Virus record (IMG/VR): IMGVR_UViG_3300009176_000043
Coordinates: 1-41,999 of that record
Reading direction: 5' to 3' (one strand)
Length of the DNA stretch: 41,999 bases
Origin: a virus
Below are positions 1-41,999 of the stretch, in pieces. The notes below the pieces were generated by a model. That model saw nothing but the letters and a program-made list of their open reading frames with translations. It was not told the origin of the DNA and made no database searches. Both the position numbers and the translations under genes were made by a program. Position 1 is the stretch's first letter, and each line of letters begins with the position of its first letter.

Positions 1-18
1 ACTTGATTGAGGACAATC

Positions 19-351
19 GTGCACGGCGGTAATCGCGTTGGCTCAGGCCACCCCGAACGGCTTCAGACGCCTGATGGCCTAAAGGGCAAATATCAATCAT
101 CGCTAGAATTTGCAATGGCAGTTATCAACGATCCGGATGCGCCACTTGACGCAAAAATCCGTATCGCCATAGCGGCTATGCCATTCCAGCACGCAAAGCT
201 GGCCGAGCAGCCTGCGACTAAAAAAACTGATGCCGAGAGCGCCGCTGATGCGGCTGCAAAGGGTCGCTTTGCTGCTCCAGCCGGTCCTAAACTGGCGGTG
301 AACAATAGAACTACTGACTGGATGACAACTCTCCCCCGTTTGAATGGATAA
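19..351 (+). CDS. Terminase small subunit (putative)
   Basis: Likely DNA-recognition subunit of the packaging motor; it would bind phage DNA and hand it to the large subunit encoded 9 nt downstream. The central segment (DPDAPLDAKIRIAIAAMPF followed by HAKL) matches the short conserved core of small terminase-like proteins of alphaproteobacterial phages, in which helices around an Asp-Pro-x-Ala-Pro turn are followed by an Ala-rich stretch ending in a His. The C-terminal half is Ala/Lys-rich and probably disordered. The frame is open from TTG at 7, but GTG at 19 sits 5 nt after a GAGGA ribosome site (9-13) and is the better start, giving 110 residues. There is no helix-turn-helix that I can name with confidence. 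The call rests on the core motif plus position directly before terL. Confidence 0.7.
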   Translation: MHGGNRVGSGHPERLQTPDGLKGKYQSSLEFAMAVINDPDAPLDAKIRIAIAAMPFQHAKLAEQPATKKTDAESAADAAAKGRFAAPAGPKLAVNNRTTDWMTTLPRLNG

Positions 352-360
352 AAAGATCGT

Positions 361-2052
361 TTGAATCAGTCTTTGACACAAAGAATGCCTGAGTGGACTA
401 CTGCTTGCGCGGATTGGCAGGAACGCATTGTTAACCGCCAATCTCTCGTGCCGTGCGCGCCTTTATTCCCCGCTGAGGCGGAGGCGGCACTCGACCAATT
501 CCGGGCACTACGGCTTGTCGATGTCGCAGGATCGCCGACGGCGGGCGAAGCGTGCCGCCAGTGGGTGTTCGATTTTGTAGCTGCGATTTTTGGCGCTTAT
601 GATGAAGAACGTGGCCGGCGGCTTATTGGCGAGTTCTTTCTGCTTGTAAGTAAAAAGAACGGGAAGAGTTCGATCGCCGCCGGAATTATGCTTACAGCGC
701 TGATTCGCAATTGGCGAATGTCGAACGAGTTCGTAATTCTGGCGCCGACAATTGAAATTGCCAATAATTCATTTTTTCCGGCGCGCGATATGGTGCGCGC
801 CGACGATGAGTTGAATGATTTACTACATGTCCAAGATCATTATCGAACGATTACGCACCGGCAAACCAAGGCAACTCTAAAAGTAGTCGCCGCCGACTCC
901 GAAACGGTCGGCGGCAAGAAAGCGGCGGGTATCCTGGTCGATGAGCTGTGGCTGTTCGGAAAACGCCCGAACGCTGAGAATATGTTGAGAGAAGCAACTG
1001 GTGGACGGGCGTCGCGGCCAGAGGGATTTACCATTTTTCTCTCTACACAGTCGGATGAGCCTCCGGCCGGTGTGTTCGCGCAGGCGCTCAGCGACTATCG
1101 GGATATCCGGGACGGCAAGCTCGTGGCGCCGCGGCGCATGGGCGTGCTCTACGAATATCCGCCCGACATGGCTGAAGCCGAGGCTTTTCGCGATTCGGCG
1201 ACTTGGTATGTGACCAATCCGAATCTCGGCGCGTCGGTCGATGAGGAGTTTCTTCATGACGAGCGCGACAAAGCCGAACGCGCGGGACGCGCATCAATCG
1301 CCGGCTTCTGGGCCAAGCACCTTAATGTCGAAATCGGACTTGGGTTGCGATCGAACCGCTGGGCCGGTGCGGAATATTGGGCTCGCCGAGCCGATCCGTC
1401 GCTGACGTTTGATGCCTTGCTGGAGCGCTGCGAGGTCATTGTTATCGGGATAGACGGCGGCGGGCTTGATGACCTATTCGGCCTGTGCGTCCTGGGCCGT
1501 GACCGCGAAACGAAAGACTGGCTCGCATGGGCTCATGCGTGGTGCCACGTCGGCGTACTTGAGCGACGCAAATCGATCGCTGCACGCCTCCGGGATTTCG
1601 AGAAAGCTGGTGAATTAACGATCGTTGAAGACGAGCTGGATGATCTTAGCGAAATTGTCGCGATCGTCGAACGGGTGAAAGACTCGGGTGTGCTGGCTGA
1701 GGTGGGCGTTGATCCCGCCGGATTAGGTGAGCTGGTTGATGCTCTCGCGTCAATCGGTGTTACTGAGGACAACAAGCTGCTGGTCGGGGTTGGCCAAGGC
1801 TATCGCATGATGAATGCGATTAAGACCAGTGAGCGGCGACTCGCGAATGGCACGCTCCGGCACAGCGGCAGTTCGCTGATGGCGTGGTGCGTCGGCAATG
1901 TGAAGATCGAGCCGACAGCGACCGCGATCCGCGCAACGAAGCAGAATGCGGGCGACGCAAAGATCGACCCGTGGTGCGCGCTAATGGATGCCTGCGACCG
2001 CATGAGCTTTGCCCCGCAAGGCGCGGCTGATGTCGAGGCAATGGTCGCTTAA
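361..2052 (+). CDS. terL: Terminase large subunit (ATPase-nuclease)
   Basis: Packaging motor: the N-terminal ATPase drives DNA through the portal and the C-terminal RNase H-like nuclease cuts the concatemer. A Walker A-like segment VSKKNGKS lies at about residues 96-103, Walker B ILVDE at 191-195 (D194, E195), and a coupling motif FLSTQ at 226-230. The nuclease acids are D365 (IGIDGG), D451 (VDPAG) and D543 (LMDACD), preceded by the AKIDP stretch seen in HK97/phage-type terminases. The length of 563 residues is normal. The start is TTG at 361, 9 nt after the small subunit stop; ATG at 385 is an alternative, and neither has a strong ribosome site. A terminator-like hairpin follows at 2076-2099. 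Confidence 0.95.
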   Translation: MNQSLTQRMPEWTTACADWQERIVNRQSLVPCAPLFPAEAEAALDQFRALRLVDVAGSPTAGEACRQWVFDFVAAIFGAYDEERGRRLIGEFFLLVSKKNGKSSIAAGIMLTALIRNWRMSNEFVILAPTIEIANNSFFPARDMVRADDELNDLLHVQDHYRTITHRQTKATLKVVAADSETVGGKKAAGILVDELWLFGKRPNAENMLREATGGRASRPEGFTIFLSTQSDEPPAGVFAQALSDYRDIRDGKLVAPRRMGVLYEYPPDMAEAEAFRDSATWYVTNPNLGASVDEEFLHDERDKAERAGRASIAGFWAKHLNVEIGLGLRSNRWAGAEYWARRADPSLTFDALLERCEVIVIGIDGGGLDDLFGLCVLGRDRETKDWLAWAHAWCHVGVLERRKSIAARLRDFEKAGELTIVEDELDDLSEIVAIVERVKDSGVLAEVGVDPAGLGELVDALASIGVTEDNKLLVGVGQGYRMMNAIKTSERRLANGTLRHSGSSLMAWCVGNVKIEPTATAIRATKQNAGDAKIDPWCALMDACDRMSFAPQGAADVEAMVA

Positions 2053-2075
2053 CGAGACGCTGGGGAAGTTGACGG

Positions 2076-2099
2076 AAGGCCCGGTGGTGACGGGCTTTT
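2076..2099 (+). terminator. Terminator-like hairpin after terL
   Basis: GCCCG (2079-2083) pairs with CGGGC (2091-2095) across a 7-nt loop. A G-U and A-T pairs extend the stem outward, and TTTT follows at 2096-2099. The fit to a rho-independent terminator or attenuator is moderate. It separates terL from the high-copy capsid gene. Confidence 0.45.
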
Positions 2100-2133
2100 C
2101 GGGCTGCAGACCCTATCCGTCGCGGCAAATTCT

Positions 2134-2162
2134 AGGCGCTTCCTTGCTAAATGCAAGCGCCT
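2134..2162 (+). promoter_or_regulatory. 5'-UTR hairpin upstream of capsid gene
   Basis: AGGCGCTT (2134-2141) is perfectly complementary to AAGCGCCT (2155-2162), an 8-bp stem with a 13-nt loop ending 22 nt before the capsid ATG and just before its ribosome site (AAAGG near 2174). It has no T tract, so it is not a terminator. It could be an mRNA 5' stabiliser or processing site; this role is inferred. Confidence 0.4.
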
Positions 2163-2184
2163 TCGCCTGACCTAAAGGCAAAAC

Positions 2185-4140
2185 ATGACGACAATTCGTA
2201 AAACTGCGGCCGGCAAGGTCGCGGGCAGCCTTAGTTACGTGCTGTCCGATGACACCGTTGACCGCATGGGCGATGTTATTGAAGCGGGTGGTTGGGACCT
2301 GAAGTGGTTCAAGCTCAATCCTATTGCTTTATTTAATCATAACCCAAACGCACCAATCGGGAAATGGAGAAACGTTCGAGTCGATGGCGGTAAGTTAATC
2401 GCTGAACTCGAACCGGCACAGCGCGGAACATCGCAGCGTGTCGATGAAATCATTAGTTTGATCGAGCAGAACATCCTTCGGGCAACTTCCGTTGGGTTCA
2501 TGCCGATCGATTCTGAACCGTTAGACAAAAACAACCCTTATGGGGGTCAGCGGTTCAAAAAACAGCAACTCTTGGAGACGAGCATAGTGTCGGTGCCTGC
2601 AAATCCGGCGGCATTACAACTAGCAAAATCCCTGAGTATTTCCGAAGAAACCATGAACCTAGCCTTTGGCGAGCATGCCGAAACGAGGCGTAGGGACATG
2701 ACTAAAGCAGGCGAGCATGCCGAAACGAAGACCGCGAATGGCAAACGCCCGAGTGGCAGCCTGACGCTACCGAAAGTTAATCAAGTGACAAATCGTTCAG
2801 AACGTATTCAAGACATTCAACAGGGCCTCGTCGAAAAGAACAATAAGCGTGACGCGATCGAATGCGCCGATACGCTTGATGTTGAGGCTCTGGAGCAAAT
2901 CAATATCGATATCGAGACCGCGGAGCGTGCGTTGGCTGCTCTGACTGCTGCGGAAGCCAAGGTTGGTGCCCGTGCCGCAGGCGGGGGCGGAATGCTTATG
3001 ACGACGAACGGCTCGTCTGAGAAACAGGCGGCGCCCGCCATTCATCGCCGGCCTCTGGGTTTTCCACAGAAGGAGGTGAGTCCTCTAGACTTGCTCGTCC
3101 GCTCGGCCATCGTCAATGGAACGGCCTGGTTTGGCAATAAATCGATCGAGCAAGCTCTTGAGGAGCGCTATCCGGGGCACGAGGCGACCGCCGCGGTTGT
3201 CCTCAAGGCCGATCAGACTCTCGGGACTACCAGCGGCTCGCATTGGGTAGATGACCTTCAGAGGTACAGCTACACGGCGCTTGTTGATGCGCTGCGTGGC
3301 CGTCGCATCTGGCCGGATCTGGTTGATGGCAGTATGTCGCTGTCGTTTGATGCGAGCGGAACCGCCTACATCCCCAGCCTAACTGCTGGCGGGGCGAATG
3401 GTGGGTTCTTCAGTGAGGGTTCGCCGATGCGTGTCGGTCGAATCACCACGGCATCGACAACGATGACTCCGCGCAAGATGGGCGTCATCATTCCTTTCTC
3501 GCGGGAAGCGGCGAAGCGCAGCACCCCGGCTCTTGAGCCGCTGGTGCGTCGCGCCATCATCGATGATACCGGCAAGGTGCTCGACCAGGCCGTAATCGAT
3601 GCCACTGCTGGCGATGCCGTGAGGCCGGCGGGATTGCTTAACGGCGTCTCGGCAACGGCCTCGGGCTTCGGCGGCGGTGATTACCAGGCGGTGATCGAGG
3701 ACATCAACGCGCTCATGGCGCCGTTCGATAGTGCCGATGCGTCCGACGGATCGATCGCGCTTATCATGCACCCGGCGCAGGCGCGCAGGCTTGCCATGAT
3801 GCCGGGGCCTGATGGCATGTTCGGCTGGGCCGATCGGTTCATGACGGAGTTCAAGGTTCTCCGCTCGACCTACGCCACGGCGAATCGTCTGATCGCGATC
3901 CGGCTGAATGATCTCATTACTGTTGCGGGCACTCCGGATTTCGAGGTCAGCAATAGTGCGGTCGTCCATATGGAGGACACCACTCCACTTGAGATTGTAT
4001 CAGGGACGGGTCCCACAACCGCAGATCCTGTACGCTCCTTTTGGCAGACGGATTCGATGGGCGTCCGCATGGTTATGGACGTAAGCTGGAAGTTAGCAAG
4101 ATCGGGCATGGTCCGATGGATTGATGGTACTACATGGTAA
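2185..4140 (+). CDS. Prohead protease-major capsid protein fusion (HK97 fold)
   Basis: One 651-residue polypeptide combines the maturation protease and the capsid subunit. Residues 1-150 are a U35-type prohead protease: H52 in the FNHNP motif, S102 in ATSVGF, and the ETSIVSVPANPAA segment at 131-143 with E131. Residues about 160-190 form a linker containing a duplicated GEHAET hexapeptide. Residues about 200-260 are a charged coiled coil typical of the scaffolding delta domain. From about 290 to the end is an HK97-type capsid domain (LGTTSGSHWV at the start of the shell domain; PFSREA and PAGLLNG further on). Self-cleavage would release the shell protein. No frameshift separates the two halves. 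The ribosome site AAAGG precedes ATG 2185. Fused protease-capsid genes are known in other phages. The capsid precedes the portal here, which is unusual. Confidence 0.93.
   Translation: MTTIRKTAAGKVAGSLSYVLSDDTVDRMGDVIEAGGWDLKWFKLNPIALFNHNPNAPIGKWRNVRVDGGKLIAELEPAQRGTSQRVDEIISLIEQNILRATSVGFMPIDSEPLDKNNPYGGQRFKKQQLLETSIVSVPANPAALQLAKSLSISEETMNLAFGEHAETRRRDMTKAGEHAETKTANGKRPSGSLTLPKVNQVTNRSERIQDIQQGLVEKNNKRDAIECADTLDVEALEQINIDIETAERALAALTAAEAKVGARAAGGGGMLMTTNGSSEKQAAPAIHRRPLGFPQKEVSPLDLLVRSAIVNGTAWFGNKSIEQALEERYPGHEATAAVVLKADQTLGTTSGSHWVDDLQRYSYTALVDALRGRRIWPDLVDGSMSLSFDASGTAYIPSLTAGGANGGFFSEGSPMRVGRITTASTTMTPRKMGVIIPFSREAAKRSTPALEPLVRRAIIDDTGKVLDQAVIDATAGDAVRPAGLLNGVSATASGFGGGDYQAVIEDINALMAPFDSADASDGSIALIMHPAQARRLAMMPGPDGMFGWADRFMTEFKVLRSTYATANRLIAIRLNDLITVAGTPDFEVSNSAVVHMEDTTPLEIVSGTGPTTADPVRSFWQTDSMGVRMVMDVSWKLARSGMVRWIDGTTW
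2668..2728 (+). repeat. 19-bp in-frame direct repeat in protease-capsid linker
   Basis: The 19-bp sequence beginning GGCGAGCATGCC occurs at 2668-2686 and again, identical, at 2710-2728. The 42-bp period preserves frame and duplicates GEHAET in the linker between the protease and capsid domains. It looks like a slip or duplication that lengthened the linker, which is also where maturation cleavage would be expected. Confidence 0.85.
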
Positions 4141-4186
4141 ATATGTAGTAATAATTGCTACGTTATAGTGGTATGATATAAAGATC

Positions 4187-4220
4187 GAGCCGGGTCGCTG
4201 TTTCAGCAGCTTCCCGGCTC
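4187..4220 (+). terminator. Hairpin after capsid gene
   Basis: GAGCCGGG (4187-4194) pairs perfectly with CCCGGCTC (4213-4220). Within the loop GCTG (4197-4200) can pair with CAGC (4204-4207). No T run follows, so it may be a processing or stability element, or a rho-assisted stop at the end of the capsid message, rather than a classical terminator. Confidence 0.5.
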
Positions 4221-4252
4221 TGACCGAAACCGAACCGTGATGGAGTTCGATC

Positions 4253-5035
4253 GTGGCTAATGATATTATATTGCGCGCCGATGCGCGCGATCAAGGGTTA
4301 AAGCGTTATTACACTGGAGTTCAGTGTCTTCATCATCATCTATCTGAAAGATTCGTCCGAGACGGTGGGTGCGTAGCTTGCATTTACAAAAAGAATGCAA
4401 ATTGGGAAAAGCGCAATCCAGACAAGAGGCGAGCCTTACATGCGAGATGGGTCGAAGAAAACTTAGAATATGTTAAGACGAAACAGAAAGAATATCACGC
4501 CCAGTGGTACAAGAATAATCGTGATATAAAACTTTCAAAGAATGCTGAATATCTTAAAGCAAATCCAGATGTATCTAGAAAGTTGTCCAAAAAGTGGAGA
4601 GACTCTCATATAGAAGAGTCTCGCAAGAGATGCCGAGAATGGGAAAAAGCAAATCCTGATAAGCGAAGTGAGATCAACAAGAGAAAATATAAAGCAAATC
4701 CAGAGCATTATCTTGCAAAGAATGCCAAATGGGCTAAGGAGAATCCAGAGAAAACCGCAGTTGTTCGCCGACGCCGCCGCGCCCGAGAAAAGGGAGCACC
4801 CGGCACCCACACCGCAGCCGAGGCCACCGCAATCCTAGTCGCGCAAAACTACCGCTGCGCATATTGCGATGCCGACTTACGGGTGGTGGAAAAACACCTA
4901 GATCACATTATCCCGCTATCGCGGGGCGGCTCGAATGATAAGTCCAACATCCAGTGGACGTGCAAGCCACACAATTTGCAGAAATCTGATAAAGACCCCA
5001 TAGAATACGCCCGCTCCATAGGTCTCCTGATATGA
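4253..5035 (+). CDS. HNH endonuclease (free-standing, homing-type)
   Basis: Site-specific DNA endonuclease of the HNH family, probably a selfish homing gene lodged between capsid and accessory genes. The last 70 residues hold the nuclease: a CAYC pair, then LDHIIPLSRGG (catalytic His), the NIQW Asn, and CKPHN as the second Cys/His ligand set. The N-terminus has a second possible zinc site (VQCLHHH ... GGCVACI, residues about 24-43). The middle, about residues 45-180, is a Lys/Trp-rich array of loose 13-16-residue repeats built around W-x-K-x-NPDKR, likely a helical DNA-binding arm. GTG start at 4253 with GGAG 7 nt upstream. The repeat region is clearly AT-richer than its neighbours while the nuclease end is GC-rich, suggesting a composite, imported gene. 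Confidence 0.9.
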   Translation: MANDIILRADARDQGLKRYYTGVQCLHHHLSERFVRDGGCVACIYKKNANWEKRNPDKRRALHARWVEENLEYVKTKQKEYHAQWYKNNRDIKLSKNAEYLKANPDVSRKLSKKWRDSHIEESRKRCREWEKANPDKRSEINKRKYKANPEHYLAKNAKWAKENPEKTAVVRRRRRAREKGAPGTHTAAEATAILVAQNYRCAYCDADLRVVEKHLDHIIPLSRGGSNDKSNIQWTCKPHNLQKSDKDPIEYARSIGLLI

Positions 5036-5199
5036 CCACCCCCATCGAAATCACCGACACGATGATTGATGCGGGAGTCGCCGCCTATCTTGGGCAAGCT
5101 GTACATGACCAGTTTAGCTACTGGACCCCTCGGGAATTGATCGAAATCGTGCTGAGGGCAGGGTTGACAACGGTAAGTGATAAGCATCCTATTGAATAG
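5032..5199 (+). CDS. Small hypothetical protein (55 aa)
   Basis: Short ORF starting at ATG 5032, overlapping the HNH stop as ATGA, so it is probably translated by coupling. It encodes 55 residues ending ...DKHPIE. The sequence is amphipathic and partly helical (MIDAGVAAYL; PRELIEIVLRAG) with no Cys motif and no membrane span. I do not recognise a family. The coupling, a start consistent with its neighbours and normal codon use support a real gene. It precedes the Arc-type protein by 23 nt and may act with it, but nothing in the sequence shows how. Confidence 0.55.
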   Translation: MTTPIEITDTMIDAGVAAYLGQAVHDQFSYWTPRELIEIVLRAGLTTVSDKHPIE

Positions 5200-5222
5200 G
5201 TCGGATCGATTAGCCAGAAGCG

Positions 5223-5450
5223 ATGAGCGACAAAAGGGCGCCTCGGCGTGGCGCTCCGATAACCCCACGGAATCGCATCCCGGTTGGGATACGCATGACG
5301 CCGGAACTGCGCCGTAAACTCGTTGAGCGAGCGGGCGCGAACGGGCGAAGTCTTACACAAGAGATTGAGATTCTGCTTGAGAAGGCGCTGGCCGACGATC
5401 GGCTTGAAGCCAAGCTAGTAGAGATTCGAAATCTATTATCGTTCGTCTAA
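5223..5450 (+). CDS. Arc-type ribbon-helix-helix DNA-binding protein
   Basis: A 75-residue protein whose centre fits the Arc/MetJ ribbon-helix-helix fold: the strand RIPVGIRM (about 18-25) would lie in the major groove, helix TPELRRKLVERAGA follows, then the turn NGRSLT and a second helix QEIEILLEKALADD. The Arg-rich N-terminus (residues 4-17) may add phosphate contacts. Such proteins are dimeric repressors. Its site is unknown, but the hairpin at 5491-5513 and the short gap before the next structural gene are local candidates for regulation. A regulator inside the head gene block is notable. Start ATG 5223 has only a weak purine-rich ribosome site. Confidence 0.82.
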   Translation: MSDKRAPRRGAPITPRNRIPVGIRMTPELRRKLVERAGANGRSLTQEIEILLEKALADDRLEAKLVEIRNLLSFV

Positions 5451-5490
5451 CAAGCTACAAAACTAAACCCCTGTCCAGTCTAAACCTTCA

Positions 5491-5513
5491 GCGCAGGGCC
5501 TCTTTCCCTGCGC
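5491..5513 (+). terminator. Strong hairpin after Arc-type gene
   Basis: GCGCAGGG (5491-5498) pairs perfectly with CCCTGCGC (5506-5513) around the 7-nt loop CCTCTTT; CCTTTGCC follows, a weak T tract. It is a probable terminator or attenuator separating the regulator from the downstream paralogue pairs. Confidence 0.55.
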
Positions 5514-5548
5514 CCTTTGCCATGTCCGCTCTACGCGGGGAGATGCCA

Positions 5549-5956
5549 ATGTCGATTCGTCAAGTTACCTCAATTTCTCAGAATTCGACGGTTCGGCGAT
5601 TTCCCGTCACTGTGACCGTCGATGCAGATGGCGATGGCATATCATACACGCCCAGGATTTCGGGAGTGTTGGTTTCGATCCGCTACGTCAAGACAAGTTA
5701 TGACGATGGCGTTGATTTCGTGATTTCCGGAGAAACGTCTACACAGACGCTTTGGTCCGAGGAAGATGTGAATGCATCGGCGACGCGATATCCGCGTGGG
5801 CCGGATCATTCGACCGCTGGCGTCGGCGCGACATATGCAGCGCTTGGCGAGGCCGTCAACGATCTCATTGTCGTAGACAACGAGCGCGTAAAAATTGTCG
5901 TCGCAGAAGGTGGCGATACAAAAACGGGTACTTTTCATATCACTGTTGCCGGCTAA
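5549..5956 (+). CDS. Putative head decoration/structural protein, copy A1
   Basis: A 135-residue, all-beta-looking protein without Cys or membrane segment. The frame is open from 5522, but ATG 5549 lies 6 nt after GGGGAG (5537-5542) and is the best start. Its core is shared with the next gene: the stretch around I-x-YVKTxYxDGVDF, the TLW/TIW-S-x-x-NVNA motif, the HSTAG turn, and the closing V-N-D-x-I ... RVKIVV-x-GG-x-x-TG-x-F segment. The position just after capsid and before portal suggests a capsid-decorating or head-accessory role, which is an inference. A hairpin (5491-5513) lies upstream, as for other high-copy virion genes here. No named family is recognised with certainty. Confidence 0.7.
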   Translation: MSIRQVTSISQNSTVRRFPVTVTVDADGDGISYTPRISGVLVSIRYVKTSYDDGVDFVISGETSTQTLWSEEDVNASATRYPRGPDHSTAGVGATYAALGEAVNDLIVVDNERVKIVVAEGGDTKTGTFHITVAG

Positions 5957-5967
5957 GGAGATATCAC

Positions 5968-6339
5968 ATGGCCGTTCGTAAGCATTCCATCACCGCGCTC
6001 ACTAACGGCTCGGGCGATGTCACAGTATACAGCCCGTATATCACCGGGTTTGTCGAGTCCATCCAGTACGTCAAGACTGACTATACCGATGGCGTTGATT
6101 TCACGATTACCGCCGAAGCGACTACGGAAACGATCTGGACTGAGTCCAATGTCAATGCGGCGAAGGTCTGCCGTCCGCGGGCGGCGACGCATTCGACCGC
6201 AGGCGTTGCGGCGCTTTATGCGTCCGGTGGCACCGCGGTTAATGACCGGATCGGGTTGGGTCATGATCGCGTCAAGATCGTTGTTGGCTCCGGTGGCGCA
6301 GCGCATACCGGCGTGTTCGTGGTTACGGTGAGCGACTAA
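5968..6339 (+). CDS. Putative head decoration/structural protein, copy A2
   Basis: Tandem paralogue of the preceding gene, 123 residues from ATG 5968 with AAGGAG (5955-5960) 7 nt upstream. The frame is open from 5752, but that upstream part lies inside copy A1 in another frame and is not coding. It shares with A1 the YVKTDYTDGVDF segment, the T-E-T-x-W-T-E-S-N-V-N-A motif, HSTAGVAALYA, and a C-terminus with RVKIVV and TGVFVVTV. Two diverged copies next to each other suggest a heteromeric or subfunctionalised pair on the head surface; this is inference. Confidence 0.7.
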   Translation: MAVRKHSITALTNGSGDVTVYSPYITGFVESIQYVKTDYTDGVDFTITAEATTETIWTESNVNAAKVCRPRAATHSTAGVAALYASGGTAVNDRIGLGHDRVKIVVGSGGAAHTGVFVVTVSD

Positions 6340-6342
6340 GCC

Positions 6343-6642
6343 ATGACCGAGACGTGGTATCTCATGGAGGACGGCACGGTCGGCGACCCGCACGAGGTCG
6401 CCCCGGATAAAGATGGCGTCCTACGCCACAAGGATGGCCGCGCGGTCGCTATGGCCTCGCACGGTCCACGTTCGCGTGGCGTTGATGCTGATGCCGAGCG
6501 TGCGAAGGCTCGCGCCAAGGTCGCGCCCAAGCCGGCGGAAGCTGTCGAAAAGCCGGTTGCTCCAGAACCGCCGGAGCCAGCTACTCGACGCACCCGCGAC
6601 ATGAAGCCTGAAGAACCGGCGACACCTTACAAAACACGCTGA
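6343..6642 (+). CDS. Small acidic-Pro-rich protein, copy B1
   Basis: A 99-residue protein beginning 3 nt after copy A2. The N-terminal 40 residues contain a compact motif (WYLMEDGT ... DKDGVLRHKDGRAVAM) shared with the next gene. The rest is a Pro/Ala/Glu/Lys-rich tail (PKPAEAVEKP ... PEPPEPATRR), almost certainly disordered. I do not recognise a family. It sits in the head-accessory block, so a virion or assembly role is possible but unproven. Confidence 0.6.
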   Translation: MTETWYLMEDGTVGDPHEVAPDKDGVLRHKDGRAVAMASHGPRSRGVDADAERAKARAKVAPKPAEAVEKPVAPEPPEPATRRTRDMKPEEPATPYKTR

Positions 6643-6663
6643 TAGCAGAAGGAGGTCGAGACT

Positions 6664-7002
6664 ATGAAATCAAAAAGTGACGATCTGTACCTGTTGATGG
6701 ACGGCACCTACGCGAGCCCAGGCGATTGCTCGGATAAGGATGGTGTCTGGCAGCACAGCAGTGGCGTCAAGGTAGCGCTTACCGATGCAGGTGAGCCGAT
6801 GACGCTGGCTCGTGTCACCGAGCACAACGTTGCCGCTAATGAAGCGGCTGCCGCTCCTGTAGAGAGCGAGCCGGTGGCGGAATCCGAGAAACCGGCTGTT
6901 GCTGAGAAACCGGCTCACGGCAATCTGGAGCAGGCGATGGTGCCGGAGTCTGATAAGCCTGAGAGCAAGCCGGAAGCTAAGGTCAAAGAGCCGAAGGCTT
7001 AA
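6664..7002 (+). CDS. Small acidic-Pro-rich protein, copy B2
   Basis: Paralogue of the preceding gene, 112 residues, with a very strong ribosome site (AGAAGGAGGT, about 6647-6656) before ATG 6664, implying high expression. The N-terminus YLLMDGT ... DKDGVWQHSSGVKVAL matches copy B1 position for position. The remainder is an acidic, Pro/Glu/Lys-rich disordered tail ending KVKEPKA. Both B genes follow both A genes, so each ancestor was duplicated separately in place. The function is unknown; the high-expression signal suggests a structural protein. Confidence 0.62.
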   Translation: MKSKSDDLYLLMDGTYASPGDCSDKDGVWQHSSGVKVALTDAGEPMTLARVTEHNVAANEAAAAPVESEPVAESEKPAVAEKPAHGNLEQAMVPESDKPESKPEAKVKEPKA

Positions 7003-7010
7003 TAAAGACC

Positions 7011-7178
7011 ATGCCTCTCGTCGTCGCCATAATCGTGCTTCTATCTGTTGGCGGCGCCGCCTTCGTTATTGCCGGTGTGCATCTGCTCGCCGGCATGGCG
7101 TGGGCATTTATTGTACTCGGCCTCTTGCTGTTCGGTGTTGCCGTCTACCTCCGTTCGGGACTGACGCCGCATGGCTAA
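7011..7178 (+). CDS. Two-helix small membrane protein upstream of portal
   Basis: A 55-residue ORF (ATG 7011, TAA ending 7178) that overlaps the portal start by 8 nt. It is almost entirely hydrophobic: one span at about residues 3-22 and a second at about 26-47 separated by a short turn with His, then a short basic tail YLRSGLTPHG. Size and topology resemble small phage membrane proteins such as class II holin-like proteins, but the place next to portal is atypical for lysis, so a membrane role in head assembly or another function is equally possible. Overlap with the portal gene suggests translational coupling. Confidence 0.6.
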   Translation: MPLVVAIIVLLSVGGAAFVIAGVHLLAGMAWAFIVLGLLLFGVAVYLRSGLTPHG

Positions 7179-8544
7179 TGCTCTCACGCTGCTCGCGAAT
7201 GCGATTGCCCCGTCTCGGGTGAAATCTATCGAAGGCGAGTATCGCCCAGGCCCGTATTATATCGATGGACCTAATGGTGGCTGGTTGTCAGCACAGGCTG
7301 GCCGGTTTCTGAATTGGTGGCAGATGGGCTATTCGCCACAGTCTCGCGGCTGCGGCGGAGCGATGGTTGAGGCATGCGTCTCCGCATACTCACAAACCGT
7401 TGCTATGTGTCCTGGCGACCATTGGCGATTGCTTCCGAATGGCGGTCGCGAGCGCGTCACGACATCGGCGCTTTCACGAATTATACGGCGGCCGAACGAT
7501 TACCAATCGATGTCGGATCTGTTGCTGAATTTGACTCGGCGACTCTATGAAAAGGGCGAGTGCTACGCTCTCGCGATTCGCGACGGCAGTTTCCAGATTA
7601 AGGAACTGCACTGGATGCGTGACGGCTGCCCGTATGTTGCCGAGGATGGATCTATATTCTATCAGCTTTGGGGAAATGAGGTCGCCGAGCGACGTTTCGA
7701 TCTACATTATCCTATTCCTGCGCGCGACGTGCTTAATGTTAGGCTCCATACTCCGCGTCATCCATTAAAGGGCGCGAGTCCAATTCTGGCTGTTGCGCTC
7801 GAATTGGAGCTGTCTGGCGCGGCTATGTCTCAGCAGATTGCGTTCTACCTCAATCAGGCGAGACCGAGTTTTATCCTCGAAACTGATCAGGAACTTACGA
7901 AGGAACGGGCAAAGGACCTTCGCGACCGCTGGGATGCTCAGACTCAAGGAGACGGTGCTGGTGGCACTCCGATTTTGTCATGGGGTTTGAAGGCCAGGCC
8001 AGTCACGATCGGCGCTGGTGATGCGCGTCTCGCCGATATGTTGAAGCTGGCGAATGAAAGTGTTGCGCTCGCTTTTCGGATGCCATTGCAAATCCTTGGT
8101 ATTGGAGGCACACCGTTCGCTTCTACCGAGGCGCTCATGTCCTCATGGCGGGCAATGGGGTTAGGGTTTGCGCTGAACCATATCGAAGAAGCCTTTGGAC
8201 GGTTATTCGCTCTGGATGGCTATCCGGATGAATATATTGAGTTCGATACTAATGCTCTTTTGCGGTCTTCGTTTAAAGAGATGATTGATGCTTTGGTCGC
8301 AGGAACCCACCGCGTTTTTGCGCCGAATGAGGCACGTCGATTTGTAAATTTGCCCGATGTCGAGGGCGGCGACGAGGTTCGTGTGCAACAACAGGATGTG
8401 CCTCTCTCCTGGATTGCGCAGCAGCCGAAAGCCATTGCCCCGCCAACCGATGCCGGGGTCACAAATAATGAGGGGCGCGCTGCTGATGCCGAGTCTGTCG
8501 TTCGCCGCTTCCGATCAGCCCGCGACCGTGCTCACGCCGCTTGA
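7171..8544 (+). CDS. Portal protein (HK97-type)
   Basis: Forms the dodecameric ring at one capsid vertex through which DNA enters and leaves, and to which the connector binds. The 457-residue length is normal. Family hallmarks: the N-terminal helix region ending in ACVSAYSQTVA, the WRLLPNGGRE hairpin, RPNDYQSMSDLL followed by YEKGECYA, the ARDVLNVRLHTP segment with KGASPI, and the stem/crown region NESVALAFRMP with GIGGTPFASTEAL. ATG 7171 overlaps the small membrane gene. The gene lies about 3 kb after the capsid gene instead of between terL and protease. Confidence 0.93.
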   Translation: MANALTLLANAIAPSRVKSIEGEYRPGPYYIDGPNGGWLSAQAGRFLNWWQMGYSPQSRGCGGAMVEACVSAYSQTVAMCPGDHWRLLPNGGRERVTTSALSRIIRRPNDYQSMSDLLLNLTRRLYEKGECYALAIRDGSFQIKELHWMRDGCPYVAEDGSIFYQLWGNEVAERRFDLHYPIPARDVLNVRLHTPRHPLKGASPILAVALELELSGAAMSQQIAFYLNQARPSFILETDQELTKERAKDLRDRWDAQTQGDGAGGTPILSWGLKARPVTIGAGDARLADMLKLANESVALAFRMPLQILGIGGTPFASTEALMSSWRAMGLGFALNHIEEAFGRLFALDGYPDEYIEFDTNALLRSSFKEMIDALVAGTHRVFAPNEARRFVNLPDVEGGDEVRVQQQDVPLSWIAQQPKAIAPPTDAGVTNNEGRAADAESVVRRFRSARDRAHAA

Positions 8545-10507
8545 CGCGCTTGCCGCCGAGCTTGGCTCCGAAGCGGCGCGCATCGAGCGCGACTTGCGGC
8601 GTGATTTCGCAGTCGGCATGGCTGAAATACGACAGGAATTGGAGGCTGTGCAGCGGCGCGGCGCTGAAATGGAGCTGCGCGCCGCCAATGCCGAACGGGC
8701 ACTGGCCGATGCTGTGCGCGAGCGGCTGGCGGCGGTGCGAAACGGCGAGAGCGTTACGATCGAGGATGTGCGGCCGTTGGTCGAGACCGAGGTCGCCAAG
8801 CAAGTTAATGCGATGCCGAAGTCGCCGGATGCGGAAGCGATTTCGACGATAGTCTCGATACAGATCGAGGCCAGTCTATCGGATATAGCCGAAAGAGCAT
8901 CGGCGCTGGTCGAGCGCCCTGAGTTGCCGATGTTGCCTGATATTGGGGCAATGGTGAGCGAAGAATCCGATCGCCGCGAAGGTGATCTAGTGGCGAAAGT
9001 CGCGGCGCTCGTCCCCGTTCCGGAAGTGGATAAAGCGATTGCCGCAGAATTTGAACGACAGTTGTCCGATGTCGTGATTCGCGCGGTGAAATTGATCCCA
9101 CCCGTTGAATTGCCTGATGTCGGCGCTGCCGTAGCCGATGAATTTGTCAAGCGTGAGAGCGGTGTTGCCGAACGGGCGGCGGCGCTGGTGAAGGTTCCTG
9201 AACCGCCAGACGTGGGGGAGGCAGTTGCGGCGGAGGTGGAGCGTCGTCTCCTCGATATTGCTACAAGATCGGCCGAACTGATCCCCGATGTCGTGACTGC
9301 TGTGGTCGAGGAATTTACCAAACGCGAAGATGCGCTTGTCGAACGGGCGGCGGCGCTGGTGAAGGTTCCTGAACTTCCAGATGTGAATGCGGTCGTTGCG
9401 GCAGAAATGCAGAATCGATTATTCGATATTGCCGCGAGATCGGTTGAATTGATGCCCGATGTCGGCGCTGCCGTGGTCGAGGAGTTTGCTAAGCGCGAAG
9501 ATGCGTTTGTCGAGCGGGCGGCATCGCTAGTGAAGGTTCCGGAAGCCCCGGTACTACCGGATATCGACGCTAAGGTGGACAATGCTGTCGCGGCAGCATT
9601 TCTGACGGTGCGGGTGCCGGAAGATGGTAAGTCCGCTGACCCCGAAGCTACGGCTGATTTAGTTCGTATCAGGGTTGCTGAAGCTCTCGCGTGCGTCTCT
9701 GTGGACATTGTTAGCCCAACTGACGCCGCGGAGATTGCACAGGCCGCGATCGATCGTGCATTGGCAGTTCTTCCTGCGGGCGTCACAATTGACGAGATGC
9801 GTGCTGTCGCCGCGGCCGAGCTTAAACAGCAGTTAGAGGCCATTCCGAAGGCTCTGGACGCCAATGAGATTGGCGACCTGGCGGGCGCAGCGGCCGAGGC
9901 TGCGGTCGGTCGGTATATGCCGGACATTGCTCAGCGAGCGGCCACTTTAATCCCGCCAGCCGAGCCGCTTCCTCTCCCGGATATCGGCGGCTTACTAGAA
10001 GAGAAATTCGCCAGTCACGCTGATGAGATCGCCGCGCGTGCTTCGATGGCGGCAACAGACTCTCTCACTGCCGAGATTGATCGTCTGCTTCCTGAGATAG
10101 CTGCTCGCACGGCGGTCTTAATGCCGCCGGCCGAAATACCGGAGATACCTGATTACAGTCCGATTATCGAGGCGGAAACGGAACGATTGGTGGCTATCAA
10201 GATCGCGGAAATACCGAAACCGCGAGATGGTGCCGATGGTCTTCAAGGGCCAGAAGGTCCGCAGGGAACCGTTGACAAAGTTGAGCTTCGCCAAGCCGCC
10301 GCGGCAGCAACAGAAGATCACCTTATAGTGCCGGAGCATATGCTTGGACTTATCGGTCGGGTAGGAGAGTTGTTATCGCAACCATTTGCAGTGGCACTAG
10401 ACACGCATTCCGCCCCTGCCGTTTTACCGCGCCGTAAGATCATTAAAACAAAACGCGACCCCGATGGGAACTTGACTTACGACGTGACAGAAGTTTCCGA
10501 GAGTTGA
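8468..10507 (+). CDS. Repetitive fibre-like structural protein with collagen-like end
   Basis: About 679 residues from ATG 8468, with GGGGT 8 nt upstream; ATG 8486 after GAGGGG is an alternative. Both overlap the portal end, and the open frame reaches back to 8357. The N-terminal 120 residues are a charged helix. The middle carries four copies of a 57-59-residue helical repeat (9002-9560) with core ERAAALVKVPE-x-PDV ... EEF-x-KRE. Further degenerate AA-x-LIPPAE segments continue to about 10150. The C-terminus has a short collagen-like GADGLQGPEGPQG stretch, followed by a compact end domain. Repeats plus a collagen tract suggest an elongated fibre or whisker on the head or neck; that is inference, and no named family is recognised. 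Confidence 0.65.
   Translation: MRGALLMPSLSFAASDQPATVLTPLDALAAELGSEAARIERDLRRDFAVGMAEIRQELEAVQRRGAEMELRAANAERALADAVRERLAAVRNGESVTIEDVRPLVETEVAKQVNAMPKSPDAEAISTIVSIQIEASLSDIAERASALVERPELPMLPDIGAMVSEESDRREGDLVAKVAALVPVPEVDKAIAAEFERQLSDVVIRAVKLIPPVELPDVGAAVADEFVKRESGVAERAAALVKVPEPPDVGEAVAAEVERRLLDIATRSAELIPDVVTAVVEEFTKREDALVERAAALVKVPELPDVNAVVAAEMQNRLFDIAARSVELMPDVGAAVVEEFAKREDAFVERAASLVKVPEAPVLPDIDAKVDNAVAAAFLTVRVPEDGKSADPEATADLVRIRVAEALACVSVDIVSPTDAAEIAQAAIDRALAVLPAGVTIDEMRAVAAAELKQQLEAIPKALDANEIGDLAGAAAEAAVGRYMPDIAQRAATLIPPAEPLPLPDIGGLLEEKFASHADEIAARASMAATDSLTAEIDRLLPEIAARTAVLMPPAEIPEIPDYSPIIEAETERLVAIKIAEIPKPRDGADGLQGPEGPQGTVDKVELRQAAAAATEDHLIVPEHMLGLIGRVGELLSQPFAVALDTHSAPAVLPRRKIIKTKRDPDGNLTYDVTEVSES
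9002..9560 (+). repeat. 171-bp tandem coding repeats
   Basis: Tandem units with 171-bp period (177 bp for the first), in frame, inside the fibre-like gene. A 35-bp block starting CGAACGGGCGG is identical at 9169-9203 and 9340-9374, and diverged at 9511. The unit is 57 residues. Near-identity of two units suggests recent duplication or homogenisation. Confidence 0.8.
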
Positions 10508-10508
10508 G

Positions 10509-10925
10509 ATGGCGAGCATTATATTTAATTCTGCCATCGATGATGAAGCTAGAGGAAATATAGATTTCGAATCCGATACATTTAAGTGTGTTCTCGTAAC
10601 TTCTTCTTATATTCCGAATAAAAAAACGCATACGAAACGTAGCGACGTGACAAATGAAGTCACGGGCACGGGTTATACCTCTGGCGGAGTTGCGGTGACT
10701 GTCACAGTTACCAAAGATACCGCAAACGATCGTGTCGATATATCGCTCGGGGAAATCAGTTTGCCATCTTCTACGATCACCGCAGCGGCGGCGGTATATT
10801 GTAAGAGTAGGGGTGGGATTAGCTCTGCGGACGAGCTTGTTGCCTACATTGATTTCGGCCGTAACTACACTTCTGTAAACGGAACTTTTTCGCTTTCTGC
10901 CTCTACGCTGCGGATATCGAATTGA
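10509..10925 (+). CDS. Putative virion structural protein
   Basis: A 138-residue protein, start ATG 10509 two bases after the preceding stop. It is beta-rich with a short helix at the N-terminus; the EVTGTGYTSGG turn followed by alternating Val/Thr strands recurs in the next gene (SNGYTTGG), so the two are distant relatives. No membrane span or catalytic motif is visible. This type of small GYTxGG protein is common near portal and tail genes of phages and is usually called a virion protein. A role on the head or neck is likely but not shown. Confidence 0.6.
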   Translation: MASIIFNSAIDDEARGNIDFESDTFKCVLVTSSYIPNKKTHTKRSDVTNEVTGTGYTSGGVAVTVTVTKDTANDRVDISLGEISLPSSTITAAAAVYCKSRGGISSADELVAYIDFGRNYTSVNGTFSLSASTLRISN

Positions 10926-10964
10926 CAATAACACTTATTGAGCAGTCATAGGGGAATTGGTTAA

Positions 10965-11393
10965 ATGGCAACTTTTACGAAATATAATACTTTTGTTGAA
11001 AACCTTTGCAACAAGCTGATCGACGCGTTCGGCACGACGGATACCTGGAAAGCGGTCATACACACCGATGCGCCAGCTCCGACGACCGATAACAGCGTCT
11101 CTGATTTGACACAGATTGCCGGTAGCAATGGGTACACGACCGGCGGGACGGATATTACGTTTAATTCTACGCGCACGACGGATACGGTAACGGCTACGGC
11201 TACTGATGTGGTCTGGACGGCATCGGGCGGCAACCTCGGCGCATCGACGACTGGTCGGTACATATCGATTTATGATGACACGTCGGCAGCAGACAATCTG
11301 CTGTGCAGCTACGATTACGGTTCGACTTTCACGGTCGCGACGGGGGAGACTCTTACATTGGACTTCGGGGCCTCATTGTTCACTTTATCGTAG
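10965..11393 (+). CDS. Putative virion structural protein, relative of preceding gene
   Basis: A 142-residue protein, start ATG 10965 about 10 nt after a GGGG ribosome-site element. It begins with a helical segment (YNTFVENLCNKLIDAFG), then a beta-rich domain containing the SNGYTTGG turn, many Thr/Asp, and DNLLCSYDYGS near the end, matching the arrangement of the neighbouring 138-residue protein (ELVAYIDFG). Probably a duplicated virion protein. Immediately after it lies a candidate promoter and a homing endonuclease gene, so the insertion boundary of that mobile gene is within the next 40 bases. Confidence 0.6.
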   Translation: MATFTKYNTFVENLCNKLIDAFGTTDTWKAVIHTDAPAPTTDNSVSDLTQIAGSNGYTTGGTDITFNSTRTTDTVTATATDVVWTASGGNLGASTTGRYISIYDDTSAADNLLCSYDYGSTFTVATGETLTLDFGASLFTLS

Positions 11394-11399
11394 AACTGT

Positions 11400-11428
11400 T
11401 TGCACTGTATGCAACTGTTGATTATACT
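11400..11428 (+). promoter_or_regulatory. Candidate promoter for LAGLIDADG gene
   Basis: TTGCAC (11400-11405), 17-nt spacer, TATACT (11423-11428). The -10 matches the sigma-70 consensus at five of six bases, the -35 only at TTG. The predicted start of transcription would fall at about 11435, the A of the ATG, giving a leaderless message; no ribosome site is visible. TTGCA/TGCAA arms (11400-11404, 11410-11414) flank the -35. Confidence 0.35.
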
Positions 11429-11434
11429 ATTACG

Positions 11435-11923
11435 ATGATAACAGTCAAAGAACTCGCTTGGCTTGGTGGTCTTCTCGAAGGAGAGGCTTCCTTTATGCTG
11501 CGAAACGGGTGCCATAAAATCGCATTACAAATGACGGATCTCGATGTTGTGCAGCGTGCTGCTGCGATTTTAGGTGTTCCTGTAGGGGCTTATTCACGAC
11601 AGCCAAAAGGTAAAGCTACTTATCTTCCTGTGTGGCATTTAGCGGTCCATGGGATTAAAGCCATTGCATGGATGATGACACTTTACACGCTCATGGGAGA
11701 GCGTCGAAAAGCAAAGATTCTGGAAGTTTTGGATCACTGGAAGGCTTCTAAGTCAGCTCCGCGCGCTTCTCGGGGGACGCGTCTTATGGCGGTGTGTCAT
11801 CCGGATCGGCCCCGTGCTGCGCACATGCTCTGCAATACGTGTTGGATGCGCGAGTACCGTAAACGCACCGGCAAGAATGGTAATTATTACCGCAAGCAAA
11901 AACTTATCCCGGAGCCTGTTTGA
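11435..11923 (+). CDS. LAGLIDADG-type homing endonuclease (free-standing)
   Basis: A 162-residue protein starting at ATG 11435; the open frame extends upstream to 11303 but overlaps the previous gene in another frame. Residues 6-18 (ELAWLGGLLEGEA) are a LAGLIDADG helix, with the Glu at the catalytic position and the following SF strand; IALQMTDLDVVQRAAAILGV is the usual next beta-helix unit. Only one LAGLIDADG motif is present, so it should act as a homodimer. The C-terminus has a Cys/His set (CHPD ... HMLCNTC) and a basic tail, likely a zinc-stabilised DNA-binding extension. A selfish gene between virion genes; no intron or intein signature is seen around it. Confidence 0.82.
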   Translation: MITVKELAWLGGLLEGEASFMLRNGCHKIALQMTDLDVVQRAAAILGVPVGAYSRQPKGKATYLPVWHLAVHGIKAIAWMMTLYTLMGERRKAKILEVLDHWKASKSAPRASRGTRLMAVCHPDRPRAAHMLCNTCWMREYRKRTGKNGNYYRKQKLIPEPV

Positions 11924-12309
11924 TGCAGCCGCATTCTCTTGGTAAGATTACCATAAACACCGCGAAGACTCCCGAACAGCGTAAGGTCGAGGCTGGTTGG
12001 GCAGGACGACATGAAAAGTTTTCGAAAGGTGCGAAGCTACCAAATACGCGGGTTCAAGTGTGTCCGCGCGTTAAGGTTGCCGACCTCCCAGAAGGCTTTC
12101 TAACACAGACTCACATCGAACATCTGGAACACAACCAGCAGATTGCCTCGTGTTGCCGACATCCGGAGAACCACGAAGTCGAAGCCCATAAAAGCCACCC
12201 CGATGAATCGGCGCCGGACATATACGTGTTTCATTGTACCTGTGGCCGAAAGCATCGATTTTTCTGTCTTGGCGTGACCGATGAGCGCCCGTATTGGAGT
12301 GCCGGCTAA
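11923..12309 (+). CDS. Hypothetical Cys/His-rich protein
   Basis: A 128-residue protein from ATG 11923 (TGATG overlap with the homing endonuclease stop; GGAG 8 nt upstream). The C-terminal half has possible metal ligands: CCRHPENH, then FHCTCGRKHRFFC, arranged like a small zinc finger. The N-terminal half is basic and polar (TPEQRKVEAGWAGRHEKF). I do not recognise the family. Coupled translation links it to the homing endonuclease upstream and the virion gene downstream (TAATG), so it could have come with the endonuclease or be an old member of the head block. Confidence 0.55.
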   Translation: MQPHSLGKITINTAKTPEQRKVEAGWAGRHEKFSKGAKLPNTRVQVCPRVKVADLPEGFLTQTHIEHLEHNQQIASCCRHPENHEVEAHKSHPDESAPDIYVFHCTCGRKHRFFCLGVTDERPYWSAG

Positions 12310-12626
12310 TGGCGACGGCAACTGAGGTGCTGGCGCAGAGCCAGATAGAGGGCGCGAGCCTGGTGCTGATCTACGATGATGTTACCTTGATCGGAAATCG
12401 GTTCGAAGCAAACGTCGGCAACACCGCCGTTGGTCCGATGACAGTGAGCATAGCACTCAATAATGGGTTCGCTGGAACCACGGTGATTCAGCCAAATCGC
12501 TTTAACCAAGCGATTAACATCCCGGCTAACCGCCGCCCTCAAGGTGTATTGGTGACAACGAGGTTTGGAACCCAGACGATCGATTGGGGCATTCAGTCTA
12601 TTAGCATAAGTTTCTCTTCTAGTTAA
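12309..12626 (+). CDS. Hypothetical virion protein (105 aa)
   Basis: Starts at ATG 12309, overlapping the previous stop by one base (TAATG); an in-frame ATG at 12294 inside the previous gene is less likely. A small beta-rich protein with an N-terminal helix (TEVLAQSQIEGASLVLIYDDV), a central Gly/Asn-rich part and a C-terminal strand IDWGIQSISISFSSS. No Cys, no membrane span, no recognised domain. Its position in the run of virion genes suggests a structural protein. Confidence 0.55.
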   Translation: MATATEVLAQSQIEGASLVLIYDDVTLIGNRFEANVGNTAVGPMTVSIALNNGFAGTTVIQPNRFNQAINIPANRRPQGVLVTTRFGTQTIDWGIQSISISFSSS

Positions 12627-12634
12627 TAAGTATT

Positions 12635-13351
12635 ATGGCGTTTTCTCATAGCCGACATTCCACTCATGAGAATGGCGCCGGCTTCACTCTAACATGCGCC
12701 GTGACGCTCGCCTCTACAGTCAAGGCCAGCAGTCTTGTTTTGGTGTCAGTCGGATGGGCAAGTAATCCTGGAGATACTTGCTCTATAGCTGACGATAAAG
12801 GAAATAATTACACTCTTGTTGATCTGCTGAGATCCACGGCTTCAGGTTATACTTGGCAGACCGCGTATCTTGATGGCGTTACAAACGCCCCAATAACGAT
12901 TACAGCAACGATGATATCCGCCACCCGGCAGTTTATTTCTATTATCGTTGGCGAATATACCGGAGGGCTGGGCGGATCTTCCCTTAATGGTCACGCTATA
13001 AACGCGCAAACTAATCCCGCGACAACAGCTAATGCGCTCACCTCGACAAACTTCACGCCGACCGCAAATAATTCATTGATATATGGTTCGCTAGTTGACG
13101 CTAGTAGTATTGGTGCCATTTCAGCAGGGACGAATTACACTCTTCGTTTGAATAACAGCAGCAGCAGTTTTGATATGGAAGACAAAACATTAGCGGTTGC
13201 CGCTGCTGGTGCCGCTACGTTCACAACTGCAACAAGCGGCGCGAGCGCTTTTTTTGTGACCGGAGGCTTGGCTATAAAGCCGTGGATTTCTATGGTCAAC
13301 AGGGCAGTGAATATACAAACTCAATCTAATAGTCGCGCGTCTTTTTGGTAG
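12635..13351 (+). CDS. Putative virion surface protein, beta-sandwich
   Basis: A 238-residue Ser/Thr/Ala-rich, beta-dominated protein. Features include alternating hydrophobic strands (SSLVLVSVGWA; FISIIVGEYTGG), a DDKGNNYTLV hairpin, and a final TTATSGASAFFVTGGLAIKP motif. This layout is typical of immunoglobulin- or lectin-like sandwich domains of phage surface proteins, although no catalytic or sugar-binding residues can be assigned. Start ATG 12635 with a weak ribosome site. It lies between small virion genes on the head side of the operon, so a head-surface or fibre role is plausible. Confidence 0.55.
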   Translation: MAFSHSRHSTHENGAGFTLTCAVTLASTVKASSLVLVSVGWASNPGDTCSIADDKGNNYTLVDLLRSTASGYTWQTAYLDGVTNAPITITATMISATRQFISIIVGEYTGGLGGSSLNGHAINAQTNPATTANALTSTNFTPTANNSLIYGSLVDASSIGAISAGTNYTLRLNNSSSSFDMEDKTLAVAAAGAATFTTATSGASAFFVTGGLAIKPWISMVNRAVNIQTQSNSRASFW

Positions 13352-13360
13352 GTAATTTGT

Positions 13361-13873
13361 ATGGCGCTTTACCTTATTGGAAACGGTCCCATGCAAACTA
13401 CAGCCGCATTCGCGGTTGTGGCGACGGGAACCTCTATCAAGACTCTTTTACAAGTTAAGCCCGGAGCGACAACCTCTTTGCGCATTATCGAGTGGGGAAT
13501 CTCGTTCGATGGCTCCGCGGCGGCGACGCCCGGCAAGGTTGAGTTAATAGAGACTGACGTTGCCGCGACTGTCACAGCGTCCGTCGCGGCTGATATTACT
13601 AAATATGACGCGGACGCTATAGCAAATGGCGATCCGACGACAGCGCTCATTGCTGTTGGAACTACATCAACGGGATATACATCCTCCGGCGAAGGCTCGA
13701 TCACCGCCGTTCGAAGTCTCGCCGGGCCTCAGCTTATTTCTCCGACAACTCAATTTATTCAGCAATTCCCATTGGGCCGCGAACCGATAATCCAGAACGC
13801 GAAGTTTGGTCGTATTCGCGTTACCTTTGGGACTACAGTAAACGCGTATTGTTATATGATCGTATCAGTCTAA
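13361..13873 (+). CDS. Hypothetical virion structural protein (170 aa)
   Basis: Starts at ATG 13361 with TAGGT about 8 nt upstream. Beta-rich, with RIIEWGISFDGSAAA in the first half, and LISPTTQFIQQFPLGREPII leading to a C-terminal pair of strands (RIRVTFGTTV; CYMIVSV). This arrangement resembles small phage structural proteins built of one beta-sandwich that follow fibre genes. I do not recognise a named family. No enzymatic motif, signal peptide or membrane span is visible. Confidence 0.6.
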   Translation: MALYLIGNGPMQTTAAFAVVATGTSIKTLLQVKPGATTSLRIIEWGISFDGSAAATPGKVELIETDVAATVTASVAADITKYDADAIANGDPTTALIAVGTTSTGYTSSGEGSITAVRSLAGPQLISPTTQFIQQFPLGREPIIQNAKFGRIRVTFGTTVNAYCYMIVSV

Positions 13874-13897
13874 AGATTACTACGGGAGTAGTGCGGC

Positions 13898-15085
13898 ATG
13901 GCTCGGTTTGGCCGCTCATTCCCGATCTCTGGCATCTCGATTAAGCATGGTCTTAGTCAAGCAGTCGCTAAGTCCGTCGTTGCTGATGCCGGTTCCTATA
14001 GTCTAACCGGCACGGCCGCAACGCCGAAATGGGACCGGAAAGTTGTCGCGGCCTCGGGCGCTTACGCCTTTACCGGCGCTACCGTTGCAATTCGCCGAGA
14101 TTTCCGTCCGTCAGCCGGCGCCGGTTCCTATGCCGTCACCGGCACGGCGACATCGGTATTACGTGGCCGGAATTTGTCGGCCACCTCGGGGTCTTACGCG
14201 CTTACTGGCTTCGCGGCCTCACTGTTTCATGGATGGCGGGTCGCGGCAGCCGCAGGTTCCTACGCTGTTACTGGAACCACAGCGACGCTGACGCGTCGTT
14301 TGCCGATGACTGCCGATGTCGGGGCTTACGTCCTGACTGGATCGGCAGCATCGCTCGCACGCAATCTGCCGCTTACGGCGGGTGCCGGCTCATACGCTCT
14401 GACCGGCTCCGCCGCCTCGCTATTGCACGCGTGGAAGGTATCCGCCGAGAGCGGCGCCTATACTCTAACCGGCTCCGCCGCCTCGCTCCTCGAAATTTCA
14501 CAAAAAGCTGTTATAGCCGAGGCGGGCTCTTATTCCCTAACGGGCACGGCGGCATCTCTTGTACATAAGAAAATAGCGTCAGCCGGCGCTGGTGTTTACG
14601 ATTTCCTCGGGTCAACGGCAACCCTGACACGGCGACTACCGATTACCGCGGGAATCGGAAGTTACTCTCTTAGCGGCAGCGGAGTTTCTCTTCTCAAGAC
14701 CGTCCGTTTAGGGGCGGTTGCTGGCGCTTACAATCTCACTGGAACCAGTGCTTCCCTGCTTCGGGGCGCTCGTTTAGTGACCACAGCGGGATCTTACGTC
14801 CTAACCGGAAGTCCCGCATTACTCATCGCCAGCGGGGCGGCCCAAGACGCAGCGGCCGACGGCGCAATTTGCACTGTCACGGCAACGCTGCTACCGGGCA
14901 CTGTCACCGTCAGTTCTATTATCGGCGCTCTGGAGCAGGATGGGATCAGGTCAAGACGGCAGCGCCATGATGCACATGTACTTGGTTCAATACTCTATCT
15001 TCGTACATCATTACATCCCGGCGCGGCTAATGGCGAAGATAATTTAACGGATGAAGAGTTAATTCTTATGCTTGAGGCTGCTTAA
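13898..15085 (+). CDS. 13 x 22-residue repeat protein (AGSYxLTG), adhesin/fibre-like
   Basis: A 395-residue protein: residues 1-28 lead in, about 31-313 are thirteen tandem repeats of about 22 residues with consensus AGSY-x-LTG-S/T-AASL followed by about 8 variable, often basic residues, and residues 315-395 form a distinct C-terminal domain (TVTVSSIIGALEQDG ... LTDEELILMLEAA). The regular Tyr and Thr-Gly spacing suggests a stacked beta-hairpin or solenoid fibre. Start ATG 13898 has GGGAG 9 nt upstream; the stop overlaps the next ATG (TAATG). Such repeats are seen in surface and phage proteins of alphaproteobacteria. The fibre function is inference. Confidence 0.68.
   Translation: MARFGRSFPISGISIKHGLSQAVAKSVVADAGSYSLTGTAATPKWDRKVVAASGAYAFTGATVAIRRDFRPSAGAGSYAVTGTATSVLRGRNLSATSGSYALTGFAASLFHGWRVAAAAGSYAVTGTTATLTRRLPMTADVGAYVLTGSAASLARNLPLTAGAGSYALTGSAASLLHAWKVSAESGAYTLTGSAASLLEISQKAVIAEAGSYSLTGTAASLVHKKIASAGAGVYDFLGSTATLTRRLPITAGIGSYSLSGSGVSLLKTVRLGAVAGAYNLTGTSASLLRGARLVTTAGSYVLTGSPALLIASGAAQDAAADGAICTVTATLLPGTVTVSSIIGALEQDGIRSRRQRHDAHVLGSILYLRTSLHPGAANGEDNLTDEELILMLEAA
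13988..14836 (+). repeat. 66-bp tandem coding repeat array, 13 copies
   Basis: Thirteen in-frame units of about 66 bp (two of them longer) encode AGSYxLTG repeats. At the DNA level the units are diverged, keeping the Tyr, Thr-Gly and Ala-Ser codons, so this is an old, selected repeat and not a recent expansion. Confidence 0.85.
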
Positions 15086-15732
15086 TGTCGGCGAACAAGT
15101 ATAGCATTTGGCACGCACTTGAGTTGGCGATCCGGCTTGCCGTGCGAGCCAATGAAGAGGTTCGTATCCTTGCGTCTCGCTCGATCGCTGGGCCGAAAGG
15201 TGATCCGGGCGAGCGTGGGCCTGATGGTCAGCCTGGTACGCCGGGCAAGCTGCCCATCGCCCGCGCATGGGCAGAGGGCGTTCATTATGAGGGTAGCGCA
15301 GTTACGCATGTGGGGGCGACGTGGCAGGCGTTACGAGATACTGGTCACGAGCCTCCGCATGATGATTGGATTTGTCTAGCGTTGCCGGGCGTGCCTGGAG
15401 AATCCGGGAAATCGTCAAAAGTATGCGGCACATACGATTCATCCCGTCAGTATTCTGAGCTTAATATCGTGGCTGTTAATGGGGCGACATTTATTGCGAA
15501 AGTGAATAATCCCGGCCCATGTCCAGGTAATGACTGGCAACTGATGTCGGCGGTTGGTAAGCGAGGCGAAAAAGGTGATCGTGGCGAGCAAGGGATGAGA
15601 GGAAATCCTGGTTTGCCGGGGCCTGGAGTGAAATCGCTCGTTGTAGATGGGGATGGCCTTTTAACTGTGATTAACGGCGACGGGTCTATAGTTACTTGTG
15701 ATCTCTATCCTGTGTTGGCGAAGATCCGATGA
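15085..15732 (+). CDS. Collagen-like tail/head fibre protein
   Basis: A 215-residue protein with three collagen-type Gly-x-Y tracts: residues about 36-54 (GPKGDPGERGPDGQPG), 101-109, and 158-181 (GKRGEKGDRGEQGMRG onward). Between the tracts are two small carbohydrate-binding-module-like domains: one with WAEGVHYEG ... GATWQALRDT ... DDWI, and one with GTYDSSRQY ... GATFIAKV ... DWQLM. This W/Y pattern is like the short chitin-binding-type modules found in phage fibres. A trimeric fibre with glycan-binding beads is the likely form. Start and stop overlap neighbours (TAATG, ATGA), so it belongs to one translational unit with the connector gene. Confidence 0.78.
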   Translation: MSANKYSIWHALELAIRLAVRANEEVRILASRSIAGPKGDPGERGPDGQPGTPGKLPIARAWAEGVHYEGSAVTHVGATWQALRDTGHEPPHDDWICLALPGVPGESGKSSKVCGTYDSSRQYSELNIVAVNGATFIAKVNNPGPCPGNDWQLMSAVGKRGEKGDRGEQGMRGNPGLPGPGVKSLVVDGDGLLTVINGDGSIVTCDLYPVLAKIR

Positions 15733-16406
15733 ACAATGATGTCGTCATCGTCACGGCTTCCGAGTTTACAATGCTAACAACGCTTGAGCGGGTCAAGCTG
15801 GAGCTGGATATTAAGAACGATACCAATAATGATCTCTTGAGCGCTCGTATTGCTTCAGCGTCTTCTGTGATCGACGGGCTATGTTTTCCGTCGCTGAAGC
15901 GCGAGACTGTCATCGAGACGTTTTACCCGGATCATTATGGCGAGTGCGCGGACAGGTTGACGCTGAACCATAGCCCGGTGGTGTCGATTAGCAGCGTCAC
16001 CGTAGATGGCACCGCACTGACTGATGCTGTGATTGTTGATGATGTCGTGACCGAACTTGCCGAGTGGCGTCTTGACGGCGAGAAGCTGCGGCTCCGTAGG
16101 CAAACGACCGCGGGTCGTCATTCCCATTGGTCGTTTTGTACAAGCATCGTTGTCTCTTATGTGGGCGGCTACCTACTTCCTGGACAGGCGGGCAGAGACC
16201 TTCCATACGAGATCGAGGACGCCTGCGTTGAGCTTGTTGCAGCTTATTGGGCTGCCCGCGGGCGAGACCCTGGGTTGCGGGCAGAGGAAAATGTTGGAGT
16301 TTATAGGTTTGAGTATCAGACTACTGTAAATGGATATGATTACCCTGTACCGAAAGGGGTAATGGACAAGCTCGATCGGTATTTACGAAAAGAGATGGTG
16401 CTGTAA
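15729..16406 (+). CDS. Head-tail connector (gp6-like adaptor)
   Basis: A 225-residue protein fitting the gp6/gp15-like adaptor family that docks under the portal. The N-terminal helices (LTTLERVKLELDIKNDTNNDLL) with SARIASASSVIDGLC are the family signature. A beta part with FYPD ... LNHSPVVSISSVTVDG follows, then VVSYVGGYLLPGQAGRDLPYEIEDACVELVAAYW, where the YxGG-PxxLP-x-x-I-x-x-A motif is typical. A C-terminal arm ends in a helix (MDKLDRYLRKEMVL). ATG 15729 overlaps the fibre stop. It marks the head side of the head-tail junction, which is then interrupted by the glycan cassette. Confidence 0.85.
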   Translation: MNNDVVIVTASEFTMLTTLERVKLELDIKNDTNNDLLSARIASASSVIDGLCFPSLKRETVIETFYPDHYGECADRLTLNHSPVVSISSVTVDGTALTDAVIVDDVVTELAEWRLDGEKLRLRRQTTAGRHSHWSFCTSIVVSYVGGYLLPGQAGRDLPYEIEDACVELVAAYWAARGRDPGLRAEENVGVYRFEYQTTVNGYDYPVPKGVMDKLDRYLRKEMVL

Positions 16407-16428
16407 AACGAATGGTTGCAAAAATATA

Positions 16429-17157
16429 ATGAAGCATCTCTCGTTTGTTATGGCGTATTACATGAACCCGGTCATGCTCGCATATCAATACGACGTATGG
16501 GCCTCATATCCGGATAATCTAAAAGAACGGATTGATGTAGTTCTTGTTGATGATGGCAGTCCATCGGAATATGCGATCACGGTTCCTCGTCCGGATAATC
16601 TTCCGCCACTGAGAATCTACCGTGTACTAGTCGATAAGCCGTGGAACCAACACGGTGCCAGGAATCTTGGGGCGCGCGAGGCCGAGGGGCCGTGGCTATT
16701 CCTAACGGATATGGATCACGTTCTTTCTGCCGAGAGCCTTGAGCGGCTCCTTGAACGACGTAACGAGAATGTCGTTTATATGTTTGCTCGCGTTGACGCG
16801 CCAGATATGACGCCAACGCGGCGTCACGATGGAACAATGAAGCCGCATCCTAACACGTTCGCCATGACCAAAGAAATTTATTGGAAGATTGGCGGATACG
16901 ATGAACGGTTTTGTGGAATTTACGGAACAGATAGCTTGTTCCGATCGCGAGCGGCGGCTCTCGCAAAATTCAGACATTTGGACGACGTACCAATCATTCG
17001 GTATTCGCGCGAGATTATTGCTGATGCCTCGACTCGGACTTTGGCTCGCAAAGAGGGTCGCAGTGACGCAAAGCGTCGCTTGCTGGCGAAGATTGCCGCT
17101 GAGGGTAGCGTCGATAAAACAGAGACGCTGAAGTTTCCGTGGGAACGCGTGCTGTGA
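16429..17157 (+). CDS. Family 2-type glycosyltransferase
   Basis: A 242-residue GT-A fold enzyme that should transfer a sugar from a nucleotide-sugar donor. Signatures: VVLVDDGSP (D41, D42) at the end of the second strand for the nucleotide, QHGARNLGA (about 74-82), and the metal-binding DMD at 94-96. The acceptor side has NTFAMTKEIYWKIGGYDERFCGIYGTD, the usual Gly-Gly-x-Asp-Glu motif. No membrane span, so it is cytoplasmic. First gene of a five-gene cassette; its stop overlaps the next start as GTGA. Donor and acceptor cannot be told. There is no strong ribosome site and only a TATAAT overlapping the ATG. Confidence 0.87.
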   Translation: MKHLSFVMAYYMNPVMLAYQYDVWASYPDNLKERIDVVLVDDGSPSEYAITVPRPDNLPPLRIYRVLVDKPWNQHGARNLGAREAEGPWLFLTDMDHVLSAESLERLLERRNENVVYMFARVDAPDMTPTRRHDGTMKPHPNTFAMTKEIYWKIGGYDERFCGIYGTDSLFRSRAAALAKFRHLDDVPIIRYSREIIADASTRTLARKEGRSDAKRRLLAKIAAEGSVDKTETLKFPWERVL

Positions 17158-17726
17158 TCCAGATCGATGCCCGAGGTCACGATCTTACGGTTGTTGCCTT
17201 CTCCGGCATGGCATCGAAAAACCGAATATACGAATGGACTCGGAGTTTTGATGGAGTCAATGCTAATTTCATCGGGGTTCGGGATGACGCCCGGCGCTGG
17301 TATCAATTTGAAACGTCTGACATTACTGAGGTCGTTCGTCGCGCTGTTGTGCGGGCGGGCGGCGCTCGAGTCATGACGATCGGGGCCTCAGCGGGCGGCT
17401 TTGCGGCGCTGCTGTTTGGTCGCATCTTGCAGGCTGATCGTATTCTGGTGTGGTCGCCACAGTCGGCCTGTGGGGCTGCAAAGCGGGCGCTGGGCGACGA
17501 CCGCTGGCCTGACCTATGCAATTCGACGCCATCCTTTGATCTGGAGGACGTGTATCCGGAGGCTGTCGTGCATGTCGCCGCTGACGACCTAATGGATATG
17601 ATGCACGCGCGCCGGCTGACGCCAGGTCGTCTGATCATCCATCCGGGTGGCGGGCACAATCTGCCGACTATGCTCAAGGAGTCTGGCGAATTGCGGTGGA
17701 TTTTGGACGAGGCGGTTGCTGCGTGA
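17154..17726 (+). CDS. Alpha/beta-hydrolase-fold protein in glycan cassette
   Basis: A 190-residue protein from GTG 17154 (GTGA overlap with the glycosyltransferase); an upstream in-frame GTG at 17139 is possible. A nucleophile elbow GASAGG places Ser at residue 79, an acidic candidate is D144/D145 (HVAADDLMD), and the catalytic His is H168 in HPGGGHNLP. The segment order (strand VVAFSGM, helix, elbow, acid, His) fits an esterase or acyl-transfer alpha/beta hydrolase. Small hydrolases of this kind occur in polysaccharide loci, where they may remove or transfer O-acyl groups. Its neighbours support work on a glycan. The substrate is unknown. Confidence 0.72.
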   Translation: MIQIDARGHDLTVVAFSGMASKNRIYEWTRSFDGVNANFIGVRDDARRWYQFETSDITEVVRRAVVRAGGARVMTIGASAGGFAALLFGRILQADRILVWSPQSACGAAKRALGDDRWPDLCNSTPSFDLEDVYPEAVVHVAADDLMDMMHARRLTPGRLIIHPGGGHNLPTMLKESGELRWILDEAVAA

Positions 17727-18391
17727 ACATCGTCTCGTTCCTCGCGCCGCGCCAAGATCATCCGCGCTGGAATGACATTTATTTTGATCTGCTTGAGATC
17801 CTCGATCGCTCGTGCCGCCATCTTGGCCTTCGTCATGTGGTACTGACTGACGATCCGATGCTACCGCATGGCGAGCTATTCTGCCGGCCTCTACCGGCTG
17901 ATCTGATGCAGGCCGCGACACAGGCGCACTTTGAATGGCTCGCTCAAGGCGATTGGCGCGGTAGCGATACATGCTTTGTTGGCGTTGACTGTATCGCTCT
18001 CCAAGATCCAACGCTTGCGTTATGCGGCAAGTTCGATATGGCCGTTACCTATCGTGACGCGCGTGCGAGATACCCAATAAATACCGGGATGATCTATATC
18101 TCGGCTAACGCACGCGAGCGTGCTCGGGCGCTATTCAAGCGGGTTGCTGATCGCACCGGAACAACGTGGTGTGACGATCAGCGGGCAATACAGGCTGAAC
18201 TAGCGCCTATGCCAGATAGTCATGGCATCCACGACCGCGCGATGATGAAGGTCGGTTTCATACCGATGTTCTTATTTAATGAACGGCCGGATGGGCTTTC
18301 CCCAATGCCAGGCCGCATCATGCTCCATTTTCGTGGGAAGATAGAGCGCAAGAAGCAGATGGTTGAATGGGCAGCGAAGTGGATAAAGTAA
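17723..18391 (+). CDS. Glycosyltransferase, GT8-like
   Basis: A 222-residue protein starting at GTG 17723, overlapping the previous stop as GTGA. It has the layout of GT-A enzymes of the GT8 or related type: VVLTDDP near residue 40, then the DxD-equivalent FVGVDCIALQDP with D89, then the INTGMIYIS stretch that follows the metal site in this class, and a C-terminal HFRGK that would contact the donor phosphates. No membrane segment. As third member of the cassette it probably adds a further sugar. Sugar identity cannot be read from sequence. The 3' end overlaps the acetyltransferase gene by 25 nt. Confidence 0.72.
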   Translation: MNIVSFLAPRQDHPRWNDIYFDLLEILDRSCRHLGLRHVVLTDDPMLPHGELFCRPLPADLMQAATQAHFEWLAQGDWRGSDTCFVGVDCIALQDPTLALCGKFDMAVTYRDARARYPINTGMIYISANARERARALFKRVADRTGTTWCDDQRAIQAELAPMPDSHGIHDRAMMKVGFIPMFLFNERPDGLSPMPGRIMLHFRGKIERKKQMVEWAAKWIK

Positions 18392-19071
18392 TTGATACTG
18401 ACGACGCGCTGAAGGTCCGCCTTTCGATGGACGGCTATGCCCGGTTCCCGAACGGGGCAATGGTTCACAGGACCGCTGTGGTAGCCTCCTGGGTATCGCT
18501 TGGACCAGACTGCATCGTGCATCCCTTCGCGGTTGTTGGGCGCATTCCAAGCCGTAGCCGGTCACTCGCTCGCCAGCCTGCTGCTGCAGAACATCTGGAG
18601 ATTGGCTCCCGAACAGCGATTGGCTGTCACGCCGTCGTTTTTGCGGATGTCGATATTGGCAAGGATTGCCTGATTGGCGATTTCTCTCTGATTCGAGAAG
18701 GAACTTTGATCGGAAATCTATGCGTCATTGGATGTCATGTTTCGATCAGCTATGATTGCGAAATTGCCGATCGTTGCGTGTTCCAAAATAGCACTGTATT
18801 CCACGGATCATGTGGTGAAGGCTGCTTTTTCGGAGTCGGCGTTGTCTGTTCGTCTGACCGTCGAGTCGATCTTGATAATTATGCTCATCACGGTTCAACG
18901 CCTCCTATTATCGGCAAGCGCGTCATGATTGGTACTGGCGCTAATCTGATTGCTGGGATCAAGATTGGTGATGGCGCTAGGGTCGCTGCTGGTGCTATCG
19001 TTACGAAGGATGTCCCAAGCCAATGTTTGATGATTGGTCAAGCAGCATCAATACGTCATGTTCAAATCTAA
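18367..19071 (+). CDS. Hexapeptide-repeat O-/N-acyltransferase
   Basis: A 234-residue left-handed parallel beta-helix protein of the LpxA/CysE-like superfamily. Hexad steps with I/V/L at every sixth position are clear from about residue 35 (AVVASWVSLGPDCIVHPFAVVG) through EIGSRTAIGCHAVVFADVDIG, DCLIGDFSLIREG, CVIGCHVSISYDCEI, and the final turns KRVMIGTGANLIAGIKIGDGARVAAGAIVTKDV. That end motif is typical of acetyltransferases using acetyl-CoA. H200-type residues in NYAHHG are candidates for catalysis. Start ATG 18367 overlaps the upstream gene by 25 nt; ATG 18427 is an alternative. Probably acetylates a sugar made by the cassette. Confidence 0.85.
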   Translation: MGSEVDKVIDTDDALKVRLSMDGYARFPNGAMVHRTAVVASWVSLGPDCIVHPFAVVGRIPSRSRSLARQPAAAEHLEIGSRTAIGCHAVVFADVDIGKDCLIGDFSLIREGTLIGNLCVIGCHVSISYDCEIADRCVFQNSTVFHGSCGEGCFFGVGVVCSSDRRVDLDNYAHHGSTPPIIGKRVMIGTGANLIAGIKIGDGARVAAGAIVTKDVPSQCLMIGQAASIRHVQI

Positions 19072-19783
19072 TGAACTGTTAACCGTGCTCGTTTGGCTCT
19101 GGGCACAGCCGGATAGTTTCGGTGATTACACAGCGTATCATGTCAACGTATTTGCAGATATGGTGCGACGTAATCTGTCCATTCCGCACCGTATAGCCTG
19201 CGTAACCGATATTCCCGAGGGAATTGATCCTAGCATTACGATAATTCCTTCTCCTCGGGAATTTGAGGATGTACGTATTCCGACATGGAGAGAGCATAAG
19301 CCGCAATGCTTGCGGCGGCTCTCGATGTTCCGGAGAGATGCCGCAGAAATATTTGGACAACGTTTTGTCTGTATGGATCTCGATTGCGTAATTTCTGGAA
19401 CACTCGATTCACTATTCGAGACAGACGTGCCATTCAAGATGGCTTGCGGGACTCGCGAGGGCAGGCCGTACAATGGATCGATGATGCTGATAACCGCTGG
19501 ATCTCGGCCGCAGGTTTATGAGCAGTTTACCCCCGAGCGCGCCGTTGTGGCTGGCAAAAGATTTCTTGGCTCCGACCAGGCATGGATAAGCTACATCCTC
19601 GGGTCAGGAGAGCCAACGTGGGGTTCGGAGGATGGTGTGTGTTGGAGGGATTCTCCACTTCCTCAAGAGCAACGTCGTATTACGTTTTATCCGGGATCAC
19701 CTAAGCCGTGGGAAATTATTAAGTTTAACCCAAATAATTGGATAGCTAAGCACTATAGTCGCAGTATGACGGAGATAATATGA
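19058..19783 (+). CDS. Glycosyltransferase with DLD motif (phage-type)
   Basis: A 241-residue protein from ATG 19058, whose first codons overlap the acetyltransferase end; TTG at 19034 is an alternative. It shows the pattern of a phage and bacterial GT family: NVFADMVRRNLSIPHRIACVTD, LRRLSMFRRDAAEIFGQRF, then the metal site CMDLDCVI (D107, D109), and RPYNGSMMLI. The end WEIIKFNPNNWIAKHYSRS resembles the His-containing C-terminal end of GT-A enzymes. Cytoplasmic. Last glycan gene; its stop overlaps the next ATG as ATGA. It shows the cassette has three different transferases, enough for a short branched oligosaccharide. Confidence 0.8.
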   Translation: MFKSNELLTVLVWLWAQPDSFGDYTAYHVNVFADMVRRNLSIPHRIACVTDIPEGIDPSITIIPSPREFEDVRIPTWREHKPQCLRRLSMFRRDAAEIFGQRFVCMDLDCVISGTLDSLFETDVPFKMACGTREGRPYNGSMMLITAGSRPQVYEQFTPERAVVAGKRFLGSDQAWISYILGSGEPTWGSEDGVCWRDSPLPQEQRRITFYPGSPKPWEIIKFNPNNWIAKHYSRSMTEII

Positions 19784-20280
19784 AACGCATTATTGTTTCT
19801 GTACTTGCGTTCGGCTTACTGGCCGCCACGCCCGCGCTCGCTTTCACGGGCCGCATTATCAATTTGGGTGATGCCGCGGTGTCGGCGGCAGTCACAAACC
19901 AGGTAATTACGAGCAGCGTATCGGCGCAGAGCGTAGCGATTGCATATGTGGATCGGCTGGAAGGCGCGCAGGCGCTTACATTCGAGGCAAATTTTACATG
20001 GGGTGCTGGTGGCACTACGTTGAAGGTTGACCTTGAGACTTCTGTCGATCAAGGAACGAGCTGGTTGCCGATCTGCCGCATTGCGTTCACGACAGCAAGC
20101 GCACTAAAGGTTGTTAATATTTCCGGTCTTACGCCGAAGATTGCGGCGATAACTCCGGCTGTTCCTTCGGATGACGCATGTACCGATGGTATAATTGGAG
20201 AACGGTTTCGTGTGCGGATTACGAGCGTCGGTGTGTACACTGGAAATACATTAGTTTCGACGCGTGCGGCAGTACGCTAA
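19780..20280 (+). CDS. Signal-peptide-bearing beta-rich protein
   Basis: A 166-residue protein beginning with a classic Sec signal: MKR, a hydrophobic core IIVSVLAFGLLAA, and a TPALA cleavage site before F22. There is no lipobox Cys. The mature part is beta-rich, with ALTFEANFTWGAGGTTLKVD, a VDQGTSWLPICRI segment and RFRVRITSVGVYTGNT, resembling single-domain virion proteins except for the signal. ATG 19780 overlaps the last glycosyltransferase stop (ATGA), so it is coupled to the cassette. It may reach the periplasm as a surface or exclusion protein, or the leader may be vestigial on a virion protein. Confidence 0.68.
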   Translation: MKRIIVSVLAFGLLAATPALAFTGRIINLGDAAVSAAVTNQVITSSVSAQSVAIAYVDRLEGAQALTFEANFTWGAGGTTLKVDLETSVDQGTSWLPICRIAFTTASALKVVNISGLTPKIAAITPAVPSDDACTDGIIGERFRVRITSVGVYTGNTLVSTRAAVR

Positions 20281-20628
20281 ATGCCCGTCGAGCGAACAAA
20301 ATCCCTTTATGCACGAACGCTGAAGGAAACCGTCTTTATTCGCCGTTACACCGGCAGCGGTCCGAACAGGCCACTCTTCGACACGCCGGCCAGGGCGCGC
20401 GTCATGGGATACCAGCCCCATGAACTTGTTGGCACGATCCAGCAGGGCGACCGTAGGGCAATCGTATTCGTACCGGACCTCGTAGATGCTGGCTTCGCGC
20501 TACCCGTGACGAGCAACGACAAGCTCGTAGTGCGTGGGCGCGAGCTCACGATAATGACTCCCGATGACAACACCCGACGTGATGAGGATGAGCTGATTGC
20601 GTTGGAATTGCAGGTCAGAGGTCAATAA
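20281..20628 (+). CDS. Putative head closure (stopper) protein
   Basis: A 115-residue protein starting at ATG 20281, directly abutting the preceding stop. The N-terminal pair of strands (LKETVFIRRYTG) is followed by the central GDRRAIVFVPDLVDAGF and a C-terminal block DKLVVRGRELTIMTPDD ... DELIALELQVRG. This resembles SPP1 gp16/lambda FII-type closure proteins, in which a hydrophobic beta-barrel with a DGREY-like hairpin seals the connector. The position between the connector and neck/terminator genes supports the call. Identification is by pattern, not by search. Confidence 0.6.
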   Translation: MPVERTKSLYARTLKETVFIRRYTGSGPNRPLFDTPARARVMGYQPHELVGTIQQGDRRAIVFVPDLVDAGFALPVTSNDKLVVRGRELTIMTPDDNTRRDEDELIALELQVRGQ

Positions 20629-20632
20629 TTCG

Positions 20633-20926
20633 TTACAGTGGTCGGCTAATTACATATCCCCGCTCCCTCAGAGTAGAAATTAACTGCGCGTCTGTGAAAT
20701 TCTTAATATCACTGAATGCGATAATGTCATTAGCATACAAGAAATCCATTACGAGCTTTTCTGTTTTCTTTCCAAAATTGCCGCCTTTCCATAGCAGACT
20801 GATGACCTTCTGAGGGTCATCTGCTAACGCTTTCGATGGCGTGTCATAGCCAGCTCTCATGAGGCACCAAACTGCGCGAGTGTTCAGGCACGTCAAGCGC
20901 CACGCTGGGTGAAACGATGTGTCCAT
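20633..20926 (-). CDS. RNA polymerase alpha C-terminal-domain-like protein (antisense)
   Basis: The only convincing minus-strand gene in the window: 97 residues, ATG at 20926-20924, TAA at 20635-20633, with AGG 5 nt before the ATG. Residues about 12-65 read like the helix-hairpin-helix alpha-CTD of bacterial RNA polymerase: CLNTRAVWCLMRAGYDT corresponds to the conserved L-S-x-R-x-x-N-C-L-x-x-x-x-I-x-T helix region, and GGNFGKKT corresponds to the P-N-x-G-K-K-S-L turn. A second helical segment (NDIIAFSDIKNFTDAQLISTLRERGY) follows. It fills an otherwise empty 331-bp gap between head-closure and neck genes. It could bind DNA or alpha-CTD partners and reprogram transcription; this function is inference. 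Confidence 0.68.
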   Translation of the reverse strand: MDTSFHPAWRLTCLNTRAVWCLMRAGYDTPSKALADDPQKVISLLWKGGNFGKKTEKLVMDFLYANDIIAFSDIKNFTDAQLISTLRERGYVISRPL

Positions 20927-20959
20927 TTTAGCCTGTTTCCATTAGTCGAAGAGCCGATT

Positions 20960-21643
20960 ATGGCACGCTCCGCATTCGCGCGCACGATCCAGCTTCAGCT
21001 TGATAAATACTCTCCTGAGCAAGCGCGGATCAAGCATATCGAAATTGCCCGTAAGGGATTTGCCGCATTCTACGCGAGGCAAGAGGTTAAGCCTGAATAT
21101 ACCTTAGAAGTGGATGGGCATCCGGCTACATCCGAGGATGAGGTTAAGCAATATGGGATTATTGTTTATAAATTTAATAGACTGGGTGAGGTCGCGCAAT
21201 TTGCGTTGGATGTTCTGATTGTTCGGGTTCGTAAGTTCTATCCTGGTAAGGATGAGAAAAGCTATATCAACAACTTCTTTGTCGGAATCAACGGCAAGTT
21301 CATTGATGCGGAAGACTTCGATCCAAAACTTGTTCCGCCTCGCGCTGAAATCATTATCGGGAATAAGGTTCCGTTCAATCGTAAACTCGACGTTCAGCGT
21401 GTCGGGGGCGAGGTTCTTTCATTTAAGATACCGGCAGGTCTATTTGATTTAGCTGCTCTCGTTGTAACTCGTGAGTATGGCAAGATAGTAACTGTTAAGC
21501 GCAGCTATAATATACAACATCCAGATAAGCACGAGTTGATTCGAGAGCAGGAATACCTTTCAGGACCGCGCAAAGGCAAATCGCGTAAGCGGGCTGGAAC
21601 GCTTGTCGAGAGTCCGGGGCTGGTGATTGTGTCGAGGGTGTAG
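20960..21643 (+). CDS. Putative neck/head-tail joining protein
   Basis: A 227-residue protein from ATG 20960 with GAAGAG upstream; the frame is open from 20909, inside the antisense gene region, but the extra codons look non-coding. It begins with a helix (ARTIQLQLDKYSPEQARIKH), then TLEVDGHPATSEDEVKQYG and a hydrophobic helix-strand LGEVAQFALDVLIVRVRKFYPG, followed by SYINNFFVGINGKFI, and ends in a basic Arg/Lys-rich tail. Location between head closure and tail terminator suggests a gp10-like joining or neck role. The family is not named with confidence. A conserved virion protein is the safe statement. Confidence 0.6.
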   Translation: MARSAFARTIQLQLDKYSPEQARIKHIEIARKGFAAFYARQEVKPEYTLEVDGHPATSEDEVKQYGIIVYKFNRLGEVAQFALDVLIVRVRKFYPGKDEKSYINNFFVGINGKFIDAEDFDPKLVPPRAEIIIGNKVPFNRKLDVQRVGGEVLSFKIPAGLFDLAALVVTREYGKIVTVKRSYNIQHPDKHELIREQEYLSGPRKGKSRKRAGTLVESPGLVIVSRV

Positions 21644-21793
21644 ACAAGTAAATGGTCCCCGGATTCGAACCGGCGCTTGTCGCGTACATCGACTCCTGAA
21701 GCGCTATTTGGAGATGATGCCGATAGCGACGTAAGGGACAAATTCCCTGTCACTCCAGATCTTGATCTATAGCGGAACATAAGGCGGTAGTCA

Positions 21794-22237
21794 ATGAACT
21801 GGGATGCCGCCGAAGCCGCGATCCGATCGCGCATTGAGTCGCAATGGGCGAGTGGCGCTTTCTCCAGCATTCCCCTTGTCTTTGAGAATGAGCAGGCGCC
21901 GAATAGCCCGAGCTACATGGTTGTGATTTTTGAAGGATACGACGCGGAAAAGGGCATCTACGGCAGTGTAGGCAAAAGGTACTCTGTAGACTTTGGTTTG
22001 GTACTTTTCCACTGCTTTATCCCAAGCGGATGGGGAAAGGCTGCCGCGTCCGCCCCAGTGCGAGCGCTGACGCAGATGATCGAGCTACAGACTATCTCTG
22101 CGGCGATCGATATGGACAAAGGGTTGCCGCCCTCGCCTACTGATTATGGCGATCTATTGACGCCAGCCGGACAGCCGGACGGTAATTACTATCGAATTTC
22201 TGGCCGCGTGTCGTTTATTATTCGCGGAAAGCTCTAG
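21794..22237 (+). CDS. Tail terminator/tail completion protein
   Basis: A 147-residue protein with the layout of tail terminators (lambda gpU/DUF4128-type): N-terminal helix NWDAAEAAIRSRIESQW, then strand PLVFENEQAPNS, a strand pair YMVVIFEGYDAEKG, and the FGLVLFHCFIPSGWGKAAA strand-helix segment. It ends with GNYYRISGRVSFIIRGKL, the strand that closes the fold. It would form the hexameric ring that caps the tail tube beneath the head. It directly precedes the tube gene, as expected. Start ATG 21794 has AAGG about 10 nt upstream. The preceding 150 bases (21644-21793) hold no gene that I can support. Confidence 0.78.
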   Translation: MNWDAAEAAIRSRIESQWASGAFSSIPLVFENEQAPNSPSYMVVIFEGYDAEKGIYGSVGKRYSVDFGLVLFHCFIPSGWGKAAASAPVRALTQMIELQTISAAIDMDKGLPPSPTDYGDLLTPAGQPDGNYYRISGRVSFIIRGKL

Positions 22238-22264
22238 AAAAACAATACACTGTTAATAAAGAAC

Positions 22265-22279
22265 CCCGCGCGCCGCGGG
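22265..22279 (+). promoter_or_regulatory. GC-rich hairpin before tail tube gene
   Basis: CCCGCG (22265-22270), loop CGC, CGCGGG (22274-22279): a perfect 6-bp stem in the leader of the tail tube gene, 41 nt upstream of its ATG. No T tract follows. It is the fourth hairpin placed beside a high-copy virion gene in this window. Stabiliser or processing role is inferred. Confidence 0.4.
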
Positions 22280-22319
22280 CCTTCGGCGCTTGTTACAACT
22301 CTGCTGAAGGACGATACAG

Positions 22320-22796
22320 ATGGCTATTGCAGGTACACTCGGTGCACGGCTTTATACTAGTGCCACTGCTCTCACTAACACGGAATCCGCCGCTGATGCT
22401 ATCGGCGATTTTACGGGCCTCACGATCGCTACTGAAATCGGCCTCATCGAGAGCATGGGAGAGTTTGGTAAGCTATACGATCTCGCCACCTTCCAGGCGG
22501 TAGGCGATGGTCGTATGAGGAAATTAAAAGGCGGTTTTAACGAGGGAAACTTAGCTCTTGTGTGTGGCCTTGATTTGTCTGATTCAGGTCAGGCCGCCTT
22601 GAAGACCTATGCTGACGCAGCAAACCAGAATGCCTATCCTTTTAAACTCACGATCGTCACTGAGTCCGGAACAGACACTTATTACTTCGGCTGCAAGGTC
22701 ATGTCCTTTAGGACGGTTCTCGGCAGCGTCAACAATGTGGTCAAGGTGAATATCAGCTTGGAAATCACCACGGGCGTCTTTACCGACGCATCGTAA
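22320..22796 (+). CDS. Major tail tube protein
   Basis: A 158-residue protein that should form the stacked hexameric rings of the tail tube. It matches the common short phage tube family: N-terminal AIAGTLGARLYTSATAL, then the EIGLIESMGEFGKLYDLATFQAVGDGRMRK loop-and-strand region, followed by GGFNEGNLALVCGLDLSD and a helix AALKTYADAANQ. The C-terminal sandwich YPFKLTIVTESGTDTYYFGCKVM and VKVNISLEITTGVF is the usual end. The length is normal. GAAGGA ribosome site precedes ATG 22320. A hairpin lies just upstream and a highly structured region follows. Confidence 0.85.
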   Translation: MAIAGTLGARLYTSATALTNTESAADAIGDFTGLTIATEIGLIESMGEFGKLYDLATFQAVGDGRMRKLKGGFNEGNLALVCGLDLSDSGQAALKTYADAANQNAYPFKLTIVTESGTDTYYFGCKVMSFRTVLGSVNNVVKVNISLEITTGVFTDAS

Positions 22797-22808
22797 GAAT
22801 AATGCAGA

Positions 22809-22894
22809 ACCGCGCCGACACGCGGTCGGGCTCGCTCGCAAGGGCGAGGTCTCGCGGGACGGGAGCGAAGCCGGGTGTCGGCCCAGCTTCGCTC
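22809..22894 (+). promoter_or_regulatory. Structured leader with competing stems before chaperone genes
   Basis: Several perfect stems can form: ACCGCG/CGCGGT (22809-22814 with 22821-22826), GCCGACAC/GTGTCGGC (22814-22821 with 22875-22882), CTCGC/GCGAG (22831-22835 with 22844-22848) and GAGCGAAGC/GCTTCGCTC (22863-22871 with 22886-22894). The first and second are mutually exclusive, as are the second and fourth, so this could be an attenuator. It ends 39 nt before the chaperone ATG. Confidence 0.45.
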
Positions 22895-22933
22895 TCTTCG
22901 CGTTTATCCAAATCCTCCGACAAGGATATCTCT

Positions 22934-23299
22934 ATGTCTAGACTGAATGCCGGTGAAACGGAAATAACTATCGGATCTGAAAAGCTGATCTTTCGCCCAT
23001 CCCTTCGTGTTGCGAAAGATTTGAACAGAGTATTCGGCGCGCTCGGAAGCGTGATCGAAAAATTGCGGATTGCCGATTTAGACGCAGTAAATTCGGTTAT
23101 TAAAATTTGTGCCGGGATTGATGATAAGCGCTCTCGGTTAATTGAGGAATGGGTTTGGGAGGAGATGGGTCGCAGCGACACGTCATTTGGTGAGCTGTTG
23201 GGAAATCTCATTAACTTTGTCGCGCTTATTCAGCGAGGTGGTCGGCCTGTGTTTTTCGAGGGTGATGTCATCGAGGCGCGCGACCAGGGAAACGAATAA
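22934..23299 (+). CDS. Tail assembly chaperone G-like
   Basis: A 121-residue protein from ATG 22934 (AAGGA 7 nt upstream). The frame is open from 22802 but the extra 44 codons cover the structured leader and are low-complexity, so they are rejected as coding. Family pattern: N-terminal GETEITIGSEKLIFRPSLRVAKDL with helix NRVFGALGSVIEKL, then VNSVIKICAGID, and a C-terminal helix ELLGNLINFVALIQRGGRP. It binds the tape measure during tail assembly and is not usually in the mature virion. Its last codons contain the slippery heptamer, so a fraction of ribosomes go on to make the G-T fusion. Confidence 0.82.
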   Translation: MSRLNAGETEITIGSEKLIFRPSLRVAKDLNRVFGALGSVIEKLRIADLDAVNSVIKICAGIDDKRSRLIEEWVWEEMGRSDTSFGELLGNLINFVALIQRGGRPVFFEGDVIEARDQGNE

Positions 23300-23580
23300 C
23301 CATCGAGGATTATTATGACCGCCTCTATGAGCAGGCTGCCGGCTGGCTACCGTGGTCAGATGACCAAATCCTCGATTGCACGATAAGTCGTATTGAGATG
23401 GCGCTAAAAGGCAAGATCGACGTATTCAAAAAGACCTGGCCTTGGGGTCGGTCAAAAGAGGACGAAGAGGCCGAAGCATTTGCCAACATGCAGGCCGATC
23501 CAGGACTTGCGGCACAGCAGCTAAGTGCGATGTTTAAGGGTAGGCTGGCACGCGAGAAGCAGAGCCGGAAGAAGACGTAG
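22934..23580 (+). CDS. Tail assembly chaperone G-T fusion via -1 frameshift
   Basis: The product of the -1 shift at GGGAAAC (23287-23293) on top of the 121-residue chaperone: 120 codons in the first frame, then reading resumes at 23293 in the -1 frame for 95 residues, total about 215. The downstream part begins RITIEDYYDRLYEQAAGWLP and contains DDQILDCTISRIEMALKGK, a PWGRSKEDEEAEAFANM segment and a basic tail, the usual T-domain layout that contacts the tape measure. The T frame has no good start: the ATG at 23398 lies well inside it, with no ribosome site. That argues for frameshifting. The end abuts the next small gene. Confidence 0.8.
23287..23293 (+). promoter_or_regulatory. -1 programmed ribosomal frameshift site GGGAAAC
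   Basis: Heptamer G-GGA-AAC in frame with the G chaperone (codons CAG GGA AAC GAA TAA). Slipping one base back gives GGG AAA and opens the T frame. It lies 3 nt before the final GAA-TAA of G. It fits the X-XXY-YYZ rule exactly and is at the expected place between chaperone genes. No strong downstream stimulatory structure was identified by eye. Confidence 0.85.
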
Positions 23581-23587
23581 GTGCATC

Positions 23588-23818
23588 ATGGCACGGTCGC
23601 GCAAAAAGACACCCGCTGGCGGCAATACGGTTGCCAAAAGCGATCAGCCCTGGAAGCGCCAATCCAGTCGCATTCTGCGGCGCCGCGTGCGTGAGGCCAT
23701 CTGTGCTAGCCGGTTCGATGCCTTGCCTGATGAGCGCCTTGTTCGCGATCCCTGGACCTGGCCCAAAGACGGCAAGCAGTGGTACGGATTCAGCAATCCA
23801 AAGATGCTACGGAAATGA
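23588..23818 (+). CDS. Small basic protein (76 aa), unknown function
   Basis: Starts at ATG 23588; the open frame back to 23525 overlaps the T frame and is ignored. The sequence begins ARSRKKTPAGGNTVAKSDQ, then an Arg-rich helix RILRRRVREAICASRFDAL and ends DPWTWPKDGKQWYGFSNPK. This pattern (R-S-R-K-K-T-P at the start, an Arg helix, a W-x-x-x-K-D-G-K-x-x-x end) recurs in small phage proteins near tail genes that I know only as uncharacterised. It is strongly basic, so it might bind nucleic acid. No role is assigned. Confidence 0.65.
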   Translation: MARSRKKTPAGGNTVAKSDQPWKRQSSRILRRRVREAICASRFDALPDERLVRDPWTWPKDGKQWYGFSNPKMLRK

Positions 23819-23952
23819 TCGTCTAGCGCACTTAGCATTGCTGCGATCCTAACTGATAGGCTCATTCCGACCGACCTCCTGCGGGAAGCGCCGCAGAGAG
23901 ATCAACCTCTGACTCCGCCGATGATCTCAATCTGTTTTGCAGGAGGGTGCCG

Positions 23953-23985
23953 ATGGTTGCTGTTAGCGCCTTCCGGGTGGGTTGA
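23953..23985 (+). CDS. 10-codon leader minigene before tape measure (possible)
   Basis: ATG 23953 follows AGGAGGG (23941-23947) at ideal spacing, giving the strongest ribosome site of the neighbourhood, but the ORF is only 10 residues (MVAVSAFRVG) and stops at TGA 23983-23985, two bases before the tape measure ATG. The tape measure itself has only a GGGTGGG element. Ribosomes finishing here could restart at 23988, so this may be a coupling minigene setting tape measure output. It may also be a chance arrangement. Confidence 0.35.
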   Translation: MVAVSAFRVG

Positions 23986-23987
23986 GC

Positions 23988-26900
23988 ATGGCTGACGAAC
24001 GCGCAGTTATCGTACTTGGATTTGAGTCCTTACCGGGCAGCAAACAGGTTGTTGACAATCACAACAGAGACGGCAAGTCGCTCCAGGCTACTGACGCTGC
24101 TGTCGGTAAAGCGGCTCAAGATCGCGCCGACAAGAGTGAAAAGGCCGCGCGTCGCCAGGAGGAAGTGGCCAAGAGGCTAACAAAGGTCACAACGGAGGAG
24201 GCGGCAAAGCAGAAGGCTGCCGCCGAGTCTCTCAATAATATCATTTCGAACACGGAAAACAGTCCCGTCCGCGACCAGGCGAAGACGGACCGATTCCTGG
24301 CCTCGATGGCTCGTGCGGCCGATCCACTTAGCGCCGCCTTGCGGAAGGCGCAGGGCGAAGTCTCTCGGCTCAGCGGTATAATTGCCAAAGGGATTGATGG
24401 CGAAGAAAAAGCTGCGCAAGCCACCCTTTCCTTAGCTGCAGCTAAGCTGAGGCTCGCCGATGCACAGCGCGCCGCGAACGTGGCCGCTGCCTCTGGCGAA
24501 AAAGGATTTTCCGCCCCAAACGATCTTACGAAATCAATTCGGGCGTATAGGGATCAGCTTGAGCCGACGCTGCCGATTCAGCGTGCTTTATACGAAAACA
24601 TCGCGCGTATTAACGCTGCCGCGGCGGTGCTGGGTGGAATATCTCAGGCGCAGCGAACAGACCTTATAAAGGCGGCGACTGACGAATATACGAAACAGGT
24701 TCGGATCGTGACTGGCCTCGCAGAGAGGGAGCGTGCTGCCGCTGTTGCACAAAAGGATTTTTCGGAATCAATCCGGACATTTCGTGACCAGCTTAATCCA
24801 ACGCTGCCACTTCTGCGCGCTTACTACGATGAGCTTTCTAAAATAAACGTTGCGGCAACGAAGTCCGGTGGGATAACGCCTGTTGAGGCCGACGCGCTGC
24901 GGACTCAGGCCAGGGCACGATTTGACACGAAAGTTGCGGATGTAGATGGGACAGCTTCCGCTCAGAAATATTTGGATGTTCTTGATCCGACACTTCCGGT
25001 GTTGCGAGCATATAACGCGGAAGTAGACAAATTAGCCGAGCTTCAGAAGATAGGAAAGTTGAGCGCGCTTGAGGCCGCGGATGCCAATGCGATTCTCTCC
25101 ACCTCATACGATAAGCTACTTCAAAAAGCCAATGGCTTTGATATTGCTGAGAAATTTCGCGATAAACAAGACCCGACGCGACTTGTAGAACGAGCGCGTA
25201 CTGAGACTCTGACTCAAATTAGTAAGGCTGTCGCGGCCCCAGGTGGCCTTACGCCAGTGGAAGAATCCGCTGCTATCAAAGCTGCGAACGAAGAATATGA
25301 AAAACAAATCAAGATAGTGACCGGCGTAAAAAAGGCTCAGGATGATGCAGCTACAGCCGAATCGGCGTATAGGAAACAACTTACCGCGGTAATAGATGAG
25401 CTTGATCCACTCGCGGCAGCGCAAAAGCGTTATAATGAGCAAGTCGATTTTATCAATCACGCAACGGCAAAGGGAGATATTGGCGTACCCCAAAGGGATG
25501 CCTTACTTGTCGCTTCTAAAAATAATCTCGATAAAAATATTGAGTCGCTAAATCGAAATTCGGCCGCAATGAGTCGTGGCAAAGTAAGCGCGCAGCAGAT
25601 GCATTTTGCACTGCAACAGCTTACATTCCAGGCCAACGATGTAGCCACATCCCTAGCTTCTGGAATCTCGCCGGCCAGGACATTCGCGCAGCAGTTCGGC
25701 CAGATTGTTCAAGGATTTCAAGTAGCTGGCGGCCCCGCGAACGCTCTCAAAGCCATCGGAGAGGGCATTACGAAGCTGTTCACGCCGATGAAGATTTTAG
25801 GCGCAGGATTGATTACGGCTGGAGCTGGATTCGCGTTGCTTACAATTCGCGCATCTAGCGCCACAAGTAGCGTTCGTGAATTTGATGTTATGCTGAAAGG
25901 CTTAGGAGATAGTAATCTAGCAAGCGGAACGGGGCTTGAGGCTTCCGCAAAACGATTGCGTGATGTCGGGCTTAGTGCGAGTGACGCGAGGGACAAGCTC
26001 AGGGAAGTCACTCGTGCCGGTCTTAATCCAGCAAACGCCGAACGAGTCGTTCGTACCGGGGAAAACCTGATTCCTGTTCTCGGTGATAAGGCTACGTCTG
26101 AATTAACATCAGCGTTATCTGGCGGTCTGGAAGAAACTATAAAATTCGGCTTGCAGTTGGATGTTTTAAAGGCCAAGCAAATTGAGACTTGGCGAGAAAT
26201 GGCGCGTGGTGGGCAGACGGCGCTGGCTCTTAATCAGGCGTTTGCGGCGATCGAGAGTAGGGCAAAGGGCCTATCCAATGAGGCGCTTAGCCCCACTGGT
26301 CGATCCTTGCGTGAACTCGCAGTGAGTTGGAGTAACCTTCTCGACAAATGGAGTAATACCGGGCCAATAGTTGGTACTATAACAGTTCTAAACGATCTTG
26401 CTAAGGTATTGGAGAAGATTTCTAAGTTTGTAACCGGCGAGCAGGCCGCGACCGTTCTCGGCGCGTTAACCGGCGCCGTTGCGGGCACTGCGGTCGCTGG
26501 CCCAGCGGGCGCCGTTGTGGGTGGAGCCCTTGGCGCCGTTAGCGGGGCTTATATAGGCGCGCGTGGCGCAACGGGAACGCCTGTAGCGACCGCTTCAATC
26601 CCAGCAGTCACTCAGGGCACAGCTACTACGGCAGCCTCCGCTGCCGCCGCTGACGCTGAATCTATGCTGGGGCTGAAAGAAGGCAAGGACGCTTCTCGTA
26701 TTCGGGAGTTTCTTGGCTGGTCGGATAATATGAGCCCTGACCAGATTGCTTGGTGCGCTGCCTTTGCAAATGCCGCCCTGGCACGACACGGAATATCCGG
26801 AACCGGGAGCAATGTTGCTAATTCATTCCTTAATTGGGGCACTACTGTAAGTGGATCTCCTCAAGCTGGAGATGTGCTTGTTCAATCACGCGGGCTAGCT

Positions 26901-29900
26901 GCAAGTCAGACTGGTGGTCACGTTGGTCTCGCTACCGGGAATGTTCAAACAACTGCTGGTGGCGCCACGCAATATGAGATGGTCTCTGGCAACTCGGGAG
27001 CCACAACAGACACAGTAACAAAAGCGTGGATTAACGCTAACGAGGTCGTTGTAAAGCGTGCGGTTGAGGCGGCTAATTCGACGGTGACGACCGCCGCGAG
27101 TCAACTTGATCTAAACGCGCTTGTCCAATCTGTCGTGGAAGTCGAGAGCAGTGGTGTTGCGAATAAAGTCTCCCCGAAGGGCGCCCAAGGGCTGATGCAG
27201 CTCATGCCGGCTACGGCCGCGCAATATGGTGTTACCGAGCCTCTCAACGGCGCACAGAACGTCGCTGGCGGTACGCAATACCTAAAGGATCTTCTGGCCC
27301 ATTACAGCGGCAACGTTGAGTTGGCGTTGATGGCTTATAATTGGGGTGAGAAAAATCTCGACGATGCTCTTAAGGGTCAGCAGGTAATACCGGCGGACGT
27401 TCAAAATTATTCCAAGAAGGTGATCGAGGGCGCCGGTGGGTTGGCGGCAATAGGCGCACCGGGCGGTACGGCGGCTGTGTCCGGTTCCGTTACTGGAGCT
27501 GGTGATATTCGCCGTCAGAGGCCGGAGGCTCAGGCTGCTGATGTCACGAAACTTATTAAAGAGGAAGAGCGCCAGATAGAAGTTTTGACGAGGGTGGGGG
27601 CCGCATCTGATGTCATTAAAGCAAAACAGGAAGCGGCAACAGTTGCAGACGAAAAAGCCTTTGGGCCTGAACAGGCAAAACGGCTAGAAATAGCAAAGGT
27701 CGAGGATGTCTACAAACGGGTAACGGCCGCAAATAACAACGCTATTACCGCCACTTCTTTAGAGTCTCTAAATCTTAGAAATGTCGCCAAAGCCTACGAT
27801 GAAAGCGCTGCGTCGGGTCTTGTGGCGGAGAATCAGGCTAAAGCGACCACGGAAGCATATCAACAATATGGAGAGATACAGAGCGCGGCGGCGAAGAAAC
27901 TTATCTCATCGCGCACAACTCAATTTACTATATTAGAGCAGAATCAGTTTAAGGAAACTATTGCAAAACAAAGTGCGGCTGACAGAGATCAGATTGAGAA
28001 TATAAAACTGGAGACATCTCTGCAAGGGAAAACGACTGAAGAAATTACTCGACAAGTCGATTTGCAGAAGGTCATTCAAGAGGCCGAAAATAAAGGTCTT
28101 AACATCTCTTCTGAAGATGTACAAAACCGCCTGAAGGTCGTTGACGCTCTCGACAAGCAAAAAGAAGCGCTAGCCGAAGCCCAGCGGGCTCAGGAACGGC
28201 TGAATAGTCTTGTCACGAGTCTTGTAGGAACGATCGAGACTGAACTTACGAGTGCTATCGAGAAGGCGTTCGACGGAGAAAAGGCCGAGAGCTGGGGCAA
28301 GCGGATCAATCGGGTGCTTGGATCAATGACAAGCACTCTGAGTTCGTCATTATTTCTGAAGCCTCTGGCTGGAACGGCGTTAAGCGCGGTCGGCGCGACT
28401 GGATTAGCGCAAAGTTTCGGCACGTTCGACAATCTGTTGGGAACCAGCACGAGTGGCAGCGGGACTGTTGGCTCGTCAGGCGGGGTGTCTGTCGAAAAAA
28501 GCACTGATGGCACAGTCACCATCAAAGGTCTAGAAGCTACTACATCTCTCACAAATTCCATCCTTGGGACAAACAGTGGCGGGATATTCAGTAATCTCGG
28601 CACCAGTAGCAATACCGTCACATCCAGCAACGATAATATTTACGGTACACTGTCTGGTGCCGGAAGCAAAAGTATATTTAATAATACCGATAGCTTCCTT
28701 GGTACGCTATCTGGGTCGAGCACCTCTGGCACCGTAGGCAGCAGCCTATCGAGCGCCGGAAGCAGCTTGTTCAGTTTGGATACCCTCAAGGGCCTCGGGG
28801 CTGGCTTTGGTGCCGGTACTGTCCTAAATACACTTCTTGGCGGTAACAAGACAACTGGCACAGTCGGGAGTGGTGTGGGGTCGCTTGCTGGCACGCTACT
28901 TGGGACTGCGGTCGGTTTTCCAGTTCTCGGCGGCATTGCAGGTGGCCTGCTTGGTGGGCTTGGCGGCCTATTCGGGACAACCAGCAAGTCGTCCAACGCG
29001 ACCGGGGTGTCGATCGATCTGTCGAAAGGCGCCACAAGTGGCTACTCCAGCTCAGGTAGCGCCGAAAACGACAAGACCTTAAAAGGAATCCGGGACGATT
29101 TATCGAAGTTTACCAAGAATGTTCAAACCTCTACTGGAGGAACTGCTTCCGGTTACATCAATCCGCAGGTGACTGATAAGGGCACTAAGCTAGATTATAA
29201 TATTGCTGGGTTTGGCGCGGGCACCTACAACACAACTGACTCGCAAGACGCGGTAGATGTCGCCGAAATTGCTATAACCAAATCATTAACCGGCCTTAAT
29301 AGTCTCTCAAAGCTATTGATTGATAAATATTCAAATAACATCGACGATCTGAAGACTGCTCTCGATGCGGCGTCGCCTTACAAGAATACTACAGGAATAA
29401 CAGAGCTTACTCAGTTAATTGTAGATAAATATTCAAATAACGTTGATGACCTGAAGACCGCACTCGACGCTACTTATACATATAAGGACACTAAGGTAAC
29501 TGATACAATAACAAAGGTAATCGACAAAACAACAGACCCATCTAAAATAGCGGACAATCTCAAGTTCGCCGGAACCTATGATAAGATCAATGAGGCCGCG
29601 AAGGATACGTTTGCCTCAATCTCAAGTGACCTGAAGGTGACGGGTCCGTTTGAGAAGGCTAGGGACGACATCAAGATCACTTTTGATGATATCACCGATA
29701 GCGCAAAAGAATTTGGGCTTTCTTTAGAGCCGGTCACAGCGGCGTTCGACGAAGCGAATAAACGTCTGAAGGAAGACTTCAACAGAAATATCAATGATCT
29801 TGTAGAAGCCGCTACCGATCCGCTACAAAGCCTTGTTGATATCGAGAAGCGTGCCGGGGACGCCAGAGTCAAAGAGGCCAAGGCTGTCGCTGGCGACATT

Positions 29901-32336
29901 GAGGCCGTGAACAAGCTCAATGCAAAAAATCTCGACAAAATATGGACTGACCAGACTAAAAATATTAAAGACCTGCGCGACGAATTTAAGTCAGGCGATT
30001 TGTCCGGTCTGACGGACTATCAAAGGCTGCCTGCCGCGAGGACTAAGTATGTAGATACGCTAGCCGCGGTTCAGGGTGGCGATACAAGTAAGTGGGACGA
30101 GCTGGTTACGGACGCTAAGAATCTCTTCTCACTATCGAAAAGCTCATACGGAGAGGGACCAAAAACCGCTGAGTGGCGGACTGCAATCACTGCGGTGTTA
30201 GACAATGTGCTTGCGGGCCGTACTTTCGCTGGCGGCACGAAGGCAACGCCACCTGGTACGGTGCTTGTGGGTGAGCAGGGGCCGGAGCTGATCTCTCAGC
30301 CTGGCAGGCTCCAGATCCGTCCGCACGATGAGACCGAGCGGATCATAAACTCGATCGCACCATCTAGGGGCCAGGTTGACCCAGCAAACAAGGTCGAGCG
30401 AGCATCCAATATAATCAATATATCGGACGCCCTTGAGGCGCCCCGCGCTGGCCGTGCCTTCGTCGAGGGGACCCAGGCAGCGTCCGTTGAAATGTCCAGA
30501 GGAGACCAGGTCGGGACATGGGCGTCGCCAGCCGCATCCGCTCGTCTTGCCTTCGCTGCAGGGACGGAATCGACCCCTTCTGGCACGATTCTCGTAGGCG
30601 AAAAAGGGCCGGAACTGGTCTCTCAGCCCGGCGGACTCCAGGTCCATCCGCACTATGAGACGGAACGGATCATCAACTCGATGACGCCGATTGGTGGAAC
30701 CGTCGCTACTTCCGCCGTTGCTCCTGCTGCCCCTAATATAATCGATAACTCGATGACATTGGTCAGCGGGAAGACTCCTGGCTCTAGCTCATCCGTCAAT
30801 TCGATGACGCTAGTCGGAGGGGATTCTTCCGCTTCTAATGTGATCGACAAATCCATGACATTGGTTGGCGGGAAGACCGCCGGTTCTAGAGCATCCAACA
30901 ACTCAATGACGCTAGTCGGAGGGGATTCTTCCGCTTCTAATGTGATCGACAAATCCATGACATTGGTTGGGGGGGATGCCCCTGTTTCCAACGTGATCGA
31001 CAAATCGAGGACGCTGGTCGAAGGAGCAAACGCTGCCCCTGTTTCCAACGTGATCGACAAATCGAGGACGCTGGTCGAAGGAGCAAACGCTGCCCCTGTT
31101 TCCAACGTGATCGACATGTCCACCAGATCGTTGGCATCACATGCCGATCGATCGTTTGCGAAGGGAACCGAGACAGCACCCTCCGATGAGATGGGCGGGG
31201 GGTGGTCCGGGACATGGACGGCACCCGCCGTTGCCGCCTTTGCTACGGGCACGAAGTCAACTCCATCGGGCACGATTCTCGTAGGCGAAAAAGGGCCGGA
31301 GCTGATCTCTCAGCCCGGCAAGCTCCAGGTTCATCCGCACGATAAGACCGAGCATATCATCAACTCGATGGCGTTGCCGGCAGTAAGCGGTGATCGTTTT
31401 AGCGGAGCAATCGCTGCCCCCGTATCCAACGTGTTCAACATGTCCACCCGATCGTGGACATCTCATGCTGACCGTGCCTTTGCAAAGGGGACCGCATTAG
31501 CGGCCCCTGCCGAACCGAAGCGAGATCAGGTTGGGACATGGACGGCGTCAGTCGGACCTGCCGTCCCTGCCTTCGCTGGGGGTACAAAATCGACTCCTCC
31601 TGGCACGATTCTGGTCGGCGAAAAAGGCCCTGAGCTAGTATCACAGGCTGGGGGATTGCACGTTTACACGCATCGCGAAACCGAGAAAATTCTCGGGGCG
31701 ATGCCGCAAACTCATGGGTACGCCGTATCGCAAGAATATCACCACATCAAAACGCCGAACGTCATCAGCCTGGCTGTCGCTAGAGAGGGAATAACTGCGA
31801 ACAGATCGTTTGCGGCGGGAGCTAAAGCGACTCCAGCGGGAACAATATTGGTTGGGGAAAAGGGTCCCGAGCTAATAGCCCAACCGGGCGCAATGCAGTC
31901 TCGTATACCTCCTGCGGCGGCGGCTACTGCCGTTTTGATGGCGGCGGCTAGCAGCAACGTCGTCGCGCTTTCAGCTAATCGCGGATTCTGGCAGGGCACA
32001 TCTGGTCAGTATGACTCTATGATGCCTGAGACAAACAGCAATGTTATTTCCATTCCGAAAATCATGGGGTTCGCTGACGGTACTTCCGAGCAGGATAGGG
32101 GTTTGATTGCGCCTCCGACTTTCACGGCTTCATTTTCTCGTGGGGCAGAAGCACCTAACAATAACGACAGTGAAGAAGTAAAGAAACTCCTACAGGATGT
32201 CGTTGCTGCAGTCAATATCAATAATAATATATCACGGCGCGGTCATTACGAGACTGGTCAAGAACTCAGAACGCAGACCGGCGAAATGCGAAAAGCACCA
32301 CTTTATGAGCCGTCGCGTAGGCGGGTGGCGTCTTGA
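23988..32336 (+). CDS. Tape measure protein with CHAP-like and lytic transglycosylase domains
   Basis: 2782 residues; sets tail length and is delivered into the host. ATG 23988 (TTG 23982 alternative). Residues about 1-180 are a coiled coil. About 180-530 are five loose helical repeats around RDQLxPTLPxxRAY. About 540-640 are the tape-measure domain (FALQQLTFQANDVATSLASG) with a hydrophobic span ILGAGLITAGAGFALLTI. About 885-1010 form a CHAP-like amidase/peptidase with C923 (WCAAF) and H978 (GGHVG). About 1045-1140 form an SLT lysozyme-like domain with E1053 (EVESSG) and KGAQGLMQLMPATA. Then come more coiled coil, glycine-zipper segments (about 1640), and from about 2080 five GEKGPELI-type modules with tandem repeats. 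Two peptidoglycan hydrolases suggest wall opening at DNA entry. Confidence 0.93.
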   Translation: MADERAVIVLGFESLPGSKQVVDNHNRDGKSLQATDAAVGKAAQDRADKSEKAARRQEEVAKRLTKVTTEEAAKQKAAAESLNNIISNTENSPVRDQAKTDRFLASMARAADPLSAALRKAQGEVSRLSGIIAKGIDGEEKAAQATLSLAAAKLRLADAQRAANVAAASGEKGFSAPNDLTKSIRAYRDQLEPTLPIQRALYENIARINAAAAVLGGISQAQRTDLIKAATDEYTKQVRIVTGLAERERAAAVAQKDFSESIRTFRDQLNPTLPLLRAYYDELSKINVAATKSGGITPVEADALRTQARARFDTKVADVDGTASAQKYLDVLDPTLPVLRAYNAEVDKLAELQKIGKLSALEAADANAILSTSYDKLLQKANGFDIAEKFRDKQDPTRLVERARTETLTQISKAVAAPGGLTPVEESAAIKAANEEYEKQIKIVTGVKKAQDDAATAESAYRKQLTAVIDELDPLAAAQKRYNEQVDFINHATAKGDIGVPQRDALLVASKNNLDKNIESLNRNSAAMSRGKVSAQQMHFALQQLTFQANDVATSLASGISPARTFAQQFGQIVQGFQVAGGPANALKAIGEGITKLFTPMKILGAGLITAGAGFALLTIRASSATSSVREFDVMLKGLGDSNLASGTGLEASAKRLRDVGLSASDARDKLREVTRAGLNPANAERVVRTGENLIPVLGDKATSELTSALSGGLEETIKFGLQLDVLKAKQIETWREMARGGQTALALNQAFAAIESRAKGLSNEALSPTGRSLRELAVSWSNLLDKWSNTGPIVGTITVLNDLAKVLEKISKFVTGEQAATVLGALTGAVAGTAVAGPAGAVVGGALGAVSGAYIGARGATGTPVATASIPAVTQGTATTAASAAAADAESMLGLKEGKDASRIREFLGWSDNMSPDQIAWCAAFANAALARHGISGTGSNVANSFLNWGTTVSGSPQAGDVLVQSRGLAASQTGGHVGLATGNVQTTAGGATQYEMVSGNSGATTDTVTKAWINANEVVVKRAVEAANSTVTTAASQLDLNALVQSVVEVESSGVANKVSPKGAQGLMQLMPATAAQYGVTEPLNGAQNVAGGTQYLKDLLAHYSGNVELALMAYNWGEKNLDDALKGQQVIPADVQNYSKKVIEGAGGLAAIGAPGGTAAVSGSVTGAGDIRRQRPEAQAADVTKLIKEEERQIEVLTRVGAASDVIKAKQEAATVADEKAFGPEQAKRLEIAKVEDVYKRVTAANNNAITATSLESLNLRNVAKAYDESAASGLVAENQAKATTEAYQQYGEIQSAAAKKLISSRTTQFTILEQNQFKETIAKQSAADRDQIENIKLETSLQGKTTEEITRQVDLQKVIQEAENKGLNISSEDVQNRLKVVDALDKQKEALAEAQRAQERLNSLVTSLVGTIETELTSAIEKAFDGEKAESWGKRINRVLGSMTSTLSSSLFLKPLAGTALSAVGATGLAQSFGTFDNLLGTSTSGSGTVGSSGGVSVEKSTDGTVTIKGLEATTSLTNSILGTNSGGIFSNLGTSSNTVTSSNDNIYGTLSGAGSKSIFNNTDSFLGTLSGSSTSGTVGSSLSSAGSSLFSLDTLKGLGAGFGAGTVLNTLLGGNKTTGTVGSGVGSLAGTLLGTAVGFPVLGGIAGGLLGGLGGLFGTTSKSSNATGVSIDLSKGATSGYSSSGSAENDKTLKGIRDDLSKFTKNVQTSTGGTASGYINPQVTDKGTKLDYNIAGFGAGTYNTTDSQDAVDVAEIAITKSLTGLNSLSKLLIDKYSNNIDDLKTALDAASPYKNTTGITELTQLIVDKYSNNVDDLKTALDATYTYKDTKVTDTITKVIDKTTDPSKIADNLKFAGTYDKINEAAKDTFASISSDLKVTGPFEKARDDIKITFDDITDSAKEFGLSLEPVTAAFDEANKRLKEDFNRNINDLVEAATDPLQSLVDIEKRAGDARVKEAKAVAGDIEAVNKLNAKNLDKIWTDQTKNIKDLRDEFKSGDLSGLTDYQRLPAARTKYVDTLAAVQGGDTSKWDELVTDAKNLFSLSKSSYGEGPKTAEWRTAITAVLDNVLAGRTFAGGTKATPPGTVLVGEQGPELISQPGRLQIRPHDETERIINSIAPSRGQVDPANKVERASNIINISDALEAPRAGRAFVEGTQAASVEMSRGDQVGTWASPAASARLAFAAGTESTPSGTILVGEKGPELVSQPGGLQVHPHYETERIINSMTPIGGTVATSAVAPAAPNIIDNSMTLVSGKTPGSSSSVNSMTLVGGDSSASNVIDKSMTLVGGKTAGSRASNNSMTLVGGDSSASNVIDKSMTLVGGDAPVSNVIDKSRTLVEGANAAPVSNVIDKSRTLVEGANAAPVSNVIDMSTRSLASHADRSFAKGTETAPSDEMGGGWSGTWTAPAVAAFATGTKSTPSGTILVGEKGPELISQPGKLQVHPHDKTEHIINSMALPAVSGDRFSGAIAAPVSNVFNMSTRSWTSHADRAFAKGTALAAPAEPKRDQVGTWTASVGPAVPAFAGGTKSTPPGTILVGEKGPELVSQAGGLHVYTHRETEKILGAMPQTHGYAVSQEYHHIKTPNVISLAVAREGITANRSFAAGAKATPAGTILVGEKGPELIAQPGAMQSRIPPAAAATAVLMAAASSNVVALSANRGFWQGTSGQYDSMMPETNSNVISIPKIMGFADGTSEQDRGLIAPPTFTASFSRGAEAPNNNDSEEVKKLLQDVVAAVNINNNISRRGHYETGQELRTQTGEMRKAPLYEPSRRRVAS
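30804..30970 (+). repeat. 102-bp-period duplication in tape measure
   Basis: A 65-bp block is identical at 30804-30868 and 30906-30970, giving repeated SMTLVGGDSSASNVIDK units. In frame (34 residues per period). Perfect identity indicates recent duplication or conversion. Confidence 0.9.
30978..31117 (+). repeat. 57-bp tandem repeat in tape measure
   Basis: Units at 30978-31034 and 31035-31091 are identical, followed by a partial third to 31117. They encode APVSNVIDKSRTLVEGANA. In frame (19 residues). A slip-prone site that could vary between isolates. Confidence 0.9.
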
Positions 32337-32659
32337 TGGCTGGATTTACCACCCGTGCGTATGGCAGCGCTCATTATACACAGACGAGAGGAATACTGCT
32401 TTTCAGCACGACTACCGGAACTGGGCCATACAAACTTAATGACCCACAGCCAGGATTTGTAACTGCTCAGGATAAACTCATCAGTGGTGCAACTCTGCGC
32501 TATCGAGCGACGAGCGGCATCACGCAAGAAATCGGCGAAGGGACGTTCGATTATGAGAATAACAGTTTGATTCGGGGTCTCCTAGATATTCCAAATTCAG
32601 GTTTTCCCGTTGATTGGGGGCCTGGTCGAAAACTCATCTATATTCTCAAAGTGAGCTAA
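32336..32659 (+). CDS. Small tail protein, single shared end-module
   Basis: A 107-residue protein from ATG 32336 (TGATG overlap with the tape measure stop). Apart from an N-terminal lead it is a single copy of a module also found twice at the end of the 1178-residue tail protein: GTGPYKLNDP, then ISGATLRYRAT, then EIGEGTFDYENNSLIR, and WGPGRKLIYI. The module has beta-hairpin periodicity. Its place after the tape measure suggests a distal tail or fibre-tip protein. A related but divergent version is in the following gene. Confidence 0.65.
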   Translation: MAGFTTRAYGSAHYTQTRGILLFSTTTGTGPYKLNDPQPGFVTAQDKLISGATLRYRATSGITQEIGEGTFDYENNSLIRGLLDIPNSGFPVDWGPGRKLIYILKVS

Positions 32660-32696
32660 TAAACATTTGCTACGTTAATATTGGAGTTGCTGACAC

Positions 32697-33119
32697 ATGA
32701 GAGTCTGGGAAGACAGTGTTGAGGAGCGGACGATTGCAAATCCTGGCACTGGCACTATCTCGCTCGGCGGACCTACGGTAGGAAGCCGTCCGTTTTCTGT
32801 CATTGGTGACGGGAATGAGTGTGACTATCGGGCTCAAACTTCAGTTCCGTCAACGTGGGAAATTGGGTCTGGGACATACCACTCTGACACAAATTCGTTG
32901 TCACGCGACACGATTTTTATAAATAGTCTTGGTACTACAGCCAAGGTAAACCTTACTGGCGTCTGTGTGGTATTCCTTTCATTTTTATCTCGCCGGATAA
33001 ATACAAGCACATCCAGCGACGCTCTTCTTCCACTTACTACCGGAGACCTTACGGCGGATGGTGGTCCCGTTCTCGTGGCTGATCCATTCGGAAATTGTAT
33101 TGGAGTTCCGGTAGAATGA
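32697..33119 (+). CDS. Small tail protein with diverged shared module
   Basis: A 140-residue protein from ATG 32697. Its first 100 residues hold the same fold pattern as the preceding protein in a form common in phages: [19 protein letters not shown], then [12 protein letters not shown], the [17 protein letters not shown] core and a closing strand [11 protein letters not shown]. The last 40 residues ([18 protein letters not shown] ... [10 protein letters not shown]) are a separate linker. It overlaps the tail fibre start as ATGA, so the two are coupled. Possible role: fibre attachment or tail tip subunit (inference). Confidence 0.65.
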
Positions 33120-34858
33120 GTTCCCAAAGGCTCGCCGACTTTCTTTCTATCGGAACTACATCCGGTCGCCCGGTTTCGTTAGACCTGCCCGATACTTGCG
33201 TCGGTTTTCGGTGGGAAACGGACAGCGGAGCTTGGATATGGGATGGCTCTGCTTGGGTTCAAATCACTGGCCTGACAGTATTAGCCGTAGCAGGGTCTAC
33301 CGGCGATATACAGATCAACAGTTCAGGTGCTTTCGGCGCACTGACCCCGGCAGCAGGTATTTCAACATTTCTCGGCACACCATCGAGCGCCAATCTGCGC
33401 GGCGCATTGACCGATGAAACTGGAACTGGCGCAGCCGTCTTTGCTACTTCTCCAACGCTTGTTACACCGGCCCTTGGAACACCCGCTTCCGGAACATTAA
33501 CAAATACAACAGGACTTCCCGTTAGCACAGGCATTTCCGGTCTGGGTTCTGGTGTCGCGACATTTCTGGCGACACCCTCAAGTGCCAATCTGCGTGGGGC
33601 GATTACAGACGAGACGGGTACGGGCGCAGCGGTTTTCGCGACTTCTCCGACACTTGTTACGCCTGATCTTGGAATACCGAGCGCGATCGACCTTACCAAT
33701 GCGACGAATTTCCCAAGTAGCGGGAGTCCAGGCGGATCTTCGGGCGATATTCAAACCAATAATGGCAGTGGAGGATTTGGCGCGATTACGCCTGCCAGCG
33801 GCATAGCGACTTTCCTCGCGACACCATCGAGCGCCAATCTGCGATCGGCATTGAGTGATGAAGTCGGGACCGGATCCGCGTATTTCGTTGGTGGTGCGCT
33901 CGGTACGCCGGCTTCTGTTACGTTGACCAACGGAACCGGCCTTCCCCTCTCTACGGGGGTCACTGGTGATCTAGATGTTAGTCATCTGAATGCAGGCACG
34001 TCGGCGTCATCATCCACATTTTGGCGTGGCGACGGCACATGGGCTACGCCGTCTGGCGCATCGGCCGCCGGATCGAATGGCGACATCCAGATCAATAGCT
34101 CGGGCTCGTTCGGAGCAATCACGCCAGCCTCGGGTATCTCCACCTTTCTCGCCACGCCATCGAGCGCGAATCTTCGCGCCGCGCTGACTGATGAGGTCGG
34201 CACGGGGGTAGCGTACTTCGTGGGCGGCGCCCTCGGGACTCCGGCATCGGGAGACGCATCGAACCTGACAAGCCTACCAATTAGCACGGGCGTATCCGGC
34301 CTCGGGACCGGCGTAGCGACATTCCTGGCTACGCCCAGCAGCGCCAACCTACGGGCCGCATTGAGCGATGAGGTCGGGACTGGAGCGGCCTATTTCGTTG
34401 ACGGCGCTCTGGGTACTCCGGCAAGCGCAACGCTCACAAACGCAACTGGGCTGTCTCTTACAACGGGCGTTACCGGCATTCTGCCGATCGCCAACGGAGG
34501 CACAGGAGCAAGCGCCCCGCCACTCAACCTTCTTTTGCCGATTGCCGGCGTAATGACTAATGCCGAACTTCTCGTGCCCGGCACAATAATTCCTGCGTGT
34601 TCATTTCCATCCGGCGCTTCCGGTAGCTATGGATCGGCTTCCGTTGCCGCGACAGGATCAACAACCATCACAGCGAAGAAAAACGGGAGCGCATTCGCGA
34701 CTTTCGTTTGGGCGGGGGCGGGCACGGCAGCCACGGTGACGATCGGCAGCACGACCAGCTTCAACGGCACGAGCGACAAACTATCCATCGAGGCACCGGG
34801 AACCGCGGACGCCACGCTTGCTGATATCGGAATAAATCTTGCAGGAACGCGGAGTTAG
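33116..34858 (+). CDS. Tail fibre protein with TPSSANLR repeats
   Basis: A 580-residue protein from ATG 33116 (overlapping the previous stop as ATGA). Residues 1-50 form an N-terminal head with [12 protein letters not shown]. The shaft, to about residue 460, has five repeats of [28 protein letters not shown], alternating with [20 protein letters not shown] and GDIQINSSG[11 protein letters not shown] units. [12 protein letters not shown] marks the usual end of such shafts. The final 115 residues ([17 protein letters not shown] ... [17 protein letters not shown]) form the compact C-terminal domain common to this fibre type. Likely a trimeric receptor-binding or tail-tip fibre. Confidence 0.85.
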
Positions 34859-34862
34859 CTGA

Positions 34863-35357
34863 ATGACGACGGCTTCAATTATTTTTGGTAGCGCAACGGC
34901 GCTTACGATTGGGTTAGCTACCGGCCCGTTGGCGAGTGACACGTCCCTGCTCGCTGGGCGTGAAAGCACCGCTATTGATAATACATCCGATCTCGCTATT
35001 GATGCTATTGTTTTTGGTAAAGTCACAACAGGCACAACTCCCACTGCAAGCCGTCAGATTGAGGTGTGGCTTTACGGCTCTGTTGACGGAACGAATTTTT
35101 CGGGTGGAGCATCTGGGTCGGATGCAAACCTATCGCCGCAGGCGAAGGATTTGTTCCGGTTATTGCAAATGATCCCAACCAACAATACGAGCAACCAGGC
35201 ATACACCTGGGGGCCGTTCTCGGTCGCGCAAGCGTTTGGCGGTACGATGCCGGCGAATTGGGGAGTCTACATAGTTCATAATACAGGCGCTGCGCTTAAT
35301 GCTACTGGCGGTAATCATTTCGTTAAATATCGCACAGTAAAATATACGAGCGTATAA
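34863..35357 (+). CDS. Tail-associated beta-rich protein (164 aa)
   Basis: Starts at ATG 34863, 4 nt after the fibre stop, with CGGAG upstream. It has an N-terminal strand pair (SIIFGSATALTIGLATGPLASD), a central DLAIDAIVFGKV ... ASRQIEVWLYGSVDGTNFSGGASG hairpin and a closing GPFSVAQAFGGTMPANWGVYIVHNTGAAL. It reads like the small beta-sandwich proteins found beside phage fibre genes. No catalytic residues are evident and no named family is assigned. Probably a tail-fibre-associated or receptor-contact subunit. Confidence 0.6.
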   Translation: MTTASIIFGSATALTIGLATGPLASDTSLLAGRESTAIDNTSDLAIDAIVFGKVTTGTTPTASRQIEVWLYGSVDGTNFSGGASGSDANLSPQAKDLFRLLQMIPTNNTSNQAYTWGPFSVAQAFGGTMPANWGVYIVHNTGAALNATGGNHFVKYRTVKYTSV

Positions 35358-35359
35358 CC

Positions 35360-36166
35360 GTGGCCGTAAATTTCGTCTCGGCATCCACACAGTCTTTGCA
35401 GAATGCTGCGCCGCCGGCATTCGCCTACCCATTCACGGTGGCAATGTGGACCGTGCCCACCGGGTTGCTCGCGAGCAGAACGTATTGGTGTTGGACGGAT
35501 AATACGACAACCAACAACTATTTCGAGTTAAGCACTACCGCTGGCGGCAGCAGTCAATTTCAGGCGCAGGCCGGCGGGTCTCTAGCTACGATGAACACGA
35601 CTGGCAGCTCTTCGCCGCTATTCATCATAGCCCGAGCAATTTCAGCAACCGACAAGCGATTAGCTGCCTTTGGGTTTAATAATGCGATTGTTGCGCAAAC
35701 AAACAGCGCAACGAACGCGACGCCGACCGGGTTGAATACGATGGTGCTCGGGGCACGAGTGACCTCGGCGGGCACTTCGCGATCTTGGGATGGCCGCATT
35801 TCTGAATTTTGGTGGACCAATAGTGACATTGGCTTAGGCCAGGGCGCCCTCGATGCCCCGCTAATCCAGAAGCTCGCGCGAGAGGGTCCGTTCTCAGTTC
35901 CGCATGTGGCAAACAACGTTGTTGAATATCGCTCATTCAGGGACGGTATACAGGCCCCAGGTGGAGGATCTCGTGAGACCTATTTTGGGAACTTTGGGTC
36001 TCAGGTCTGGTCTGCTGTCAACGCTCCAACGCTCCTGCCGGCTGGTGTTGCTATTTCCTCATTATACCCCCGTCGGCCATCGCGCAATAATTTGCGGAGT
36101 TTTATGCCAGATGTGTTTTTTGGCGGCGCAATTAAACGTCGGCGCAGACTGATCGTGCTCGGCTGA
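35360..36166 (+). CDS. Lectin-like (concanavalin A-fold) tail protein
   Basis: A 268-residue protein with GTG start at 35360, 2 nt after the upstream stop. It shows LamG/concanavalin A-like sandwich features: YPFTVAMWTVPTGLLASRTYWCW, then NNYFELSTT, FIIARAISATDKRLAAFGF, and the GLNTMVLGARVTSAGTSRSWDGRISEFWWTNSDI core, where the RSWDGRISEFWW pattern is the hallmark strand of these domains. A polybasic C-terminus (KRRRRLIVLG) follows. It probably binds host-surface glycans from the tail tip; the sugar is unknown. Confidence 0.72.
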   Translation: MAVNFVSASTQSLQNAAPPAFAYPFTVAMWTVPTGLLASRTYWCWTDNTTTNNYFELSTTAGGSSQFQAQAGGSLATMNTTGSSSPLFIIARAISATDKRLAAFGFNNAIVAQTNSATNATPTGLNTMVLGARVTSAGTSRSWDGRISEFWWTNSDIGLGQGALDAPLIQKLAREGPFSVPHVANNVVEYRSFRDGIQAPGGGSRETYFGNFGSQVWSAVNAPTLLPAGVAISSLYPRRPSRNNLRSFMPDVFFGGAIKRRRRLIVLG

Positions 36167-36179
36167 GCGAACAAGGATA

Positions 36180-39100
36180 ATGGCAACCCGCCGAGGCAAT
36201 CTTGGCTTCGGTGCAATCGCTACCGGCGCCATATCCGGAGTATCGGAGCCTCGCCCATCATCTGGAGTGGTATATTTCGCCGGCGTTGAAGATATCCATT
36301 TTACGCCAGTCGGAGCCCCTGGGGTTGAGACCGTTGGTAATTTTAGGTCTGCCTGGGTACGATGCTCATTGCATACCTCGTACAATTCGGGGACCGCAAC
36401 TGAAAATTACTATCGGGTTGCGGAAGATTTCGGAGTCGTCGCCGAAACGGCTTGGCAAGTTTTCCAAGTACAGCAAGGAACTAGTGCGGTTGGGTATCCG
36501 GCCTTATTTCGGTGGACCGTCGCGGACGCCCCGGTCCTGGCGTTGCGTGCTCGCGCTGGCTTAGTCCCAGAACTGTATTCAGTAAATGGAGGAACATATA
36601 CATTATTAAAGACCGGGACAGTCTCTATGCCAGATATAGGGACTCTCGCTCGTCTTGACACCAAGATGGATTTATCTGGCGGGATTTGTCAAGTCTACAT
36701 CGACAAGATTTTGTCAATCGATTTCTCCGGAGACCTGACCCAGAGCTCATCATACTCCGCCATCACTGGGTTAGAATTAGGCGGGGGAGCTGATAACGCA
36801 TATTTTTCCGAAGTAGCATGGACCACGATAGACACGCGCGATGTCGGGGCAGTCGCCGCCTTACCTCCGATCTCTGATGGCTTTGCTACCGATTGGATCG
36901 GCGATGCCCCAGATGTCAACGAGCTTATCCTTGATGAAGACACTACCAATACAACCAGTATTGCAGGAGCGGTCCAGGAATACACCACCCTAACACTGCC
37001 GGGGAAAGACAGTGTGAATGTTTATGCGGTCGTAGTCGGAGGCCGGGCCGAAGGCGCTAATAATTTGTTGATTCGCACGGGTGGAACAGATTACTTATCC
37101 TCCGATTATACCCCCACACTTCCCACCAACGAGATGTACGTGTGGCAAACCAATCCGAATACCGGAATTGGTTTTAAACTGCAAGATATCAATACTCCAG
37201 AGTTTAACATAGGAATTAAAAGTCGGGTCGGCACCGAAGAGTTTTCGATTGGCGCGGTGGATTTTGACGGATCGGTGCGCTTATGGAATTTGCCGGCGCT
37301 GCTGGATTCTCCGACCGGATCGCTCTCTTGGTGGATGTATAACAATCCAATAAATGAAGGGCTTCACGAAACGTTCTGGACAGGCGCGATAGATCATGAC
37401 GGCACTTATGTATTAGGCACGGATTTTACGGTTTCTGTGGATTATGGAATAGGTAATCTAACATATTCTGGTAATACAGTAACGGTGCCATCTACCGATA
37501 GCAGTGACCCAGAAAGTGGCTCTGTAGAGATTATTGGATGGCTGGAGGTTGAATGCACCAGTGGTACGATAGATGTAGATTTTGGTTACACAAATGGGCT
37601 TGAAAACGCATTTGGTCCGCAGACTGTTACCGCAGGTAATACACGGCGTCTTATCATATCAGCCTCTTTAACAGATTCTTCTGGTATTACATCAGATCCT
37701 TATTTGATCGTATCAGGTGGTGGCACTGGCACAATTACGTCTGCCAGTAAATTGATTATGTATTATCGTAATAATAGAGGCTCGATGAACGGAGCCAGAA
37801 ATAACGTATTTGGTACGGTAGTATACGATTCTATCGGCGGCGGTATTTTTCATGCATACGTAACCGGCAGATCATCGACGGCATCTTTCAGTCTGATAGT
37901 TAGCACAATAGCCAAGGGTTATCCTACAGTTCTTACGATGGCGCTTAATCCAACTACTGATGTTTTTCCTGGTCTTTATACTCAATTTATCTGCGAGCAG
38001 CTCGATTGGCAGCTTGGGTTAATGGATGTACAGGTACTTAGTGTTACATCAACTACGGTAACTTTGGATGTAGATACGAGCGGATTATCAGATTATGATC
38101 CGTTACTTAATCCTGACGGCCACCATCTTCAAATATACGGTCATGCTAAAATAAGAGATGTAACTCGGGCTACCCGAGCTGTAGTAACGTTTGACACCCC
38201 GCATAATATAGAGGCAGGCAGTACCGTAATAAGTCTGGATTTCAGTCAGGATTACGCTCTACCAAATACCTGGAGAGATGCCTTATTTCATGGTTCTGAG
38301 CATCATGTTATTTCTGTAACAGACACAACGATAACTATAGATGTTGATACATCTTGGGTAGGAACCGCATATGACGCTGATGATTTTGGCAATAGGTTAA
38401 GTTTTTTCCAAGTTGTAAACAGTTTTACGTACTACTTGTTTGACGGCATAGATGGCCCTACTCCTAACGAAATAAACCCTCGATATACAACGCCGCTGCC
38501 AGAACGGTCCTATACCAATATCTTAGTGTCATGGGATACCGATCACGACCTTGGATCTAAAATATTTGATATGTACTTTGGGGATACCCTTGTTTTTAGA
38601 GGAGACATGAATGATAAAGGCACAAATTTTGATGTAAGATGGAGCATTACACCAGAAGATGTTGGCGATGATCCACCAACAGAGCCTCCTAGTGATTCTA
38701 ATTTTGGTGCCGGATACTGGTTACTCTTCGGTGGGCTATACTCTTATGTCGCCGAATTTTGGTTCGATAATCAAAATAGAATAGATTTCAGTGATTCCGC
38801 CAATCGAGCAAAATTTCATGATGACGACGGAAATCCTATATTTTTAGGGACCCAAGGAGAGCTACCAACAGGAAGTCCCCCGACAATCTATTTGCATATA
38901 GACGCAGATCCCGAACCGGCGGTGCCTCCGGCAAGCGATTTCCTGATAAATAGAGCCGATCCGCTCGGGGAAAATTTACGTCTTAATACAGGGTGGTCTA
39001 CGTTTAATCTAGCTCCAGTACCGATTACTACGGGCGGGGGCGGAGGTGGCGGTGGCGGTGACAGCGCTGACGCCACGCTATACAAATTGATCGGCGTTGC

Positions 39101-39716
39101 CGTAATTGCTTTCACGGAGGTTGTGCGCTGCCCGGTTGGGATGGCTGAGTACACGGAAACAAACGGTCTAACGATTGGGTATCTGGTTAAGGGTGCTTTG
39201 CCGGGTTTTGCCACGTTGCGATCACAGCTCGTCGATAAGGAACAGGTACGCTATAGAATAACCAACTCCCAGAAAGAAGAAGTCGGGGAGGGATGGTTTG
39301 ATTGGCCGGGCAACATTCTGAATCGGACGAGATTCATAGTACCGACATCCGGCATTGACTGGGGACCAGGCCGTAAGCTCATCCATATCATCGAGGACTA
39401 CGATGACGATGTGTGTCTCGGCGCGACAATAAATCCGCTTTCTCCGCTTTCTGTCGGTATAGCGGAATACACACTAACCGAAGGGACTGGACCATATCAA
39501 TTGCGAGGGCCTGTAAGAGAGTTTTTTACTCTACTGGGACGCATCCCTGATGGAGCCACCGTGAAGTACCGGGCCACCAATGTTGCTAAAGAAGAATACG
39601 GTGAAGGCACCTTCGACGCTGCTAACAATCAACTAATAAGAAATGCACCGGAAATCCCCTCGACGCTCATTAACTGGGGTCCTGGTCGAAAATTGATTTA
39701 CATAAACGAGAAGTGA
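36180..39716 (+). CDS. Large mosaic tail-tip protein with lectin-like and duplicated C-terminal modules
   Basis: 1178 residues. About 1-240 are a lectin-like sandwich (SGVVYFAGVEDIHF; ALFRWTVADAPVLALRARAG; TKMDLSGGICQVYIDKI). About 250-380 form a separate beta domain. About 390-800 are carried by an AT-rich stretch (nt 37340-38700) with two related domains ending in TLDVDTSGL and TIDVDTSWV, resembling the FCCH-type hairpin domain of phage tail proteins. About 780-950 may be another sandwich (NILVSWDTDHDLGSKIFDMYFG). A Gly-rich linker lies at about 953-962, then two copies of the shared end-module (EVGEGWFDWPGN and EEYGEGTFDAANN). Start ATG 36180 follows AAGGA at short spacing. Likely host-receptor contact. 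Confidence 0.72.
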   Translation: MATRRGNLGFGAIATGAISGVSEPRPSSGVVYFAGVEDIHFTPVGAPGVETVGNFRSAWVRCSLHTSYNSGTATENYYRVAEDFGVVAETAWQVFQVQQGTSAVGYPALFRWTVADAPVLALRARAGLVPELYSVNGGTYTLLKTGTVSMPDIGTLARLDTKMDLSGGICQVYIDKILSIDFSGDLTQSSSYSAITGLELGGGADNAYFSEVAWTTIDTRDVGAVAALPPISDGFATDWIGDAPDVNELILDEDTTNTTSIAGAVQEYTTLTLPGKDSVNVYAVVVGGRAEGANNLLIRTGGTDYLSSDYTPTLPTNEMYVWQTNPNTGIGFKLQDINTPEFNIGIKSRVGTEEFSIGAVDFDGSVRLWNLPALLDSPTGSLSWWMYNNPINEGLHETFWTGAIDHDGTYVLGTDFTVSVDYGIGNLTYSGNTVTVPSTDSSDPESGSVEIIGWLEVECTSGTIDVDFGYTNGLENAFGPQTVTAGNTRRLIISASLTDSSGITSDPYLIVSGGGTGTITSASKLIMYYRNNRGSMNGARNNVFGTVVYDSIGGGIFHAYVTGRSSTASFSLIVSTIAKGYPTVLTMALNPTTDVFPGLYTQFICEQLDWQLGLMDVQVLSVTSTTVTLDVDTSGLSDYDPLLNPDGHHLQIYGHAKIRDVTRATRAVVTFDTPHNIEAGSTVISLDFSQDYALPNTWRDALFHGSEHHVISVTDTTITIDVDTSWVGTAYDADDFGNRLSFFQVVNSFTYYLFDGIDGPTPNEINPRYTTPLPERSYTNILVSWDTDHDLGSKIFDMYFGDTLVFRGDMNDKGTNFDVRWSITPEDVGDDPPTEPPSDSNFGAGYWLLFGGLYSYVAEFWFDNQNRIDFSDSANRAKFHDDDGNPIFLGTQGELPTGSPPTIYLHIDADPEPAVPPASDFLINRADPLGENLRLNTGWSTFNLAPVPITTGGGGGGGGGDSADATLYKLIGVAVIAFTEVVRCPVGMAEYTETNGLTIGYLVKGALPGFATLRSQLVDKEQVRYRITNSQKEEVGEGWFDWPGNILNRTRFIVPTSGIDWGPGRKLIHIIEDYDDDVCLGATINPLSPLSVGIAEYTLTEGTGPYQLRGPVREFFTLLGRIPDGATVKYRATNVAKEEYGEGTFDAANNQLIRNAPEIPSTLINWGPGRKLIYINEK

Positions 39717-39719
39717 CGA

Positions 39720-39941
39720 ATGGACAATGCTTTAACACCTCTTGAGATTATCAAATCTCAACGAGACAGCCTCGCTGTGGCTTATCACGATTTGCAGGTA
39801 GAGCTTGCCCTGCTCAAGAACTCATTAACGCAAACCAATCAACTACTGGAGATGGCGAGAGCCAGAATATTTGAATTAGAAACTCCCGCAACCGGATTTG
39901 TGAAGATCGCAAGCCATGCCGCTACCGACGCCGCAGCGTGA
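39720..39941 (+). CDS. Small coiled-coil protein
   Basis: A 73-residue protein starting at ATG 39720, 3 nt after the preceding stop. The sequence is a long predicted coiled coil: LEIIKSQRDSLAVAYHDLQV, then ELALLKNSLTQTNQLLEMARARIFELE, with heptad spacing of Leu/Ile. A short Ala-rich end follows. Possibly a trimeric or dimeric adaptor for the tail tip. The end overlaps the next gene start by 26 nt. No family recognised. Confidence 0.6.
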   Translation: MDNALTPLEIIKSQRDSLAVAYHDLQVELALLKNSLTQTNQLLEMARARIFELETPATGFVKIASHAATDAAA

Positions 39942-41595
39942 GCTTGTAACCGCTATCGAATTTGATCTGCTGAATGGAGCGGACATTGAGACTCTGCGTC
40001 TTTGCGATGTGGGGCCGGTCCTCGGCGCTACGGCCACTGAAACCACGATAATCTCCGCAAATTTTAGGCCATGCCTTTATGTCCCCGTTGAGATCGCGTC
40101 TCGGATTGTCTCGGACGGCCTCGGCGATGTGATGCCATCGTCAAGTGATGGCGGCGGGTCCATCAAATTCTCGATGCGGGACTCGCGCCCAGGATATCCG
40201 GAAACGGACCCGCGACTCTGGCAATACTTGGATATGTCATGGATTGGTCGAGAGGTAAGGATCTATACTGGTGAGCCCGCCGATCTTTTTGATGAATATG
40301 AGCTGTCGTATGTCGGACGTATCAATGACTTAGCGCATGATACTCTAGATGTTACGATAAAAACCGCAGATACGAGCATCGACCTCGATGATGCGTTGGT
40401 GCCCGCTCTGTATCGCTTATTTGAAATAGATCCTGACGATATGGAAATTCCGGATATTCTCTTGCGGACTTTGATTGGAGCTAATGATATTCCTGAAGTT
40501 CTGATTGGAAAACCGGAACCAGAGCTTCGTGGAAAAGGATTTAATATTCCGGCAATTCTGGTAAGTGATACAGATTTTGGTGCTCCGTTATATTATCACG
40601 TATCGCGCTTTCCGCTTTCCGATATTACCGAAGTCAGAGTCGGAGGCATTCCCTGGGATAAAGTCGCAGCCGATCCCGTTGCTGGACAATGGGCGCCAGT
40701 CTTAGGAACTGGTGCTTTTGTTCTTGGCGGAATTACGGGCGGCCTTGATGTTCGGTGCGATGCTAGCAGTGTAGATGGCGATTCGATGACGACTGCTACC
40801 CTGCTCACTCAATTTGTAACGGAAGCTGGCGGTGAAGTCAACGAAGAGTCGATGCTGCAACTACAACTCGATGCTCCGTATGTTATTGGATGGTGGACCG
40901 GCACCGACTCTGTAAATCGGCTTGACGCTTTCAATGAAATTATGGCGAGCGTAGCCGGATGGTGGGGAGTTGATTTAGAGGGTAAGATTATTGCCGGTAT
41001 ATATAAAAGGGCCGGACCAACAGACGACACAGAGGGATATTCAATTCCAGATTTCCCTATTGGACCGGGATCTTCGGTAGGGGTGCATCCCATAATCATT
41101 ACCCACGAAGAGGAATCAGATTTCTTGGAGACCGAAGCTGATTTTGTGTTACGTAACAATGTCGAAAGCATTCAGCTATTGAGAACTTTGCCGCCCGCGT
41201 GGCGAGTCAGAGTTGAGTGGATGCGGAATTGGGGACCGCTCACCACCTTTGCTGACGCGGTAAGGGAGCTTGATCAACAGACCTGGCAAGAGCCCGGAAA
41301 GATTGCACCAGCGATCTCGAACAGAATCCTCAAGAACAAGGAACCGCGAGCCGTTGATTTGCCGCTGATTAGGTCGCTGGTTCAGAGCCAGCGAGACGCT
41401 GAACTCATTCGCGATCGTGTCGCTAGTATCTTTGGAATCTACAGACATATTTATGATGTGAAGGCATACGTGGATTCGCCGGATTTATATAGCTTCGCAT
41501 TTGTTGATTATAAAATGGTTCAGGGTTTCTACCGTGTGCTAAGCGTATCTCGTGGATATGGCGCTGGGCCGTGTACTATTCAGATTTGGGGTTAG
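39916..41595 (+). CDS. Putative tail hub/tip protein
   Basis: A 559-residue protein from ATG 39916, overlapping the coiled-coil gene. The N-terminal part (REVRIYTGEPADLFDEYELSYVGRINDLAHDTLDVTIKT) is the split beta-barrel arrangement found in tail hub proteins of phages. The middle has IPDILLRTLIGANDIPE, YYHVSRFPLSDITEVRVGG and an SVNRLDAFNEIMASVAGWWGVDLEGKI domain. The C-terminal third (IRSLVQSQRDAELIRDRV ... IQIWG) continues in the hub style. It would form the distal ring beneath the tail tube. The family match is by reading alone. Confidence 0.62.
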   Translation: MPLPTPQRELVTAIEFDLLNGADIETLRLCDVGPVLGATATETTIISANFRPCLYVPVEIASRIVSDGLGDVMPSSSDGGGSIKFSMRDSRPGYPETDPRLWQYLDMSWIGREVRIYTGEPADLFDEYELSYVGRINDLAHDTLDVTIKTADTSIDLDDALVPALYRLFEIDPDDMEIPDILLRTLIGANDIPEVLIGKPEPELRGKGFNIPAILVSDTDFGAPLYYHVSRFPLSDITEVRVGGIPWDKVAADPVAGQWAPVLGTGAFVLGGITGGLDVRCDASSVDGDSMTTATLLTQFVTEAGGEVNEESMLQLQLDAPYVIGWWTGTDSVNRLDAFNEIMASVAGWWGVDLEGKIIAGIYKRAGPTDDTEGYSIPDFPIGPGSSVGVHPIIITHEEESDFLETEADFVLRNNVESIQLLRTLPPAWRVRVEWMRNWGPLTTFADAVRELDQQTWQEPGKIAPAISNRILKNKEPRAVDLPLIRSLVQSQRDAELIRDRVASIFGIYRHIYDVKAYVDSPDLYSFAFVDYKMVQGFYRVLSVSRGYGAGPCTIQIWG

Positions 41596-41604
41596 GGAGT
41601 CGGA

Positions 41605-41999
41605 GTGACGCATCGAAATGGTCTGATAACCCGCCGCAATGCTCTGCACGACAGGAATGCATCTCTGTCTGGCGGCCCCTGTACTATCGCCAATCCAATT
41701 GAAAACATACTCGATATAAATCCACAAATCGCAGCAGAATCGACCGGAAGCTCACTTTCATTCACGGGCAGTTGGGGCGCAGAATATCCGATCGGCCTTA
41801 TTGCGTTCGCTGGATTAAGAACGTCCAGTAACGGTACGATGAGAGTGACGGCAGGAAGCTATGACAGCGGCACGGTCACGACCTGGCCAGAGACGGGGTT
41901 TGCCGGTGTGATCGATCCAGAAACCGGCAACTGGACTCTTAATGGTGTATATCCAGAAGATGTGGTTATCGCGCTTGGGTACACGCGTGTATTTATTCC
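41605..41999 (+). CDS. Hypothetical tail protein, incomplete at window edge
   Basis: Open from GTG 41605, with GGGAG (41594-41598) upstream, to the right edge without a stop; about 131 residues visible. It starts THRNGLITRRNALHDRNA, then a beta-rich part SLSFTGSWGAEYPIGLIAFAGLRTSS and DSGTVTTWPETGFAGVIDPE. No domain recognised. Its place after the hub gene suggests a distal tail protein. Truncated at the window end. Confidence 0.6.
   Translation, partial: MTHRNGLITRRNALHDRNASLSGGPCTIANPIENILDINPQIAAESTGSSLSFTGSWGAEYPIGLIAFAGLRTSSNGTMRVTAGSYDSGTVTTWPETGFAGVIDPETGNWTLNGVYPEDVVIALGYTRVFI

Follow-up and report, generated by a model that had tools for sequence, protein, structure and literature searches.

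A putative cassette for virion glycosylation among the head and neck genes of a tailed phage

Why would a phage keep a series of sugar-modifying enzymes amongst the genes that build its neck? The question is raised by the virus record IMGVR_UViG_3300009176_000043, of which a stretch of 41,999 nucleotides (hereafter the window) was analyzed. As a previous sequence-only reading had claimed, five linked sugar-enzyme genes are present at positions 16429-19783; they are overlapping ORFs on the + strand, referred to here as G1 to G5 in their order of occurrence. The answer that we favor, with moderate confidence, is that these genes constitute a virion-glycosylation cassette, lodged as exchangeable cargo at a site in the head-neck operon that is used recurrently, in a tailed phage probably infecting an alphaproteobacterium. 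Such phages probably sugar-coat their own particles, since related phages carry the core pair of G1 and G5 mostly in head operons and with varying partners. Within the literature that could be reached, virion glycosylation of tailed phages has experimental proof in only a few mycobacteriophages.

The cassette is flanked upstream by the gene for the head-tail adaptor Ad (15729-16406, + strand; phrog_442, E = 1e-27, and PF05135) and downstream by that for the head closure protein Hc1 (20281-20628, + strand; phrog_161, E = 8e-5). It had been described as sitting exactly between the connector and the head closure gene, but one additional gene (19780-20280, + strand) intervenes before Hc1. Pfam, PHROGs, and NCBIfam gave no family match for this gene at the limits applied. 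It belongs to the neck module, because in locus L098 its homologue is flanked by Ad and Hc1 in an interval devoid of glycan genes. The product in the window begins with a hydrophobic, signal peptide-like N-terminus, whereas the L098 homologue lacks it. Matches to internal promoters and terminators within the cassette were fewer than in shuffled sequences and consequently give no sign of separate transcription. A gene at 12635 was considered as a sixth glycosyltransferase and rejected, its PF13524 match being far below the cut-off.

Three of the five genes encode likely glycosyltransferases. G1 (16429-17157) belongs to the GT2 family, with a PF00535 domain above the cut-off (E = 7e-12) and both acidic motifs (VDDGS and TDMDH), in which D41, D42, D94, and D96 are invariant across 18 homologues. 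For G3 and G5, structure prediction, which had been proposed as a check, returned a GT-A fold and a GT8 fold, respectively. The AF2 model of G5 (19034-19783; likely start ATG 19058, or 19034) has a pLDDT of 94 and resembles LgtC (Z 17.3), glycogenin, and Skp1-GalT, all with Z scores of about 17; the protein also matches phrog_1962 (E = 6e-7), and all of 57 sequences retain its DxD motif (D107, D109). As modeled, G5 is a GT8-type GT-A glycosyltransferase with a DxD. Likewise, by its predicted fold (pLDDT 82), G3 (17696-18391; likely start GTG 17723) is a GT-A glycosyltransferase, whose best PDB matches are a PBCV-1 capsid glycosyltransferase (Z 16.5) and LH3 (Z 15.5). It has no family match in the same three databases (Pfam, PHROGs, NCBIfam) at the limits applied and no sequence-level match to solved structures, and its homologues share 35-48% identity. 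The previous claim of three GT-A enzymes with DD/DMD, VDC, and DLD motifs is therefore sustained in the number of enzymes, though the VDC of G3 falls short of a strict DxD and reads G-x-D-C in its relatives.

The remaining two genes are of other kinds. G4 (18367-19071; likely start GTG 18379, or 18367) contains hexapeptide repeats above the cut-off (Hexapep, PF00132, E = 3e-23) and is a left-handed-beta-helix sugar acyltransferase of either the N- or the O- type. Its match to the NeuD family (E = 1e-22) is below that family's cut-off. The hexapeptide acyltransferase was thus correctly recognized from the outset, but the O-acetylation attributed to it is not established, as the top solved matches of G4 include N-acetyltransferases (WxcM-like, QdtC). 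G2 (17139-17726; likely start GTG 17154), for which Pfam, PHROGs, and NCBIfam likewise gave no family match at the limits applied, is an alpha/beta-hydrolase-like protein and a candidate esterase/acyltransferase, judging from its conserved triad-like residues: three distant chromosomal homologues (L185, L186, L188) all retain the presumed nucleophile S84 (GASAGG), D149, and H173. Judged by eye, these chromosomal relatives adjoin apparent glycosyltransferase genes. A search for phage relatives of G2 found none outside the same contig. The GTGA overlaps reported earlier are seen at the likely starts of G2 (17154) and G3 (17723).

When examining other phages, it is evident that this arrangement is not an isolated one. 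The G1 and G5 families each have hundreds of members in environmental phages, including 337 confirmed relatives of G5 in IMG/VR environmental viruses, and Corndog-type phages already have a head operon cluster (PMC4351075), which contradicts the view that phage glycosyltransferase genes normally occur as scattered singles or in integrase-side operons. On readable contigs, the copies of G5 are mostly found within head/neck operons, usually as the last gene of such a cassette. Among 70 non-redundant copies, 23 have the portal as the next gene, 4 others are separated from it by a small gene, and about 15-17 are followed by an assigned Ad, Hc1, gp10, or p19780-type gene; the junction between G5 and the portal is an overlap of 1-4 nt in most cases. 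About a quarter of the copies have no recognized virion gene within five genes under the annotation scheme used, many of these being short or divergent contigs. Genomes of Bosea, Sphingomonas, and a Rhizobiaceae MAG each encode one G5 in a phage-like locus; a prophage of Sphingomonas sp. Root720 has the G1-G5 pair, and that of Bosea sp. WAO has G5 alone. A sample of 385 alphaproteobacterial genomes yielded no G1, two known carriers serving as the positive control.

The synteny search that had been suggested also revealed recurring gene combinations in head operons. G5 lies one to five genes downstream of G1 in 53 of 63 non-redundant G1 loci, the others being truncated (5) or devoid of G5 (5). 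G1, G3, and G4 co-occur again in L018, L198/L216, L204, and L225, and the order G4-G3-G3-G5 is found in L080 and L200; the cassettes of L018, L200, and L225 adjoin MCP or the portal. Overall, the sets of G1, G3, and G4 are mostly located beside head genes, and one complete locus terminates in G5. Of the five genes, G1, G3, G4, and G5 recur in combinations, whereas G2 was found in no other phage locus. Two slots are recurrent, namely MCP|portal and Ad1|Hc1. Of 53 portal-sampled loci, 7 have glycan-type genes in the latter (borders verified by PHROGs). Partner genes vary: methyltransferase, sialyltransferase-like, GT-D, or ATP-grasp genes are present in other cassettes, and one includes a heptosyltransferase-like gene. 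It could be argued that the cassette genes are unrelated morons gathered in a permissive insertion site rather than one pathway. The inconstant gene order between loci, the HNH-like and other cargo near G5, and the absence of G2 from every other phage locus found would all agree with this. However, the G1-G5 linkage is kept in 53/63 loci, G1, G3, and G4 recur jointly in different slots, and much of the cargo adjacent to G5 is sugar-related, which makes a chance assemblage quite improbable.

Based upon these features, glycosylation of the virion, as originally proposed, is the best-supported reading, due to the repeated head/neck placement, the scarcity of membrane-spanning stretches, and the example of Corndog (PMC4351075, PMC11600133), though its two further elements, a fibre acceptor and O-acetylation, are not established. 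As in the Corndog type, two or more soluble glycosyltransferases are clustered within an operon of virion genes; a simple hydropathy scan detected no hydrophobic segment in G1-G5 and a hydrophobic stretch in 16 entries, some double-counted, among 352 genes upstream of G5. Presumably, the cassette genes would be made late alongside the neck proteins, and the soluble glycosyltransferases would draw upon host nucleotide sugars in the cytoplasm to attach a short glycan to some protein of the head, neck, or fibres during assembly. G4 would acylate a sugar, G2 may add or remove an acyl group, and the virion glycan could shield the particle or tune its adsorption, while variation of the upstream genes would alter the structure of the glycan.

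Enzymes of this type could also act elsewhere. If the cassette were instead to act on the surface glycan of the host (LPS or capsule), whether in lysogens or at a late stage of infection, it could prevent re-adsorption of released phage to debris or exclude competitors. GT2, GT8, and acyltransferase families are indeed frequent in LPS and capsule loci, LgtC, the closest fold match of G5, is a lipooligosaccharide enzyme, the relatives of G2 have their apparent chromosomal glycosyltransferase neighbors, and a heptosyltransferase-like gene is present in one related cassette. Despite this, we consider such a role unlikely and less likely than virion glycosylation: there was no sign of a flippase, polymerase, GtrA/B, or oligosaccharyltransferase, membrane segments are almost absent in the 352 cassette genes, the cassette is located inside neck and head genes, and the seroconversion enzymes of phage D3 (O-acetylase, polymerase, iap; PMC12373910) are distinct from its neck gene orf7. 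Phage glycosyltransferases are also known in DNA hypermodification (PMC12619734), but glycosylation of phage DNA bases by the cassette enzymes is highly improbable, as a neck operon location is not expected for it and a thymidylate-synthase/hydroxymethylase-type gene (PF00303, the sole family searched) is absent from the 92-kb record, itself possibly partial, while control genomes were matched.

Returning to virion glycosylation, the fibres encoded upstream had been suggested as its acceptors, and the collagen-like/CBM-like fibre protein at 15085-15732 (+ strand; PF01391, E = 5e-7) is a possible candidate. We rejected the specific link to fibre proteins, which found no support, since of 80 portal-sampled loci 76 carry a fibre gene of this type and just 28 a G5 match; fibre genes thus occur with or without the cassette and show no association with it. 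No acceptor gene specifically tied to the cassette was found among the portal-sampled loci. Fold likeness leaves the acceptor unfixed: the enzyme that G5 matches best, LgtC, is active on lipooligosaccharide.

More tentatively, the pair of G1 and the GT8-like G5 may be the core of a widespread and previously undescribed virion-glycosylation system with recurrent head operon slots, whose tailoring genes are swapped as in a capsule locus. In which case, diversification of the particle glycans would parallel that of host O-antigens. If the cassettes function as proposed, virion glycosylation would be common in alphaproteobacterial phages and probably in others, modular and quick to diversify. This would have a bearing on adsorption and on the stability of the particle, and would supply many unstudied enzymes that glycosylate proteins in the cytoplasm. 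The recurrent slots mark sites in the head operon where phages tolerate cargo.

Among known systems, the serotype-converting gtr/oac systems similarly employ phage glycosyltransferases and acyltransferases, but they depend upon membrane GtrA/GtrB or a membrane O-acetylase, and none of these was seen in the window cassette with the simple hydropathy scan. The best fold match of G3, the PBCV-1 glycosyltransferase 2p72, the product of gene A64R, takes part in capsid glycosylation and aligns over 185 residues (rmsd 3.3), yet at 14% identity and with no sequence-level match; it also belongs to an algal virus and its acceptor is not comparable. The P1 genes pmgO/pmgP/ppp/pmgQ and D3 orf7, the latter located between MCP and Ad1, are relatives of sialyltransferase-like and phrog_1962 glycosyltransferase genes from the Ad1|Hc1 slot, though their families are not those of G1-G4. 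All four P1 genes are nonessential, and any benefit of such genes is conditional, because the companion-gene relatives pmgO and pmgQ are dispensable in the laboratory (PMC10695390). Tetraselmis viridis virus S20, for which no functional study of the cassette was found in the literature, encodes homologues of G1 (46%) and G5 (39%) within a run of about nine genes, the last of which directly precedes Hc1, with annotated sialyltransferase, glycosyltransferase, and methyltransferase genes in place of G2-G4. For the Corndog type, genes were compared using the Firecracker and Dylan genomes: G2, G3, and G5 have no significant match there, and the G1 profile matches Firecracker gp35 with 31.8 bits, which may reflect no more than a shared GT2 superfamily. 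These phages differ in their actinobacterial host, in their slot, with Corndog gp35-gp38 lying between portal and protease (PMC4351075), and in their gene content, as the window encodes a left-handed-beta-helix acyltransferase along with a hydrolase-like protein but lacks a methyltransferase, whereas the Corndog set comprises an O-methyltransferase and several glycosyltransferases. Nevertheless, both Corndog gp35-gp38 and Firecracker gp33-gp36 are, like G1-G5, overlapping glycan genes within a head operon, and the capsid and tail tube of Corndog-type phages are reported as glycosylated in PMC11600133 and PMC12363180, which cite Freeman 2023.

As read from its sequence, the window codes for a tailed-phage structural module with the terminase large subunit (TerL) at 361, a fused protease/major head protein (MCP) at 2185, the portal at 7171, a collagen-like protein at 15085, the head-tail adaptor at 15729-16406, the head-closure protein Hc1 at 20281, the tail terminator at 21794, the major tail protein at 22320 and the tape measure at 23982. 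A 92-kb IMG/VR contig (IMGVR_UViG_3300026023_000352) is 100% identical over all parts compared. From relatives of the neck genes in alphaproteobacterial genomes, we infer a host in that group. Between the adaptor and Hc1 lie the five overlapping genes G1-G5 (16429-19783) described in the sequence-only reading, and the ORFs of the window bear this cassette out. With the likely starts taken, each of the genes G2 to G5 overlaps the stop of the preceding gene: GTGA overlaps occur at 17154 and 17723 (G2 and G3), followed by overlaps of 13 nt at 18379 (G4) and 14 nt at 19058 (G5). The neck-module gene p19780 (19780-20280, + strand) likewise overlaps the G5 stop by 4 nt. Since the cassette is also like its flanking DNA in G+C content, and the region 15600-21700 has fewer consensus promoter and terminator matches than shuffled sequence, the cassette appears to be part of the neck transcription unit. 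The p19780 product begins with a signal-peptide-like stretch, MKRIIVSVLAFGLLAATPALA, which is unusual for a neck assembled in the cytoplasm and is missing from its homologue in locus L098. On the - strand, a 97-aa ORF (20633-20926) between Hc1 and the gene at 20909 resembles an RNA-polymerase alpha C-terminal or helix-hairpin-helix domain by eye, with no match in Pfam.

The predicted products of G1-G5 are soluble by hydropathy. G1 belongs to the GT2 glycosyltransferases (PF00535, E 7e-12). The AlphaFold model of G5 (mean pLDDT 94) has a GT8 fold, its best solved relatives being effectively tied (LgtC, Z 17.3; glycogenin, 17.1; Skp1 galactosyltransferase, 16.8), and D107 and D109 are invariant across 57 sequences. 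G3 has no family match; its model (pLDDT 82, built from five sequences) adopts a GT-A fold closest to the PBCV-1 capsid glycosyltransferase (Z 16.5), human LH3 (15.5) and mimivirus R699 (14.8), a likeness of fold only, as no solved structure was matched at the sequence level. In the hydrolase-like G2, S84, D149 and H173 are invariant in three chromosomal homologues, all adjoining apparent glycosyltransferase genes as judged by eye. G4 is an LbH acyltransferase; because its nearest solved relatives include the N-acetyltransferases QdtC and a WxcM-like protein, the earlier suggestion of O-acetylation is not established.

Comparison with related phage loci, whose genes were called with our own simple caller and clustered by BLAST (Ad35, Ad72, Ad87, MT and CL are our labels), suggests that G1 and G5 form a core pair with exchangeable partners. 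G1 has hundreds of relatives; among 63 non-redundant loci, 34 have G5 directly after G1 and 19 more have it within five genes, the remainder being five truncated loci and five without G5. No G1 was found in 385 alphaproteobacterial genomes at E 1e-20, and Sphingomonas and Bradyrhizobium genomes known to carry it, used as positive controls, gave one match each. Among the partners are SAM methyltransferases, a phosphoribosyltransferase-like protein, a TupA-like ATP-grasp, GT-D, sialyltransferase-like proteins, an FkbM methyltransferase and a sulfotransferase-like protein scoring just under its cut-off. A synteny search for the same five genes succeeded in part: combinations of G1, G3, G4 and G5 recur, but G2 is the exception, absent from all other phage loci examined. 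The gene orders are those of L018 (MCP, G1, G4, short ORF, G3, G3, G5, portal), L225 (TerL, MCP, CL5, G1, G4, G3, G3, then the contig end), L200 (G4, G3, G3, G5, portal), L080 (G4, G3, G3, G5) and L198/L216 and L204 (G1, G4, G3).

G5 was matched in only 4 of 50,697 phage records (EBPR siphovirus 3, Tetraselmis viridis virus S20 in two records, and SI1), while an IMG/VR profile search confirmed 337 relatives, 80 of which were retained. Six loci emerged from GTDB (Sphingobium, Sphingomonas, Bosea, Bradyrhizobium, a Rhizobiaceae MAG and a Cloacimonadota MAG). Three of these genomes, those of Bosea, Sphingomonas and the Rhizobiaceae MAG, each hold a single G5 inside a phage-like locus. Within the 385 alphaproteobacterial genomes, a sample centred on Bosea, a close G5 occurs in Bosea only and distant relatives in 8, most of them outside any recognisable phage module. 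Contigs of one lineage are not independent, which non-redundant counts at 90% identity correct only partly; by such counts, the portal lies directly 3' of G5 in 23 of 70 copies and beyond a small gene in 4 more, an adaptor, Hc1, gp10 or p19780-type gene (our assignment) follows in approximately 15-17, and another sugar-related or methyltransferase gene lies at most six genes upstream in 39. For about a quarter of copies, many of them from short or divergent contigs, no virion gene was recognised at a distance of up to five genes. Many family members (L096:9992-10924, L017, L018 and others) carry a C-terminal extension of ~65 residues (RCLVLGYxPSVW...) absent from the window's G5. In L006:2383-4296, G5 is fused to an apparent ATP-grasp domain (by eye), and the long proteins of L069, L074 and L076 may also be fusions.

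A control sample of 80 loci was picked by portal protein, independently of the G5 sample, although its profile was built from G5-bearing loci and is therefore not wholly unbiased. The MCP-portal interval was readable in 65 loci and held a gene of at least 140 aa in 19, mostly G5 cassettes and a few probable gene-calling artefacts. The adaptor-Hc1 interval, which is the position of the window's cassette, was readable in 53 and held glycan-type genes in 7 (L109, L116, L143, L144, L156, L158 and L166); PHROGs confirms both borders (the adaptor Ad1 and Hc1) in L143, Ad1 in L144 and Hc1 in L158. Both slots are unfilled in the majority of loci, which thus provide natural empty sites. The window's nearest G5 relatives occupy the portal slot, and the best G5 tree has eight slot changes, only two of them forced by well-supported branches.

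Given soluble enzymes encoded among the neck genes, the most economical reading is that they are probably produced alongside virion proteins and modify one of these in the cytoplasm. The main rival is that the same enzymes modify the host surface. DNA glycosylation is unlikely, as the 92-kb record has no PF00303 enzyme, the sole route examined. Should a virion protein be the target, the upstream fibres proposed initially are a possible acceptor, but the survey lends them no support: of the 80 portal-picked loci, 76 have a collagen/CBM fibre gene but only 28 a G5 match. A further candidate, Ser/Thr-rich, is the protein at 13898-15085 (+ strand), upstream of the collagen-like gene, with ~10 tandem AGSYxLTGTAASL-type repeats and no family match. 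Nearer the portal, the ORF at 8357-10507 (+ strand) has BLAST matches among fibre genes 3' of the portal in relatives; as it overlaps the portal ORF end (8544) by 188 nt, its true start is probably further downstream.

P1 pmgO/pmgQ and D3 orf7 have relatives among the companion genes of other cassettes, and P1 pmgO, pmgP, ppp and pmgQ are nonessential (PMC10695390). This dispensability is compatible with, but no proof of, a particle coat useful only in some conditions. Between portal and protease, Corndog and its relatives encode an O-methyltransferase, two glycosyltransferases and a putative N-acetylglucosaminyltransferase, and capsid peptides were poorly recovered (PMC4351075); the maps of Firecracker and Dylan place the cassette likewise. 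Against the G1 profile, Firecracker gp35 reaches 31.8 bits, which may reflect the GT2 superfamily alone. Two later papers citing Freeman 2023 report the capsid and tail tube of Corndog-type phages to be glycosylated (PMC11600133, PMC12363180). The Corndog-type cassette is a close precedent for that of the window.
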